A stretch of 64,000 nt of DNA from Deltaproteobacteria bacterium (GTDB taxonomy: Bacteria > Myxococcota_A > UBA9160 > SMWR01): contig PBYF01000052.1 of NCBI GenBank assembly GCA_002729515.1, positions 27,669-91,668 of the forward strand, given 5' to 3'. Of this stretch, positions 1-64,000 are shown piece after piece. Position numbers and translations under genes: made by a program. A model generated the notes under the pieces. It worked only from the letters and a program-made list of their open reading frames with translations, was not told the DNA's origin and ran no database searches. Positions within the stretch are counted from its first letter, which is position 1. The number at the start of each line of letters is the position of its first letter.

Positions 1-31
1 GCATGGCGACCCAACGGGGCGTCTTCGTGCG

Positions 32-49
32 TCGGGTGCTGTCACCCGA
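32..49. other. Short hairpin downstream of tRNA-Phe
   Basis: A perfect 7-bp inverted repeat (TCGGGTG / CACCCGA) encloses a 4-base loop. It lies past the 3' end of the minus-strand tRNA, so it may help end that transcript. No T-tract follows on either strand, so calling it a terminator is weak. Otherwise I see nothing in bases 1-127. Confidence 0.3.
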
Positions 50-127
50 TGACTCGTGCAAGCTAGGCGCGAAGATCTGAAAGTCAAGCTGTGGTAGGGA
101 CTTAAGACGACAGGAGAAGACAGAAGG

Positions 128-203
128 TGGTGGCCCAGGACAGAATCGAACTGTCGACACCTTGATTTTCAGTCAAGTGCTCTACCAACTGAGCTACCGG
201 GCC
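128..203 (-). tRNA. tRNA-Phe (anticodon GAA)
   Basis: The reverse complement folds as a full cloverleaf. It has a 7-bp acceptor stem (GGCCCGG with CTGGGCC, one G-U pair), a D-arm with AGCTCAGTTGGTAGAGC, an anticodon stem CTTGA/TCAAG around the loop CTGAAAA, and a T-arm with GTTCGATTC. The anticodon GAA reads phenylalanine codons. The discriminator base is A, and the terminal CCA is encoded in the DNA. Confidence 0.97.
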
Positions 204-271
204 ACGGGCGGTGAAACGTAGCCTCCCCACCGCGGGCGGGCTAGCAGATCTTCCGGGCGCTACGGGAAGTC

Positions 272-910
272 TCAGGAGGGCGGAGGCTGCGTGACACGCA
301 GGGAAGTGATGCGCGCACTAGTAGGGTAGGGACGGTTCGGGGGGCCGTAGCGGCCGTAGGTGTCGATCTCGAGTTGGGTTACGGCGTCGACGACCTCGAT
401 GCCCTCGGAAACCCGGCCCAGAATCGTGTAGTTCCCGTCCAGGTGTGGGGCGTCGCCGTGAACGATGAAAAACTGGCCGGTGGCGGTGCCACGCCGCCCC
501 TTGTTCGCGAGGGCGAGGGTGCCGCGCAGGTGCGAGAGCCCGTTGTACTCGTCCCGGTAGCCTTCGGGGTGCCCGCCCTTGCCGTCGTCCCGAGGATCGT
601 CGTTGCGCGTCAGCGGATCTCCGCCCTGGATCACGAAGCCGGGGAGGACGCGGTGGAACGTGGTGCCGTCGTAGAAGCCCTCGTTGGCCACGGCGGTGAA
701 ACGCTCGACCGCCTGGGGTGCCACCTCGGGGAGCAGGTCGATGCTTATGGTCCCCAGTCCCTCGACTTCGAGCACGGCCGTGGGGTGCGGCCCATCGAGG
801 ATGTCCGCACGTGCAGGTACCGGCGCCGCCGTATCGGTTGCTGTGCAACCGGCGAGCGCATATGCCGCTGCCGCGAGCGCGAGCCCGCATGTCAATCTCT
901 GCCGTCCCAT
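272..910 (-). CDS. Cyclophilin-type peptidyl-prolyl isomerase, lipoprotein
   Basis: A 212-residue cis-trans prolyl isomerase that should act on the periplasmic side of the envelope. The N-terminus is a lipoprotein signal ending in the lipobox LAGC, with Cys22 as the lipidation site. The cyclophilin fold covers about residues 45-205 and shows the typical core FHRVLPGFVIQGGDP and the GQFFI strand. The loop with DPRDDGKGGHPEG is that of the PpiA/PpiB-like bacterial family. It is divergent from the gamma-glutamyltranspeptidase gene, with 33 bp between the two ATG codons. The family is clear; the client proteins are unknown. Confidence 0.9.
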   Translation of the reverse strand: MGRQRLTCGLALAAAAYALAGCTATDTAAPVPARADILDGPHPTAVLEVEGLGTISIDLLPEVAPQAVERFTAVANEGFYDGTTFHRVLPGFVIQGGDPLTRNDDPRDDGKGGHPEGYRDEYNGLSHLRGTLALANKGRRGTATGQFFIVHGDAPHLDGNYTILGRVSEGIEVVDAVTQLEIDTYGRYGPPNRPYPTSARITSLRVTQPPPS

Positions 911-943
911 TCCCGTATTCCGCCTGTGGTACGTTGCTTATCG

Positions 944-2671
944 ATGAACCGGCGGGTCGGGTTGACGGTGCATTTCGCGCTGTGGTGGGCCTTGCTGGGA
1001 GCGGGCTCTTCCGGTCCGGCCTGGTCGCAACCCAGTACGGGTACCGAGGGCATGGTGGTCGCCTCGCAGGCCGATGCCGCCGATGCCGGCCTCGCCATGC
1101 TCGAAGCGGGTGGGAACGCCGTGGACGCGGCGGTGGCGACGGCGTTTGCCCTGGCCGTGACCCAGCCCTTTTCGGCGGGTCTCGGTGGCGGTGTCTTCCT
1201 GGTGGGGCGCACCGACTCCGGCGAATACTTCGCCCTCGACGCGCGCGAGACGGCCCCGGGCGCCGCCGACCGCGACATGTACGTCCGCCCGGGTGTCGAT
1301 TCCAGGGCCTCGCTTTCCGGGGGGCTCGCCGTTGCGACCCCCGGGTTCATTCGCGGCCTTGCGATGGCGCTCGACCTCTGGGGCACGCTTGCACTGCCCG
1401 CCGTGCTCGCGCCCGCGATCCGGCTGGCGGACGAGGGCTTTGCCATCGGTCCCTACCACGCGCGGATGCTCGAGCGCCTGAGCCAGATGGGTCTTCCGGC
1501 TGCGTTTCCCGAAACGGCGCGCATCCAGTTTCCTGCCGATGGCGCGGCGGCCGAGCCCGGCTGGGTGCTGCGCCAGCGGGACCTGGCCGAGAGCCTGCGG
1601 AGGCTGGCGACCGAGGGGTCCGACGTCTTCTACACCGGGGAGATCGGCGCGCGCATCGCCGCCGCTGTAAAGCTCCACGGCGGAGTGCTCTCGCCCGAAG
1701 ACCTCGCCGGGTACACACCGAAGCTGCGCCAACCAGTAACCGGGAGCTACCGGGGGCTCGAGGTCGTGTCGTTTCCGCCCCCGTCGTCGGGCGGCGCGGT
1801 GCTGGTCGAGATCTTGAACATTCTCGAGGGCTTTGATCTGGCAGAGGCCGGGCCCGTCGACGAGCGTACGGCCCACCGCATCGTCGAGGCGATGAAGCTC
1901 GCCTTCGCCGACCGCGCCGCCTGGTTCGGCGACCCGGATTTCGTGGACGTTCCAGTGGCTCGCCTTACGTCGAAGCCCTACGCCGACACGCTGCGCCGCC
2001 GTATCGTGCCGCCTTTCTGGCGGCGCGAACGCGCGATCGAGGTGGAGGGGCCGGGTCTTCCGCAGAACGACTCGGGCACGACGCACCTTTCGACGAGCGA
2101 TGGGCGGGGGGGCGCGGTCGCGCTCACCATGACGATCAATACGCCCTTTGGTTCGGGCATTACGGTGCCGGGGACAGGCATCGTGCTCAACAACGAGATG
2201 GACGACTTTTCGAAGGCGATTGGCCGCCCGAATGTCTACGGGCTCGTCGACGAACGGGGCGCCAACGCGATCGCGCCGGGCAAGCGCCCGCTCTCGAGCA
2301 TGACTCCCACGATCGTTTCGCGCGACGGCCGGCCCTTCATGGTGACGGGAAGTCCCGGCGGGCCGCGCATCATCACGACGACGCTCCTCACGATCCTGAA
2401 TGTGATGGACTTCGGCATGGATGTGCAGGAGGCGGTCGCGGCGCCCCGCTACCACCACCAGTGGCTGCCGAACAAGGTGTACGCCGAGTCGGGTCTCGAC
2501 GAATCGATCGTCGCCGGGCTTCGCAAACGCGGCCACGAGGTGGAGGTTGCCGACCGAACCTGGTCGAGCGCGCAGGCGATCGTGATCGACTCGAAGACCG
2601 GTGCGCACCTCGGGGGGAGCGATCCGCGCGGCGACGGCGCGGCGCGTGGTTACAACCCGAAGAAGCCCTAG
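944..2671 (+). CDS. ggt: Gamma-glutamyltranspeptidase
   Basis: A 575-residue secreted Ntn-hydrolase that transfers or hydrolyses the gamma-glutamyl group of glutathione in the periplasm. Residues 1 to about 28 form a signal peptide. The family pattern runs throughout: ASQADAADAGLAMLEAGGNAVDAAVA near the N-terminus, FSAGLGGGVFLV, then the autocleavage site SGTTHLS, where Thr379 would become the new N-terminal nucleophile of the small subunit. PLSSMTPTIV and GSPGGPRI follow, as expected. I chose the ATG that opens a signal peptide; the frame stays open upstream but runs into the divergent cyclophilin gene. Its TAG stop overlaps the stop of the convergent M16 peptidase gene. Confidence 0.93.
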   Translation: MNRRVGLTVHFALWWALLGAGSSGPAWSQPSTGTEGMVVASQADAADAGLAMLEAGGNAVDAAVATAFALAVTQPFSAGLGGGVFLVGRTDSGEYFALDARETAPGAADRDMYVRPGVDSRASLSGGLAVATPGFIRGLAMALDLWGTLALPAVLAPAIRLADEGFAIGPYHARMLERLSQMGLPAAFPETARIQFPADGAAAEPGWVLRQRDLAESLRRLATEGSDVFYTGEIGARIAAAVKLHGGVLSPEDLAGYTPKLRQPVTGSYRGLEVVSFPPPSSGGAVLVEILNILEGFDLAEAGPVDERTAHRIVEAMKLAFADRAAWFGDPDFVDVPVARLTSKPYADTLRRRIVPPFWRRERAIEVEGPGLPQNDSGTTHLSTSDGRGGAVALTMTINTPFGSGITVPGTGIVLNNEMDDFSKAIGRPNVYGLVDERGANAIAPGKRPLSSMTPTIVSRDGRPFMVTGSPGGPRIITTTLLTILNVMDFGMDVQEAVAAPRYHHQWLPNKVYAESGLDESIVAGLRKRGHEVEVADRTWSSAQAIVIDSKTGAHLGGSDPRGDGAARGYNPKKP

Positions 2672-5235
2672 GGGCGGACTACCGCCTCGACGTACGCTTC
2701 GAGGTCGACGATGCGCTGGGCAACGCGCAGGACGTCTTTGCGCGAGATGGCGGCGATTTCGTCCGGGTAGCATGCCGACGCCGTGGCGCCGAGCCCGTAG
2801 AGTGCATCCAGCGAAACCTGGGCTGCATGGACGGCATTGCGCTGCCGGTCGATGGCGAAGTTTCCGATCAGGTAACGTCGCGTGGCGTCGAGTTCGGCCT
2901 CCGGGGGGGGCTCGTCGACGAGCCGCCGGAGCTCATCGAGCATGCCGCGCCGTGCCCGCTCGAGCTTCTCGGGCGCCGTTGCGATCGACACCACGAACCA
3001 GCCGGGTGCGACGCCCTCGATGCTGGCGGCGCCCACTGAATAGGCGAGTCCCTGCCGCTCGCGCAGAGCGAGGAAGAGCCGGCCGCCCTGGCCGCCGAGC
3101 AACTGCGCCAGCACCTCCAGGGCGAAGCGGTCCGGATCGTCAACGGCAACTCCCGGGAAGCCGATCACCGTATGAGCCTGGGCGCGGTCCTTGCGCAGCT
3201 CCGCGCGGCGGATTGCGTCCGGCCGTGCCCCGTTTCCTGCTGCTGGCTTCTCGAAGGGTCCCGCGGACAGGTCGGTGAGCCGCACGGAGAAGTGTTGGGC
3301 CACCGCGTCCGGCTCCACGTCTCCGGCCACGGCGAGAGAGAGGTTCGCGCCTTGCACCAGCCTCCGATGCTGCCGGGCGAGCGCCTCCTCATCGAAGTGC
3401 TCGACTGTCTCGCGCCGTCCGAATAGCGGGCGGCCGTAGGGATGGTCCGGGTACAGGGTCTGGGCAAAGAGCAGGAAAGCGCGGTGTGCGGGCTGGTCCT
3501 CGCGGCGCGCGATCGCGGCGAGTGTTTCGCGTCTTTCGCGCTCGATCTCGACGCCATCGAAAGCCGGGTCGAGAAGAGCTTCGCAGAAGAGGTCGATCGT
3601 CCGGGGCAGCTGGGCGCTCGGCGCTTCGAGCGTCAGCCCGAGGGAGCTGCGGCCGCAAAAGCCGTCGATTTCGGCTGCGAGTGTCTCGGTCGCCCGGGCG
3701 AAGTCCTCGGCCGAGCGGCCGCAACTGCCGCGCGTCCACATCGACGCCAGGAAGGCGGTGAGGCCCGACGTCTCGGCGGTATCTGCGAGCAGCCCACCGA
3801 GAAACGCGGCCCGCACCGCGACGACGGGGATGCTGCGGCGGGGCACCACGTGGAGCCGTCCGCCGCTCGGCAGGTCGTAGCTCACGACGTCGGGGCCAGA
3901 AGTGCGCACCACGGGAAGCGCGAAGGCGCGCGCGATGCGCCGGGTTCCAGCTTCGATGGAGCGGTGGATCCGCTCTGCGTCGAGACAGTCCGACGACGCT
4001 TCGGGGACCACGGCGGCCACGGTCAGCCGCTCGGGCGCCAGGTGCTCGCGTGCGACCCGGTGCAGGTCCGCCGGAGTCGCGTTGCGCACGCCGTCGAGGT
4101 AGCGCTCCTCGGCTGCCACGTCTCCGGCGAGGTGGAGGAAGCTCCCGACCTTCTGGGCCATGCCCGATACGCTCTCCCGTTCGAAGTCTTCTGCGGCCAG
4201 AAAATTCGCACGCGCCTTTTCGAGTTCGTCGATGCTCACGGGCTCCACGCGGATGCGCTCGAGCTCGCGTACGGCGGCTTCGAGGGCGGGCAGCGCTCGG
4301 TCGGCGTCGGTCTCGAAGCCCAGCGTGAAGAGGCCCGGGTCGAGAGGTGTGTAACAGGAGGCGTCGATGCGGTCGGCGAGGCCCTCGCGTTCTCGCACCG
4401 CGCGCACGAGCCGGCTGCTGTCGCCGTTTCCCAGCGTATAGGCCACCAGGTCGAGGAGCGGGGTGTCGGGGTGGCCGAGTCCAACGGCGGGCGTGGCGAG
4501 TTCGACGGTGACGCGTTCGAAGGGTCGGGCCAGGACCACCGTGCGCAGGCCATCTTGGCGGGATTCCTTCGGTCGCTTGCGCCGGGTGGTGCCGGCGGGC
4601 AGCGAACCGAGACTGGTGCGCACCTGGTCGCGCACGGCGTCCGGGTCGAAGTCGCCCGCGACGACCACGCAGAGCCGGTCGGGTGTGTACCAGTGCTCGA
4701 AGAAGCGTTGAACCCGGTTGCGGTCGATGCTCGCCACGCTTTTGGGCGTTCCCAGAATAGGTGCCCGGTAGGGGTGTCGATGGTAGGCGGCGGCGCAGAG
4801 CGCGTTTCCGACTACCGACCCCGGCGAGTCTTCACTGCTGCGGATTTCTTCGAGCACCACCTCGATCTCTCGCGAGATCTCCACCGCGTCGAACACCGAG
4901 TCGGTGACCGCATCCGCGAGTACGTCGATCCCCAACGCGACCTCTGCCGCCGGCAGTGTCGCGTGGTAGACGGTGACGTCGTGGGACGTGTGGGCGTTGA
5001 TGCGGCCGCCGGCGCCCTCGATTTCGCCGGAGATCTCGCCCAGGCCGCGCCGACCGGTGCCCTTGAAGAGCATGTGCTCGTGGAAGTGGGCGAGGCCCGC
5101 TTCGTCGGCACCCTCGTCGGCTGCACCCACGTCGGCCCAGATCTGCACCTCCGCCACGGGCGCCAGCTGGGCCGGACAGAGGAGTAGCCGGAGGCCGTTG
5201 TCGAGCCGTTCGAGGCAGACCGCGGGTGCGTTCAA
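2668..5235 (-). CDS. M16 zinc peptidase, two-domain (pitrilysin/insulinase family)
   Basis: An 855-residue protein made of two tandem M16 halves. The first half has the inverted zinc motif HFHEH (His50, Glu53 and His54 from the chosen start), and SREIEVVLEEI about 75 residues later can supply the third zinc ligand. The second half keeps the fold, including the late ERQGLAYSVGA segment, but has no HxxEH and is probably a non-catalytic clamp. I see no clear signal peptide. No ATG suits the N-terminus; the TTG in front of NAPAVCLERLDNG leaves 44 bp to the divergent hemW start, while the longer reading would overlap hemW. The substrate is unknown. Confidence 0.88.
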   Translation of the reverse strand: MNAPAVCLERLDNGLRLLLCPAQLAPVAEVQIWADVGAADEGADEAGLAHFHEHMLFKGTGRRGLGEISGEIEGAGGRINAHTSHDVTVYHATLPAAEVALGIDVLADAVTDSVFDAVEISREIEVVLEEIRSSEDSPGSVVGNALCAAAYHRHPYRAPILGTPKSVASIDRNRVQRFFEHWYTPDRLCVVVAGDFDPDAVRDQVRTSLGSLPAGTTRRKRPKESRQDGLRTVVLARPFERVTVELATPAVGLGHPDTPLLDLVAYTLGNGDSSRLVRAVREREGLADRIDASCYTPLDPGLFTLGFETDADRALPALEAAVRELERIRVEPVSIDELEKARANFLAAEDFERESVSGMAQKVGSFLHLAGDVAAEERYLDGVRNATPADLHRVAREHLAPERLTVAAVVPEASSDCLDAERIHRSIEAGTRRIARAFALPVVRTSGPDVVSYDLPSGGRLHVVPRRSIPVVAVRAAFLGGLLADTAETSGLTAFLASMWTRGSCGRSAEDFARATETLAAEIDGFCGRSSLGLTLEAPSAQLPRTIDLFCEALLDPAFDGVEIERERRETLAAIARREDQPAHRAFLLFAQTLYPDHPYGRPLFGRRETVEHFDEEALARQHRRLVQGANLSLAVAGDVEPDAVAQHFSVRLTDLSAGPFEKPAAGNGARPDAIRRAELRKDRAQAHTVIGFPGVAVDDPDRFALEVLAQLLGGQGGRLFLALRERQGLAYSVGAASIEGVAPGWFVVSIATAPEKLERARRGMLDELRRLVDEPPPEAELDATRRYLIGNFAIDRQRNAVHAAQVSLDALYGLGATASACYPDEIAAISRKDVLRVAQRIVDLEAYVEAVVRP

Positions 5236-5279
5236 AGCAGCGAGAGCGTAACCGACGGGACGTTTCGTACCATCCGGGT

Positions 5280-6446
5280 GTGGAAGACGTGGGTGTCTAC
5301 GTGCACGTGCCCTTTTGCGAGCGGGTCTGTCCCTACTGTGACTTCGCGGTGGTCGGCGTGCGGACGCTCGCACCAGAGCGCGAGGCCCGATACGTCGATG
5401 CGCTGCTCGCTGAGCTCGGTGCGCGCCGCGCCCGTTTCACCGGACGCAGGCTCGCGAGTCTCTACCTCGGCGGCGGCACACCGTCGCTCCTTACACCGGA
5501 GAGCGTCGACCGCATTCGCGTGGCGGTATTCGGCGCGTTCCAGCCCGACGCGCCGGAGGTCACGCTCGAGATGAACCCCGGAACCGTGGAGCGCGAGCGC
5601 CTGCCGGGCTTTCACGCCGCGGGCGTAAACCGCCTCTGCGTTGGCGTGCAATCGTTCACCGACGCCACGCTCAAGCGGTTGGGGCGGGCGCACGGCGCCG
5701 AAGAGGCTCGGAAGACCCTGGCTGTCGCCTGCGGCACGGGCTTCGCGGCGCTCTCCATCGACCTGATCTTCGCGGCGCCGGGCCAGCGCGTCGCCAGCAC
5801 CGTGCGCGACCTTGCCGAAGCGTTGGCCTTCGCGCCGGACCACGTTTCGGCCTACGAGCTGACCGTGGAGGCCGGCACGCCCTTCGCTCTGGCCGACGAG
5901 CGCAGCCAGCTCGACCGGGCAGACGAGGCCGAGGTGGTGGAGATGATGGGGGCTGTCGAGGAGCGGCTCGCCGCGGCCGGGCTCGCCCGCTACGAGATCA
6001 GCAACTACGCGCGGCCCGGCCGCGAGGCGGTCCACAACCGCCGCTACTGGGAGCGCCGTCCCGTGCTGGGTCTCGGCGTGGCCGCCGTGTCGAGCGATCC
6101 CCCGGATTCGGATGCGCCGCACGGCCGCAGGCGCTCGAATCCGCGCGATCTCGAGACCTGGCAGACAGCGGCCCTTGGGGGCAGCCTCGATGCCGTGGCA
6201 GACGTGGAGTCCCTCGCGCCCGCTGTGGCGCGGGGCGAGGCGGCTTTTCTTGCCCTGCGCACCGCAGCGGGCCTCGATGCGGGGCGTTTTGCCGCGGAGT
6301 TCGGCGCGCCCCCACGAGGCTTCTGGGGTCCCGCGATCGCAGAACTCGCCGATCGGGGTCTTCTCGCCGAGAGCGGGGCCGGCGACCTGCAGCTCACCCC
6401 GGCCGGGCGACGCCTCGCCGATGCCATTTTTCAATATTTCGTTTGA
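5280..6446 (+). CDS. hemW: Radical SAM heme chaperone HemW
   Basis: A 388-residue radical SAM protein of the HemN/HemW family. The 4Fe-4S motif CERVCPYC lies within 20 residues of the GTG start and is followed by the SAM-binding stretch YLGGGTPSLL. EMNPGTVE and GVNRLCVGVQSF are typical of HemW. It lacks the N-terminal extension of true coproporphyrinogen dehydrogenase HemN, so a heme-insertion role is preferred. The C-terminal HemN-C domain with EISNYARPG and NRRYWERRP is complete. In many bacteria hemW sits beside hrcA-grpE-dnaK, as here. Confidence 0.9.
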   Translation: MEDVGVYVHVPFCERVCPYCDFAVVGVRTLAPEREARYVDALLAELGARRARFTGRRLASLYLGGGTPSLLTPESVDRIRVAVFGAFQPDAPEVTLEMNPGTVERERLPGFHAAGVNRLCVGVQSFTDATLKRLGRAHGAEEARKTLAVACGTGFAALSIDLIFAAPGQRVASTVRDLAEALAFAPDHVSAYELTVEAGTPFALADERSQLDRADEAEVVEMMGAVEERLAAAGLARYEISNYARPGREAVHNRRYWERRPVLGLGVAAVSSDPPDSDAPHGRRRSNPRDLETWQTAALGGSLDAVADVESLAPAVARGEAAFLALRTAAGLDAGRFAAEFGAPPRGFWGPAIAELADRGLLAESGAGDLQLTPAGRRLADAIFQYFV

Positions 6447-6481
6447 TTTCTGAGGGTTTATTGACGCACGAGCGGACCGGT

Positions 6482-6507
6482 GGTACCCGATACTGAGTCG
6501 GGGTACC
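6482..6507. repeat. GGTACCC inverted repeat in front of hrcA
   Basis: GGTACCC and GGGTACC, 12 bases apart, form a perfect 7-bp dyad ending 4 bases before the hrcA start codon. It could be an operator or an RNA hairpin over the hrcA initiation region. It does not resemble CIRCE (TTAGCACTC-N9-GAGTGCTAA). A TTGACG at 6461-6466 might be a -35 box, but no good -10 lies 16-18 bases downstream. Confidence 0.35.
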
Positions 6508-6511
6508 CAGC

Positions 6512-7576
6512 GTGTCGTCCAGTCGATCCGATGCCGTCGAGTTTCCGCCGCTCACCGAGCGGCAGGCCTCGGTGCTGCGAGCCGTGGTGGCGAGCTACGT
6601 GGGCGCCGGGGGCCCGATCGGTTCCCAGACGATCGCTCACCTGCTGGCGGCGCCGCTCTCGCCGGCGAGCGTGCGCAACACCCTCACCGAGCTCACGGGA
6701 CTCGGCCTCGTCGACAAGCCGCACCGTTCGTCGGGGCGCGTCCCCACTGAGCGCGGGCTGCGGGTCTTCGTCGATACGCTGCTTGCGCCGGCCACCTTGC
6801 CGCGTTCCGAACGCCGCGACATCGCCTACCGGCTGGACGAGGTCGACGGCGATCGGGTCGTGTCCGCCGCGTCCGAGCTGCTGTCGCATCACACGCGGCA
6901 GCTCGGCTTCGTGATTGCGCCGCGCTTTGCGCGCATGCGCGTGCGCCACGTGAGCCTCGTGCGGCTCTCGACCGAGCGGGTGCTCGTCGTGCTCGTCACG
7001 GCCAGCGGCGTCGCGACGCGCCGGGTGATCGACGCGGACCGCGAGTTCGACCAGCCGAGCCTCGACCGCGTCGCGTCCTCGCTCACGGAAAGGGTCGCCG
7101 GTCGCACGCTTGCCGAGGTGCGCTGCGATCTCGAACGAGAGGCGCGGGCGCTGCGCCGCGACGCCAACGCGCTGCTCGCCTGGACGCTCGAACTCGGGCG
7201 TCGCGCATTCGAAGCGTGCGACGACGAGGAAGGCGACCTCGTCATTGCCACCCGCATGGCGCTTCTCGACCAGCCCGAGTTCCGGGATCCGTGCCGGCTG
7301 CGCGAACTCTTTGCGGCGCTCGAGGAAGAAGAGCGGCTCCTCGAGGTTCTGGGCCAGATTCTCGAACCCGAGGGCGTGAGCGTGGCGATCGGTGAGGAAC
7401 TCGACGATCCGGGCCTGCGGCGCTGTGCCCTGGTGGCTTCGCCCTACGGGGGTGCGGTGGGCCAGCGGCCGCTCGGTGTGCTCGGCGTGATCGGGCCGAG
7501 CCGTATGGATTTCAGCCGCGTCATCCCGCTCGTCGACTACTGCTCCGAGGTCGTGACGGGAAGGCTCACGGCGTGA
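6512..7576 (+). CDS. hrcA: Heat-inducible transcription repressor HrcA
   Basis: A 354-residue repressor that binds CIRCE operators of chaperone operons; in other bacteria GroEL keeps it active. The N-terminal winged helix-turn-helix is unmistakable: GPIGSQTIAHLL, SPASVRNTLTELTGLGLV, then HRSSGRVPTERGLR. The middle and C-terminal regions (GAVGQRPLGVLGVIGPSRMDF) match the HrcA inserted dimerisation domain. It starts with GTG, and its TGA overlaps the grpE GTG by four bases. One CIRCE-like site is visible at groES, but none in front of hrcA itself. Confidence 0.95.
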   Translation: MSSSRSDAVEFPPLTERQASVLRAVVASYVGAGGPIGSQTIAHLLAAPLSPASVRNTLTELTGLGLVDKPHRSSGRVPTERGLRVFVDTLLAPATLPRSERRDIAYRLDEVDGDRVVSAASELLSHHTRQLGFVIAPRFARMRVRHVSLVRLSTERVLVVLVTASGVATRRVIDADREFDQPSLDRVASSLTERVAGRTLAEVRCDLEREARALRRDANALLAWTLELGRRAFEACDDEEGDLVIATRMALLDQPEFRDPCRLRELFAALEEEERLLEVLGQILEPEGVSVAIGEELDDPGLRRCALVASPYGGAVGQRPLGVLGVIGPSRMDFSRVIPLVDYCSEVVTGRLTA

Positions 7577-8292
7577 GCCCGCGCAAGAGGAAGATCGAGG
7601 TCAAGGCGGAGGAGAGCGAGGGCGGGGAGTCCGCGGCCGAGGAGGCCTCCGAGGGCTCCCTCGCGCCGAGTCCCGAACTCGAGGAGGCGCTTCGCGAGGC
7701 CACCGCTGCGGTAGAGGGGAGCGCAGCGGAAGCCGGAAACGGCGAGGCCAGTCCAGCGGGGGACCCCGCCGGGGAGGCTCTGCCGCATCCCGAGGACCTG
7801 GTCCGCGAGTTCGAGGAGACCCGGGATCGCCTGCTGCGCCTGCAGGCCGACTTCGAGAACTTCAAGCGCCGCACGCTCAAAGAGCGGACGGATGCGCACC
7901 AATACGGTCACGAGAATCTCGTCAAGGACCTGCTTCCCACGGTCGATAACCTGGATCGAGCCATCGACCACGCTCGGAAGAGCGGGGGCGGGGACTTGGA
8001 GAGCCTTCTGCAAGGTGTGGAGTTGGTGCAGCGGGAGCTGCTGGCCGCACTCACCAAGCACGGTGTCGTCCGAATCGAGGCCCTCGAGCAGTCCTTCGAT
8101 CCCGCGTTCCACGAGGCGATGGCTCAGGTGCCACACGAGTCGGCACCGACAAATACGGTGATCGAGGAACTTCAGAAGGGCTACAGGCTGCGGGATCGTC
8201 TCATCCGCCCGAGCCGGGTCGTCGTGGCCCGCGGGCCGGAAGACGCTCTGAATGGGCAGGAGAAGACGGAGACCGAGGGGGACGCGGGCTAG
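7573..8292 (+). CDS. grpE: Nucleotide exchange factor GrpE
   Basis: A 239-residue cochaperone that opens the nucleotide cleft of DnaK to release ADP. The first 70 or so residues are acidic, low-complexity and alanine-rich. A long helical coiled coil follows (DRLLRLQADFENFKRR), then the beta domain (VEALEQSFDPAFHEAM, PSRVVVARG). The order hrcA-grpE-dnaK-dnaJ is the standard heat-shock operon. The GTG start overlaps the hrcA stop, implying translational coupling. Confidence 0.95.
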   Translation: MSPRKRKIEVKAEESEGGESAAEEASEGSLAPSPELEEALREATAAVEGSAAEAGNGEASPAGDPAGEALPHPEDLVREFEETRDRLLRLQADFENFKRRTLKERTDAHQYGHENLVKDLLPTVDNLDRAIDHARKSGGGDLESLLQGVELVQRELLAALTKHGVVRIEALEQSFDPAFHEAMAQVPHESAPTNTVIEELQKGYRLRDRLIRPSRVVVARGPEDALNGQEKTETEGDAG

Positions 8293-8306
8293 CCCGATGG
8301 GGTGGC

Positions 8307-8337
8307 GCCTCCCGGTTTAGGGGAGGCACTACCGGTC
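8307..8337 (+). promoter_or_regulatory. Hairpin covering the dnaK ribosome binding site
   Basis: GCCTCCC (8307-8313) and GGGAGGC (8321-8327) form a perfect 7-bp stem with a 7-base loop. The 3' arm contains GGGAGG, the only Shine-Dalgarno sequence for the dnaK ATG at 8338, with a spacing of about 11 bases. If formed in the mRNA it would block initiation of dnaK. A heat-melting RNA thermometer is one reading; an mRNA-processing stem between grpE and dnaK is another. Confidence 0.45.
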
Positions 8338-10164
<1,827 letters not shown>

Positions 10165-10227
10165 CTCCCTTCGATCGGCTTCTGCTCCCACCCTTCCGCC
10201 GGCCAAGTCCGGCACGGATTCCGGCAC

Positions 10228-11343
10228 GTGGCCAGGCACGATTACTACGAGGTTCTGGGCGTCCAACGCGACGCCTCTCCCGAGGATCTGAAGCGGTCCT
10301 ACCGCAAGATTGCGCTCGAGAACCACCCGGACCGCAACCCGGGCAACACCGAAGCCGAGGAGCGTTTCAAGCGGGCCTCGGAGGCCTACGCCGTGCTCTC
10401 GGATCCGCAGAAGCGGAGCAACTACGACAACTTCGGTTTCGACGGCGCGGGCATGGGTGGGGCCCCGGGTGGCTTCGGTGACCTCGGGAACTTCACGGAT
10501 CTCTTCAGCGACCTCTTTGGCGACCTTTTCGGTGGTGCCCGGCCCGGGCATCCCCGGGGCGGCCGCAGCCAGCGGGGCGCGGACCTGCGTTACAACCTCG
10601 ACATCGAACTCTCGGACGTGATCGAGGGGAAGGAGGCCTCGATCCAGCTCCCCAAGATGCGCCCCTGTGAGACCTGTGATGGCAGCGGGGCGAGGCCCGG
10701 CACACGGCCCGAACTCTGCGGGCGGTGCGGCGGAGCCGGGCAGGTGATTTTCCAGCAGGGCTTCTTCCGGGTGAGCCGCCCGTGCGATGCGTGCTCCGGC
10801 GCCGGTGAGATCGTGCGCGAGCGCTGCACTGATTGTCGCGGCAGCGGCCGCGTCGAGGGAACGCAGAGCATCCGGGTGAAGGTGCCGGCCGGTGTCGAGA
10901 GCGGCATGCGGCTGCGTCTGTCGGGTGAGGGCGAGGCGGGGGTTGCGGGTGGACCGCCCGGTGACCTCTTCGTCGTGATCTCGATCCGGGAGCACCCGTT
11001 CTTCGAGCGCGACGGTCCGGACCTGCACTGCCAGGTCCCCATCTCTTTTTCGCAGGCGACGCTCGGCACGGAGGTCGACGTGCCGACCCTCGAGGGCAAG
11101 GTCAAGCTCAAGATTCCCGAGGGTACGCAGACGGGGAAGGTCTTGCGGCTGCGCGGCAAGGGAATGCCCTCGCTGCGTTCACAGGGGCGGGGCGATCAGC
11201 TCCTGCACATCTTCGCCGAAGTTCCGACGCGGCTCTCGAAGCGCCAGCGGGAACTGGTGGAGGAGTTCGCGGCGGAGGGAGGCGAGGAAGTCTCTCCGGT
11301 GACACGCGGCTTCCTTGAGAAGCTGAGAGATCTCTTCGAATGA
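10228..11343 (+). CDS. dnaJ: Chaperone protein DnaJ (type I Hsp40)
   Basis: A 371-residue cochaperone that stimulates DnaK ATPase. It has an N-terminal J domain (YYEVLGV, with HPD in ENHPDRNPG), a Gly/Phe-rich linker (residues about 75-110), and four CxxCxGxG zinc repeats ([32 protein letters not shown]). The C-terminal beta-sandwich client-binding domains ([32 protein letters not shown]) complete the type I layout. It starts with GTG, 63 bases after dnaK. Confidence 0.96.
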
Positions 11344-13382
11344 GGGCGGCGCGCGCTCGCTCGACGGGGTGGGTTGCGCTGGCTGCGGTCGCACTGGGAT
11401 GCGCGGGTGCGCCGCGCCTCGGCGCGCCGCAGGCGACCGATGACGAGAGGCGCGCCTACGCCGAGGCGGTCGCCACCTTGGCGGATGACCCTGCTGCGAC
11501 GCAGCGCGCCCTCGAGAGATTTCTCGGCGAGCGTCCCCAGAGCCCACTCGCCGACGATGCCGCCGTGCGCCTGGCCGAGCTCGCTGTGGCCCGGGGCGAT
11601 CTCGACGCGGCGTTGCGCCGCTACGGCTGGGTGGAGCAGAACCATCCAAACGGCGACCGTGTCGATGTGGCGCGGGTCGAGATGGCAAGCATCGAGCTCT
11701 CGCGGGGGAACAAGGCTGCGGCCGCGAGCCGCATGCGCAGGGTGCGGATGTCCCGGCTTTCCAGCGCGGAGCGCCGGGATGCGTACCGCGTGCTCGCGGA
11801 TGCTTCGGACGACCCGGTAAACAAGCTCCGCTGGCTGGCGCAGGTGCGCGGGGCCGAAACGGACGAGGGCGCGTTGGCCCTCGTCGACGTCGAGATCGAC
11901 GAGCAGCTGACGCAGCTAGACCTCCCGGACCTGGTGCGCGCAGCGGACCAGATTGGGCGCGAGATCCCGGCGGGCCGTACGCTGCTCGAGGCTGCCGATC
12001 GAGCTCTCGACGCGGGGGACCTGGAGGCAGCGCAGCCCCTCGTCCATCGCGCGTCGCGTCTGGCGCTTGCGCCCGCTTATAGCGCGCGCCTTACCACCGT
12101 GTCGCAGCGGTTGCGTTTGCAGGAGGAAGGTCCCGTCGACGTGGCGGAGTTTCCCACGCTGGCCCAGGCGCTGGCGCACGCCGCACCCTCGGTCGATGGA
12201 GCCTCCGGGACCATCGGGGTTGCGTTGCCGCTCACCGGGCGCTTCGCGCGCTTCGGTGAGGAAAGTCTCCAGGGTGTGCTGCTTGCGGCGGGAATCTTCG
12301 GCGAGGACACCGGCGGTCGCCGCGTTCGGGTGTTGGTGCGCGACACGGCTGGGCGGCCCGAGCGCGCCGCGCGGGCCGTGCAGGAACTCGCCGCTGAAGG
12401 CGTCGTGGCGATCATCGGACCCCTGTTGAAGGGGGAGTGCGAGGCCGCCGCCAGCGCAGCTCAGAGTGCGGGTGTGCCGCTCCTGGCGCTCACTGCTAGC
12501 GAGGAAGTGGCGGCGGCGCGTTCCCAGGTCTTTCGCGTACGGACGCGCCCCGAAGAGGAGGTGCAGACCCTCGTGTACCACGCGATCCGCAACCTCGGGG
12601 CTCAGCGTTTCGCCATCCTCTATCCGCGTGACTCCTACGGCCTGGGGCTTCGCAGGCTGTTCTGGCGGGCCGTGGAAGACCAGGGTGGCCGGATCGTCGG
12701 GGTGGCGTCGTACGACCCGGATGCCACGGACTTCGAGCAGCCTATCCGCCATCTCGTCGGCTACTCGCTACTCACGGAAAAAGAAAAGGAGGCGCTCAAG
12801 GAGCGCGAAAAACTCGAGAGTCGCGCCCGCCGCCTTCCTGCAGAGGAGGCGTCCGCTCTGCGCGAGGAGGCGCGCGCGATGACGGGTCCCAACGAGGAGG
12901 CGCTGCCCCCGATCGTCGACTTCGACGCGATCTTCATCCCGGAGTCTTACGGCAAGGTGGTGCTGATCGCGCCGCAGCTCGCGTTTCACGAGGCCGTGGG
13001 GGCGACGCTGCTGGGTACCAATGCCTGGAACAATCGCGACTTGACCGAGATTGGACGCGAGCATGTTGACGGGGCCTACTTCACCGTTCACTACTACGGC
13101 GAGAGTTCTCTGGCGCCCGTGCGCGACTTCGCCGCGGGCTTCGACCGCGCGTACGCTTCGCCGCCCGATGCCTTTGCTGCCCAGGCCTACGACGCCACGA
13201 ACCTGGTGCTCGTGCAGCTCGCGCGTGACCGCACCACCCGCGAAGATGTGCGCGAAGGTATGCTCACCGTTACGTCCTATCCCGGTGTCACGGGCGTGAT
13301 CCGCATGGGCAGTGACGGGAATGCCCGCAAGCGCCCGTTCCTGCTTGGCGTCCAGCGCGGCCGCGTGCGCGCCGTGGAGTGA
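11340..13382 (+). CDS. Lipoprotein with helical repeats and a type 1 periplasmic-binding domain
   Basis: A 680-residue predicted lipoprotein (lipobox ALGC, Cys about 21). Residues 30-260 form TPR-like helical repeats. Residues about 285-675 match type 1 periplasmic binding proteins ([43 protein letters not shown]). This two-part layout recalls LpoA, the outer-membrane activator of penicillin-binding protein 1A, but it also resembles solute-binding lipoproteins. A charged helical insertion (about residues 475-515, rich in Glu and Arg) interrupts the second lobe. The ATG overlaps the dnaJ stop (ATGA), so the gene is probably expressed with the chaperone operon. An envelope-stress role is inference. 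Confidence 0.75.
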
Positions 13383-13444
13383 CTCGGGGCATGTTTCCCG
13401 TCGGCTGAGTTCAAGTCCGAGCGGATCCCGGTCGAAAACGGGGC

Positions 13445-15856
13445 ATGACTCAGCACCTCGACTCCTACGCCGTTCCCGAAGAGCTGCCGATCATCCCCCT
13501 AAGGGGACTGGTGGTTTTTCCCCATATGGTACTGCCGATCTATGTGACGCGTGAGCGTTCCATCGCAGCCATCGACGATGCGATGGCCGGGGACCGGCTG
13601 GTACTCCTCGTGGCCCAGCGCGAGGGCGACGTGGAGGAACCGGAGCCCGACGACCTGCATACGGTGGGCACGATTGCGACGGTGATGCGCATCCTGCGCA
13701 TGAGCGACGGCCGGGTGAAGGTACTGGTGCAGGGCCTTGCCAAGGCGCGCATCGAATCCTTCCTCGAGCACGAGCGTTCGCGTTGGGTCCGTGTCTCCGA
13801 GTTGCCTGCGGACGGGGAGAGTTCCTGGTCGGTCGAGACCGAGGCGTTGATGCGCGCAGTGCGTGGTCACGTCGAGGAGTTGCTGCCGCTCCGGAACCTG
13901 CCGCCCGAGGTGATCTCGGTGACTGCCAACGTGCACGACGCGGGGCGGCTTGCAGATACGGTGGCGTCGCACCTGCGGCTGCGTTCCTCGGAGGCTCAGG
14001 ATTTGCTCGAAATCGTCGATCCGCTGGTGCGCCTGCGGCGTATCGACGCCGTACTGCGGCGCGAACTCGACGTGACGAGCATGCAAGCGGAGATCCAGAG
14101 CCAGGCTCGGGAAGAGATGGACCGGGGCCAGCGAGAGCACTACCTGCGCGAGCAGCTCCGCGCGATCCAGGCGGAGCTCGGCGAGACGGATCCCCACGTG
14201 GAGGAAATCACCGAGTATCGCTCGAAGATCGAGCAGGCCGGATTCTCCGACGATGCGCTCGCCGAATCGACGAAGCAGCTGCGCCGCCTGGAGCGTATGC
14301 ACCCGGACGGGCCGGAGGCCCACGTGCTGCGCAGCTACCTGGACTGGATGGTGGAACTGCCGTGGAGCCAGCAGTCGCCGGACCGGATCGACCTGGTGGC
14401 CGCCAAACAGATCCTCGACGAGGATCACGCTCACCTCCTGAAGATCAAGGACCGCGTCCTCGAGCATCTCGGTGTCCGCAAGCTGCGCGGCGACGCGCGC
14501 GGATCGATTCTCTGCTTTGCGGGTCCGCCCGGTGTAGGCAAGACCTCTCTCGGTCGCTCGATCGCTCGGGCGATGGGTCGCGAGTTCGTGCGAATTTCGC
14601 TCGGTGGCATCCGCGACGAGGCTGAGATCCGGGGGCACCGTCGCACCTACGTCGGCGCCATGCCGGGCCGTATCCTCCAGGGTCTGAAGCGGGCCGGCAC
14701 TTCCAATCCGGTCTTCATGCTCGATGAGATCGACAAGCTCGGGGCGGACTTTCGCGGCGATCCGTCAGCGGCGTTGCTCGAGGTTCTCGACCCGGAGCAG
14801 AACGTTCACTTCAGCGATCACTACCTGAGTGTGCCGTTCGACCTCTCGCACGTAATGTTCATCGCAACGGCAAACACGATTGAGAATGTTCCGCCGCCGC
14901 TGCGCGATCGGATGGAGGTGATCCGGGTGCCTGGCTACACGCCGGAGGAAAAGCTCGAGATCACCCGCTCTTACCTCGTTCCCCGGCAGGTGCGTGAACA
15001 CGGGCTGCCCGACGAGCGCATCCGCTGGTCGGACGCCGCGCTCATGCAGGTCGTGATGGACTACACCCGCGAGGCCGGTGTGCGCGGACTCGAGCGCAAG
15101 GTTGCCGAGATCTGCCGGAAATCAGCTCGGCGCGCGGCTGAAGGAGACACCTCGCGCGTGTCGGTGACCTGCCGGAGTGTGCAGAAGCATCTGGGGCCGC
15201 CGATCTACTCGGAAGAAGCGCTTGCGCAGACCGGGGAGATCGGCATGGCAAACGGACTCGCCTGGACCGATTGCGGCGGCGAGATCCTCACCATCGAGGC
15301 CTCCCTGACTCGGGGCAAGGGCCTGGTTCTGACCGGCCAGCTCGGCGACGTCATGAAAGAATCGGGGCACACCGCGCTCACCTGGGCGCGCAGCAATGGA
15401 ATAGCTCTCGGCTTCGATCCGGCGATCTTTTCGCGGCACGAGGTGCACGTGCACGTGCCGGCGGGCGCGATCCCGAAGGACGGGCCCTCCGCGGGCGTCG
15501 CGATTGCGACGGCGATGGTGTCGCTGGCGACGCGCCGGTCCGTGCGCGCAGAGGTGGCGATGACGGGTGAGGTAACGCTGCGCGGCCGCGTGCTCCCGAT
15601 CGGTGGCGTGCGCGAGAAGGTACTGGCCGCGATGCGCTCGGGGATCAAGCGGGTGATCCTGCCGAAGAAGAACCTGCGCGACCTGCAGGAGCTTTCGTCG
15701 GAACAGAAGCGGCGCGTCACGTTCATTCCCGTCGAGCAGATGGAAGAGGTGATCGAGGCAGCGCTCGAGCCGGTGTCGGCTCCCCGCGCGGCCCGCTCGC
15801 GCCCGCCGCGGCGTGTTCCCCGGGCCACGCGCTCGGTCATCGTCAAGCCTCGCTGA
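13445..15856 (+). CDS. lon: ATP-dependent protease Lon
   Basis: An 803-residue Lon protease that unfolds and degrades damaged and regulatory proteins. The N-terminal LON substrate domain spans residues 12-205, followed by a helical region. The AAA module has Walker A GPPGVGKT (about residues 360-367) and Walker B FMLDEIDK. The protease domain has the Ser-Lys dyad: Ser682 in KDGPSAGVAI and Lys725 in GGVREKVLAA. A basic, arginine- and proline-rich tail of about 25 residues ends the protein. Placement next to the dnaK cluster fits a shared protein-quality role. Confidence 0.97.
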   Translation: MTQHLDSYAVPEELPIIPLRGLVVFPHMVLPIYVTRERSIAAIDDAMAGDRLVLLVAQREGDVEEPEPDDLHTVGTIATVMRILRMSDGRVKVLVQGLAKARIESFLEHERSRWVRVSELPADGESSWSVETEALMRAVRGHVEELLPLRNLPPEVISVTANVHDAGRLADTVASHLRLRSSEAQDLLEIVDPLVRLRRIDAVLRRELDVTSMQAEIQSQAREEMDRGQREHYLREQLRAIQAELGETDPHVEEITEYRSKIEQAGFSDDALAESTKQLRRLERMHPDGPEAHVLRSYLDWMVELPWSQQSPDRIDLVAAKQILDEDHAHLLKIKDRVLEHLGVRKLRGDARGSILCFAGPPGVGKTSLGRSIARAMGREFVRISLGGIRDEAEIRGHRRTYVGAMPGRILQGLKRAGTSNPVFMLDEIDKLGADFRGDPSAALLEVLDPEQNVHFSDHYLSVPFDLSHVMFIATANTIENVPPPLRDRMEVIRVPGYTPEEKLEITRSYLVPRQVREHGLPDERIRWSDAALMQVVMDYTREAGVRGLERKVAEICRKSARRAAEGDTSRVSVTCRSVQKHLGPPIYSEEALAQTGEIGMANGLAWTDCGGEILTIEASLTRGKGLVLTGQLGDVMKESGHTALTWARSNGIALGFDPAIFSRHEVHVHVPAGAIPKDGPSAGVAIATAMVSLATRRSVRAEVAMTGEVTLRGRVLPIGGVREKVLAAMRSGIKRVILPKKNLRDLQELSSEQKRRVTFIPVEQMEEVIEAALEPVSAPRAARSRPPRRVPRATRSVIVKPR

Positions 15857-15922
15857 TCCTCGGCGCCTTCGGGCTTTGCGGATCCTTCGCTGCAGCGCCG
15901 GAACCTGCTGTAGGCTGCTGTC

Positions 15923-16855
15923 GTGCGGCTTCGGGATCTCGGAGAGCGGGGGCTGATCTCGCGAATCGAGCGGGCGGCAGCGAAGGTTTCCGGCCGTTCG
16001 GTCGTGCTCGGAATCGGGGACGACGCGGCCTTGCTCAGGCCCCGTGCGGGTGAGGACGTCGTCGTCTCGACCGATGCAAGTGTCGAAAACGTGCACTTCC
16101 GCTTCTCGAACGAGAGTCCGCGCAACGTCGGACGTCGCGCGCTCGTTGCCAACCTCTCGGACCTGGCGGCGATGGGTGCGAGGCCGATGGGGTTCGTGCT
16201 GGCGTTGGGGGCGCCGGGCGAGTTGTTGGTGAAGCGCGTCGATGGGCTGGTGGCCGGACTGTTGCACGAGGCGGTGCGACACGGCTGTCCGCTGATCGGG
16301 GGCAACTGCTCCCAGGCGGGCGAGGTGTCGCTTGCGATCACGGCGCTCGGTGCCGTGAAGCGCGGAAACGCACTGACCCGCCGCGGCGTGCGCGCTGGCG
16401 ACCGGCTGCTGGTGACGGGGGTGCTCGGTGCCGCAGCGCTCGATCGGGCCCGGGCGGAGCGGCGGGGGCGCGTCCGGCACGTAGCTGAGCCGCGTCTCCG
16501 GGCGGGACTCGCCCTGACCCGGGTACGCGGGGTCGGCAGTTGCATCGACATCTCCGATGGGCTCGAGGCGGACCTGGGCCAGGTACTGGATGCCGCGGGC
16601 CTGGCGGCGGACCTGGAGCCCGCTGGGCTGCCGCTGCCCCGGGGCTTCCGCCGCGCCTGCGCCGCCCTTGGCCTCGAGCCGCTGGCGCTGGCGCTGGGCG
16701 GGGGCGAGGACTACGAGCTGCTGTTCACGCTGCGGCCCCGGGGGCCCTCAGCGGCGTGGCTCTCCCAGCGCCTGGGGGTGGCGGTGACCGAGATCGGCAG
16801 GGTCGTGGTCGGGCGCCGGCAGGAGCAGCGCGGCTGGCGGCACTTCGCGCGCTGA
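15923..16855 (+). CDS. thiL: Thiamine-monophosphate kinase ThiL
   Basis: A 310-residue ATP-dependent kinase making thiamine diphosphate from thiamine monophosphate. The acidic metal and nucleotide motifs are visible: GIGDDAALL, STDASVENVHF, NLSDLAAMGARP, then GGNCSQA and IDISDGLEADL and GGGEDYELLF in the AIRS C-terminal half. It is somewhat shorter than the usual 325 residues, mainly between the two halves. The start is GTG. No other thiamine gene and no TPP riboswitch is seen nearby. Confidence 0.93.
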   Translation: MRLRDLGERGLISRIERAAAKVSGRSVVLGIGDDAALLRPRAGEDVVVSTDASVENVHFRFSNESPRNVGRRALVANLSDLAAMGARPMGFVLALGAPGELLVKRVDGLVAGLLHEAVRHGCPLIGGNCSQAGEVSLAITALGAVKRGNALTRRGVRAGDRLLVTGVLGAAALDRARAERRGRVRHVAEPRLRAGLALTRVRGVGSCIDISDGLEADLGQVLDAAGLAADLEPAGLPLPRGFRRACAALGLEPLALALGGGEDYELLFTLRPRGPSAAWLSQRLGVAVTEIGRVVVGRRQEQRGWRHFAR

Positions 16856-16966
16856 GCGGGACGCCTCCGGCCGCTCCTGCCTTTTGCGGCAAGTTTCCGG
16901 TTTATCTTTGGAATTTGGTGTTTTGACGCTTCAAGGCAGTGCTCCCTTTCACCGATACACCCCGTT

Positions 16967-18241
16967 GTGCGCGTGTCACTCACCCAGAAATGCGCGGCGG
17001 CCTCTCTTGTCGTGGGGGCGGCAGCGGTGGGCTTTCCGGGCCTGCTCGAGCGCGGCGGCGTGGCCGTTGCGCCGTGGGTCGGGGCTTGCTTCGGGCTCGT
17101 CGTGGGCGGTGCGCTCGGCTTCTTCCTCTCGCGCCCGCTGACTCGCACGCTCCGCCGGTTCCACGGTGCCACCGAGGCCATCGCGCGCGGCAGTCTGGCG
17201 GCTCCAGTAGACCTCGCGGCGCCCGCGCGCCTGCCCGACGAGACGAGCACGCTCGCGCACAGCATTCAGCGGATGGCGGCCGGGCTTCGCGATCTGGTCG
17301 AGCAGGTGGAGGGCACCAACGCCCGGGTGTCGCTCGCCGCGGCCGAGCTCGGGCGTTCGGCGGATCAGGTGGGCTCGGGAAATGGCGAGATCTCGGCGAC
17401 CGTCTCTGAACTCGCGCGCAGCGTCACCGAGCAGCAGAAGTCCCTCGACGATGCGTCGAAGCTGCTGCACGAGATTGCTTCGACGATCGAGCGCAATGCG
17501 GACCGCGCCCGCGAGGCCTTCGGGTTTGCCGCGGAGGCCAACCAGAAGGCGAACTCCGGCGTGGACGTTGCGCGACTCGCGATCGAGAAGATGCGCACGG
17601 TATTCGAACGGGTCGAAGTGTCGGTGAAGCGGGTCTTTGCGCTCGAGGAGAAGACGCGCCACGTGAACCAGATCACCGCAGTCATCACGAGCGTGGCCCA
17701 CCGCACGAACCTGCTCTCTCTCAACGCGTCGATCGAGGCGGCCCGGGCGGGCGAGGCGGGACGCGGTTTCGCGGTGGTGGCCGAGGAGATCCGCAAGCTC
17801 GCCGAGAGCGCCGGCCAGAGCGCCGGAGAGATTGCCAAGCTGATTGCGGAGATCCAGACGGATACGAACGACGTAGCCAATGAGATGCGCGAATCGGGCC
17901 TCGGTGTCCGCGAGGGGCGCGAGGACGTGGACACCATCGCGCATTCGCTCGAGCACATCCGGCAGGCCGTCGGCGAGGCTGCCACCCGGGCCGAGGAGAT
18001 CTTCCTGGGCACGGACTCGCAGACCCAGGACATCGAGCGGCTGGTGGGTGCCATGGACCGGGTGTCGCGAGCCGCCGAACACAATCGCGTGGCGATCGAC
18101 GGTGCGGTCGGCACGTCGCAGCGCCAGGTCATCTCGATGGAGGAGATGGCGCGTTGTTCGGTGAAGATGAGCGAGCAGGCCGATCAACTCGAGGGTGTGG
18201 TGCGCCGCTTCGATACGGGAAGCGGGGAGAAGCCCTCGTGA
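16967..18241 (+). CDS. Methyl-accepting chemotaxis-like protein without a periplasmic sensor
   Basis: A 424-residue transducer. Two closely spaced hydrophobic segments (about residues 8-30 and 35-55) leave almost no periplasmic loop. A HAMP-like region follows, then the signalling domain with the hairpin tip [17 protein letters not shown]-type sequence, here [21 protein letters not shown], and [12 protein letters not shown]. It resembles DifA of Myxococcus, which also lacks a periplasmic sensor. GTG start. Its stop overlaps the GTG of the CheW gene, opening a five-gene chemosensory operon with no visible cheR or cheB. Confidence 0.88.
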
Positions 18242-18702
18242 GCGCGCCGGCGGAGAACCGGCTCGACGAGGATCGTCTTCTCACCTTCGATGTGGGCGGC
18301 AGCGTATACGCGTTGCCCATTGCCTGCGTCGTCGAGGTGGCGGAAGTCGGGCCACTGGTCTCGATCCCGACCCTTCCGGCCGGTACGGCGGGGGTGATGA
18401 ACCACCACGGGGATGCTCTCCCGGTGTTGCAGCGTACGGTGCTCCTCGATTTGCCGGAAGCCGAGTCCGACCCGACGCACGCCCTGGTGGTGACGCCGCG
18501 GGCGGATGGGGGAGCGCGTTTTGGGATCTTTGTCGACCGGATTCTCGGTCTGGTCGCCGGTTGTGCGGCGCGGGCCACGGGTCCGGCGCTGGTTGCGGAG
18601 AAGCGGTCGATCGACGGCCGCGTGGTGTTCGTCCTCGATCCGGAGCGGCTGTTCGCCCGGGCCGGGGAGGTGATCGAGAGCTCGCTCGAACGGAGCGTGT
18701 GA
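18238..18702 (+). CDS. CheW-like coupling protein
   Basis: A 154-residue single-domain CheW-fold protein that should link the upstream transducer to CheA. The opening [21 protein letters not shown] and the central [13 protein letters not shown] match the CheW core, with the usual R-G of NxRGxxxPV replaced by H-G. Its GTG start overlaps the transducer stop by four bases; a longer reading in the same frame would lie inside the transducer gene. Confidence 0.85.
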
Positions 18703-18716
18703 CTCAGGAGGAGTAC

Positions 18717-19088
18717 ATGGCCCAGATTCTGGTAGCCGACGACGCGGCATTCATGCGGCAGATTATCCGAGAAATCGTGGAGTCGAAGGGACACGAGGTG
18801 ATCGCAGAGGCTTCCGACGGCATCGAGGCGGTCGACAAATTCAAGAGCCATCGCCCGGAAGTCGTGACAATGGACATCGTGATGCCGAGGAGCTCGGGGA
18901 TCGACGCAGTCAAGGGCATTCTCGACGTGGATCCGACGGCCTGCGTCGTGATGTGCAGCGCCCTCGGCCAGGAGACCCTGGTGAAGGAGGCGCTTGCCGC
19001 GGGTGCGAAGGACTTCATCATAAAGCCCTTCCTGCCCGAGTCCGTCATCGAGACCCTGGACAAGGTGCTGGAGAAGGGAGACCGGTAG
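18717..19088 (+). CDS. CheY-like response regulator
   Basis: A 123-residue receiver domain with no output domain. The acidic pair Asp8-Asp9, phospho-acceptor Asp53 (TMDIVMP), the Ser of MCSALGQ and the Lys of FIIKPF are all in place. It is preceded by a strong ribosome site (AGGAGG). The closest family style is the CheY of Firmicutes and of Dif-like systems (DDAAFMRQIIREI). It should be phosphorylated by the CheA encoded next and dephosphorylated by the CheC-like product at the operon end. Confidence 0.92.
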   Translation: MAQILVADDAAFMRQIIREIVESKGHEVIAEASDGIEAVDKFKSHRPEVVTMDIVMPRSSGIDAVKGILDVDPTACVVMCSALGQETLVKEALAAGAKDFIIKPFLPESVIETLDKVLEKGDR

Positions 19089-19096
19089 CCTTGGAC

Positions 19097-19495
19097 ATGG
19101 GGAAGTACAGGGCCGTCTTCCTCGAAGAGGCGACGGAGCACCTTGCAGAGATGAGCCGGGCCCTGCTCGAACTGGAGAAGGACCCGGGGTGCGCGGAGTC
19201 CGTCGACGTCCTGTTCCGCATGGCCCACTCCATCAAGGGTATGGCCGCGTCCCTCGAGTACGCGTCGATCACCGACATTTCCCACCGATTCGAAGACCGC
19301 GTGCAGGCGGTCCGGTCGGGTGATGTCCAGCTGGACGCCGCGGGACTGGCCCTTCTCTTTCGCGGCCTCGAGGGGCTGGAGCGCATGGTCGGGTCCGTAC
19401 GCCGCAGCGGCATGCCACCGCCGCCCGAGCCGGAACTCGCAGCGGTCCTGGCACTGACCGGAAACCCGCCGGAGGGCACCCAAAAAAAGGCCTGA
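19097..19495 (+). CDS. cheA: CheA N-terminal part: HPt domain, cut by a frameshift
   Basis: A 132-residue reading frame holding only the histidine phosphotransfer domain of CheA, with His44 in FRMAHSIKGMAASL as the phosphorylation site. It then enters a Pro-rich linker and stops at TGA just after a run of seven A (19482-19488). Skipping one base at that run joins the frame to the downstream kinase part through an Ala/Pro-rich linker, giving a protein of about 534 residues. An in-frame TTG at 19091 has better Shine-Dalgarno spacing and may be the true start. See the next entry for the kinase part. Confidence 0.8.
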   Translation: MGKYRAVFLEEATEHLAEMSRALLELEKDPGCAESVDVLFRMAHSIKGMAASLEYASITDISHRFEDRVQAVRSGDVQLDAAGLALLFRGLEGLERMVGSVRRSGMPPPPEPELAAVLALTGNPPEGTQKKA

Positions 19496-19562
19496 GGCCG
19501 TCGCCCCGGCGGCGGCCTCAGCCGATTCCGAAGTCCTCGATGCCCCGCGGCCGCCGCCTTCG

Positions 19563-20702
19563 GTGCGGGTTTCGACCGAGACCCTCGATCGCTTCCTCTC
19601 GACGGTGGGCGAGGTGATCCTCAACTCGAGCCAGGTGCGCACGGCCGCGGATCCAGGAAAAGCGGGTGATGCCACCCAGTTGGCGGCCGGACTCGACCGC
19701 ATGGATCACGTGGTGGGCGAACTCCAGATGCGTGCCCTCGAGCTGCGTACTACGCCGCTTCTGCGGATCATCGAGTTCTTGCCACGCATGGCCCGGGAGG
19801 TGGCTCGGGCGGGGGGCAAGCGGGTCGAGGTGGAGATTCGAGGTGGCGAGCTCGAGCTCGACCGATCGATTCTCGATCGGCTCTCCGATCCGCTGGTTCA
19901 CCTGGTCCGCAACGCCGTGGACCACGGCATCGAGGCACCGGAGACGCGTGCGGCAGCGGGCAAACCTGAGGTGGGGCGTGTCGCCATCGACGCACACCGC
20001 GAAAAGGACTCGATTTGCATCGCCGTGAGTGATGATGGGGCCGGCATGGATCTCGAGGCGGTGCGGAGCCGCGCCGTCGAAGCGGGCCTGGTGCATCGGG
20101 GAATCGCGGAGGATCTCTCCGCCGAGCAGCTCACCGCCTTCGTGTTCCGCCCCGGCTTCTCGATGGCGGATCGGGTTTCCGAGATTTCGGGACGCGGCGT
20201 GGGTATGGATGCGGTGCGCGTCACCCTCGAGTCCCTGGGCGGCTCTGTCGAGTTTGTAACGACTCCCGGGAGAGGCACCGCCACGACTCTCCGGGTTCCG
20301 ATCACGGCCGCTGTGCAGCGCGTGCTGCTGCTCGATGTGGCGGGCGAGCGCGTGGCGCTTCCCATCGCACGGGTGGAACGCATCGTCGAACTTCCGCTGG
20401 ACATGATCGAGACGAGCGGACGCGAGGCCTTCGCGCTGATCGAGGACGAGCCGATTCCCGTTTTTTCGCTTGCCGCGAGGCTGGCACTCGAGTCCGCCGG
20501 GGACGCGAACGTCGCGACTCTCGTCCTCACCGAAGTCCGCGGGGAGCAGCTCGCGGTCCAGGTGGACCGCGTGGCGGGTCAGCAGCAGATCTACGTGAAG
20601 CCCGTTCCCGAGCTGCTCGCGCCGGTGCGCGCGCTCGCGGGGCTCACCATTCTCGGCGACGGGCGGCCCGTATTCGTCCTCGAACCGACCCAGCTGTTCT
20701 GA
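19563..20702 (+). CDS. cheA: CheA C-terminal part: dimerisation, kinase and CheW-like domains
   Basis: The remaining 379 residues of the histidine kinase, in the +1 frame relative to the HPt part. Domains in order: P3 dimerisation helices (VSTETLDRFLSTVGEVI), the HATPase with N box HLVRNAVDHGIE, G1 SDDGAGMD and G2 SGRGVGMDAVR, then the P5 regulatory domain that pairs with CheW. The listed start is the first in-frame GTG and has no ribosome binding site, so independent initiation is unlikely. No P2 (CheY-binding) domain is present between HPt and P3. Its TGA overlaps the CheC-like ATG. Confidence 0.85.
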   Translation: MRVSTETLDRFLSTVGEVILNSSQVRTAADPGKAGDATQLAAGLDRMDHVVGELQMRALELRTTPLLRIIEFLPRMAREVARAGGKRVEVEIRGGELELDRSILDRLSDPLVHLVRNAVDHGIEAPETRAAAGKPEVGRVAIDAHREKDSICIAVSDDGAGMDLEAVRSRAVEAGLVHRGIAEDLSAEQLTAFVFRPGFSMADRVSEISGRGVGMDAVRVTLESLGGSVEFVTTPGRGTATTLRVPITAAVQRVLLLDVAGERVALPIARVERIVELPLDMIETSGREAFALIEDEPIPVFSLAARLALESAGDANVATLVLTEVRGEQLAVQVDRVAGQQQIYVKPVPELLAPVRALAGLTILGDGRPVFVLEPTQLF

Positions 20703-21223
20703 TGTCGGACACCGCGCGCATGTTCCAGTCTCGTCCGCGCGAACTGGCCCGGCTGGGTGCCGGTGCAGCAGCGGCGAGTTTTGGCGCGCTGCTGGGCCAC
20801 GGCTTCCGGGTCCGCGAGCCCTCATTGGCGCAGCCCGCAGCGATCGGGAGCGCCGACACGGGCATTGTCTTCGAGGTGGCGGGCAGCGTCTCGGGTCTGG
20901 TGGCACTTCTCTTCTCGTCTTCGGGATGCGACACCGTATGTGACTGTCTTGGTGCCGGCGACGCGACGGAGCGCAGGTCGGCGCTGCGCGAGGTCGGAAA
21001 CATCGTGGTGTCACGTGCGGTGTCGGCGGTCGCCGACCACCTGGGTGCGCGCGTCACGCTCTCGGTCCCCGTGCTCGTGAACGGAGACGCCGGCCGTACC
21101 CTGGATCGCCTGCTTTCCAGGCGCGGCGATGGTGTCATCATCACCACCGAGCTTCGAGCCGATGGGGGAGAGCCGAACGTGCTCTTCGTCATTGCCCAGG
21201 ACGCATCTCGACCCGAGTCCTGA
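20702..21223 (+). CDS. CheC/CheX-family CheY-P phosphatase
   Basis: A 173-residue protein with one exact copy of the CheC/CheX/FliY phosphatase pattern, Ser/Asp-x3-Glu-x2-Asn-x22-Pro: SALREVGN, then 22 residues, then Pro in the segment around residues 94-124. It should remove the phosphate from the CheY of this operon. CheC proteins usually carry two such motifs; only one is seen, and the first half is divergent. TGATG overlap with cheA. Dif of Myxococcus also ends its signalling genes with a CheC (DifG). Confidence 0.75.
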   Translation: MSDTARMFQSRPRELARLGAGAAAASFGALLGHGFRVREPSLAQPAAIGSADTGIVFEVAGSVSGLVALLFSSSGCDTVCDCLGAGDATERRSALREVGNIVVSRAVSAVADHLGARVTLSVPVLVNGDAGRTLDRLLSRRGDGVIITTELRADGGEPNVLFVIAQDASRPES

Positions 21224-21312
21224 TTGCACCCACCCGTTCGACGGACTCCGCGCGTTCCGGTGATGGGCGTTCTCGCGGCGCGTCTCGGGGCCACTTCTGA
21301 TACCGTCGCGGC

Positions 21313-22062
21313 ATGGATCGCGAGCGGATCCGCGAACTGATGGAGCGCGTGCGCGACGGAGACGTCGAGCCGGAGGAGGCCATCGAGGCGCTGGCGCAGC
21401 TGCCGTTCGTCGATGTGCCCGGTGCTCGCGTCGATACGCACCGCGCCCTGCGTGCTGGCCTGCCAGAGGTGGTCTACGCGCCCGGCAAGACCCCGGAGCA
21501 GATCGCCGACATCGTCGCGGCGCTGCGCCGCTCCGAGCAGCGGGTGCTGGTGACTCGCGTGTCTCCGGAGTGTGCAGAGGCCGTCTCTGGCCGCATCGGT
21601 GGGGGTGAGTACACGGCGCAGGGGCGGCTGCTCTGGTTCGGGCCCGCGCAGGTCGCCTGTGTCGGCAAGGGGAACATCGCGGTGGTATGCGCCGGTACCT
21701 CGGATCTGCCCGTGGCCTGCGAGGCTGTGGGCGTGGCGCAGCGCTTCGGCAATAAGGTCGAGCTCCTGGCCGACGTGGGCGTCGCGGGCCTTCACCGGCT
21801 CCTGGCGTCGAGCGAGGTGCTTCGCGGGGCACGGGTGCTCGTCGTCGTCGCCGGAATGGAGGGGGCGCTCCCGTCCGTGGTCGGCGGGCTCGTCGACAAG
21901 CCGGTGATCGCGGTGCCCACCAGTGTGGGGTATGGGGCTGCCTTCGGCGGTGTTGCGGCGCTGCTAGGGATGCTCACGAGCTGTGCGTCGAACGTCAGTG
22001 TCGTGAACATCGACAACGGCTTTGGTGCCGCCTATGTCGCGACCCTGATCAATCGGCTCTGA
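21313..22062 (+). CDS. larB: LarB, nickel-pincer nucleotide carboxylase
   Basis: A 249-residue LarB-type protein of the AIR-carboxylase superfamily. The family reaction is carboxylation and hydrolysis of nicotinic acid adenine dinucleotide to the biscarboxylated pyridinium mononucleotide used for the nickel-pincer cofactor. Helical N-terminal part (RDGDVEPEEAIEALAQLPF), then VVCAGTSDLPVACEA, ADVGVAGLHRL and VVVAGMEGALPSVVGGL, which are PurE-like nucleotide-binding loops. ATG start. Only three bases separate it from larC. Confidence 0.9.
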   Translation: MDRERIRELMERVRDGDVEPEEAIEALAQLPFVDVPGARVDTHRALRAGLPEVVYAPGKTPEQIADIVAALRRSEQRVLVTRVSPECAEAVSGRIGGGEYTAQGRLLWFGPAQVACVGKGNIAVVCAGTSDLPVACEAVGVAQRFGNKVELLADVGVAGLHRLLASSEVLRGARVLVVVAGMEGALPSVVGGLVDKPVIAVPTSVGYGAAFGGVAALLGMLTSCASNVSVVNIDNGFGAAYVATLINRL

Positions 22063-22065
22063 GCG

Positions 22066-23262
22066 TTGGCGCGTACCCTGCATCTGGATTGTTTTTCTGG
22101 GATCGCCGGAAACATGTTCCTCGGGGCCCTCCTCGACGCGGGCCTGTCGCGCAGAGCCCTTGCCGCCGAGCTCGCGGGATTGGAACTCGATTACAAGCTC
22201 GTGGTGCGCCGGGTGATGCGCGGAGCCGTTGCGGCGCGCCACGTGGAAGTGCGGGTACCGGCCCGGCGCGGGAAGGGAAAATCTGCACGGCACCACTCCG
22301 GGCGTCACTTCAGCGCGATCGAGCGCGTGCTGCGTCGTGCCCGTCTCGATACCCGCGTGCGCGAACGCGCACTGGCGATCTTCGAGACGCTGGCCCGCGC
22401 CGAGGCGAAGATCCACGGCGTTCCCATCGAAGAGGTCCACTTCCACGAGGTGGGCGCGGTGGACGCCATCGTCGACATCACCGGCGCGGCGGCGGCGTTG
22501 TCGCTTCTCGAAGTGGGAACCGTCACGGCTTCGCCGGTGGCTGTGGGAAGTGGGGGAACGGTGGAAACCCAGCACGGCAAGTTGCCTCTACCGGCACCGG
22601 CTACCCTGGAGTTGCTGCGGGGGATTCCGGTCGTACCCGCCCACGTGGACTGGGAGACGGTCACGCCCACGGGCGCGGCAATCCTCGGGAGTATCGCCGA
22701 GAGCTTTGGCCCGCTGCCCGCGATGACCGTCGAGTCGATTGGCCTCGGGGCGGGCGAGGAGCGCGAGGGTCCGTTGCCCAACGTGTTGCGTGCGGTGCTC
22801 GGTCGCGCCGGGGGTGCGGGCGCCGACCGGGTGGTACTGCTCGAGACGAACCTGGACGATCTGGTGCCGGAACACTTCGATCACCTGATGGAGCGTCTCT
22901 TCGAGGGTGGAGCCCTGGACGTCTCGCTCCAACCGTTGCAGATGAAGAAGAACCGTCCCGGCTTTCTCGTGCGTGTGTTGGCGCGTCCGTCCGAGCGGGT
23001 CGCGTTGGCGCGGATTCTCTTCGCCGAGTCGACGGCGATCGGTGTGCGGGTCACCGAGAGCGATCGCATCGTACTCGAGCGCGAGCACAGGCGCGTGCAG
23101 ACCCGCTACGGCCGGATCCGCGTGAAGCGCGTCTTCGACCCGGATGGCCGGGTGCACGTCTCGCCCGAGTACGACGACTGCAAGGCGGCGGCGGTGCGCA
23201 GCGGCACGCCGCTGCGCGAGGTGTTGCGTGTTGCCGAGGAGGCGGGGCGTGCCCTCGACTGA
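22066..23262 (+). CDS. larC: LarC, nickel-insertion protein
   Basis: A 398-residue LarC-family protein that inserts nickel into the pincer nucleotide, a CTP-dependent cyclometallase in known members. The start HLDCFSGIAGNMFLGALLDAGL, the central EVHFHEVGAVDAIVDI and GGTVETQHGKLPLPAPAT, and the C-terminal ETNLDDLVPEHFD are hallmarks. It is one continuous frame here, while Lactiplantibacillus makes LarC by ribosomal frameshift between LarC1 and LarC2. The start is TTG, immediately after larB. No larE or larA is in the window. Confidence 0.9.
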   Translation: MARTLHLDCFSGIAGNMFLGALLDAGLSRRALAAELAGLELDYKLVVRRVMRGAVAARHVEVRVPARRGKGKSARHHSGRHFSAIERVLRRARLDTRVRERALAIFETLARAEAKIHGVPIEEVHFHEVGAVDAIVDITGAAAALSLLEVGTVTASPVAVGSGGTVETQHGKLPLPAPATLELLRGIPVVPAHVDWETVTPTGAAILGSIAESFGPLPAMTVESIGLGAGEEREGPLPNVLRAVLGRAGGAGADRVVLLETNLDDLVPEHFDHLMERLFEGGALDVSLQPLQMKKNRPGFLVRVLARPSERVALARILFAESTAIGVRVTESDRIVLEREHRRVQTRYGRIRVKRVFDPDGRVHVSPEYDDCKAAAVRSGTPLREVLRVAEEAGRALD

Positions 23263-24031
23263 TGTCCGGGGTCCGGCGGTGGACGCGGGGCCTTTCGACC
23301 TGCCGGGCCTCGGGTCGAGCGCCGCGCTCTGCCTGCACGGCCTGACGGGTACGCCCTACGAGGTGCGGCCGCTGGGCGAGGCCCTCTCGCGCGCCGGAAT
23401 ACGCGCCGTGGGTCCGCTGCTGCCGGGCCACGGCAAAGATGCTGCGGAGTGTCGCCGGACGCCGTACGAGGCCTGGGTCGAGAGCGCGCGGGACGCGGCA
23501 CGCGCACTTCGCGAGACGCACGCCCGGACTTTTGGCGTGGGCCTGTCGATGGGGGGTCTGGTGACGCTGCTGCTGGCCTCCGAAGGGCTTTTCGACGCGG
23601 CCGCGTGCGTGGGTACCCCGATCCGACTGCGCCAGCCCGGCATCGGGCTCGTCCGCTACCTCAAGTACCTGATCCCCGGAATCCCGAAGAAGGCGGGATC
23701 CGACATCTGCGACCCCGAGGCCCGGAGTCGCCACCCGAGCCTCCCGAGTATGCCGCTGGCCTCGATCCACGAACTCCTGAAACTCCAGGCCCGGGTGCTC
23801 GAGGCGCTCCCCCGCATCGAGATTCCGCTGCTGGTCGCCCACGGGGCGCTCGATTCGACCGCGCACCCGGACGACGCCCGGGCCATCGCAGAAGGGGTGG
23901 CTTCCCGGGTCGTCGAAAGCCGGAGTTTCGAGCGCTCGGCGCACGTCGTTCCGGTCGACTACGACGGTCCGGCACTCGCGGAGACGCTGGTGCGTTTCCT
24001 GCTGGATCCCGGCAGCGGTGCCGGTCCCTGA
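23249..24031 (+). CDS. Alpha/beta hydrolase, carboxylesterase Est30-like
   Basis: A 260-residue serine hydrolase. The oxyanion segment is CLHGLTGTP, the nucleophile elbow is GLSMGG (Ser100), and Asp202 (HGALDSTAHP) and His232 (SAHVVPVD) complete the triad. The layout matches thermophilic carboxylesterase Est30 and monoacylglycerol lipases. The GTG start overlaps the end of larC by 14 bases; a second GTG ten codons later is also possible. The natural substrate is unknown. Confidence 0.82.
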   Translation: MPSTDVRGPAVDAGPFDLPGLGSSAALCLHGLTGTPYEVRPLGEALSRAGIRAVGPLLPGHGKDAAECRRTPYEAWVESARDAARALRETHARTFGVGLSMGGLVTLLLASEGLFDAAACVGTPIRLRQPGIGLVRYLKYLIPGIPKKAGSDICDPEARSRHPSLPSMPLASIHELLKLQARVLEALPRIEIPLLVAHGALDSTAHPDDARAIAEGVASRVVESRSFERSAHVVPVDYDGPALAETLVRFLLDPGSGAGP

Positions 24032-24051
24032 AACGGTGTTTGTCCAGACGA

Positions 24052-24081
24052 TTGGCAGCGAGTCTCTGGCGCTCCTAGGAT
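24052..24081 (+). promoter_or_regulatory. Sigma-70-type promoter of the histone gene
   Basis: TTGGCA (24052-24057) and TAGGAT (24076-24081) with an 18-base spacer match the housekeeping consensus at 5/6 and 4/6. Transcription would begin near 24088, about 28 bases before the histone ATG, with GGAGGGG as ribosome site. This suggests the histone is a separate transcription unit and not a tail of the larBC operon. Confidence 0.5.
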
Positions 24082-24115
24082 CCCCATCGAATTTCGAGAA
24101 CGACCGGAGGGGAAT

Positions 24116-24328
24116 ATGGCCGAACTTCCGAACGCGGTGATCAAGCGGCTTCTCACCAAGCACAGTGACGGGCTCCGCGTGTCGGGCTCGGCTCTCGGTC
24201 AGGCCGTTGCGGCCGTCGAGGGCTACGCCGCGCGTCTTGCACAGGAGGCCGCTGCATCTGCGAGCGCGAACAAGCGCAAGACGATCATGGACGGTGACAT
24301 CGAGGCCGCGCGGGCGCGCCTGGGCTGA
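24116..24328 (+). CDS. Archaeal-type histone (HMf-like) in a bacterium
   Basis: A 70-residue protein with one complete histone fold. Helix 1 is NAVIKRLLTKHS, loop 1 is DGLRVS, the long central helix runs over about residues 25-52, loop 2 is KRKTIM and helix 3 is DGDIEAARARL. Side by side with HMfB of Methanothermus as I recall it, both begin near ELP, both have RVS in loop 1, and both have RKTI followed by DIE-A in the third helix. By analogy it should dimerise and bind DNA through the paired loops. It has a strong GGAGGGG ribosome site and its own promoter. Similar small histones are known in Bdellovibrio and Leptospira. Confidence 0.85.
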   Translation: MAELPNAVIKRLLTKHSDGLRVSGSALGQAVAAVEGYAARLAQEAAASASANKRKTIMDGDIEAARARLG

Positions 24329-24549
24329 ACGTCGGTCGCGTGCGGATTCCCGTCCGTCACGAGGATCGTCTGTGAAGGTTTTTCGATCGCCGGCGAGGTT
24401 CGTGCCGGGAGGATACGCTCGGTTTCTGATTTTCCGGCTTCCGAGAGTGCTACTCGACGATTTTCCGTTGCCTCGTCTGGCGCTTCCGGCACCTTGAAAG
24501 ATCTCCCGGTGGCGTCCAACATGGGCCGAGCGGAGGTTGTGGAGACTCT

Positions 24550-25302
24550 ATGAGCACAGTTCCTCCCCACTCGCCGCTCGACGGCTACTACGGCGAGGGC
24601 GCGAAGCGCCAGGGCTACGTCGACGATCTCTTCAACGAGACAGCGAAGCACTACAACACGATCGAGATGCTGTTCCTGAACGGTGGGCTCTTGTACAGGC
24701 GCCTGTCGCTGCGCGCCGCCGGACTGCGACCCGGGATGCAGGTCCTCGATGTCGCCATCGGCACGGCAGCGGTGGCGCGCGGTGCTGCGAAGATCGTCGG
24801 GTCCGAGGGTAAGGTCTTCGGCGTCGATCCGAGCATGGGGATGATGGGTGAGGCGCGGAAGGTCTTTCGGGGACCGCTCACGCGCGGTATTGCGGAGCGG
24901 CTCCCCTTTGCAGACGACCAGTTCGACTTCGTCACCATGGGCATTGCCCTGCGCCATGTCTCGGACCTGGCGGCCACCTTCCGGGAGTACCTGCGGGTGC
25001 TCAAGCCGGGGGGGAAGCTCTGGGTCCTCGAGGGCCACGTGCCCGAGTCGAAGTTCGGCCACCGTCTTACCCGGTTCGTGTGGGCCCGGGTGATCCCCGG
25101 CATGACCCTCGTTTCCACCGGCAGTCGCGAGGCGAAGTTGCTGATGGATTACTACTGGGACACGGTCGAGCAGTCGGTACAGCCCGACACCATCGTCGAC
25201 ACCCTGAGCGCAGTCGGCTTCCAAAGGCCCCGCTTCAAGGTCGTGGTGCCGGGTGCGTTCTGTGAGTACACGGGTACGAAGCTGCACCGCAGCGGCGCCT
25301 AG
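24550..25302 (+). CDS. SAM-dependent methyltransferase, UbiE/MenG-like
   Basis: A 250-residue class I methyltransferase. The SAM loop VLDVAIGTAAVARGAA, the acidic ribose contact GVDPSMGMM, and the post-I motif AERLPFADDQFDFVTMGIALRHVSD followed by LKPGGKLWVLEG are those of the UbiE/COQ5 group that methylates quinone precursors. The usual GTG-x-G of the SAM loop is read here as AIGTA. Whether the substrate is demethylmenaquinone, a ubiquinone intermediate or another lipid cannot be read from the sequence. About 220 bases with no clear signal separate it from the histone gene. Confidence 0.78.
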   Translation: MSTVPPHSPLDGYYGEGAKRQGYVDDLFNETAKHYNTIEMLFLNGGLLYRRLSLRAAGLRPGMQVLDVAIGTAAVARGAAKIVGSEGKVFGVDPSMGMMGEARKVFRGPLTRGIAERLPFADDQFDFVTMGIALRHVSDLAATFREYLRVLKPGGKLWVLEGHVPESKFGHRLTRFVWARVIPGMTLVSTGSREAKLLMDYYWDTVEQSVQPDTIVDTLSAVGFQRPRFKVVVPGAFCEYTGTKLHRSGA

Positions 25303-25393
25303 CGGCTGCTGCAGAAGACGCTGCCGAAGCTGGAGGGTCCCCGTCGGATGGCTCGCCCTGGGGGCCGGGTTCCGGCGTGTCTGAGCGTCGCCT

Positions 25394-26425
25394 TCAGCAG
25401 CAGTCGAAGCCGCCGCTCACGTTGTCGTGCCACGGCGGGCGCCGCGAGAAGGCGGCGCGCTGGGCGGCGGCGGCAAGCGTGGCGGCGACGCGGATGACGC
25501 GGGGTCCGTCGCGGACGACTCGGGCGCGCAGGCTTTCGCGCCGGCCGAGTTGGCGCTGACGGTCGCCGTCGAATGCGACCACACCGGGGCCTTGCAGCTG
25601 GGTCCATTCTCCGAGCGGCAGGCGCCGGGCTTCGCGCACGTATGCGGTGCGGTAGAGGCCCGGCGAGATCGCGACGAGCAGCGGCTGGCCGCCGCCGCCC
25701 GGTGCCGTGCAGGTGACCTGGACGCCACAGTCATCGTCGCGCGTCACCGGCTCGAGGAGACCGCCGATTGGTGACGTGCCGACGGCGGCCGGCTCGCCTC
25801 GGGTCAGAACGAGGTGTCGGAGTTGCTCCGGATCGAAGGCCAGCAGGCTGCCCGGGTGGTCACCCTCCAGAACCGCAAGGTCGATCAGGGCGAGGTCGCT
25901 GGCGCCGTCGGAGAACTCGACCTCGATCCGCTTGCAGGGATGCGCTGCCTCGTCGACCGGGACGATACCGCTCGCCACGCAACCCGCGGCCGCACCCGCC
26001 GAGGTGGCTTCGACGAGTTCCGGAAACACGTTGTTGGTTCCCGTTGAGATCGGAACGATCGGTGCGTCGCGCCAGGTGCTGGCGACGATGCGGTTCGTGC
26101 CGTCACCCCCGAGCACGACGAGAGACGTGCAGCCGAGTTCGCGCAATCGCACGACCGCGGCGGCCGTATCCGCCGCGGTGGTCTCGATCGGACCGTCGAG
26201 CACGGACACGTCCGCGTGGAGTCGCAGCCCCTCGACGGCGCTCTGGCTGCAGCGGAAACAGTCGCGCATCAGTACGACACGACGAGCGCCCGCTGCCACC
26301 GCGCCCACCACGGCCCGCTGGATCTGGTTGCGCTTCATCTCGGGCGTTTGCTGGAGCGAACGCCCCAACAGCCGTCGCACGTCGCGGCCCGCCATCGGGT
26401 TTGCGACGATCCCGACCGTGCTCAG
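25394..26425 (-). CDS. ATP-NAD kinase-like protein, AcoX family
   Basis: A 343-residue protein of the NAD-kinase superfamily. It begins with VGIVANPMAGRDVRRL, has the phosphate-binding GGDGTNR and the second loop STGTNN, and carries a long C-terminal beta domain as in AcoX proteins encoded with acetoin-degradation genes. Whether it phosphorylates NAD is not known. No ATG, GTG or TTG lies near the conserved start. A CTG overlapping the stop of the upstream GST gene (CTGA) is the best candidate, so the exact N-terminus is uncertain. The C-terminus ends in FDCC. Confidence 0.7.
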   Translation of the reverse strand: MSTVGIVANPMAGRDVRRLLGRSLQQTPEMKRNQIQRAVVGAVAAGARRVVLMRDCFRCSQSAVEGLRLHADVSVLDGPIETTAADTAAAVVRLRELGCTSLVVLGGDGTNRIVASTWRDAPIVPISTGTNNVFPELVEATSAGAAAGCVASGIVPVDEAAHPCKRIEVEFSDGASDLALIDLAVLEGDHPGSLLAFDPEQLRHLVLTRGEPAAVGTSPIGGLLEPVTRDDDCGVQVTCTAPGGGGQPLLVAISPGLYRTAYVREARRLPLGEWTQLQGPGVVAFDGDRQRQLGRRESLRARVVRDGPRVIRVAATLAAAAQRAAFSRRPPWHDNVSGGFDCC

Positions 26426-27039
26426 CGGCTGGCCTCGATCGAGGGCCGCGCCGCCACACGTGTAAACCAGCCCTGCAGGTTTCCGAGCTTCGGGTCCAGG
26501 GTCTGCCCGATCTGACCACCGAATTCGAGGAATGCGAAGAGAAGGATGTCCGCGAGGGTGAAGCGGTCGCCGGCGATGAATTCGTGACCCTCGATCAGGC
26601 CATCGAGCCAAGCGAGATTCTCCTGCGCAATCTGCTGAAAGTCCGCAGCGGCCTGCGGGATCACGTGGATCCGGTCCTTGAATAAATCGATTCCCAGACC
26701 GAAGCGGAAGCCGTGGCTGATGGGCTCGATGATGTTGAGGTCGATGCGCCGGGTCCACATATGCGTCGCCGCGCGCTCCTCGGGCGTCGTCCCGACGAGC
26801 GGAGGATTCGGGTGGATCTCGTCCAAGTATTCACAGATCGCCGTAATCTCCGCGAGGTGGCTCCCGTCGTCGAGTTCGAGACACGGCAGCTGGCCCGCAG
26901 GGTTTCGCGCGAGGTGCGGCTTCTGCCGGTTGTCGCCTGCCATCAGGTCGACGATCTCGCGTTCGACGTCGACGCCTTTCTCGGCGAGGAAGATGTCTAC
27001 GACACGCGGGTTCGGACCCATTCCGGTGTAGAGCTTCAT
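26422..27039 (-). CDS. Glutathione S-transferase
   Basis: A 205-residue GST-fold protein. The thioredoxin-like N-terminal domain starts KLYTGMGPNPRVVDIFLAEKG and has the cis-Pro and glutathione gamma-Glu contacts in GQLPCLELDDGSHLAEITAI. The helical C-terminal domain has FIAGDRFTLADILLFAF, the N-capping box of the family. GGGGAG precedes the ATG; a longer in-frame reading lacks support. The last codons overlap the start of the AcoX-like gene, so the two are probably translated together. Confidence 0.87.
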   Translation of the reverse strand: MKLYTGMGPNPRVVDIFLAEKGVDVEREIVDLMAGDNRQKPHLARNPAGQLPCLELDDGSHLAEITAICEYLDEIHPNPPLVGTTPEERAATHMWTRRIDLNIIEPISHGFRFGLGIDLFKDRIHVIPQAAADFQQIAQENLAWLDGLIEGHEFIAGDRFTLADILLFAFLEFGGQIGQTLDPKLGNLQGWFTRVAARPSIEASR

Positions 27040-27175
27040 GTGGAACTCCCCTGGGGTGCACGCGAGCAGCACTCATCATACACCGGTGTAGGGTTTCGAG
27101 GTGTTCCATGGCCCTTCACGGTAGTGGCGCGCTCTCTTTCTCCCGGTAGCCATGTGCTTGCTTCTCCCCAGAGCG

Positions 27176-27213
27176 ACGAAGGCCTCCGGAGCTCGCGCTC
27201 CGGAGGCCTTCGT
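27176..27213 (-). terminator. Strong hairpin terminator after groEL
   Basis: ACGAAGGCCTCCGGAG and its exact complement, 16 bp each, enclose a 6-base loop. It lies 23 bases past the groEL stop. On the groEL strand it is not followed by a T-tract, while on the other strand TTCTT follows. It probably ends groESL transcription, insulates the downstream GST gene, and stabilises the mRNA 3' end. Confidence 0.75.
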
Positions 27214-27235
27214 TCTTCAGAGGCTGAGGCTCTGG

Positions 27236-28888
<1,653 letters not shown>

Positions 28889-29176
28889 TTACTCGCAGAT
28901 GCCGAGGATGTCGTCCTCGCGAATGATGAGGTGTTCCTCGCCGTCAATGTTGACCTCGGTCCCCGCGTACTTGCTGAAGAGGATCCGGTCGCCCTTCTTC
29001 ACGTCGAGGGCCTGGATGTTGCCGTCATCCTTCACTTTGCCCTTGCCGCAGGCGATGACCTTGCCTTCGGACGGTTTTTCCTTGGCGGTGTCCGGGATGA
29101 TGATCCCGCCCTTCGTGGTTTCTTCCTCGTCGATCCGATGGACGAGGATCCGGTCCTGAAGCGGACGGATCTTCAT
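28889..29176 (-). CDS. groES: Co-chaperonin GroES
   Basis: A 95-residue lid subunit for GroEL. It starts [12 protein letters not shown], has the mobile loop [18 protein letters not shown] that contacts GroEL, and ends with [21 protein letters not shown] ribosome site precedes the ATG, which is the family start; the frame stays open upstream into the leader but that part is not GroES. Confidence 0.97.
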
Positions 29177-29253
29177 GGGTGCTTCTCCTGGGCGGCCGCG
29201 CTCCCGAGGCGCGACCCTTCTCGTTGACAGACCGCCGGTGGGGGACCGGCGTA

Positions 29254-29280
29254 TTGGCACTTGGTCCTCCCGAGTGCCAG
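29254..29280 (-). promoter_or_regulatory. CIRCE operator for HrcA
   Basis: TTGGCACTT-N9-GAGTGCCAG is a close match to CIRCE (TTAGCACTC-N9-GAGTGCTAA). The two arms share a perfect 7-bp inverted repeat (TGGCACT/AGTGCCA) with the exact 9-base spacer. It lies 78 bases upstream of the groES ATG, just downstream of the predicted transcription start, the classic position for HrcA repression of groESL. Confidence 0.85.
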
Positions 29281-29291
29281 AAAGAGCGCGC

Positions 29292-29319
29292 AATGTAGGC
29301 ACGTGGGTTCGAGGCGCAA
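29292..29319 (-). promoter_or_regulatory. Predicted groESL promoter
   Basis: On the minus strand TTGCGC and TACATT are 16 bases apart, matching the housekeeping consensus at 3/6 and 4/6. Transcription would start a few bases before the CIRCE element. The match is modest; the position relative to CIRCE is the main support. Confidence 0.4.
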
Positions 29320-29330
29320 GGCATCGGTAC

Positions 29331-29370
29331 CCATCATTTTTTTGGATACAAAATATCTATTTAAATCAGA
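29331..29370. other. AT-rich island upstream of an unknown operon
   Basis: A 40-base stretch with seven T in a row and TACAAAATATCTATTTAAATC stands out in otherwise very GC-rich DNA. It lies between the groES leader and the plus-strand gene starting at 29458 and probably holds that gene's promoter, though I cannot pick a single -35/-10 pair. The word TCTATTT recurs in two other AT islands (31315 and 41186). Confidence 0.4.
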
Positions 29371-29457
29371 GTGTTAGGACTTTGCCGGCAAGCGGGTGCC
29401 AGTGTGTGCTCAAGGCGGGGCGCCGAGGTTGCCGATCTGGAGTGCCGGAGGTGCAGG

Positions 29458-30057
29458 GTGCCGCTGGATCACGGCCCCCCCCGGATCGATCACGGCTCGC
29501 CGCGCGTGCTCTTTGCTGAGCTCGTTGCGAAGGCCCTCGACCGCACGGGGGTTTCGCCTTCGCCGCATGCGGCTGCCTACTTGGTGGACCTGCTGGCCGA
29601 AGCGATTCGCCCGGATCCGGATTCCGCTCCCGAGACCTTCACCGAGGGGCTGCTGCATGCCCAGCGTCAGTGTGGCGCGGAGCGCGTCAGTCGGTTGCGG
29701 GCGCTCGGTGACCGGGCGCTCTTCCTGAGCGGCTTCTTCTCCGACAGCCTCGCGGAGCGCACGGTGAGCGTGGGCTGGGTGGTCGAGGTCGGCCGCGTCG
29801 CCTACGCAGATCTCTCTTCACTGCTGGCCAGCCGGAAGGTGGCCTGGACGGGCTCGTGCCTCTACCGAGAGCTTGCCGAGCGCTTTCCCCAGTACTCCGA
29901 GGTGCTCACCGAGGTGGGCGATGGTGTGCGCGCTGCGACGTCGGCGGGCCTCGCGCCGCTCTTCCAGCGCTACTTGAGGCTCGGTCGCACGGCCGACCGC
30001 CGCCGCCTGTTGCGCCGGGGCTTGGTGGTTCCCGAGGGTCGCGGCAAGCTCCAATGA
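29458..30057 (+). CDS. Conserved-looking hypothetical protein upstream of lexA
   Basis: A 199-residue soluble, mostly helical protein that I do not recognise. The GTG start has a good ribosome site (GGAGG, 6-base spacing); the frame continues 29 codons upstream with no better site. Segments such as RALGDRALFLSGFFSDSLAER and GRVAYADLSSLL look like a structured globular core and not random high-GC translation. A basic stretch (ADRRRLLRR) lies near the C-terminus. Its stop overlaps the ATG of the next unknown gene, so the two form a coupled pair ahead of lexA. Confidence 0.65.
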   Translation: MPLDHGPPRIDHGSPRVLFAELVAKALDRTGVSPSPHAAAYLVDLLAEAIRPDPDSAPETFTEGLLHAQRQCGAERVSRLRALGDRALFLSGFFSDSLAERTVSVGWVVEVGRVAYADLSSLLASRKVAWTGSCLYRELAERFPQYSEVLTEVGDGVRAATSAGLAPLFQRYLRLGRTADRRRLLRRGLVVPEGRGKLQ

Positions 30058-30620
30058 GGCCGCTGCGCGAGCGGGTGGCAGCCGCCCAACGCAGTCTCGC
30101 TGCCATCTACCGACTCGAACTCGATCTCGACGCCGGGGCGTTCGTGGTCGATCCCGAACGCGCGAAGGCGCTGCTGCCTCCCGGCAGTCCGCGCACGGGT
30201 CTCGTCGTGGTCGAGGAGGCGGGTGATGCCCGAGTCGGTCTTTACATCGACCCGGCCGACGCGGACGACCCCGGCACTGTTCTCGAGGAGACGAGTCATC
30301 TCGTCTACCTGGCTTGGCAGTGCGCGCGGGGGCGCGGCGTCTCGCTGCTCGAACTGGAAATCCAGGCCGAGGTGGACCGCTACGCGGTCGCCCGACTGGC
30401 GGGAGACGATGGGCTGGCCCATTTCCGCGGCTTCCGGTTCGACGAGGCGCTCGGAGTGCAGGCGCGCCACCGCTACCAGACGGCCCACGTCGCGGCACGT
30501 CGCACGTGCTGGGACTTCGAGCGGCGCTTCCCCGGTCGGGAAGACACGCCCGGGCTGTTGGCCGACCTGCGTCGCTACTACCGGGCCACACCGCAAGCCA
30601 AGTTGCGTCCGGAAGCTTGA
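30054..30620 (+). CDS. Hypothetical protein coupled to the preceding gene
   Basis: A 188-residue protein of unknown function, starting at an ATG that overlaps the preceding stop (ATGA). It contains VLEETSHLVYLAWQ, then LLELEIQAEVDRYAV, and a C-terminal region rich in Arg, Tyr and His (ARHRYQTAHVAARR). The first segment is reminiscent of zincin-like helices (Glu, His and a downstream Glu) but has no proper HExxH, so I do not call it a protease. No signal peptide or membrane segment is seen. It lies 63 bases before the lexA start used here. Confidence 0.6.
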   Translation: MRPLRERVAAAQRSLAAIYRLELDLDAGAFVVDPERAKALLPPGSPRTGLVVVEEAGDARVGLYIDPADADDPGTVLEETSHLVYLAWQCARGRGVSLLELEIQAEVDRYAVARLAGDDGLAHFRGFRFDEALGVQARHRYQTAHVAARRTCWDFERRFPGREDTPGLLADLRRYYRATPQAKLRPEA

Positions 30621-30646
30621 CTTTCGCTCCCGTTTCGCCAACGTCG

Positions 30647-30663
30647 GCTGAACGAACGAATGC
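30647..30663 (-). promoter_or_regulatory. Possible LexA box upstream of lexA
   Basis: Read on the minus strand this 17-base site ends in GTTCAGC. It agrees at 14 of 17 positions with the Myxococcus xanthus LexA-box consensus CTRHAMRYBYGTTCAGS as I recall it. It lies about 20 bases ahead of the likely lexA ATG, so autoregulation would be natural. Only one copy is seen. Confidence 0.35.
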
Positions 30664-30683
30664 CGAAGGGGGGCGGAAGGCGC

Positions 30684-31301
30684 ATGGCTTTGACGCGGCG
30701 GCAGCGCGAGATCTACGACTTCGTTTGCAGCTTCGTGGGCGAGCGCGGCTATTCGCCCAGCCTCGAGGAGATCGGGGCCCATTTCGGGCTCTCCTCGGTG
30801 GCGACCGTCCACAAGCACGTGCAGCACCTGGTCGAAAAAGGACTGCTCCGGAAGGCCTGGAACCGCTCGCGCTCCGTCGAGCCGGTAGTGCCTCAGGCCG
30901 GCGAAGACAGCGGCAGCGTCACGCTCCGGCTCGCCGGGGTGGTTGCCGCCGGGGCCCCGATCGAGGCGGTCGAGGACGTGGAGACGCTCGACGTGCCGCG
31001 CAACCTGGTGCCGGCGCGCTCGGAGAGCTTTGCCCTGCGGGTGCGCGGCGACTCGATGATCGAGGACCAGATCCGCGACGGGGACTACGTGGTGGTCGAG
31101 CGCCGTGCCGAGGCGCGCAACGGCGAGACCGTGGTGGCCCTGATTCGCGGCTGCGACGCCACGCTCAAACGCTTCTTCCGCACGGGCTCCCAGGTCCGGC
31201 TCGAGCCCGCCAACGCGAGCATGGGACCCATCGAGCTGCCCGCCTCGGACGTCGAGATCCGGGGCGTCGTCTGCGGGCTGCTGCGCCGCTATTCGTGCTA
31301 G
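30684..31301 (+). CDS. lexA: SOS repressor LexA
   Basis: A 205-residue repressor and self-cleaving serine protease of the SOS response. The N-terminal winged helix (LTRRQREIYDFVCSF, GYSPSLEEIGAHFGL, SVATVHKHVQHL) binds operators. The cleavage bond is Ala89-Gly90 in VVAAGAP, and the Ser124 (RGDSMIE) and Lys162 (TLKRFF) dyad does the cutting after RecA activation. I prefer the ATG before ALTRRQ, which has GGAAGG upstream; an ATG eight codons earlier lacks a ribosome site and would overlap the putative LexA box. Confidence 0.93.
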   Translation: MALTRRQREIYDFVCSFVGERGYSPSLEEIGAHFGLSSVATVHKHVQHLVEKGLLRKAWNRSRSVEPVVPQAGEDSGSVTLRLAGVVAAGAPIEAVEDVETLDVPRNLVPARSESFALRVRGDSMIEDQIRDGDYVVVERRAEARNGETVVALIRGCDATLKRFFRTGSQVRLEPANASMGPIELPASDVEIRGVVCGLLRRYSC

Positions 31302-31337
31302 TTTTCTAAGAACTTCTATTTTTCAAGGGGTTGCGGG

Positions 31338-31754
31338 ATGGTGACGCTCTCCCGTGCCGTCGAGTTCTCGACCTCTCTGCGCTACGCGTTGGCGGATCTC
31401 TCGGATGCCGAGAACCTCGCGCGCTTCGGGGACCGGGCTCGCCAGCACGGCCACAACTACCGCCTCGAGCTGACGGTATGCGGCGAGGTCGACCCGGTGA
31501 CGGGCATGATCACCGATCTGAAGGACATCCAGGCGGTGCTCGACCGCGAGGTCATGGACCGCTTCGATCACCGGGATCTGAACCGCGACACCCCTTTCTT
31601 CGAGAAGCTCGTTCCCAGCCCAGAGAATTTCGTCCGCGTCCTTCGGGAGCTGCTCGTCGACGCTCTGCCGCCGGCGGTCCGCCTGGCGAGCTTGCGCCTC
31701 CAGCCCGACGCCGATACCTGGGTCGACTGGATCGAGCCCGGGCAGGCCCCGTGA
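31338..31754 (+). CDS. 6-pyruvoyl-tetrahydropterin synthase-like protein, copy 1 (lacks Cys and a zinc His)
   Basis: A 138-residue PTPS/QueD-fold protein. It keeps two zinc histidines (His37, His39 in QHGHNY) and the catalytic Asp77-His78 pair (FDHRDLN), plus PSPEN. The position of the first zinc His reads FSTSL, not FSAAH. The catalytic Cys is missing (FGDRARQ) and the C-terminal pterin-binding Glu is replaced (QPDADTW). Its stop overlaps the GTG of copy 2 (GTGA). Because PTPS active sites form between subunits, it may work only with copy 2. AT-rich DNA lies just upstream. Confidence 0.82.
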   Translation: MVTLSRAVEFSTSLRYALADLSDAENLARFGDRARQHGHNYRLELTVCGEVDPVTGMITDLKDIQAVLDREVMDRFDHRDLNRDTPFFEKLVPSPENFVRVLRELLVDALPPAVRLASLRLQPDADTWVDWIEPGQAP

Positions 31755-32167
31755 TCGAGCTGACGCGTTGTTACCGGTTTTCGGCGGCCCACGTGCTCGC
31801 GCGCGACGATTGGAGCGATGCGGAAAACCGGCGCCGGTACGGAAGGTGCGCGAATTCGGGTGGGCACGGTCACAACTACGGCCTGGAGGTGACGGTTCGC
31901 GGCCCGGTCGATGCGAGCACCGGTGAGCTGATGGTGCGGGGTCAGCTCGACTCGCTGGTTGCCGAGCGCGTCGTGGCGCGCTTCGGACACTGCCTGCTCA
32001 ACGGCGACTCGCTCTTCGAGGGCCGGGTGCCCACGGCCGAGAACATTGCACGCGCGATCTACGGGGAGCTCGAGGCCCCCGTGGCCGGTGCGGGCGCCGC
32101 GCGGCTGGTGAGAGTGCGCGTACACGAAACGCGAAAGAATTCCGTTACCTACCGGGGGACGTCATGA
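31751..32167 (+). CDS. 6-pyruvoyl-tetrahydropterin synthase / QueD-like protein, copy 2
   Basis: A 138-residue PTPS-family protein that acts on 7,8-dihydroneopterin triphosphate, the FolE product; it could feed queuosine, tetrahydropterin or folate-type routes. It has all three zinc histidines (His14 in FSAAH; His39, His41 in GGHGHNY), Cys33 and the terminal pterin Glu126 (VHET). The Asp of the usual Asp-His pair is Gly (FGHCLLN) and the GMVxDF segment is lost (GELMVRG). Both copies share the rare spacer SDAEN-x2-R-x-G. Coupled at both ends: GTGA with copy 1 and ATGA with folE. Confidence 0.85.
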
Positions 32168-32751
32168 GCGAAGCCGATCGGCCCGATGTCATTCAGCCGC
32201 TGGTCGAAGAGATACTCAAGGAACTGGACGAGGAGCCGGGGAGGGACGGTCTTCAGCGCACCCCCGCACGGGTGGCGAAGGCGCTGCGTTTTCTGACCGG
32301 GGGCTACCACCGGGACCCCTACGAGATCCTGAACGGTGCCCTATTCGACGTGTCCTACGACGAAATGGTGATCGTCCGGGACATCGAGATCTACAGCCTG
32401 TGCGAGCACCATATGCTGCCCTTCTTCGGGCGGGCGCACGTGGCCTATATCCCGAACGGCAAGGTACTGGGTCTGTCGAAGATCCCGCGGCTGGTGGAGA
32501 TGTACGCGCGGCGGCTCCAGGTTCAGGAGCGCCTGACCCAGGAGATCGGGACCATCCTCGATGAGGTGCTTCATCCCAAGGGTGTTGCCGTCGTCGTCGA
32601 GGCGATTCACCTGTGCATGATGATGCGGGGCGTCTCTCAGCAGAACGCATTTGCCATCACCAGCTCGCTGCGCGGGGAGTTCGAGGCGAATCCGAAGACG
32701 CGCTCCGAGTTCATGGAGCTGCTCCGTCACCAGAAGCAGTCGTTCGCCTAG
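32164..32751 (+). CDS. folE: GTP cyclohydrolase I
   Basis: A 195-residue type I enzyme that converts GTP to 7,8-dihydroneopterin triphosphate. Zinc ligands are seen in [12 protein letters not shown] and HLCMMMRGV; the [23 protein letters not shown] segment is the family core. It is the third gene of a PTPS-PTPS-folE operon, so substrate made here is probably handed to the two PTPS-like proteins. No ptpS-type sepiapterin reductase, queC or queE is seen in the window. Confidence 0.96.
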
Positions 32752-32781
32752 CGGTCCAGAGCCCTCTTGTGCCGCGCGGGA

Positions 32782-34284
32782 TCAGTTCAGCGAGTCGAGG
32801 TTCACGATCAGCTCGCCGTTGTCGGTCAAGGCGGCCTGGCGCTGGTTGATCCAATCCTCGATGAGAGTGCTGCGCTTCTGCTGCTCGAGAAGCTGGCGCT
32901 GTACCTCTACCTGTGGCTCGACCTCGTCCGGGTCGGGCTTCCGACGCTCCAGCACCTGGATCAGCGTCAGTTTGTCGCCCACGGTGAAGACGCGATCCGA
33001 ACTCTCGTTGGGCTCGAGCGTGAACGCGGCATTCAGAAGCTCCGGTGAGGCTCCGAGTCTGGGGACGAAGCCGTCGGGACGCCGCTTGAGCCAGTCGGTG
33101 CGCTCGAGGGTGAGTTCGGCATCGCGCGCAGCGCTCTCGAGCGTTGAGCCGGCGTGCACGGCGGCAGCCAGCTGATCGGCGAGGGCCCGCACCCGCTCTC
33201 GGCGCGTTTCCTTCTCGAGCAGTTCGAAGGCGAGGTCGCCCTGCACCTGCTCGAGCGTCTTGTGCTCCGCGGCTTTGCGTTCCTGCACCTCGATCAAGTG
33301 GAAGCCGTACGTGGTCTTCACCGGCTCCGAGAGCGCGCCCAGCGCGAGCGTGAAGGCCGCCTCGTCGAACTCCGGGGTCATCTGGCCGCGCCGGAACCAG
33401 CCCAGGCTGCCGCCGTTGGTGGCCGATCCCGCGTCGTCGCTCACCTCCGTGGCCAGCACGGCGAAGTCCTCGCCGTCCACGATGCGCTGGCGGTAGCTGC
33501 GGGCCAGGGATTCTAGTTCGGTCACGTCCGCGTCGCTGGCTTCCGGCGGCACCTGCACCAGGATGTGGCGGGCCAGCGCTTGCTCGGGCACGTCGAACTG
33601 GTCCCGCCGCTTCTCGTAGAGCGCGACGACTTCGGCTTCGTTGCTGGCCAGGAAGGCGGCGACCGCGGCCTCGTCTCGCTCGACCTCCTCGCCGCGGCCG
33701 TCGAGCACCGGGAAGGCGAGCTTTACCTCCTCCAGGCTGCCGACGACCGCGTCGCGCGCCTCCTGCTCGCTGACGTAGGCTTGGCGGAAGAGCAGGCGCG
33801 CCAGCTTGCCGGAGAGCACGCCGCGGCGTTGCTGCTCGCGGAAGAGACGCTCGCTGCCGAATTCCCTGTAAATCCAGTTCTCGTAGGCCTCGCGGCTGAA
33901 GTTGCCGGACTCGTCCCGGAGACCGGCATAGGTCAGGATTTCGCGTTCCACCTCTTCCTTGGCCACGGTGAGACCGATTTCCTCGGCTTCGAGCGCCAAG
34001 ATGGCCCGCTGTTGCAACTCCATGGCCGTGTTGGAGTTGATCATGTCTGAGAACTTGTCTGCATCGAAAGAATCGCCGAAGGCATCCTGGTAACGCTGCT
34101 CCGTGGATTGCCGCGTGCGAAGGAATTCCTGGATGCCGATCTGGTGCTGCCCGACGGTGATGATCGAATCACCGCCCGGCTGCAAGGGGCTCCCGACGCC
34201 GATGAACACGGCGAAGACGCCACCTATTCCCACCACGAAGAGCGCGGTCAGCCAGCGCCGTCCCCTGCGGATCACGTCGAGCAT
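32782..34284 (-). CDS. PpiD-like membrane-anchored chaperone with parvulin domain
   Basis: A 500-residue periplasmic folding factor held in the inner membrane by one N-terminal helix (about residues 11-32). A SurA-N type helical chaperone region follows (residues 40-200). The parvulin isomerase domain lies at about 235-340 with ARHILVQVP, GGSLGWFRRGQMTPEFDEAAF and TYGFHLIEV. The C-terminal part is helical. In other bacteria PpiD helps outer-membrane proteins leave the Sec translocon. It is convergent with folE and divergent from mreB. Confidence 0.85.
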   Translation of the reverse strand: MLDVIRRGRRWLTALFVVGIGGVFAVFIGVGSPLQPGGDSIITVGQHQIGIQEFLRTRQSTEQRYQDAFGDSFDADKFSDMINSNTAMELQQRAILALEAEEIGLTVAKEEVEREILTYAGLRDESGNFSREAYENWIYREFGSERLFREQQRRGVLSGKLARLLFRQAYVSEQEARDAVVGSLEEVKLAFPVLDGRGEEVERDEAAVAAFLASNEAEVVALYEKRRDQFDVPEQALARHILVQVPPEASDADVTELESLARSYRQRIVDGEDFAVLATEVSDDAGSATNGGSLGWFRRGQMTPEFDEAAFTLALGALSEPVKTTYGFHLIEVQERKAAEHKTLEQVQGDLAFELLEKETRRERVRALADQLAAAVHAGSTLESAARDAELTLERTDWLKRRPDGFVPRLGASPELLNAAFTLEPNESSDRVFTVGDKLTLIQVLERRKPDPDEVEPQVEVQRQLLEQQKRSTLIEDWINQRQAALTDNGELIVNLDSLN

Positions 34285-34396
34285 GCCGCGGTCTCCCCCC
34301 TCGATGGATTCCGGCTACGAGGGTGTACTCCACCCATTTCCGGGTTGCTCCTCTCCGGGGGGGCTGGTACTCTGCTCCCCGTGGGATCTACCTTGA

Positions 34397-34416
34397 AACT
34401 GTCATATAGAACAGTT
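34397..34416. promoter_or_regulatory. Dyad AACTGT-N8-ACAGTT between ppiD-like gene and mreB
   Basis: A perfect 6-bp inverted repeat with an AT-rich 8-base centre (CATATAGA), in an AT-rich patch 51 bases before the mreB GTG. CTGT-N8-ACAG is the form of the gammaproteobacterial LexA box. The centre also holds TATAGA, a possible -10. It is a good operator candidate for the mre operon, but the regulator is unknown. Confidence 0.4.
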
Positions 34417-34457
34417 ACTTAGCCATGTGGGCCGCAAAGGGTCCACAATGGGCATAG

Positions 34458-35504
<1,047 letters not shown>

Positions 35505-35574
35505 GCTTTCTCCACGATCCGGCTGCGGACGGAGAGCCGAGACGCGCAATCGAGTCAGCCTCACGCTGCTCGCA

Positions 35575-36438
35575 GTGGCGCTGGTGGGGGTCGCCACGGT
35601 GACGATGGTGGTCGACCGCCGCGCCCTGCGGGACGGCACTCGGGAACTGCCCGCCTGGGCGGGCGGGCTGCTGGACGTCGCCGTGCCGGTGCAGCGGGCG
35701 CTCGCGCTTCCCGTGGACTTCGTGCGGGGGGCCTGGCGCCGCACGGCGGCCCTCGTCGATGTGGAGCACGAAAACGTCGCGCTGCGACGGGCGGTTTCGC
35801 GTCTCGAGGAGGAGAACCTCCAGCTCCGGGAGGCGCTGGTGGCCGGTGGGCGGCTCGCGCGCATCGCCGAGATGCGCGAGGACTTCGAGGTGCCGATGCT
35901 CCCCGCCGAGCTGGTGGGGAGTGACGTGTCGCCCTGGTTCCGCTCGGTGCTGCTCGACCGGGGCCGCAGCGACGGCGTGTACTCGGGCATGCCGGTGATC
36001 TCCGAGCAGGGGCTCGCGGGGCTGGTCGTCGCCACTTCCCGAGGCGGGGCGAAGACCATGCTGCTGCTCGATCGCCAGACGGTGGTCGACGCCACCGTGC
36101 AGCGGAGCCGGGCGCGGGGCATCGTGCGCGGCCGCGGCGACGACACGCTCCACTTCGAGTTCGTGGCCCGGGGCGGCGACGTCCGGCCCGGTGACATCGT
36201 GATCACGTCCGGCCTGGACGGTGTCCATCCCAAGGGCCTGCGCGTGGGGACCGTGACTGAGGTGGAGCCCCCCGGGTCGAAACTCCTGCGGACTGCAGTG
36301 GTGGCGCCCGCCGTCGACTTCGGCCGCCTGGAGCAGGTCTTCGTGATGCTGAGAAGGGGGCCGACGTTGGAACTCCTCTACACCACCGAGAGTGGCGACG
36401 GTGCCGACGCTCAGCAGACTGCCGAGGCGGGACCTTGA
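35575..36438 (+). CDS. mreC: Rod-shape protein MreC
   Basis: A 287-residue inner-membrane protein with one N-terminal helix (LAVALVGVATVTMVV), a coiled coil (HENVALRRAVSRLEEENLQLREAL) and the periplasmic beta-barrel domain (LVGSDVSPWFRSVLLDRG, GQ/EQGLAGLVV, GDIVITSGLDGVHPKGLRVG). It links MreB to PBP2 and RodA. The start is uncertain. No ATG lies between the mreB stop and this GTG, and the hydrophobic helix seems to begin a few codons earlier, so a CTG at 35566 is possible. Its TGA overlaps the mreD TTG. Confidence 0.92.
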   Translation: MALVGVATVTMVVDRRALRDGTRELPAWAGGLLDVAVPVQRALALPVDFVRGAWRRTAALVDVEHENVALRRAVSRLEEENLQLREALVAGGRLARIAEMREDFEVPMLPAELVGSDVSPWFRSVLLDRGRSDGVYSGMPVISEQGLAGLVVATSRGGAKTMLLLDRQTVVDATVQRSRARGIVRGRGDDTLHFEFVARGGDVRPGDIVITSGLDGVHPKGLRVGTVTEVEPPGSKLLRTAVVAPAVDFGRLEQVFVMLRRGPTLELLYTTESGDGADAQQTAEAGP

Positions 36439-36971
36439 AGGCTGGCCTCGCCCTTGTCCTGCTCGGGCTCCTCGCGCTGATGGCCCACAGCGTGGTGGCT
36501 CTGGCGGTGCCGGCGCGTTTCCTGCCCGATATGGGGATGCTCTTCGTCGTGGCGGTGGCTCTCTGCGTGCGCAGCACGGTGCTGGGCGTGCTCTTTGCGG
36601 TATTGCTCGGCTACACGACCGACCTTCTGTCCGGAACGCTTCTCGGCCAGCACGTGCTGCTGCGCCTGGGCGCGTACGGTGCGGCGCGTGTCCTGTCGGC
36701 TCGTCTCAACCTTCGCGGCCCCCTCCCGTTGGCCTTTTTCGTGCTGATTCTCTCACTGATCCACGCCGGCGCTCTGTGGGCGCTCGAGATCTTCTTCCTG
36801 CCCGGGGAAGTCGCGGCGCCGGATGTGTTGCGCGATCTGGCATTTCAGGCGGTGGCGAACGCGTTGCTCGCACCCCCGCTCACGGCACTCGTTGCCGCCA
36901 TCGTGCGCCGTCTCGAGAATGACGACAGCGGTCGGTTGCTGCGTCTCGATTCGCGCGAACTCTCGTTGTGA
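36435..36971 (+). CDS. mreD: Rod-shape protein MreD
   Basis: A 178-residue integral membrane protein with five or six hydrophobic helices, a member of the MreD family of elongasome components. Motifs LPDMGMLFVVAVAL and LGYTTDLLSGTLLGQHVL resemble MreD of proteobacteria. TTG start overlapping the mreC stop (TTGA); stop overlapping the mrdA GTG. Similarity in this family is low, so the position in the operon is major support. Confidence 0.88.
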   Translation: MKAGLALVLLGLLALMAHSVVALAVPARFLPDMGMLFVVAVALCVRSTVLGVLFAVLLGYTTDLLSGTLLGQHVLLRLGAYGAARVLSARLNLRGPLPLAFFVLILSLIHAGALWALEIFFLPGEVAAPDVLRDLAFQAVANALLAPPLTALVAAIVRRLENDDSGRLLRLDSRELSL

Positions 36972-38884
36972 AGAGTGAGCACGGGAGCGGTGCGCGCCTG
37001 GGGTCCGGTCCCGAAATTTCGATCGAGGGGCGGTTGCCCGTGCTCATCGGTGCTGTCCTGCTGGTCTTCGGGATCTTTGTCCTGCGCCTCTTCCAACTCC
37101 AGATCCTCCAGGGCGAGGAACTCGCGGGCATTGCCCAGGGGAACGCCGTGCGACTGGTTCGGCTCGAGGCGCCGCGGGGCGACATCCTCGACCGCGAGGG
37201 TCGGGTGCTGGCGGCGACGCGGCCGGCCTTCGGCGTCTCGGTGTTGCCGAGCGATCTGCACTCTCCCGATCGCACCACGGCTGCTCTCGGGATGCTGCTC
37301 GACACGGAGTCGGCGGCGCTCAGGGAGCGTATCGGCACGCCGCGCGGGCGGCGGCGCTTCCGTCCCGTGCGGCTCGTCGCCGACCTGCCCTTCGATCACT
37401 GGGGGCGCGTCGAATCCCACCGGTTCGAACTCCCGGGCGTTCTGACGGATGTGCGCCCGCGTCGTCACTACGTGGAAGGTGAACTCGCTGCCCATCTGTT
37501 GGGCACGATCGGAGAAATCAGTGCGGACCAGCTGCGCGCCGCTGCCCGGACGGACTATCGGTCGGGTGAGGTGATCGGACAGTCCGGTATCGAGGGGCTT
37601 TTCGAGAGTCATCTGCGCGGGCGGGCGGGGGGGCGCAACGTCGTGGTCGATGTCGCCGGACGCGTGGTCGGCGATCCGCTGGACGAACGCGAGCCTGCGC
37701 CGGGGGGAAGCGTCACGCTCACGATCGACCGAGACCTCCAGCGCGTGGCAGAGGAAGGGTTCGTGCCGGAAGTGCTCGGCGAGCCGGGCAAGCGCGGTGC
37801 GTTGGTAGCGCTCGACCCGCGGACGGGAGATGTGCTCGCGCTGGTTTCGAAGCCTTCGTTCGACCCCAACGCCTTCGCCGGCGGAATTGATACGGAGACC
37901 TGGCAAGGGTTGGCAAACGACGATTGGCGTCCGCTCCAGAACCGAGCGGTGGCCGGGCAGTATCCGCCCGGCTCGATCTACAAGCCCATCCTGGCGGCCG
38001 CCGCGTTGGCCGATGGCGTTGTGACGCCGCACGACCGCTTCTTCTGTCCGGGCCACTTCAGGCTCGGCCGCCGAGTCTACCGCTGCTGGCGCCGCGGGGG
38101 TCACGGAGAAGTCGATCTTCGCGACGCGCTCCAGCAATCGTGCGACGTCTATTTCTACCAACTGGGTCTCCAACTCGGCATTGACCGCCTCTCCGACTTC
38201 GCGCGCGCCTTCCAACTCGGGCGCACGACGGGCTTCCCCGTGGGCGACGAGAAGCCAGGCCTGGTTCCGACCCGCAGCTGGAAGCAGCGGCGCTTCTCGG
38301 AGCCGTGGCAGAAGGGTGAGACGGTCTCCGCGTCGATCGGTCAGGGCTTCAGCCTGGTGACGCCGATCCAGATGGCGGTGGCCTATGCCGCCATCGCCAA
38401 TGGAGGGGTGATTCTAGAACCGCGGGTGGTTCGAGAGCGCGTGAGCCGCGACGGTGAGGTCATCGTCACGGGTGACCCGGTCGTGCGGGACCATCTGCCT
38501 GTTGCTCCCGAATACCTGGAGGTTCTGCGCGATGCCCTCGAGGCCGTCGTGGCCGAGCCGCGGGGAACCGGAACAGCGGCACGTATTCCCGGTGTGCGTG
38601 TGGCCGGCAAGACGGGCACGGCCCAGGTGGTGCGTCTGAAGCATACCGAGGACCTCGAGGAGGGGGAGATTCCGGTTCGTCACCGCGATCACGCCTGGTT
38701 CGTGGGTTTTGCACCGGTCGACGCACCGGAGATCGTCGTCGTCGCGCTGGTCGAGCACGGAGGTCATGGCGGATCGGCGGCGGCACCCATCGCCGGGAAG
38801 GTGATGCAGCGCTACTTCGAAAAGCAGCGTCGGGATCTGGAGCCCGCCCTTGCCGCCGCGGAGGACACCGATGCGGGGGGTTGA
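36968..38884 (+). CDS. mrdA: Penicillin-binding protein 2 (MrdA)
   Basis: A 638-residue class B transpeptidase that crosslinks peptidoglycan during side-wall growth. One N-terminal membrane helix (LIGAVLLVFGIFVLRLFQ), a dimerisation pedestal with RGDILDREGRVLA, and the transpeptidase domain with SxxK at Ser336 (PGSIYKP), SCD in place of SxN (QQSCDVYFYQ), and KTG at Lys548 (AGKTGTAQ). GTG start overlapping the mreD stop. The order before rodA is standard. Confidence 0.96.
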   Translation: MKSEHGSGARLGSGPEISIEGRLPVLIGAVLLVFGIFVLRLFQLQILQGEELAGIAQGNAVRLVRLEAPRGDILDREGRVLAATRPAFGVSVLPSDLHSPDRTTAALGMLLDTESAALRERIGTPRGRRRFRPVRLVADLPFDHWGRVESHRFELPGVLTDVRPRRHYVEGELAAHLLGTIGEISADQLRAAARTDYRSGEVIGQSGIEGLFESHLRGRAGGRNVVVDVAGRVVGDPLDEREPAPGGSVTLTIDRDLQRVAEEGFVPEVLGEPGKRGALVALDPRTGDVLALVSKPSFDPNAFAGGIDTETWQGLANDDWRPLQNRAVAGQYPPGSIYKPILAAAALADGVVTPHDRFFCPGHFRLGRRVYRCWRRGGHGEVDLRDALQQSCDVYFYQLGLQLGIDRLSDFARAFQLGRTTGFPVGDEKPGLVPTRSWKQRRFSEPWQKGETVSASIGQGFSLVTPIQMAVAYAAIANGGVILEPRVVRERVSRDGEVIVTGDPVVRDHLPVAPEYLEVLRDALEAVVAEPRGTGTAARIPGVRVAGKTGTAQVVRLKHTEDLEEGEIPVRHRDHAWFVGFAPVDAPEIVVVALVEHGGHGGSAAAPIAGKVMQRYFEKQRRDLEPALAAAEDTDAGG

Positions 38885-39968
38885 CCGGCGGGTAGTGCAG
38901 AACTTCGACGGGTTGCTGTTTGGTCTCGTCACCGGTCTCGTGGTGATCGGCCTCGTCAACCTCGCGTCGGCGTCCCACACCGATGTGGGCATCTCGGATG
39001 CGCTTCGTCGGCAGCTGGTGTCCCTAGGCATCGGCGCCGTGGCGATGGGGGTGACGGTGATGTTCGACTACCGTCACTACGAGCGGCTGGCACTGCCGGC
39101 GTACCTGGGTTCACTGGCGTTGCTCGGCCTCACCCTGGTTGTCGCACCTCTCACGCGCGGCAGCCAGAGCTGGCTTCTCGAGGGGCGTCTGCAGCCGGCC
39201 GAGATCGCGAAGTTGGGCCTGGTGCTGGTGCTCGCACGTCACTTCCACCGCAATCCCGCCGGTGAGGTGCGCCGTGTGCGCGACCTCATGTGGCCCGCGC
39301 TCCTGGTCGCTCTGCCCATGGGCCTGATCGTGCTCCAGCGCGACCTGGGGGTGGCCCTGCTCACGCTGCTGGTGGGCTCGACCTATCTGGCGTTGGTGCG
39401 TATTCCGAAGCGCGCCTGGGTCGCCGTCGCGCTCGCCGGCATCGCCGCCCTCGCGGTGATCTGGCTCTATGGGCTTCAACCCTACCAGCGCGAGCGGATC
39501 CTCGATGTGGTTGACTCTGGCCGAGATCCGCTGGCTTCGGGCTACCAGGTGAACCAGTCGCGCATTGCCGTCGGTTCGGGTGGGCTCTTCGGCAAGGGCT
39601 ACCGCGAGGGCACGCAGAGCCAGTTGCGCTTTCTGCCCACGCAGCACACGGACTTCGCCTTTTCGGTCCTGGCTGAAGAGTGGGGCTTCGTCGGCTCGGT
39701 GGTGGTCCTCGGGACCTTCGCAGTGCTGCTGGTCTGGGGGCTGGTGATCGCGAGCAAAGCCAAGGATGGCTTCGGAGCCATGTTGGCGGTAGGGGTGGTG
39801 GGGATGTTCTTCTGGCCAGCGGTGCTCAACGTGGGGATGGTGCTCGGCATCATGCCCGTAATCGGCGTTCCGCTTCCCTTCATCTCCTACGGCGGCTCGG
39901 CACTGGTGACAAATCTCATCGCGGTAGGCCTGCTGATGAACGTCTCGCTGCGGCGCTGGGTCTTCTAG
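38871..39968 (+). CDS. rodA: Peptidoglycan glycosyltransferase RodA
   Basis: A 365-residue SEDS-family polymerase with about ten membrane helices. It extends glycan strands from lipid II together with PBP2. Characteristic sequences are LQPAEIAKLGLVLVLA, QRDLGVALL (with the catalytic-loop region after it), GSGGLFGKGYREGTQSQLRFLP, THTDFAFSVLAEEWGF and GVPLPFISYGGSAL. The ATG overlaps the mrdA end by 14 bases; a longer frame upstream has no support. Confidence 0.96.
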   Translation: MRGVDRRVVQNFDGLLFGLVTGLVVIGLVNLASASHTDVGISDALRRQLVSLGIGAVAMGVTVMFDYRHYERLALPAYLGSLALLGLTLVVAPLTRGSQSWLLEGRLQPAEIAKLGLVLVLARHFHRNPAGEVRRVRDLMWPALLVALPMGLIVLQRDLGVALLTLLVGSTYLALVRIPKRAWVAVALAGIAALAVIWLYGLQPYQRERILDVVDSGRDPLASGYQVNQSRIAVGSGGLFGKGYREGTQSQLRFLPTQHTDFAFSVLAEEWGFVGSVVVLGTFAVLLVWGLVIASKAKDGFGAMLAVGVVGMFFWPAVLNVGMVLGIMPVIGVPLPFISYGGSALVTNLIAVGLLMNVSLRRWVF

Positions 39969-40035
39969 GTCCTGCCCCTGCAGCGTGGCCCTCAGATTCA
40001 TGCCGTCACTTTGCAGAGATGTTAGGCTATTGCCG

Positions 40036-40731
40036 ATGAGCGAAGAGCATCCGGAAAGAAGAAGGCCGCGGGTGGGGGCGTTCTTCGACATGGACAAGAC
40101 GCTCATCGCCGAGAACTCGGGCAGCCTCTATATGAAGCACCGCTACGAGCGGGGTGAGATCGACGGGATGGAGCTGCTGAAAGGATTCGGGGCGTACGTC
40201 CAGTACAAACTCGGTGTGCTCGACATTCGCAACTGGACGCGGAAGATGATGCTGCAGTTCGAGGGCCGTTCCGAGGCAGATCTCGAGCGTGAGACCGCGG
40301 AGTGGTTCGACGAACTGGTGGCGCCCGCCATCTATCCCGAAGCGGAGGAGCTGGTACTCGAGCACCAGAAGGCGGGCGACGTCGTGGCGATCGTCTCCGG
40401 CGCCACGCGTTTCGTGGTGGAGCCGCTGGCACGGCGGCTCGGCATCGACCACATGCTCTACACGCGGCTCGAGGTGGAGGACGGCTGCTTCACCGGCCGC
40501 GTCGTGGAGCCCATCTGCTTCGAGGAAGGGAAGATTTACTGGATCCAGCAGTTCATCGGGCAGCAGGGCATCGACTTGGCGAAGAGCTTCTTCTACACCG
40601 ACTCGGTGACGGACATGCCGCTCCTGGATCTGGTTGGCCACCCGAAAGTGGTCAATCCAGACCCGCTGCTCTACCGCCGAGCCGTGCGCCGCCGTTGGCC
40701 GGTGCATTTCTTTGAGCCCCCGCCGCGCTGA
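40036..40731 (+). CDS. HAD-superfamily IB phosphatase, SerB-like
   Basis: A 231-residue phosphatase of HAD subfamily IB. The nucleophile motif is FFDMDKTLI (Asp18, Asp20), motif II is AIVSGATRF, and motif IV is FFYTDSVTDMPLLDLVG. This group includes phosphoserine phosphatase and many hydrolases whose substrate is a phospholipid or phospho-metabolite, so the exact substrate cannot be read. It follows rodA by 67 bases and may be a separate unit. Confidence 0.83.
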   Translation: MSEEHPERRRPRVGAFFDMDKTLIAENSGSLYMKHRYERGEIDGMELLKGFGAYVQYKLGVLDIRNWTRKMMLQFEGRSEADLERETAEWFDELVAPAIYPEAEELVLEHQKAGDVVAIVSGATRFVVEPLARRLGIDHMLYTRLEVEDGCFTGRVVEPICFEEGKIYWIQQFIGQQGIDLAKSFFYTDSVTDMPLLDLVGHPKVVNPDPLLYRRAVRRRWPVHFFEPPPR

Positions 40732-40749
40732 TTGCACGGGTTGCGGGAG

Positions 40750-41076
40750 CTATGCAATGAGTTTCTTGATCATCGCTTCGAAGTCGGCCTTCGGCCGTGC
40801 ACCCTGGAGCTGCTCGACGACTTGCCCACCCTGAAAGGCGAGCACGGTGGGAATCGCGCGCACACCGTACCGGCCGGGAGTACTGGGGTTTGCCTCGATG
40901 TCCATCTTGACGATCTTGACCTGGTCGCCGTACTCCCCGGCGAGTTCGTGGATGATCGGTGCGATTTGACGGCATGGCGCGCACCACTCTGCCCAGAAGT
41001 CGATTACCGCGGGCTTGTCCGACTGGAGGACTTCCGCCTCGAAGCTCTGGTCCGTCACTTCAACGATGTCCGACAT
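40750..41076 (-). CDS. trxA: Thioredoxin
   Basis: A 108-residue cytosolic thioredoxin. The redox motif is WCAPC (Cys32, Cys35), not the more usual WCGPC, with cis-Pro in VRAIPTVLAF. It should reduce protein disulfides using thioredoxin reductase, which is not in the window. The start ATG is the family start. Ala in the active site occurs in a minority of true thioredoxins and shifts the redox potential slightly. Confidence 0.93.
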   Translation of the reverse strand: MSDIVEVTDQSFEAEVLQSDKPAVIDFWAEWCAPCRQIAPIIHELAGEYGDQVKIVKMDIEANPSTPGRYGVRAIPTVLAFQGGQVVEQLQGARPKADFEAMIKKLIA

Positions 41077-41144
41077 CTGGCTTCCTTCCGTGGCGTATGA
41101 GGTAGGTGAACTAGGATGCCGCCCTTGAGGATCCGATGCATCCG

Positions 41145-41203
41145 TTGACGCGCACGGGGGGCACCGGTATCCTGGCCCCTTCGGATCTATTTGATTTTAA
41201 TAG
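41145..41203 (+). promoter_or_regulatory. Sigma-70 promoter and AT-rich leader before the synthase/macro-domain operon
   Basis: TTGACG (41145-41150) and TATCCT (41168-41173) are exactly 17 bases apart, 5/6 and 4/6 matches. Transcription would begin near 41180. The leader then has an AT-rich stretch with a 5-bp hairpin, CTATT (41187-41191) and AATAG (41199-41203), unusual in this genome, followed by a GGGGG ribosome site ahead of a short ORF. Confidence 0.5.
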
Positions 41204-41219
41204 GGTTTTCTGGGGGCAC

Positions 41220-41348
41220 ATGACCGACGGGTCGTCTTCCAAGCCCGGCCACCGGTTGTCTCTGCTGCATGCCGACCGGCTCCCGGTCACACGTTTTTCG
41301 TGCTGGCGCGCCGAAGGCGAACGCCTTTTCGAGACACTCCGAGCGTGA
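41220..41348 (+). CDS. Possible 42-residue leader protein
   Basis: A short ATG frame 40 bases past the predicted transcription start, with GGGGG as ribosome site. It ends in a TGA that overlaps the GTG of the next gene (GTGA). The product is basic and serine/arginine-rich (SSSKPGHRLSLLHADRLP) with no known motif. The coupling to the next gene is the main reason to list it; it could also be chance. Confidence 0.3.
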   Translation: MTDGSSSKPGHRLSLLHADRLPVTRFSCWRAEGERLFETLRA

Positions 41349-42304
41349 GCCGCAAGCTCCCGCGCATCGATCGGGCGAAGGTGCGCACCACCAGTGCCCG
41401 GCGCCGTACGAGCAAGGTGGCTGTCGGGGACGAAGCGCAGCCGCACCGTGCCGGAGCGCGCTTCAGCGATTTTCTCGACGGCTTGCCGGACGTGTTGGGT
41501 GCGGCGGATCTGAAGCGCGCCATTGCTGCGGGGGCGCGGGCGCGAACGCGGGACCGCACGCTCATCTGGGGCTTCGGCGCCCACGTCGTGAAGGTGGGGC
41601 TGGCACCCGTCGTCGTGGACCTGATCGAGCGTGGCTTTGTCTCCGGGGTGATGCTCAACGGCGCGGGCTGCGTCCACGACCTCGAGTTGGCGATGATGGG
41701 GCGAACCAGCGAGGACGTAGCCGAGTCGCTCGACGACGGGAGCTTCGGAATGGCGGGCGAGACGGCCGAGCGCCTGAACAATGCCGTCGCTGCCGGTGCC
41801 CGCGATGGGCTCGGCATGGGCGCTGCCGTCGGGCGTGAGATCCTCGAGGGCCATTATCCGCACGCGGGCCGCTCGATTCTCGCGAGCGCGGCACGGGTCG
41901 GAATTCCGGTGACGGTGCACGTGGCGATCGGGACGGATATCCACCACATGCACCCGGGTGCCGACGGCGCCGCGCTGGGCGCCACGAGCCACCGCGACTT
42001 CGAGACAGCGAGTGCCCTCGTCGCCACTCTCGAAGGAGGTGTCTACTTCAACGTCGGGTCGGCGGTGATCCTTCCCGAAGTATTTCTCAAGGCGCTCGCC
42101 CTGGCGCGCAACCTCGGCAAGCGCGCGCGGCGTTTTACGACCGTGGACCTCGACTTCATCCGCCACTATCGCCCCCGCGTGAACGTCGTCGAGCGGCCGA
42201 CGCGCCTGGGCGGAACGGGTCTTTCGCTGACGGGTCACCACGAGATCCTGATTCCGTTGCTCGCTGCGGGATTGGTGGAGGCCCAGGAAAAAGGAACTCC
42301 GTGA
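41345..42304 (+). CDS. Deoxyhypusine synthase-like protein
   Basis: A 319-residue protein that I place in the deoxyhypusine/homospermidine synthase-like family, which uses NAD to move aminobutyl groups from polyamines. Supporting segments are LIWGFGAHVVKVGLAPVVVDL, VMLNGAGCVHDLELAMMG and HVAIGTDIHHMHPGADG, the Rossmann-like core. The catalytic Lys segment of human DHS is not obvious. Bacteria lack eIF5A, so the likely product is a polyamine; that is inference. GTG start; its stop overlaps the GTG of the macro-domain gene. Confidence 0.6.
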   Translation: MSRKLPRIDRAKVRTTSARRRTSKVAVGDEAQPHRAGARFSDFLDGLPDVLGAADLKRAIAAGARARTRDRTLIWGFGAHVVKVGLAPVVVDLIERGFVSGVMLNGAGCVHDLELAMMGRTSEDVAESLDDGSFGMAGETAERLNNAVAAGARDGLGMGAAVGREILEGHYPHAGRSILASAARVGIPVTVHVAIGTDIHHMHPGADGAALGATSHRDFETASALVATLEGGVYFNVGSAVILPEVFLKALALARNLGKRARRFTTVDLDFIRHYRPRVNVVERPTRLGGTGLSLTGHHEILIPLLAAGLVEAQEKGTP

Positions 42305-42882
42305 AAGGCATCACGCTTTCCGAGGGTGACATTACCGCGCAGCCGGCCGATGCCATCGTGAACGCGGCCAATAGCGATCTGGTGCTGGGCGCCGGGGTGG
42401 CGGGGGCCATCCGGGACCGGGGCGGTCCCTCCATCCAGGCCGAGTGCGATGCCATCGGCCCCATCGCCGTGGGGGACGCGGTTGTTACCGGTGCCGGCGA
42501 GTTGCCGGCCCGTTACGTGATCCACGCCGCCGGAATGTCGCCCGGCGGATCGGCGGACGAGGTGAGCATCCAGCGCGCCGTGCGCCGGAGCCTCGACCTC
42601 GCCAACGAGCGTGGCTGCTCGAACGTTGCGATTCCCGCAATCGGAGCGGGCATCGGTGGCTTCTCGGCACAGCGCTGCGCGGAGATCCTGATCGCGGAGG
42701 CTCGGGCCCATCTCGGCGGGGAAACCGCGCTCAAGGAGGTGCGCTTCGTGCTCTTCGGAGAGCCCATGTACCGTGTTTTCGAGGGAGCCCTCGATGCGGC
42801 CAAGGTGCAGGCGCAGATGGAGGCGCTGCGAGCGCGCCGCTCCCGCTCCGAGAGTTCGGAGGGCGGCGAGCCGACAGAGTGA
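42301..42882 (+). CDS. Macro-domain protein (ADP-ribose-binding)
   Basis: A 193-residue macro domain. The ADP-ribose loops are GDITAQPADAIVNAANSDLVLGAGVAGAI near the N-terminus and IPAIGAGIGGFSAQRCAEILI. Family members bind ADP-ribose or remove it or its acetyl ester. The C-terminal 30 residues are a charged tail (RSRSESSEGG). The GTG start overlaps the stop of the synthase-like gene by four bases, tying it to an enzyme that probably uses NAD. That link suggests handling of an NAD-derived by-product, but the substrate is unknown. Confidence 0.87.
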   Translation: MKGITLSEGDITAQPADAIVNAANSDLVLGAGVAGAIRDRGGPSIQAECDAIGPIAVGDAVVTGAGELPARYVIHAAGMSPGGSADEVSIQRAVRRSLDLANERGCSNVAIPAIGAGIGGFSAQRCAEILIAEARAHLGGETALKEVRFVLFGEPMYRVFEGALDAAKVQAQMEALRARRSRSESSEGGEPTE

Positions 42883-42967
42883 GTGCCTCGGCATGCCCTG
42901 CCGTTTCGCTGGATCGGTTTGCGGGTCGCCCCGAGGCGAGCGAAATCCGGAAGGCTAGGTTCTCTGC

Positions 42968-43762
42968 ATGCCCTTCATGCTTCACGAGTGGACTGCTACC
43001 TTCTATCTCCTGGCCGGAGTCGTCGCCTGGCTCGGACTGGCGCTGCGCTCGCCGAGGCTCGAGCGCCATGCCACTGTCGTGCTGGGGGTTGGCACGGCCC
43101 TGAATGTGGCCGCCCTGGCGACGCTCCATCAGCTGGATCCACCGCCACCCCTGACTGACCTGCCCACAGCGGCCTCGTTCGCGGCCTGCGTCGGCACCCT
43201 CTTCTTCCTCCTGTTGCAGGGCCGTGCGAGGCTGGCGGGTCTGACCGTGCTGGTCGCGCCGGTCGCCTTCGTCAGCGTCTTCTACGCCGCGCTGCGGATC
43301 CCCCACGGCGGCGTTCCGACTTTCGAAAGCATTGCACCCTGGGCTCACTCTCACGTGCTGCTGGCGAGCGCGGGCCTGGCGTGTCTGGCCATGTCCGGCG
43401 TGGCGGGCTTTCTCTTCTTGGTGGAGCACCGCCGCATCAAGGCCAAGCGACCCCTCGATCCCCGCTTCCCCCTTCCGTCGCTCGAGGCGCTCGATCGGGT
43501 GAACCTCGCCTCGCTTGCGGTTGGCTTTCCGTTGCTGACTCTCGGCCTCGTGACCGGGTTGCTGTGGGTCCACGCAGTTCGCGGAACGTTCGTGGCGGGC
43601 GGTCAGCACGAGGTCTGGCTGGCCGTCTCGTGGGTGGTCTATGCCGTGCTCGTCGCGGTTCGCTTCGCAGCGCGTCAGGGAGCGCGCCCGGCTGCTGCAA
43701 GTGCCGTCGCAGCCTTTGGCTTCCTCACCTTCGCAGTGATCGGAGTGGGGCTTTTCGCGTGA
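42968..43762 (+). CDS. hemX: HemX/CcsA-like membrane protein
   Basis: A 264-residue integral membrane protein with about eight helices. It belongs to the cytochrome c assembly (CcsA/HemX) superfamily: conserved histidines lie in PWAHSHVLLASAGL and in GLLWVHAVRGTF, and AFVSVFYAAL is typical. In other bacteria HemX lies in front of hemA and lowers the amount of HemA protein. The present order hemX-hemA-hemC-hemD-hemB matches. The stop overlaps the hemA GTG. Confidence 0.83.
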   Translation: MPFMLHEWTATFYLLAGVVAWLGLALRSPRLERHATVVLGVGTALNVAALATLHQLDPPPPLTDLPTAASFAACVGTLFFLLLQGRARLAGLTVLVAPVAFVSVFYAALRIPHGGVPTFESIAPWAHSHVLLASAGLACLAMSGVAGFLFLVEHRRIKAKRPLDPRFPLPSLEALDRVNLASLAVGFPLLTLGLVTGLLWVHAVRGTFVAGGQHEVWLAVSWVVYAVLVAVRFAARQGARPAAASAVAAFGFLTFAVIGVGLFA

Positions 43763-45030
43763 AGATTGTGCTCGTCGGCCTGAGTCATCGCACCGCCCCG
43801 CTCGAATTGCGGGAGCGTCTGGTGGTGGACGACCCGGGTCCGTTGCTCCAGAAGCTCGTGTCGAGCGACGAGATCGATGAAGCCGTCCTCTTTTCCACCT
43901 GCAATCGCGTGGAGGTCGTGGCGGTCACGCGCTCTCTCGAGGCCGCGCGCCTGCGACTGCACGCCTTTCTGTCTCGGGATCTGGGTGCAGACTCCGGAGA
44001 CCTGTCCGAGTACCTCTACGACCACGTCGACGGCGATGCCGTGCGCCACGTTCTGCGCGTTGCCTCCTCACTCGACTCGATGGTGGTGGGCGAATCACAG
44101 ATTCTCGGCCAGACCAAGGAAGCCTGGCAGCGCGCCGTCGAGTGTGGCGCCGCCGGGCCGCTGCTGGGGCGTCTGTTCCAGCACGCATTCGCCACCGCGA
44201 AGCGGGTGCGCACCGACACCAAGGTCGGGGAGCGGCCCATCTCGGTGGCCCGGGTTGCGGTCGAGTTGGCTCGGCAGATCTTCGAGGACCTTTCCGACAA
44301 GCGGGCACTTCTGGTGGGTGCCGGCGAGATGATCGAGACGGCACTCCAGGCCCTGCGGGACGCAGGGCTCGAATCGGTGTGCGTGGCAAACCGAACGCCC
44401 GAGCGGGCGGTAGCACTCGCCTCCCGGTATTCCGCCACGGCCCACGGTCTCGATGAGCTTCCGGTGCTCGTGTCCCAAGCGGATGTCGTTCTCACCTGCA
44501 TTGCTGCAGACCGGCCCGTGCTGACGCGTTCCGTGATCGAGGCGTCTCGCCGCCGCCGTCCGATCTTCGTCATCGACATCGGTGTGCCGCGCAACGCCGA
44601 TCCGGAACTCGAGGACCTCGACGACGTCTACCTCTACGACATCGACGACCTCTCCTCCGTGGCGCAGGAAAACGCAGAACAGCGCCGGCGCGAGAGTGCG
44701 AAGGCGGAGGGGATCGTCGAGGAGCAGCGGCAGCGATTCGACGGTTGGCTCTCGGCGCTGCGCGCCGTACCGACGATCCGTCACCTGCGCGAAAGCGCCG
44801 AGGCGCTCCGGGTCTCCGAGGTCGAGCGCGCGCTGCGTCGGCCCGAGCTGGCGGAGGTTCCCCGGGAGGCGCTGGAACAACTGACCCGCTCGATCGTGAA
44901 CAAGATTCTGCACGCGCCGGTCTCGCGGCTGCGTCGCGAGGCGGAGCGCGAGGAGGGCATGGCCTATCTCGAGGCGGCACGCGTGCTCTTTGCCTTGGAC
45001 GAGGATGACCTGCCGGCGGACGAAGAATGA
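43759..45030 (+). CDS. hemA: Glutamyl-tRNA reductase HemA
   Basis: A 423-residue enzyme that reduces Glu-tRNA(Glu) to glutamate-1-semialdehyde, the first committed step of the C5 heme pathway. GLSHRTAPLELRER at the N-terminus, the catalytic Cys48 in STCNRVEV, SMVVGESQILGQTKEAW and the NADPH domain beginning ALLVGAGEMIETAL are complete, with C-terminal dimerisation helices. GTG start coupled to hemX; stop overlaps the hemC ATG. No hemL is in the window. Confidence 0.96.
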   Translation: MKIVLVGLSHRTAPLELRERLVVDDPGPLLQKLVSSDEIDEAVLFSTCNRVEVVAVTRSLEAARLRLHAFLSRDLGADSGDLSEYLYDHVDGDAVRHVLRVASSLDSMVVGESQILGQTKEAWQRAVECGAAGPLLGRLFQHAFATAKRVRTDTKVGERPISVARVAVELARQIFEDLSDKRALLVGAGEMIETALQALRDAGLESVCVANRTPERAVALASRYSATAHGLDELPVLVSQADVVLTCIAADRPVLTRSVIEASRRRRPIFVIDIGVPRNADPELEDLDDVYLYDIDDLSSVAQENAEQRRRESAKAEGIVEEQRQRFDGWLSALRAVPTIRHLRESAEALRVSEVERALRRPELAEVPREALEQLTRSIVNKILHAPVSRLRREAEREEGMAYLEAARVLFALDEDDLPADEE

Positions 45031-45953
45031 GCCGCGTTCGGATCGCAACGCGCTCCAGCGATCTGGCGCTGGTGCAGTCGCGCCGCATCGCCGCGCTCAT
45101 CGAAGAGAAGCTGGGTGTCGCGACCGAACTCCTGCCGATGAAGACGACGGGCGACCTGCTCGAGGGTCCGCTCACCCAGGTGGGAGGCAAGGGCCTGTTC
45201 GTGAAGGAGATCGAGGCGGCGCTGCTCGATGGACGCGCGGACCTTGCTGTCCACTCGGCGAAGGACCTCCCGGCAAGCATCCCGGACGGGCTGGCGCTCG
45301 TGGCCTTTCCTGCGCGTGCGGATCCGCGCGACGCGCTGTTGGCGCGCGAACGCGGCTCGACGCTGCGGGCGCTTCCCGAGGGTGCGCGGGTCGGGACCGG
45401 AAGCCTGCGCCGCGCCGTGCAGCTGCGCGCGCTGCGCGCCGACTTCGAGATCGTGCCGCTGCGCGGCAACGTGCCCACCCGGGTGCGCAAGCTCGACGAG
45501 GACGCTCTCGATGCGGTGGTGTTGGCCTGTGCCGGTCTCGAGCGCCTGGGGCTCGCCGAGCGCATCGACGAGCGCCTCGCGACCGACGTGATGTTGCCCG
45601 CTGTGAGCCAGGGCATCCTGGCCGTGGAGGGCCGGCGAGATGACGTCCTCGCCCGGGACGTGGCGGTGCTGACGGATTCCGACGCGGCCGTCCAGGTTGC
45701 CGCGGAACGCGCCGTGCTCGTGCGGCTGGATGCCGATTGCAACGTCCCGCTGGCGGCTCTTGCCGAGCCCCGAGGCGAGTTGTTGCGGCTGCGGACGATG
45801 CTCGCCGATCCGAACGACGGCCGGACACTGCATGCGGAAGGGGAGGCGCCGCCGAGCGAAGCGGCGGTGCTGGGTCTTCGGGTCGCCGAGGAACTCCTCG
45901 CTGCTGGGGGCGCCGCGCTTCTCGAGAGGTTGAGGAGCGAGGTGGCGGTGTGA
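45027..45953 (+). CDS. hemC: Porphobilinogen deaminase HemC
   Basis: A 308-residue enzyme that joins four porphobilinogen units into hydroxymethylbilane. RIATRSSDLALVQSR, KTTGDLL, GLFVKEIEAALLDGRADLAVHSAKDLP and RLGTGSLRR-like GTGSLRRAVQLRA are family motifs. The dipyrromethane cofactor attaches to Cys238 in DADCNVPLAA. The ATG overlaps the hemA stop. It is followed directly by the fused cobA-hemD. Confidence 0.96.
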   Translation: MSRVRIATRSSDLALVQSRRIAALIEEKLGVATELLPMKTTGDLLEGPLTQVGGKGLFVKEIEAALLDGRADLAVHSAKDLPASIPDGLALVAFPARADPRDALLARERGSTLRALPEGARVGTGSLRRAVQLRALRADFEIVPLRGNVPTRVRKLDEDALDAVVLACAGLERLGLAERIDERLATDVMLPAVSQGILAVEGRRDDVLARDVAVLTDSDAAVQVAAERAVLVRLDADCNVPLAALAEPRGELLRLRTMLADPNDGRTLHAEGEAPPSEAAVLGLRVAEELLAAGGAALLERLRSEVAV

Positions 45954-47521
45954 GTTTGCGTGAACCGGGGCGGGGCCGTGTGATCCTGGTCGGCGCTGGG
46001 CCGGGGGATCCCGGTCTCATCACGCTGCGGGCAGCGGCGGCGCTCCGGCGCGCCGATGCCGTGATCTACGACACGCTCGCCGCACCCGAGTTGCTCGATC
46101 TCGCGCCGCCGCACGCGCTGCGGATCGACGTGGGCAAGCGAGGCCACGATGCTCCGACGCGGCCGCAGGAGGAGATCACGAACCTTCTGCTGCGCCTGGC
46201 GCGGGAGGGCCGCACGGTCGTGCGCCTCAAGGGCGGCGACCCGTTCGTCTTTGGGCGCGGTGGCGAGGAGTGCTCCGCTCTCGCAGCCGCCGGGGTGCCG
46301 TTCGAGGTGGTGCCGGGCGTCTCCTCCGTGGTGGGCGGCCTCGCCTACGCGGGGGTGCCCCTGACCGATCGGCGCCACTCGGCATCCTTCGCGGTGGTCA
46401 CCGGTCACAAGGATCCGTCGAAGGCGGCCGAGGAGACCCGCTGGTCGGAGCTCGCCACCGGGGCCGACACGCTGGTCATCCTGATGGGTATGCACAGTCT
46501 CGAAGGCCTCGTTGAGCGCGTGATCGCGGGTGGCCGGTCGCCGGCGACGCCGGCCGCCGTCATCATGGATGGGACACTGCCGAGCCAGCGCGTGGTGGAG
46601 GCCCCGCTCTGCGAACTCGCCAGCCGGGCGAGGGAGGCTGGGCTGCGCGCCCCGGCGCTGGTCGTGATCGGAGAGGTCGTGAAGTTGCGGGAATCACTCG
46701 CCTGGCTGGAGCATCGGCCGCTTTTCGGCAAGCGCGTGCTGGTCACGCGTCCCGTCGAGCAGGCCGGTTCGCTTGCGGCGGCCCTGCGCGAGTGGGGTGC
46801 CGAGCCCGTGATCGTCCCCCTGGTTTGCATCGCGCCTCCGGAGAACTGGGCTCCGATGGACGCCGCGCTCGGGCAGTTCGCGGCCTACGACGCGTTGGTA
46901 CTGGCGTCGGCGAATGCGGCGCGCGCGTTCGCCGACCGGGCTCGCGCGTGCGGTGTCCGCCTCGATGCCGGCGCGCAGACGGTCTGCTGTGTGGGGCCCC
47001 AGACCGCCGAGGCCGCCCGCGCGCAGGGACTCCCGGTGCATCTGGTCCCCGACCAGCGCGACGCCGCCGGGCTCGTCGCTGCGCTGGCGGCACGCGTTGC
47101 CCTGGCGGATGCGCGGATCCTGGTGCCGCGGGCCGCCGAGGGCCGCGAGGAACTGGTGGACGCTCTCCGCGCCGGCGGGGCGGAAGTCTCCGCCGTGGCG
47201 GCTTACCGGACGCTGCCGGCCGCTGTCGATGCGCCCGACCTGCTCCGGCAGCTGGTGGAAGGCGAGCTGTACGCGCTCACCTTCACGAGCCCGTCCGCCG
47301 CACGCGCCTTCGCGGCGCTGCTCGATGCGCCGGCGCGCGAAGCGGCGTCGCGGTGCACGCTGGCCGCCATTGGCTCCACGACGGCAGAGGCGCTACGCAA
47401 GGAGGGGCTCACCCCGGACCTGGTGCCCGAGCGGGCAGGTTCGGTCGAGCTTGCCGAGGCCCTCGCGTGCTTCGCCGACCCCGGATCGCGCGAAGCTGAG
47501 GGCGGCGGAGGATCCGCATGA
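45950..47521 (+). CDS. Fused uroporphyrinogen-III methyltransferase and uroporphyrinogen-III synthase (CobA-HemD)
   Basis: A 523-residue two-enzyme protein. Residues about 8-255 are the SAM-dependent uroporphyrinogen-III C-methyltransferase ([51 protein letters not shown]) that leads to siroheme and cobalamin. Residues about 260-510 are HemD, which closes hydroxymethylbilane to uroporphyrinogen III ([36 protein letters not shown]). It sits where tetrapyrrole flow splits between heme and siroheme/B12. The fusion is known in Firmicutes and deltaproteobacteria. GTGA overlap with hemC, ATGA with hemB. Confidence 0.94.
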
Positions 47522-48492
47522 GCTTTCCCATCACCCGGCTGCGCCGGCTGCGCCGCAGCGAGGCGCTGCGGCGCATGCTGCGCGAGACGCGGCTCTCCAG
47601 AGACGACCTGGTGTATCCCCTCTTCGTCGTGGAGGGTTCGGGCGTTCGCGCCCCGGTTACCTCCATGCCCGGTGTCTTCCGCCTTTCCGTGGACGCGCTC
47701 GTCATCGAGTGCAAGGAGGTGCACGACCTCGGGATTCCCGCGGTGCTCCTCTTCGGCGTGCCGGACGAGAAGGACGCCCGGGGCTCCGGCGCCGACGCGG
47801 CGGATGGCGTCGTGCAGCGCGCTGTCGAGGCCGTGAAGTCCGCGGTTCCCGGCCTCTGCGTGGTGACAGACGTCTGCCTCTGCGAATACACCGATCACGG
47901 CCACTGCGGCCTGATCGAGGACGGAGACGTGGCGAACGACCCGTCTCTCGTGCGACTGGCGGAGACGGCGGTGTCCCACGCGCGGGCCGGTGCGGACGTT
48001 GTCGCCCCGTCCGACATGATGGACGGGCGGGTGGCCGCGATCCGCGCGGCACTCGACGGCGGTGGCTTCGACGCGGTCCCGATCCTCTCGTACGCCGCGA
48101 AGTTCGCGAGCGCCTACTACGGGCCCTTTCGCGACGCGGCGGAGAGCACGCCGCAGTTTGGCGACCGTCGCAGCTACCAGATGGACCCGCCCAACGCGCG
48201 CGAGGCGTTGCGCGAGATGCGGCTCGACCTGGAAGAGGGTGCGGATATTCTCATGGTCAAGCCGGCACTGCCGTACCTGGACGTTCTGGCACGCGCGCGG
48301 GCCGAGTTCGACGTGCCCCTTGCGGCCTACCACGTCTCCGGTGAGTACGCGATGGTTCGCGCGGCTGCCGAACGCGGGTGGATCGACGGCGATCGCGCGA
48401 TGCACGAGGCGCTCATTGCGATCAAGCGCGCTGGCGCCGATCTCATTTTGACCTACGCGGCGAAGGACGTTGCCGCGCAGCTTGTGCCCTGA
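47518..48492 (+). CDS. hemB: Delta-aminolevulinic acid dehydratase (porphobilinogen synthase)
   Basis: A 324-residue enzyme that condenses two 5-aminolevulinate molecules into porphobilinogen. Two Schiff-base lysines are seen, Lys195 ([14 protein letters not shown]) and Lys248 ([11 protein letters not shown]). The three-cysteine metal site is [12 protein letters not shown], so this is a zinc-dependent type. Although it acts before hemC in the pathway, its gene is last in the order, as in many proteobacterial clusters. Confidence 0.96.
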
Positions 48493-48504
48493 GGGGAGGA
48501 AAGC

Positions 48505-48684
48505 GTGGGGGTCGTCTACAAAGTCGTCGAGACGAGTGACGTGACCGACATCGAGCTCGAGCGCATCCTCAACGAGACGACCGACCAGGGCTGGACCCTA
48601 GACGCAATGCAGTTCGCCATGCGCGACTCGTCGAAACGCCCGGCCATGGCCTTCCTCACCTTCACCCGCTCCGACGGCAACTGA
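48505..48684 (+). CDS. Small DUF4177-like protein after hemB
   Basis: A 59-residue protein, GTG start with GGGAGGA as ribosome site, 12 bases past hemB. It begins GVVYKVVETSDVTDIELERIL and has DQGWTLDAMQFAMRDSS. This resembles the DUF4177 group of small alpha-beta proteins (Y.V.E....LE..LNE...GW.L) with no known function. The close spacing suggests it is co-transcribed with the heme operon. Confidence 0.7.
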   Translation: MGVVYKVVETSDVTDIELERILNETTDQGWTLDAMQFAMRDSSKRPAMAFLTFTRSDGN

Positions 48685-48735
48685 TTCCACCCACGGCCTC
48701 GAGGGTGCTTCGGCGAAATCGGGGCGGCGCTATGC

Positions 48736-50028
48736 CTACCAGAGTTCGGGGGGGTTCGAAGGGCAGGACCAGGCCGACTCGAGCGCGGCGGCGTCCTCGG
48801 GGTCGAGCTCTTCCTCGTCCAGGTCGCCGTGGAAGGGCGAGTTGTAGTGGCACTCGACCCAGCGCGGCGCCGTGAAAGCCAGCAGGTAGCTCGTGCCGAA
48901 GCTCGTGTAGTGGAACTTGCCGTCGTAAAGGAATCCGAAGCCGATGGCGGGCGTCGGGATCGAACGCATGTCGCCGCCGGCGACGAGATCTGTCAGTTCA
49001 TCGGGGTAGAGATCCGCACGCGCGTAGTAGCGCTCCATCGCCTCGTTGATCGCCTCGGCCTGCACATCCCGCGTCCAGTGGTAGTCGATCCGTGCCCACA
49101 CCTCGCCCGCCACCAGCGGTGCCGCGATGAGAGCTGCACCCAGCGAGAAGTACCGGGCCCTTTCGCGCAGGGCGTCGGTGTGAAGACGGTCTCGAGCGGC
49201 CACCCCCGCGATTCCGAGTGCCGTGGCCACCACCAGCCCCGCGAACGTTCCGGCTCCGGGTCGGAACGGCAGCAGGTGCCAGCCCGTGCCGGCCGCGATG
49301 AGTGCGACGGGAAGCGAGACGCCGAGTGCGACGCCGATGACCGCGGCGCGCGGGTCGTCTGCGCGGCGCGCGAGCGCCAGTGCCCCGAGCGCCACGCCGG
49401 CGAGCCACACCATCGCGAACAGCCCCCCCACTTCGAGCCCGAAGATCGTGACGGCGGGCCAGGGAGACAGCGAGAAATAGAGCCGTTCGTCGGTGCCGGT
49501 GGCGTTGCGCAGCAACGCGACGGCGGCGAAGCAGACCGGCAGGTAGGTCGCGGCGCGCAGCGGCCAGCCGAGCCGCAGCCAGCTCCGGGCAAGCAGCGGC
49601 GCGGTCAGCGCGCAACTCACGATGAGCGCCGTCATCACGAGCACCGCAGATCCGCGCCAGAAGAAGAATTCCCAGACCCGCACCCCCAGCGTGCCGTAGA
49701 AGCCAAAGAGCGAGACCGAGATCAGGCATGCCAGCGCCAGCGTGCGGGCCAAGGCGGAGCGGCTCGCGACGAAGACGAGCCCGGTCAGAGCCGCCGCGGG
49801 CAGCACCAGCAGGACGATGGCCCGCGCCGGTACTCGGAGGGCCCAGGCGAATGCGGCGCTTCCGCGCAGGAAGCCGCGCGGGTCGTACCACGCGAGCTCT
49901 CCGCTGAGTGGCAGCGGGCCGATCCCCTGGTGTGCGGCGTATGCGTAGAGAATGGCGAGTGCGGTGAAGAGCCAGCCCGCCAGTTCGGACCCAGTGATGG
50001 ATGGCCCGTTGCGCGGCGGATCGCTCAC
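48736..50028 (-). CDS. Multi-pass membrane protein of unknown function
   Basis: A 430-residue protein with about ten hydrophobic helices over residues 15-325, then a hydrophilic C-terminal domain of about 110 residues. That domain has VWARIDYHWTRDVQAEAINEAMERYYARADLYPDEL-like sequence (a helical start typical of type II pseudopilin-like tails) and ends acidic (DLDEEELDPEDAAALE). I do not recognise a family. GTG start; the preceding gene's stop overlaps it (GTGA), so the pair is coupled. Confidence 0.65.
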   Translation of the reverse strand: MSDPPRNGPSITGSELAGWLFTALAILYAYAAHQGIGPLPLSGELAWYDPRGFLRGSAAFAWALRVPARAIVLLVLPAAALTGLVFVASRSALARTLALACLISVSLFGFYGTLGVRVWEFFFWRGSAVLVMTALIVSCALTAPLLARSWLRLGWPLRAATYLPVCFAAVALLRNATGTDERLYFSLSPWPAVTIFGLEVGGLFAMVWLAGVALGALALARRADDPRAAVIGVALGVSLPVALIAAGTGWHLLPFRPGAGTFAGLVVATALGIAGVAARDRLHTDALRERARYFSLGAALIAAPLVAGEVWARIDYHWTRDVQAEAINEAMERYYARADLYPDELTDLVAGGDMRSIPTPAIGFGFLYDGKFHYTSFGTSYLLAFTAPRWVECHYNSPFHGDLDEEELDPEDAAALESAWSCPSNPPELW

Positions 50029-50453
50029 TTCTTCACGTCGTCCGCGAGGTTCACGTGCATTCTCTTCTGAGTTTCCGACCCGCGTTCTCCGAGCCGGATC
50101 TCCGCCCGTACCTCGACAGTGCGTCCCTCGAGGAGTTCGTTCATCACCGCGGCGACGTCGATCTTCTCGAGAGTCTGGGCCAGTTCGAAGCTCAGCCGCT
50201 CGAGGAACTCCTTGCGGGTCCGCTCGCTCTGGTCGATGGCGAAATCGGACCAGTCTTTCGGCAGCGTGTCCCCGAGGGCCTTGCGAATCGTCTCCTCGGT
50301 GGAGAAGAAACCCGAGAGCCCCAGTGCGACCATGCGCCGAGCGAGATCCGAAAGCCCCGGAATGCGTCCGTCTTCGTCGGTCGCCGATTGCTCCGGCTCT
50401 CGCGTGGGTTCCGAGTCGGACCCTTCTTTTGCGTTCCCTCGCTTGGTAGTCAT
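50025..50453 (-). CDS. Hypothetical soluble protein, possibly phasin- or granule-like
   Basis: A 142-residue protein. The first 30 residues are hydrophilic and disordered (GSDSEPTREPEQSATDEDG). A helical core follows: ARRMVALGLSGFFSTEETIRKALGDTLP, DWSDFAIDQSERTRKEFLERLSFELAQTLEKID. A beta-like VEVRAEIRLGERG ends the protein. Long amphipathic helices recall phasins and granule-associated proteins, but the match is weak. The ATG is 8-17 bases from the start of the divergent CBS gene, so the promoters must lie inside the coding regions. Confidence 0.5.
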   Translation of the reverse strand: MTTKRGNAKEGSDSEPTREPEQSATDEDGRIPGLSDLARRMVALGLSGFFSTEETIRKALGDTLPKDWSDFAIDQSERTRKEFLERLSFELAQTLEKIDVAAVMNELLEGRTVEVRAEIRLGERGSETQKRMHVNLADDVKK

Positions 50454-50470
50454 GGAGTAGATTGCTCGCT

Positions 50471-50884
50471 ATGGATTACGCTTGTGTTCGCGACATCATG
50501 CCGGACACGATGGTCACGGTGAGCGAAGGTGACCGGCTCTCGACGGTCGAGGATATCATGCGGCTGGGGCGCGTGCGCCACATGCCGGTGGTTCGTGCCG
50601 GCACGCTCGTCGGCGTCGTCTCGGAACGGGATCTGCTTCGAGCGTCACTCTCGAGCCAGATTGACGTCAAGGCCGATATGCACCGTGCATTCCTTCACGG
50701 GGTCGAGATCGCGAAGGTGATGTCTGCGCCGGCGATCGTGATCGATCCCGCGGCCAGCGTGAAACAGGCCGCACGGAAGATGGCCGACGGCAAGATCGGT
50801 TGCCTCCCGGTGGTCGATGGCGATGTTCTCATCGGTCTCATCACCGAGACCGATGTGCTCCGCTACTTCGCGCATCACGTCTGA
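50471..50884 (+). CDS. CBS-domain-pair protein
   Basis: A 137-residue protein made of one Bateman module, two CBS motifs (residues about 4-58 and 75-135: VRDIMPDTMVTVSEG, RHMPVVRAGTLVGVVSERDLLR; AKVMSAPAIVIDPAASV, IGCLPVVDGDVLIGLITETDVLR). Such modules sense adenine nucleotides. A TTG nine bases upstream is an alternative start; neither start has ideal Shine-Dalgarno spacing. No other domain is present, so the partner is unknown. Confidence 0.85.
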   Translation: MDYACVRDIMPDTMVTVSEGDRLSTVEDIMRLGRVRHMPVVRAGTLVGVVSERDLLRASLSSQIDVKADMHRAFLHGVEIAKVMSAPAIVIDPAASVKQAARKMADGKIGCLPVVDGDVLIGLITETDVLRYFAHHV

Positions 50885-50894
50885 GCCGAAGCTC

Positions 50895-52256
50895 CTAGAC
50901 GCGGACGATCTTCCAGCTTCCGCTGGCGAACCTCCAGGTCAGCAAGCCGGCCTTCACCAGGTAGTCGGCGAGAAGGCAGAGCCACACCGCCGTGATCGTT
51001 CCGAAGACCGGAAGGGCAATCAGGATCGCAGCACCGAGGCGCACGACGAATAACCCGATGAGGATCGTGTAGAGCGGAAAGCGCGTGTCTCCGGCGCCCC
51101 GCAGGCTGCCGGATAGCGCGAACTCCATGGCCATCAGGGGCTGCGCTGCCCCGAGGATGTAGATGAAGCGCAGCGTCAAGTGGATGGTTTCCGGGCCGGT
51201 CGCGCCGAATAGCGTTGTGATTGGCGCGGCGAAGGAGATGATGGCGAAGCCGAGGCTTCCCATTACGGCCACCGCGCCGAGCACACCCCTCCAGCCGGCG
51301 CGGGCCGCAAGGTCCGGGCGCTCCGCACCCAGGTTCTGGCCCACGAGGGTCGATGCGGCCATGGCGAAGCCGAAGCCGGGAACGAAGCAGAGAGCGAGGA
51401 TCCGCACTCCGATCAGGTATGCCGAGATCGCCGGAGTGCCGAACGCAGAGACGACAGCCATGAAGATCAGCAGGCCTCCCTGGAACGCCACCTGTTCCAG
51501 CGCCGTCGGGATGCCGATGCGCAGGACACGCCACGCGAGAAGTCGCGTGACGCTTCCGCGCCAGGGGCCGGACGGGAGCAACAGGCGCTCGCGCCACCAC
51601 AGCCAGAGGAGCACGGAGAGGCCGACGCTATAGGCGAGACCGCTGGCCCAGGCCGACCCGACCGCGCCGAGCGCCGGTGCTCCCAGCCGCCCGAAGATCA
51701 GCGCCCAGTCTGCGATCGCGTTGACGACGACGGTTGCTACGCCGATTGCGAGCGGCGTGCGAACGTCGCCTGCACCGCGAAGGGACTGGCAGAGCGTGAA
51801 CTCGATGGCGAACGGCACGCTGAACGCCAGCAGGATCGCGAGGCACTCGCCGCCGAGGACGGCGACTGCGGAGCTCACGCCCAGCAAGGACACCATGTCC
51901 TCTGACGCCGGAAGAGCGAGCATGAGCAGTGCGCCGAAGACCGCCGCAAGTGCTACCGAGCAGCGCACGGCGCGGCCGGCCTCGTCCGCGTTGCGGCGGC
52001 CCCACTCGCGAGCCACGACGGCCACGGTTCCACTCGTGACGGCCGCCAGCAACGCGAACGCGAAGAAGTGCACCTGAGTCGCCACGCCCACCGCCGCCAC
52101 GGCCGCGCTCCCGAGCGAGGCGACGAAGGCCAGGTCGACGATGCCCATCAGCGCCTGGGTGGCGAAGAGCATGATGCTCGGCCACGCGAGCTGCCAGATG
52201 CCCTGTCCGTCCGCCACGTTCGGATCGTCGGCGGAGCGCTCCGCATTCCGGGGCAT
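50895..52256 (-). CDS. MATE-family multidrug exporter
   Basis: A 453-residue, 12-helix cation-coupled exporter. The two-fold repeat is visible: LAWPSIMLFATQALMGIVDLAFVASLG near the start, and FTLCQSLRGAGDVRTPL in the first half is repeated as EFALSGSLRGAGDTRFPL in the second. The ATG at MPRNAERSADD is chosen; the frame stays open far upstream into the promoter and coding region of the aldehyde dehydrogenase, with no family match. The substrate is unknown. Confidence 0.87.
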   Translation of the reverse strand: MPRNAERSADDPNVADGQGIWQLAWPSIMLFATQALMGIVDLAFVASLGSAAVAAVGVATQVHFFAFALLAAVTSGTVAVVAREWGRRNADEAGRAVRCSVALAAVFGALLMLALPASEDMVSLLGVSSAVAVLGGECLAILLAFSVPFAIEFTLCQSLRGAGDVRTPLAIGVATVVVNAIADWALIFGRLGAPALGAVGSAWASGLAYSVGLSVLLWLWWRERLLLPSGPWRGSVTRLLAWRVLRIGIPTALEQVAFQGGLLIFMAVVSAFGTPAISAYLIGVRILALCFVPGFGFAMAASTLVGQNLGAERPDLAARAGWRGVLGAVAVMGSLGFAIISFAAPITTLFGATGPETIHLTLRFIYILGAAQPLMAMEFALSGSLRGAGDTRFPLYTILIGLFVVRLGAAILIALPVFGTITAVWLCLLADYLVKAGLLTWRFASGSWKIVRV

Positions 52257-52319
52257 TCCGCACGTTACACGGGGCCTGCCCATACATTCACTGCAGCCGG
52301 GAGCCGCGTCTCGACCGAG

Positions 52320-52349
52320 TTGACATTTCCCGCGGGGGTCGCGTAGGCT
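52320..52349 (+). promoter_or_regulatory. Promoter of the aldehyde dehydrogenase gene
   Basis: A perfect -35 box TTGACA (52320-52325) and TAGGCT (52344-52349) with an 18-base spacer. Transcription would begin near 52356, giving a leader of about 65 bases to the chosen ATG. It sits in the gap between the divergent MATE and aldehyde dehydrogenase genes. Confidence 0.5.
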
Positions 52350-52421
52350 CGGGTATTGCCCCCCCGGGATTCTGCGCATCCGGGCGATGCGCACGGCGTC
52401 TTCGGCGGGGCCGGGGTACGC

Positions 52422-53954
52422 ATGGCGGTCGTCGAGCAACTGGAAAGAGCGAGCGGCAACGGTCGCCGCCTTCGACTCGCGAACCCCGCGACGCTCCAGC
52501 CGCTCGGCGAAGTCGACGTGCAGTCGGCGGCGGATGTTCGAGCGGCCATCGAGTGCGCGCGCAAGTCGCAGCCGGCGTGGGCAGCTCTCTCGTTCGAAGA
52601 GCGCGGGCATTATCTCGAGCGCGTGGTCCGCGTGATTCTCGAGCGTCAGGAAGAACTTCTCGACGTGATCACGCGCGAGACCGGCAAGCCGCGTGTCGAG
52701 GCGCTCGCGACGGAGATCGTGACTTCCTGCGACGCGCTCCAGTTCTACGCGAAGCGCGCGAAGCAGGTGCTTGCCGAGCGCACGCTTCCGCTGCACCTGC
52801 TCAAGACGAAGAAGCTGCGCATTGCCTACAAACCGCTCGGTGTGATCGGAATCATCACCCCGTGGAATTTCCCGTTCCTCCTGACCCTCAATCCGACGGC
52901 TCAGGCGCTCATGGCCGGGAATGCGGTCGTGCTCAAGCCTTCGGAGGCGACACCTTTCTCCGCGCGCTGCGTCCAGGAAATCCTGGATGCAGCCGGCCTG
53001 CCCGAGGGAGTCTTCAACCTCGTGACCGGTGACGGAGAGACGGGTGAGGCTCTGGTCGAGGCGGGGGTCGACAAGATCTCGTTCACCGGCAGCGTCGCCA
53101 CCGGGAGAAAGGTCGCAGAGATCTGTGGGCGCAACCTCGTGCCCTGCACCCTGGAACTGGGCGGCAAGGATCCGATGATCGTCTGCGCCGACGCCGATCT
53201 CGACCGGGCGTCACGGGGTGCGGTCTTCGGTGCCTTCGCCAACTCCGGCCAAGTGTGCACCTCGACCGAGCGTGTCTACGTGGTTGACGAGGTCGCCGAG
53301 GAGTTCACGAGACGTTGCGTCGAGCGCACGTCGGAGCTGCGCCAGGGAGCAGACGGCGAGTTCGATGTGGGCTCCATCATCTTGCCGAGTCAGCTCGAGA
53401 TCATCGAGTCGCACGTCGAGGACGCCGTGGCCCGGGGTGCGCGGTTGCTCGCCGGCGGGCGCCGAAACCCGAATGAGCCGGGATATTTCTACGAGCCGAC
53501 TATCCTGACGGACGTCACCCACGATATGCGCGTCATGCGCGAGGAGACCTTTGGCCCCGTGCTCCCCATCATGCGGGTTGCGGACGAAGCCGAAGCGGTG
53601 AAGCACGCCAACGATTCCCGCTACGGACTCAACGCGAACGTCTGGACGCGCAACAAGCACAAGGGAACCGACTTGGCCCGGGCCATCGAGTCCGGGTGCG
53701 TCGTCGTGAACGATTGCATGGTCACCTACGCGGTGGCCGAGTCGCCCTTCGGCGGTGTGAAAGACAGCGGGATCGGGCGAGTGAACGGTGCCGTCGGACT
53801 GAGGGGCTTTTGCGTGGTTCAGTCGATCGTGATCGACCGGAGGAGTGGCCGGAGTGAAATGCTCTGGTTCCCATACTCGCAGCGGACTCTGGTGGCGATC
53901 AAGCGGATGATGCGATTCGTGTGGGGGACTTCACTCGGGCGGTGGCTCTCTTGA
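52422..53954 (+). CDS. NAD(P)-dependent aldehyde dehydrogenase
   Basis: A 510-residue ALDH oxidising an aldehyde to a carboxylate. The cofactor-binding segment GIITPWNFPFLLTLNP, the general base Glu245 (CTLELGGKDP), the nucleophile Cys279 (NSGQVCTSTERVYV) and EETFGPVLPIMR are complete. A hydrophobic/basic C-terminal extension of about 40 residues (SQRTLVAIKRMMRFVWGTSLG) lies beyond the usual end and could be a membrane-association tail, as in fatty aldehyde dehydrogenases. The ATG after the promoter is chosen; a longer frame exists upstream. Confidence 0.9.
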   Translation: MAVVEQLERASGNGRRLRLANPATLQPLGEVDVQSAADVRAAIECARKSQPAWAALSFEERGHYLERVVRVILERQEELLDVITRETGKPRVEALATEIVTSCDALQFYAKRAKQVLAERTLPLHLLKTKKLRIAYKPLGVIGIITPWNFPFLLTLNPTAQALMAGNAVVLKPSEATPFSARCVQEILDAAGLPEGVFNLVTGDGETGEALVEAGVDKISFTGSVATGRKVAEICGRNLVPCTLELGGKDPMIVCADADLDRASRGAVFGAFANSGQVCTSTERVYVVDEVAEEFTRRCVERTSELRQGADGEFDVGSIILPSQLEIIESHVEDAVARGARLLAGGRRNPNEPGYFYEPTILTDVTHDMRVMREETFGPVLPIMRVADEAEAVKHANDSRYGLNANVWTRNKHKGTDLARAIESGCVVVNDCMVTYAVAESPFGGVKDSGIGRVNGAVGLRGFCVVQSIVIDRRSGRSEMLWFPYSQRTLVAIKRMMRFVWGTSLGRWLS

Positions 53955-53985
53955 CGAGAGTCGTCCCGTGGATGCGGAGAACGCG

Positions 53986-54807
53986 ATGATTTCGACGATT
54001 TTGACGGCAAGTGACGGCTCGGAGGCCTCGTTGGCCGCCGAGCGCTTTGCGGTGGCCTTGGCCGCGCGCTCCGGCGCACGGCTGCAGGGCCTGTCCGTGG
54101 TGGAAGAGCGGCTGGTCCGCGGCTTCCGCGAGGACGGGCTCGGCGTGGCGCCGCCGGCCGGCGAGCCAGTGGCCGCCTACTTGAAGAGTCGTGCCGAAGC
54201 CGTCGGCCGCCGCCTGTCGGAGCACGCGCGTGCCCAGGGCGTCGAGTGTCGCTGCGAGTCCGCCCAGGGAATCGCCGACGATCTGATCGTGGAACGCGGT
54301 CAGCACACCGACCTGATCGTATTGGGGCGCGATGGACAAAACCGAGCCTACCGCACCGGGTTGATCGGCTCGACCGTCAACGGCGTGATCCACAAGACGG
54401 CGAAGTCGGCGCTCGTCGTGCCTCCCGGCGCGCAGCTCTCCGGTCCGATCGTGCTCGGCTTCGATGGTTCGCCCGGTTCGCGCCTCGCGGCCGCGATGGC
54501 CGTCGATCTGGCCACGAATCTGTCCGAGTCGGTTCACGTCTTCGTCGACTCGAAGGACAAGGGGCGTGCGGTCGCACGCTTCGACGAGGTGCGTGGCCTC
54601 GTCGGTTCGCTGCCCGTTCCGGTGCGTGAGGTCTCTTCGACTCTCGGGCGCCCGGACGTGAAGCTCGTCGACTCTGCCCGGGAAGTGCGCGCCGGTCTGA
54701 TCGTGATGGGCGCCTTCGGGCGCAACCGTATCACCGAGTATTTCCTCGGCAGCAACTCGGCAGCGGTCGTGCGAACTTCGCCGATCGCCGTCCTCGTCGC
54801 GCGCTGA
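53986..54807 (+). CDS. Universal stress protein, two tandem UspA domains
   Basis: A 273-residue cytosolic protein of two UspA domains. The first begins ISTILTASDGSEASLAAERFAV and the second PIVLGFDGSPGSRLAAAMAV. The second has the ATP-binding loop G-x2-G-x9-G-S in MGAFGRNRITEYFLGSNS; the first has a related GRDGQNRAYRTGLIGSTV. An ATG with GGAG six bases upstream is chosen over a GTG six codons earlier. The function in stress is not defined. Confidence 0.85.
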   Translation: MISTILTASDGSEASLAAERFAVALAARSGARLQGLSVVEERLVRGFREDGLGVAPPAGEPVAAYLKSRAEAVGRRLSEHARAQGVECRCESAQGIADDLIVERGQHTDLIVLGRDGQNRAYRTGLIGSTVNGVIHKTAKSALVVPPGAQLSGPIVLGFDGSPGSRLAAAMAVDLATNLSESVHVFVDSKDKGRAVARFDEVRGLVGSLPVPVREVSSTLGRPDVKLVDSAREVRAGLIVMGAFGRNRITEYFLGSNSAAVVRTSPIAVLVAR

Positions 54808-54815
54808 GGTCGGCC

Positions 54816-55865
54816 GTGGCGGCGCCGATGCGCCTGGCGCAACTGGCGTCGGAACTCGGCTGCAGCGTCGAGGGCGATGCTGATGTCGAGATTCGAGGTG
54901 TGGGCTCGCTCGAGGATGCCGGGCCGGATGACCTGACGTTCGCGCGCGATGAGCGTTACGGGGAGCTGCTGGCGACGACCCGCGCTGGGGCCGTCATCGC
55001 ACCGCCCGGAGTCGATACGGGTGAGCTGGTGGTGATCCGCTCGACCCAGCCCGGGCTCGATTTTGCCCGTGCCGCCCGACTCCTGGTGCCTCGGGTCCGC
55101 CCGCCCGCCGGCCGGCACCCGCGGGCCTGGATCGATCCCGACGCCGACGTGGACTCGACCGCGTTCGTCGGCCCCGGATGCAGCGTGGGCGCCGGGGCGT
55201 GCGTCGGACCGCGGAGCGTCCTTCACGCCAATGTGACCCTCTACGCCGGTGTGCGTGTCGGTGCCGACTGCACGCTTCACGCGGGCTGCGTGCTGCGCGA
55301 GGAGACCGAACTCGGCGATCGGGTGGTACTCCAGCCGGGCGTGGTACTCGGAGCGGATGGCTTCGGCTTCGCCGTGAACGAGCGCGGAGGCTTCGAGGCC
55401 GTGCCCCAGTTCGGCCGGGTCGTGGTGGAGGATGACGTGGAGATCGGAGCGAACGCGACGGTCGACCGCGGCACACTCGGCGACACGCGCATCCGGCGGG
55501 GTGCGAAGCTCGACAACTTGGTGATGGTGGCGCACAACTGTGTGGTGGGTGAGGACGCCATGCTGATTGCCCAGGCCGGTCTGGCGGGCAGTGTCCGCAT
55601 TGGGCGCAGCGCTTTGGTGCTCGCCCAGGCGGGTGTCGCCGATCACATCTGCATCGGCGACCGGGCCTACGTCGGCCCCCAATCTGGTGTCACCAGCGAT
55701 GTTCCCGCTGGCGGGCGGGTCCTCGGCATGCCCCACGACGATTTGCCGCGCACGCGCCGGCTCTGGGCGGCATGGCGACGCCTTCCCGAGCTCTTCGCGC
55801 GCGTTCGCGCGCTCGAACGGCAGGCGCCCGGAGACGGGGGCGGCGGGAGCGAAGACTCGGGGTGA
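54816..55865 (+). CDS. lpxD: UDP-3-O-acylglucosamine N-acyltransferase LpxD
   Basis: A 349-residue left-handed beta-helix acyltransferase, third step of lipid A synthesis. The N-terminal uridine-binding domain (SVEGDADVEIRGVGSLEDAGPDDLTFA) is followed by hexapeptide repeats. The catalytic base is His240 in VAHNCVVGE; VVLGADGFGFA is a substrate loop of the family. Start is GTG; an ATG four codons later is also possible. It shows that the cell has an outer membrane with lipopolysaccharide. The stop overlaps the rnhB GTG. Confidence 0.95.
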   Translation: MAAPMRLAQLASELGCSVEGDADVEIRGVGSLEDAGPDDLTFARDERYGELLATTRAGAVIAPPGVDTGELVVIRSTQPGLDFARAARLLVPRVRPPAGRHPRAWIDPDADVDSTAFVGPGCSVGAGACVGPRSVLHANVTLYAGVRVGADCTLHAGCVLREETELGDRVVLQPGVVLGADGFGFAVNERGGFEAVPQFGRVVVEDDVEIGANATVDRGTLGDTRIRRGAKLDNLVMVAHNCVVGEDAMLIAQAGLAGSVRIGRSALVLAQAGVADHICIGDRAYVGPQSGVTSDVPAGGRVLGMPHDDLPRTRRLWAAWRRLPELFARVRALERQAPGDGGGGSEDSG

Positions 55866-56653
55866 TCGACGTCGCGCGCGAATCGTTGGCCGAGTTGCGA
55901 AGCCGTGTGTCCCGGGCGAGGACCGCCGCGTCGCTGGGGCGTCTGGCCGACGCGCTTGCCGCCGACCGGCGCCTGGGCGCGCGAGAGCTGGCCGAGAGAG
56001 CACGCCGGCGCCGTGAGGAACTGGCCTGCGAACGCCGCCGCCAGGCACAACTTTTCGCTCTGCGGCGGCGGCTCCAGCGCCGGGGTGCGCGCCATGTGGC
56101 TGGCGTCGATGAGGTCGGTGTAGGGCCGTTGGCCGGGCCCGTGGTGGCGTGTGCGGTCGTTCTCCCGGGACGCGTCGACCTGCCTGGCATCGACGATTCG
56201 AAGCGGCTCACGGCCCGGACCCGGCTTCGTCTCGCGGCGGAGATCCGGGAGCAGGCACTCGCCGTCAGTGTCGCCGCGGTCTCATCGCGGGAGGTGGATC
56301 GCCTCAACGTCTATCGCGCGAGCCTCGTCGCCATGGGCCGCGCCGTGCGCGGTCTTCGCGTTGCACCGGACCATGTGCTCGTCGATGCCCGGACCCTTCC
56401 CGATCTCGACCTGCCGCAAACGGCGATCGTCGGAGGGGATGGGCTCGACGGCAGTATCGCCGCGGCGTCGATCGTGGCGAAGGTGCACCGCGACGAATGG
56501 ATGACGCGCCTCGCCGAGCGCTACCCGGGCTACGGCTTCGAGCGACACAAGGGCTATGGGACTCGCGAACACCTGGCCGCCCTCGAGCGTCTCGGACCCA
56601 CGCGGGACCACCGGCGTTCGTTCGGTCCGGTCAATCAGCTGGCTCTTTGGTGA
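55862..56653 (+). CDS. rnhB: Ribonuclease HII with altered GRG motif
   Basis: A 263-residue RNase HII that cuts RNA embedded in DNA. Metal ligands are present: Asp83 and Glu84 (GVDEVG), Asp in LVDARTLPD and Asp in the later HRDEWM region. The Gly-Arg-Gly element that recognises the RNA-DNA junction is Gly86-Val87-Gly88 here. An N-terminal extension of about 75 residues is helical and arginine-rich (ARELAERARRRREEL), making the protein longer than usual. It lies between lpxD and truD with four-base overlaps at both ends. Confidence 0.9.
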   Translation: MIDVARESLAELRSRVSRARTAASLGRLADALAADRRLGARELAERARRRREELACERRRQAQLFALRRRLQRRGARHVAGVDEVGVGPLAGPVVACAVVLPGRVDLPGIDDSKRLTARTRLRLAAEIREQALAVSVAAVSSREVDRLNVYRASLVAMGRAVRGLRVAPDHVLVDARTLPDLDLPQTAIVGGDGLDGSIAAASIVAKVHRDEWMTRLAERYPGYGFERHKGYGTREHLAALERLGPTRDHRRSFGPVNQLALW

Positions 56654-57627
56654 GGTTTGCCGCACCCGAGGACTTTCGGGTGGACGAGATTCCGCTCTTC
56701 GCGCCCTCGGGCCGGGGTGACCACACCTACGTCCGTGTGGAGAAGACTGGCCGCACCACCGAAGAGGTGGTCCGCGCGCTGGCGCAGGTCGCCGGTGTGC
56801 GCCCGCGCGACGTCGGCTACGCCGGTCGCAAGGATCGTTTCGCCGTGACGACCCAGTGGTTTTCCGTTCCCCGCTTGGATCCCGATGATATCCCGGTGCT
56901 CGCCCTCGAGGGTGTGCGGGTGCTCGATGCCTCACGGCACGATCACAAGCTCCGCACCGGGCAGCTGGCTGGAAACTGCTTTGCGCTCGTGGTGCGAGAC
57001 GTCGAGCCCGCGACCGCGCGCAGCGCCGCCGCCCGGCTCGAGGCCATCGCCGAGTTCGGAGTGGTCAATCGTTTCGGAGCACAGCGCTTTGGGCGCGACG
57101 GCACCAACGCGGAACTCGGAAGACGGGTCCTGGACGGCGAACTCATGCCGAGGGATCGCCGCCGTGCCCGTTTCTTCGTATCGGCGCTGCAGGCGGCTGT
57201 TTTCAATGACGTGCTTGCGGTCCGACGCGACGCCGGGCGTCGACTCGAAGCGGGAGACGTGGCCGTTGTGCACGAGAGTGGGGGCCTATTCGTCGTCGAA
57301 GACGCGGCACTCGAGCAGCCGCGTGCGGAGCGCTTCGAGATCAGCGCGACCGGCCCCATCTTCGGGACCCGTGTGATCGCCGCGAGCGGTCAACCCGCGG
57401 AGCGCGAGCGCAAGGCGCTGGCGGTCCGAGGCGTTGCTCTCGAGCGGCCGCTGCCCCGCGGCCTGCGCCTGCGCGGCGCGCGGCGCCCGTTTCGGGTTCG
57501 GCCCCGGGAGGTCCGCAGCTGCGTAGCGGCAGGCTCGCTGCACCTCGGCTTCATCCTGCCGGCCGGGAGCTACGCCAGCGTGCTCGTCGAGGAACTCCTC
57601 GGATCCGGAGCGAACGGCGTCGGATGA
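56650..57627 (+). CDS. truD: tRNA pseudouridine(13) synthase TruD
   Basis: A 325-residue pseudouridine synthase acting on U13 of tRNA-Glu. The N-terminal DFRVDEIPLF, the catalytic Asp62 in GYAGRKDRFAVTTQWFSV, and FGVVNRFGAQRFGRDGTN are diagnostic. GTG start overlapping the rnhB stop. The inserted TRUD domain is shorter than in E. coli. A ribosome- or tRNA-related role in the operon with rnhB is not obvious. Confidence 0.92.
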   Translation: MRFAAPEDFRVDEIPLFAPSGRGDHTYVRVEKTGRTTEEVVRALAQVAGVRPRDVGYAGRKDRFAVTTQWFSVPRLDPDDIPVLALEGVRVLDASRHDHKLRTGQLAGNCFALVVRDVEPATARSAAARLEAIAEFGVVNRFGAQRFGRDGTNAELGRRVLDGELMPRDRRRARFFVSALQAAVFNDVLAVRRDAGRRLEAGDVAVVHESGGLFVVEDAALEQPRAERFEISATGPIFGTRVIAASGQPAERERKALAVRGVALERPLPRGLRLRGARRPFRVRPREVRSCVAAGSLHLGFILPAGSYASVLVEELLGSGANGVG

Positions 57628-57683
57628 CAACTCCCCGGAGGGGGGTGTATGCTCGGCCGCTTCGATGACAGGAGACCCGACGG

Positions 57684-58643
57684 ATGAACATCGCCAAGGA
57701 CATCAGCGAGTTGATTGGACGAACGCCGCTGGTGCGACTCAACCGGGTCGCAGCCGGCGTGAAGCCGCAGATCGCGGTGAAGCTCGAGAGCCACAATCCG
57801 GCCAATAGCGTCAAGGACCGCATCGGTCTCGCGATGATCGAGGCGGCCGAGCGCGACGGCCTGATCCAGCCGGGCAAGACCGTGATCGTCGAACCCACGA
57901 GTGGCAATACCGGCATTGCCCTGGCCTTCGTGGCGGCGGTCAAGGGCTACGACTGCGTGCTGACCATGCCGGAGTCGATGAGCCCCGAACGGCGCGCGGT
58001 GCTGCGTGCTTTCGGCTCGAAGCTGGTTCTGACAGATCCTTCGAAGGGCATGCCCGGCGCGATCGACAAAGCCAACGAGTTGGCAAAGGCGATTCCCAAT
58101 GCCTTCATGCCCCAGCAGTTCCAGAATCCGGCGAACCCGGAGATCCACCGCAAGACGACGGCGGAGGAACTCTGGGCCGATACCGACGGCGAAATCGATG
58201 CCCTCATCTCGGGTGTCGGAACGGGCGGTACGGTGACCGGCGTCGCTCAGGTGCTGAAGGAACGCAAGCCGTCGTTTCGAGCGATTGCGGTAGAGCCGTC
58301 GGCGAGTCCCGTGCTCTCGGGGGGGAAGCCCTCGCCGCACGTGATCCAGGGCATCGGTGCGGGTTTCGTTCCCGATGTGCTCGAGACGGATCTCCTCGAC
58401 GCTATCGTCACCGTCGAGAACGAGGAGGCCCTCGAGATGGCGCGCCGCCTGGCGCGGGAGGAGGGGATCCTCTGCGGCATCTCGTCTGGGGCGGCCGTGG
58501 CTGCGGCTTTGAAGTACGCCGAGGGCGCCGGTGAGGACCTCGGGTTGATCGTCGCAATCATTCCGAGCTTCGGTGAGCGTTACATCCAGACGAAGCTCTT
58601 CGACCCCTACCGCTACGATGGGAGTGACGAAGTCGGCGTCTGA
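57684..58643 (+). CDS. cysK: Cysteine synthase (O-acetylserine sulfhydrylase)
   Basis: A 319-residue PLP enzyme that makes cysteine from O-acetylserine and sulfide. Lys44 in NSVKDRI binds [15 protein letters not shown] binds the substrate carboxylate, and [10 protein letters not shown] holds the phosphate. PESMSPERR and [12 protein letters not shown] are typical of CysK. GGAGACC precedes the ATG. The 3' end overlaps the gamma-carbonic anhydrase start by 26 bases. Confidence 0.95.
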
Positions 58644-59169
58644 CACTGCGGGCCCCATCGTCCGACCGTTCGGCGACGTCTGGCCCCGCATCGACGCGAG
58701 CGTCTGGCTCGCGCCGGGTGCGGTGGTCGTAGGCGACGTGATCGTGGGGCCTGACTCGAGTATCTGGTACGGCAGCGTTCTCCGAGGTGACGTGAACTTC
58801 ATTCGTATCGGTGCGCGCTCGAACCTCCAGGACCAATGCGTGGTACACGTGACCCAGGACCGCTTCTCCTGCGAGATCGGCGACGAGGTCACCGTCGGCC
58901 ACCGGGCCATCGTCCACGGCTGCGTCGTCGAAGATGGAGCGCTGATCGGCATCGGCGCCATCGTTCTCGACGGTGCGCGGGTAGGGGCCGGCGCCGTGGT
59001 CGGTGCTGGTGCCGTGGTGACGCCCGGGTGTGAAGTTGCGCCCGCCAGCCTGTTTGTGGGTGTTCCGGCTCGGCGGATCCGCGAAGTGACCGCTGAGGAG
59101 CGCGAGCGAAACCGTCGCACTACTCTGCACTATGTCGAGACCGCACGAGTTCACCATGCCGCTTCGTGA
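58618..59169 (+). CDS. Gamma-class carbonic anhydrase-like hexapeptide protein
   Basis: A 183-residue left-handed beta-helix protein of the gamma-carbonic anhydrase/YrdA/PaaY group. Metal histidines lie in VVHVTQD and [20 protein letters not shown] is the family element. Many members lack measurable carbonic anhydrase activity, so the function is open. The ATG at GVTKSASD is chosen inside the end of cysK, which suggests coupled translation. Confidence 0.85.
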
Positions 59170-59797
59170 AGAGAAGAAGGCGCAGTCACGCCGTCGCATC
59201 CTCGAGTCGGCGCGAGAAGTATTCTTCCGCGACGGTTTCATGCAGGCCAACCTCGACGAAGTCGCCGAAAAAGCGGGTGTCGCCAAAGGCACTCTGTACC
59301 GCTACTTCGAGAGCAAGGCGGAACTCTACGTGGCGGTTCTCGCGCACAATGGCGCCATCTTCGAGGCGAAGATGCAGGAATCCGTCGATATCACGCTCCC
59401 CGCGCCGGAACAGATCCGCCGCACGGCACGCTTCTATTTCAGTCACTACATGGACAATCGCGACTATTTCAAGATCTTCTGGGCGATCGAAAACCAGTCG
59501 GTGATCGGCGAACTTCCCCAGGGAGTCGTCGATGAGGTCGCTCGGCTCTGGGAGCGCTGCCTCGAGATCATGGCGGAGATCATTGCGCGCGGCGTGAACG
59601 ACGGTGCGTTCGCGGAGTGCGATTCCTGGGAGATGGCCAATCTGCTGTGGACGGTGGCGAACGCGCTGATCCAGACCGAGACGTCGTCGACCCGGCGCAA
59701 GCTCCGGCGCGCGCCGCTCGAGCAGACCTTCGAAGCTGCCATCGAGGTCTTCCTGCGCGGCCTCGCTCCCGAAAACGCCGTTTCTCCCGCGAGGTGA
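59132..59797 (+). CDS. TetR-family transcriptional regulator
   Basis: A 221-residue repressor-type protein. The N-terminal helix-turn-helix is ILESAREVFFRDGFMQANLDEVAEKAGVAKGTLYRYFESK, a full TetR signature. The ligand-binding C-terminal domain has aromatic segments (FYFSHYMDNRDYFKIFWAIENQ) that suggest a hydrophobic ligand. The start is the longest ATG; another ATG at 59156 would shorten it by eight residues. It overlaps the preceding gene by 38 bases. Confidence 0.88.
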   Translation: MSRPHEFTMPLREEKKAQSRRRILESAREVFFRDGFMQANLDEVAEKAGVAKGTLYRYFESKAELYVAVLAHNGAIFEAKMQESVDITLPAPEQIRRTARFYFSHYMDNRDYFKIFWAIENQSVIGELPQGVVDEVARLWERCLEIMAEIIARGVNDGAFAECDSWEMANLLWTVANALIQTETSSTRRKLRRAPLEQTFEAAIEVFLRGLAPENAVSPAR

Positions 59798-59865
59798 ACC
59801 CGCCGGGGAAGGGCGCTTGACACGCCGCGTCGCGTCCGGGACCGTCACGCGGGGAGGGACCGTTG

Positions 59866-60108
59866 ATGGGGACGCTCGAACTCGGCTCACGGATCCGCGC
59901 CATCGTCTCTGAGCAGCTCGGCATCTCGGAGTCGGATGTCCGCTCGGAGACGGATATCATCGATGACCTCGGCGCCGACTCGCTGGACGTCGTGGAGCTG
60001 GTGATGCAGCTGGAGGACGAGTTCGATATCGAGGTGCCGGACGAGGACGCCGAGGCGATCCGCACGGTTGCTGATGTGGAGCGCTACGTCGCGGCCCAGA
60101 TGTCCTAG
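59866..60108 (+). CDS. acpP: Acyl carrier protein
   Basis: An 80-residue acidic carrier protein. Ser39 in [15 protein letters not shown] is the 4'-phosphopantetheine site, and [13 protein letters not shown] is the classic helix III region. GGGAGG precedes the ATG. No fatty-acid synthase gene (fabD/fabG/fabF) sits next to it in the window, so it could be a second carrier protein. Confidence 0.92.
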
Positions 60109-60132
60109 CGGCGAGCGGGCCTCGGGGGGTCG

Positions 60133-60435
60133 CTAACGCGGGCCGGGGGGGCGCAGGCCGGGCAGGAATCCGACCTTGGCGCCCAGGAAGAGCGTGGCGA
60201 TGGCCAGGCCCATCGCCCAGGGAAGCCTCGGCCCAGACACTTGGCGCGCCGCCTCAGCGGCCGCCGCTTTCACCGCCGCTTCGTCCTCGGGACCGGCGGG
60301 TCGCAGGACGTCTGCGAGTTCCGGCGCGATCAAGACCAGGGAGTACACGAAGAAGAGGAGCGCGAGGTAGAGTAGGCTCAACGTGAAGCGCGGCTGAAAG
60401 CTTGCGCGCGGCCTCTGCGGGGGCGGTGCGGACAT
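60133..60435 (-). CDS. Small membrane protein of unknown function
   Basis: A 100-residue protein with two hydrophobic helices (residues about 18-40 and 75-92) and an Ala/Glu-rich loop between them. ATG start at SAPPPQRP. I do not recognise a family. Its start lies about 30 bases from polA on the other strand, so the two are divergent. Confidence 0.55.
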   Translation of the reverse strand: MSAPPPQRPRASFQPRFTLSLLYLALLFFVYSLVLIAPELADVLRPAGPEDEAAVKAAAAEAARQVSGPRLPWAMGLAIATLFLGAKVGFLPGLRPPGPR

Positions 60436-60464
60436 GGCCGGTTGAGCGTACACGGGGGTGGGCC

Positions 60465-63137
60465 TTGTCGCCGCAGTCGAAGGCGCCGTCGAAGCTGCTC
60501 GTCATCGATGGCACCAACGTGCTCTACCGGGCCTTCTTTGCCATCCCGGCCCTGCGCAGCCCGAGCGGTGTTCCGAGCAACGCCGCCCTCGGCTTTCTCA
60601 ACATGCTGCTCAAGGTGTTGCGCGAGGAAGCGCCGGACGGTGTCGTCGTGGCCTTCGACCTTCCGGGTAAGACGTTCCGCCACGAGCTGTACGCCGACTA
60701 CAAGGCCGGCCGCGACGCGCAGCCCGAGGACCTGACGTCGCAGATCCCTCTGGTGCGCCGGCTCGTCGAGGCGCACCGCATCCCGATCGCAGAGGTCGAG
60801 GGCTTCGAGGCGGACGACGTGATCGCGACTCTCGTGGCGCGGATGCCCGATACCGCCGAGGTTTCGATCGTCTCGACGGACAAGGACCTGATGCAGCTCG
60901 TCACCGACCGGGTGACGTTGCTCGATGGCATTCGCGACCGGCGTTACGACCCGGCGGGTGTCGAGGCCCGCTTCGGAGTCGCCCCGAGCCGGATCCTCGA
61001 CCTGCGCGCTCTGGTCGGGGACACGAGCGACAACATCCCGGGCGTAAAGGGCATCGGCGAAAAGGGCGCGGCCAAGCTGATCGGGGAATGGGGCGACCTG
61101 GACAACCTGCTCGCCCACCGGGCGCAGGTGAAGGCCAAGCGGGCGCGCGAGGCGCTCGCCGAGCACGGGGAGGACGCGCGGCTCTCGAAGCGTCTGTCCA
61201 CCCTCGAGTGCGACGTGCCGCTCCCGCTCTCGCTGGCGGACCTCTGTTGTTCGGAGCCCGACGTCGACGTCCTGCGCGGGCTCTACACCGAACTTGGCTT
61301 CACCCGGCTCCTCGAGGGTCTCGGGGGTGACGCTGCGGCGGAGGTGCCGGCGCAGACCGAGGTCGCGATCGTATCGGAGGACGTGGCGCTCGAAGCGCTG
61401 GTCGGCGACCTCGCGAAACTCCTGTGCATTGCTATGCATCCTGTCTTCGACGAGTCGGGGCCGTTGGCCGGCTCGCCGCTGGGCCTCGCCTTTGCACTCG
61501 ACGCGGGGCGCGCTGCCTTCGTGCCGTTCGGCGAGGCGGGTGCGGCGTTTGCCGACCTGGCCGGACGCATTGAGCCGCTCGTCGGAGCGGGGGGCAGTGT
61601 GGCGTGGGCTTCCGGCGAGTCGAAGCGGCTCCAGATCCTCTTCGCGGAACACGGCGTCGAACTCGCTCCGCCCCACTTCGACGCGGAGATTGCCGGTCTG
61701 CTGCTCGACCCGGCCGGCGCGCGCTCGCTGGCGGCGATTGCCTCGCAGGTTTTGGACGCGAAGCTCTCCCCCTGGGAGGCGCTGGCCGGCCGCGGTGCGA
61801 AGGCGACGCCGGCGCGGGAGCTGCCGGGGGCGGATGTGGCGCGTTGGGCGGGGGAGATGGCCTGCGCGGTGCAGGCGCTGCGCGCGCCGCTGGAGCAGCG
61901 ACTCGACGCCGACGGCGTGGCGACGCTCTTCGAAGAAGTGGAGCTCCCGCTCACCGGCGTTCTGGCACGCATGGAGTGCGCGGGAGTCCGGATCGACGAG
62001 GCGAAGCTCGCCGAGCTTTCGGTCGAATACCAGGCTGGTCTCGACGCGATCGAGCGCGACGTGTACCGGATCTCCGGAGAGGAGTTCCTGATCTCCTCGC
62101 CGAAACAGCTCCAGAAGATTCTCTTCGACAAGCTCGGGCTCTCGCCGATCAAGAAGACGAAGACAGGCTACTCCACCGACGAGGACGTCCTCGAGCAGCT
62201 CTCGGCACACCACGAGCTGCCGGGCTGCATCCTCGCCTACCGGCGTCTGGCCAAGCTCAAGAACACCTACGTGGACGCGCTCCCGCCTCTGGTGAACGCG
62301 CGCACCGGCCGCATCCACCCCACTTTCAACCAACTCGGCGCGGCGACCGGACGGCTCTCGGCGACTCGGCCCAACGTGCAGAATATCCCGATTCGAACGC
62401 CCGAAGGCGTGCGCATTCGCGAGGCCTTCGTGCCCGCCGAGGGTTGCGTGCTGGTCTCGGCCGACTACTCGCAGGTGGAGCTTCGCATCCTTGCCCACTA
62501 CTCGGGGGACGAGAGCCTGATCGACGCCTTCGAGAACGGCGAGGACATCCACCGGCGAACCGCCGCCGAGGTCGCGGGAGTTGTGCCCGAGGACGTGGAT
62601 GACGACCAGCGCGCCCGCGCCAAGGCGGTGAACTTCGGGATCATCTACGGATCGTCGGCCTTCGGCCTCGCAACTCAGCTCGGCATCGCGAGCGGCGAGG
62701 CCCAGGAGACGATCGACGCCTACTTCGAGCGCTATCGCGGGGTTCGCGCGTTCCTGGACCAGACGATCGCGACCGCCCGCGAACGTGGCTTCGTCGAGAC
62801 CCATCTCGGGCGCCGCCGTTACCTGCCGGATCTCGGCTCCCGCAACCGCTCGCTGCGCCAGGCGGCCGAGCGCATGGCGGTCAACAGCGTCATCCAGGGC
62901 ACCGCTGCGGACCTGATCAAGAAGGCCATGGTGGGGGTCGACGCGGCCCTGGCGGCCGAGGCCCCGTCCGTCCGGATGATCCTGCAGGTCCACGACGAGT
63001 TGGTATTCGAGGTGCCCCGGGCGGATGCCGAGGCCCTCGGTGCCCGGATCCGGGAGTGGATGGAGGGGGTGCTGCCCCTGCGCGTCCCCCTCGTGGTCGA
63101 CGTGGGCTCTGGCCGCAACTGGCGGGAGGCCCATTGA
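60465..63137 (+). CDS. polA: DNA polymerase I
   Basis: An 890-residue repair and replication polymerase. Domains in order: 5'-3' exonuclease (residues 1-290; LLVIDGTNVLYRAFFA, EVEGFEADDVIATL), a degenerate 3'-5' exonuclease-like domain (300-500), and the polymerase domain (SADYSQVELRILAHYS, RRRAKAVNFGIIYG-type sequence, QVHDELVFE). The proofreading domain lacks the FDTET acidic pair (here CIAMHP) and the later YDxxIL Asp, so it probably has no 3'-5' exonuclease, as in Taq. TTG start is preferred from the position of LLVIDGTN. Confidence 0.95.
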   Translation: MSPQSKAPSKLLVIDGTNVLYRAFFAIPALRSPSGVPSNAALGFLNMLLKVLREEAPDGVVVAFDLPGKTFRHELYADYKAGRDAQPEDLTSQIPLVRRLVEAHRIPIAEVEGFEADDVIATLVARMPDTAEVSIVSTDKDLMQLVTDRVTLLDGIRDRRYDPAGVEARFGVAPSRILDLRALVGDTSDNIPGVKGIGEKGAAKLIGEWGDLDNLLAHRAQVKAKRAREALAEHGEDARLSKRLSTLECDVPLPLSLADLCCSEPDVDVLRGLYTELGFTRLLEGLGGDAAAEVPAQTEVAIVSEDVALEALVGDLAKLLCIAMHPVFDESGPLAGSPLGLAFALDAGRAAFVPFGEAGAAFADLAGRIEPLVGAGGSVAWASGESKRLQILFAEHGVELAPPHFDAEIAGLLLDPAGARSLAAIASQVLDAKLSPWEALAGRGAKATPARELPGADVARWAGEMACAVQALRAPLEQRLDADGVATLFEEVELPLTGVLARMECAGVRIDEAKLAELSVEYQAGLDAIERDVYRISGEEFLISSPKQLQKILFDKLGLSPIKKTKTGYSTDEDVLEQLSAHHELPGCILAYRRLAKLKNTYVDALPPLVNARTGRIHPTFNQLGAATGRLSATRPNVQNIPIRTPEGVRIREAFVPAEGCVLVSADYSQVELRILAHYSGDESLIDAFENGEDIHRRTAAEVAGVVPEDVDDDQRARAKAVNFGIIYGSSAFGLATQLGIASGEAQETIDAYFERYRGVRAFLDQTIATARERGFVETHLGRRRYLPDLGSRNRSLRQAAERMAVNSVIQGTAADLIKKAMVGVDAALAAEAPSVRMILQVHDELVFEVPRADAEALGARIREWMEGVLPLRVPLVVDVGSGRNWREAH

Positions 63138-63206
63138 GATCGAATCAATGCCTCCCCGGCTTCGTCCAAGTCCACTGAAAGAAACAATCCGGGAGGTCCC
63201 AGCCGG

Positions 63207-63857
63207 ATGTCGAGCGGTGCGGTCACGGCGGCACGGGCCACCGGGCCGGCGGATGTCGAGATCGTCGAGCGGGCGAGGGAGGGTGACCACGAGGCGTTTC
63301 GCGTGCTCGTCGAGCGCTACCAGAGCCGGGCGTATCGCCTGGCGCTGCGGGTATTGCGCGACGAGGAGCAGGCGCGGGACGCGGTGCAGGACGCCTTCCT
63401 CAAGGCCTACGGCTCGCTCGACCGTTTCCAGGGCCGTTCCGGGTTCTACACCTGGCTGTATCGGATCGTCATGAACCAGTGCCTCGATCGGAAGCGCCGC
63501 GACAAGTCGGACCGCGAACTCGAGTGGGACGATGTCACCGCGGCCCGAGCCGCCCGGACCCCGGCCGCAGGGTCGTTCGAAGGGGAGGGCGCCGGGCCGG
63601 CGCCAGACGTCGCCGCCGAGCGCGGCGAGCTGCGCCAGGTCCTCGAGAAGGCCATCGCCGAGCTTCCCGACGACGCCCGGCGGACGATCGAGCTGCGCGA
63701 GATCGACGGCCTCAGCTACCGCGAGATCGCCGAGGCATTGGGAGTTCCGAAGGGGACGGTGATGAGCCGTCTGCACTATGCGCGCCGCAGGCTTCAGGAG
63801 AGCCTGCGGTCCGCGGGCATCGACCCCCTGGCCGAAGGTGCAGGCGAAACCGCATGA
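63207..63857 (+). CDS. ECF sigma factor, RpoE-like
   Basis: A 216-residue extracytoplasmic-function sigma factor. Region 2 is HEAFRVLVERYQSRAYRLALRVLRDEEQARDAVQDAFLKAY with FYTWLYRIVMNQCLDRKRR; region 4 is LPDDARRTIELREIDGLSYREIAEALGVPKGTVMSRLHYARRRLQ. The spacer of about 55 residues between them is long and low-complexity. ATG start with GGGAGG upstream. It is followed by the start of a likely anti-sigma factor, the usual arrangement. Confidence 0.94.
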   Translation: MSSGAVTAARATGPADVEIVERAREGDHEAFRVLVERYQSRAYRLALRVLRDEEQARDAVQDAFLKAYGSLDRFQGRSGFYTWLYRIVMNQCLDRKRRDKSDRELEWDDVTAARAARTPAAGSFEGEGAGPAPDVAAERGELRQVLEKAIAELPDDARRTIELREIDGLSYREIAEALGVPKGTVMSRLHYARRRLQESLRSAGIDPLAEGAGETA

Positions 63858-63875
63858 ATCCGCGAGGGAAGCTGC

Positions 63876-64000
63876 ATGAGTGAGATCGAGACCGACGACG
63901 CCGGTTGGCGCGACCTGCACGCCTATCACGACGGCGAGCTGCGGGGACTGGCGCGCTGGCGCTTCGAGAGCCAGCTGCGCCGGGACCCGGAGCTCCAGCG
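63876..64000 (+). CDS. Likely anti-sigma factor (cut by window end)
   Basis: The first 41 residues of a protein that continues past the window. HAYHDGELRGLARWRFESQL resembles the start of zinc-finger (zf-HC2) anti-sigma factors (L-x2-Y-x-DGEL). The gene is 18 bases past the sigma factor with GAGGGAAG as ribosome site. The Cys residues of the zinc motif would lie beyond the end, so this rests on context and the short motif. Confidence 0.6.
   Translation, partial: MSEIETDDAGWRDLHAYHDGELRGLARWRFESQLRRDPELQ

Follow-up and report, generated by a model that had tools for sequence, protein, structure and literature searches.

An archaeal-type histone retained in a bacterial lineage

We report that the genome examined here, along with most of its taxonomic class, carries a single small histone that has the full length and the DNA-contact residues of archaeal histones but lacks the residues that archaeal histones use to stack. 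The protein probably bends DNA as a dimer. Published surveys describe bacterial histones as short alpha3 types and nucleosomal-length histones as exclusive to archaea (PMC11390915, PMC12701072), and Schwab 2024 states that nucleosomal histones are exclusively archaeal. One survey set aside bacterial proteins longer than 65 residues when defining the curated bacterial singlet set (Hocher et al. 2023, PMC10627809). A family of 69-74 residues like this one would have been missed at that step, although an earlier listing of these sequences under another label cannot be excluded. If confirmed, the family would provide a bacterial clade in which an archaeal-type histone has been kept over deep time at one locus, together with a sister family that lost it, offering a natural comparison for what a histone does in a bacterial nucleoid and for how histones moved between domains.

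Identification of the histone gene

The analyzed window is a 64,000-nucleotide stretch of contig PBYF01000052.1 (assembly GCA_002729515.1). A sequence-only reading had proposed that it encodes an archaeal HMf-type histone in a Gram-negative bacterium, from a lineage other than Bdellovibrio or Leptospira, with its own promoter and ribosome site. Our results support this proposal. The ATG-started open reading frame encodes a 70-aa protein, MAELPNAVIKRLLTKHSDGLRVSGSALGQAVAAVEGYAARLAQEAAASASANKRKTIMDGDIEAARARLG, and the locus is organized as follows, with helix alpha1 inferred from alignment to HMfB:

22066-23262 (+), larC, the conserved upstream neighbor (with larB and cheA before it)
24052-24057 (+), −35-like hexamer TTGGCA
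24076-24081 (+), −10-like hexamer TAGGAT, with a spacer of 18
24106-24110 (+), Shine-Dalgarno-like GGAGG, 5 nt before the ATG
24116-24328 (+), histone coding sequence, 70 aa, full HMf-type length
24125-24160 (+), helix alpha1 (residues 4-15), with invariant K10-R11 (R11 = HMfB R10)
24176-24184 (+), loop L1, R21-V22-S23 (HMfB R19-V20-S21); R21 is the sprocket arginine that other bacterial histones lack
24185-24271 (+), helix alpha2, full nucleosomal length
24275-24283 (+), loop L2, R54-K55-T56 (HMfB R52-K53-T54), DNA contact and RD clamp
24287-24322 (+), helix alpha3, not truncated, with clamp Asp D61 (HMfB D59) plus 9 residues
24404-24433 (+), weak terminator-like hairpin plus T-rich tail (0.6 such sites expected by chance)
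27236-28876 (−), groEL, the conserved downstream neighbor (with groES), convergent

The protein matched the histone families PF00808 (E=1e-9, 38.9 bits against a cut-off of 21.4) and PF00125 (38.2 bits, cut-off 26.4), and 22 of 22 family members tested matched both. The local alignment score against HMfB was 63, compared with a mean of 27 and a maximum of 57 in 2000 shuffles. The short motifs that the sequence-only reading had aligned with HMfB (ELP near the start, RVS in loop 1, RKTI in loop 2, and DIE-A in helix 3) are present where it had placed them. The promoter-like TTGGCA-N18-TAGGAT (24052-24081) was the only such site in 651 bp, with 0.0 expected in shuffles. Among 48 distinct family members, an exact TTGACA occurs in the upstream 150 bp of 24, against 0.76 expected from shuffles, so the promoter is conserved as well. 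A GGAG-like site precedes the start codon in nearly all relatives of the same order. The gene is under purifying selection, with 8/5/30 differences by codon position against the sister genus.

Distribution and synteny

To determine how widely the gene occurs, we searched whole genomes with PF00808; a single-sequence scan using strict exact 8-mer patterns had found only one close relative. The gene is present, always in single copy, in 50 of 91 genomes of the class, while none of the other 288 genomes sampled from the phylum has one. One family of the order (designated f5) has the gene in 0 of 30 genomes, and the rest of the class in 50 of 61. One further genome (G156) has the first 27 residues running into a contig end. 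Some absences are in incomplete MAGs, but genome G025 and the f5 genomes with a contiguous locus are clean.

In 24 genomes from eight families of the order, the gene sits in the order cheA, larB, larC, (alpha/beta hydrolase), histone, then groEL and groES on the opposite strand, as far as contigs reach. The same order is found in six genomes of a second order of the class (f12). In f5 and f10, the larB-larC and, where contiguous, groEL-groES neighbors are present without a histone between them. The simplest reading is one acquisition or retention before the class split, followed by later losses. A larB/larC/groEL tree was poorly supported and patchy, and we used it only to note that histone-less genomes fall inside the order. 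The adjacent larB and larC (window 21313-23262), involved in nickel pincer cofactor synthesis, hold a fixed position beside the histone across the class. A 334-aa protein at 25394-26398 (−), with an NAD-kinase N-terminal domain match (36 bits) and no NCBIfam name, lies between a UbiE-like methyltransferase and a GST and was not seen at this place in most relatives.

Searches of phage and plasmid collections gave no real match, and thus no sign of a mobile or phage-borne copy. A search for archaeal histones in viral contigs, intended to deepen the alignment, likewise confirmed none. A 175-kb viral contig of unknown host (IMG/VR IMGVR_UViG_2860317346_000001; L103:2674-3303) does encode a 209-aa protein with an acidic N-terminal part and a histone fold (PF00808, 52.5 bits) that by eye resembles NF-YB/CBF-type histone folds.

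Relationship to known histones

The family profile aligned end to end with archaeal HMfB/HMfA/HPhA over 68 columns (hhalign probability 96.7, E=3e-10). Among solved structures, the best single-domain matches were full-length archaeal histones such as HPhA and HMfA, then eukaryotic H3. The distance from the L1 Arg to the clamp Arg is 33 residues, identical to HMfB, and nine residues follow the clamp Asp, against ten in HMfB. In 48 distinct proteins, the residues equivalent to HMfB R10, R19, R52, K53, T54, and D59 are invariant, S21 is Ser in 47, and an extra invariant Lys precedes R10; the LP N-terminus is also shared. The family differs from HMf/HTk/HPh nucleosomal histones in its bacterial host, one residue inserted before L1, an alanine-rich alpha2, and dimer-dimer residues (L46, H49, L62) that are not conserved. 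The NCBIfam archaeal histone superfamily model (NF043032) scored 39.6 bits for this protein, below its cut-off of 50, and 0 of 379 phylum genomes exceeded that cut-off.

The bacterial dimer histone HBb (Bd0055) of Bdellovibrio, an alpha3 family member, is likewise a bacterial singlet with the RD clamp and RKT loop and without the tetramer residues, but it has a shorter alpha2, a truncated alpha3, no sprocket Arg, and an S9-K10 motif (PMC10627809, PMC11317129). Hocher et al. call the short alpha2 diagnostic of bacterial singlets and note that R19 is not conserved in them (PMC10627809). By published numbering, HLp of Leptospira has S28/R55/D62 in 63 residues (PMC12701072) and HBb has S24/R51/D58 (PMC11317129). 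The L1 Ser to clamp Arg distance is thus 27 residues in these proteins versus 31 here, making their alpha2 four residues shorter, and their alpha3 is truncated. The present family therefore fails both features that define alpha3 histones, an alpha2 shorter by 4-5 residues and a truncated alpha3 (3-4 residues), and is more distinct from the Bdellovibrio and Leptospira histones than the sequence-only reading had supposed. Face-to-face (FtF) histones (HLp, HTkC), which are bacterial or archaeal singlets with the RD clamp, have a short alpha2, a one-turn alpha3, and conserved R48/N52 tetramer residues (PMC11390915, PMC12701072); here the R48-equivalent position is mostly Ser, and the N52-equivalent position is Asn in 9/48 and otherwise D/E/A. 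The DUF1931 pseudodimeric histones, which have a double fold without DNA-binding residues (PMC12701072), showed only weak profile similarity (14.3 bits, cut-off 21.8), and none was found in this genome.

Proposed mode of DNA binding

We favor, with moderate confidence, a chromosomal, vertically inherited histone of the archaeal HMf (nucleosomal-length) type, predicted to fold as helix-loop-helix-loop-helix and to pair into a handshake homodimer, as expected from the single copy per genome. In this model, the dimer contacts DNA through two paired L1-L2 edges (R21/S23 with R54-K55-T56, held by the R54-D61 clamp) and the central alpha1 pair (K10-R11). The net charge is positive (+1 to +3, median pI 9.3). 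The HMf dimer-dimer residues are replaced: L46 is Ser in 34/48; H49 is Ala in 29/48, with no His among the six commonest residues; and L62 is mostly Lys/Arg/Ala (Lys/Arg in 31/48). Archaeal histones without H49 do not form stable tetramers (PMC10627809), and HBb, which also lacks these residues, is a dimer that bends DNA (PMC11317129). The dimers should therefore bind singly and bend about 30 bp of DNA without stable stacking, rather than form hypernucleosomes in the usual way, and the protein would then act as a nucleoid-associated protein alongside IHF. The dimer state, bending, abundance, and nucleoid role, the last two of which the sequence-only reading had raised as possibilities, are inferences. 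AlphaFold monomer models built from only two or three sequences, one of which placed a helix at residues 4-15, did not show the alpha2-alpha3 break (pTM 0.40 and 0.37), and a Foldseek search with such a model found nothing significant (best E 0.99, though the top-ranked chains were mostly histones); these results neither support nor refute the proposed fold.

Wrapping through an unusual interface is the main alternative. The full HMf-type alpha2 and alpha3 lengths, the retained D61, and the presence of the HMf DNA-contact residues, including the sprocket arginine, would suit a nucleosomal histone that stacks dimers through a small-residue (Ala/Ser) four-helix interface into short hypernucleosomes. 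Given the loss of H49, L46, and L62, we consider this unlikely, although such an interface could still form tetramers in another way. It is also doubtful that the protein has a specialized role, for example as a local regulator of the neighboring chaperonin or lar genes or as a partner of another protein, and is not a general nucleoid protein. Its fixed position beside groEL/groES and larBC over the class and its dispensability in one family would fit such a role, but the invariant residues are general DNA-backbone contacts, the gene has its own promoter-like site, and there is no extra domain.

Membership in the known bacterial alpha3 histones, with ends that happen to be longer, is less likely still. 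Bacterial dimer and FtF histones are reported from Myxococcota_A and Myxococcota (PMC11390915), possibly near this lineage, and the RD clamp is shared, but the helix lengths, the sprocket Arg, the absence of the S9-K10 motif, and the lack of a conserved FtF R48/N52 pair argue against it. Chance similarity or contamination from an archaeon is extremely unlikely despite the MAG origin (contamination estimate 7.66), given the same locus among bacterial genes in many independent assemblies of two orders, the 48 distinct sequences, and purifying selection.

It is possible, though less certain than the favored reading, that the whole class inherited one archaeal nucleosomal-type histone before it diversified and uses it as a main DNA-bending architectural protein in HU-less cells beside IHF. 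In this scenario, erasure of the four-helix-bundle interface converted a stacking histone into a single-dimer protein, a second and independent route to the mode of action of HBb.

Other nucleoid-associated proteins

The IHF/HU family (PF00216), whose small basic DNA-bending proteins are a probable functional analogue, is unrelated in fold and sequence: the histone had no PF00216 match, and the hhalign probability against the genome's own IHF-beta was 0.2%. All 80 genomes of the order searched have PF00216 proteins, usually two. In the window's genome, NCBIfam names them IHF-beta and IHF-alpha (L022:1501-1770 and L023:1501-1770), and no recognizable HU was found here or in the other class genomes checked. 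Family f5 lacks the histone and has no extra HU either in the two genomes checked; the histone is thus not essential to the wider lineage, and replacement of HU by the histone is not established. The sister-genus genome has a second, divergent IHF-alpha-like gene (L154; G001:C150:23579-23848).
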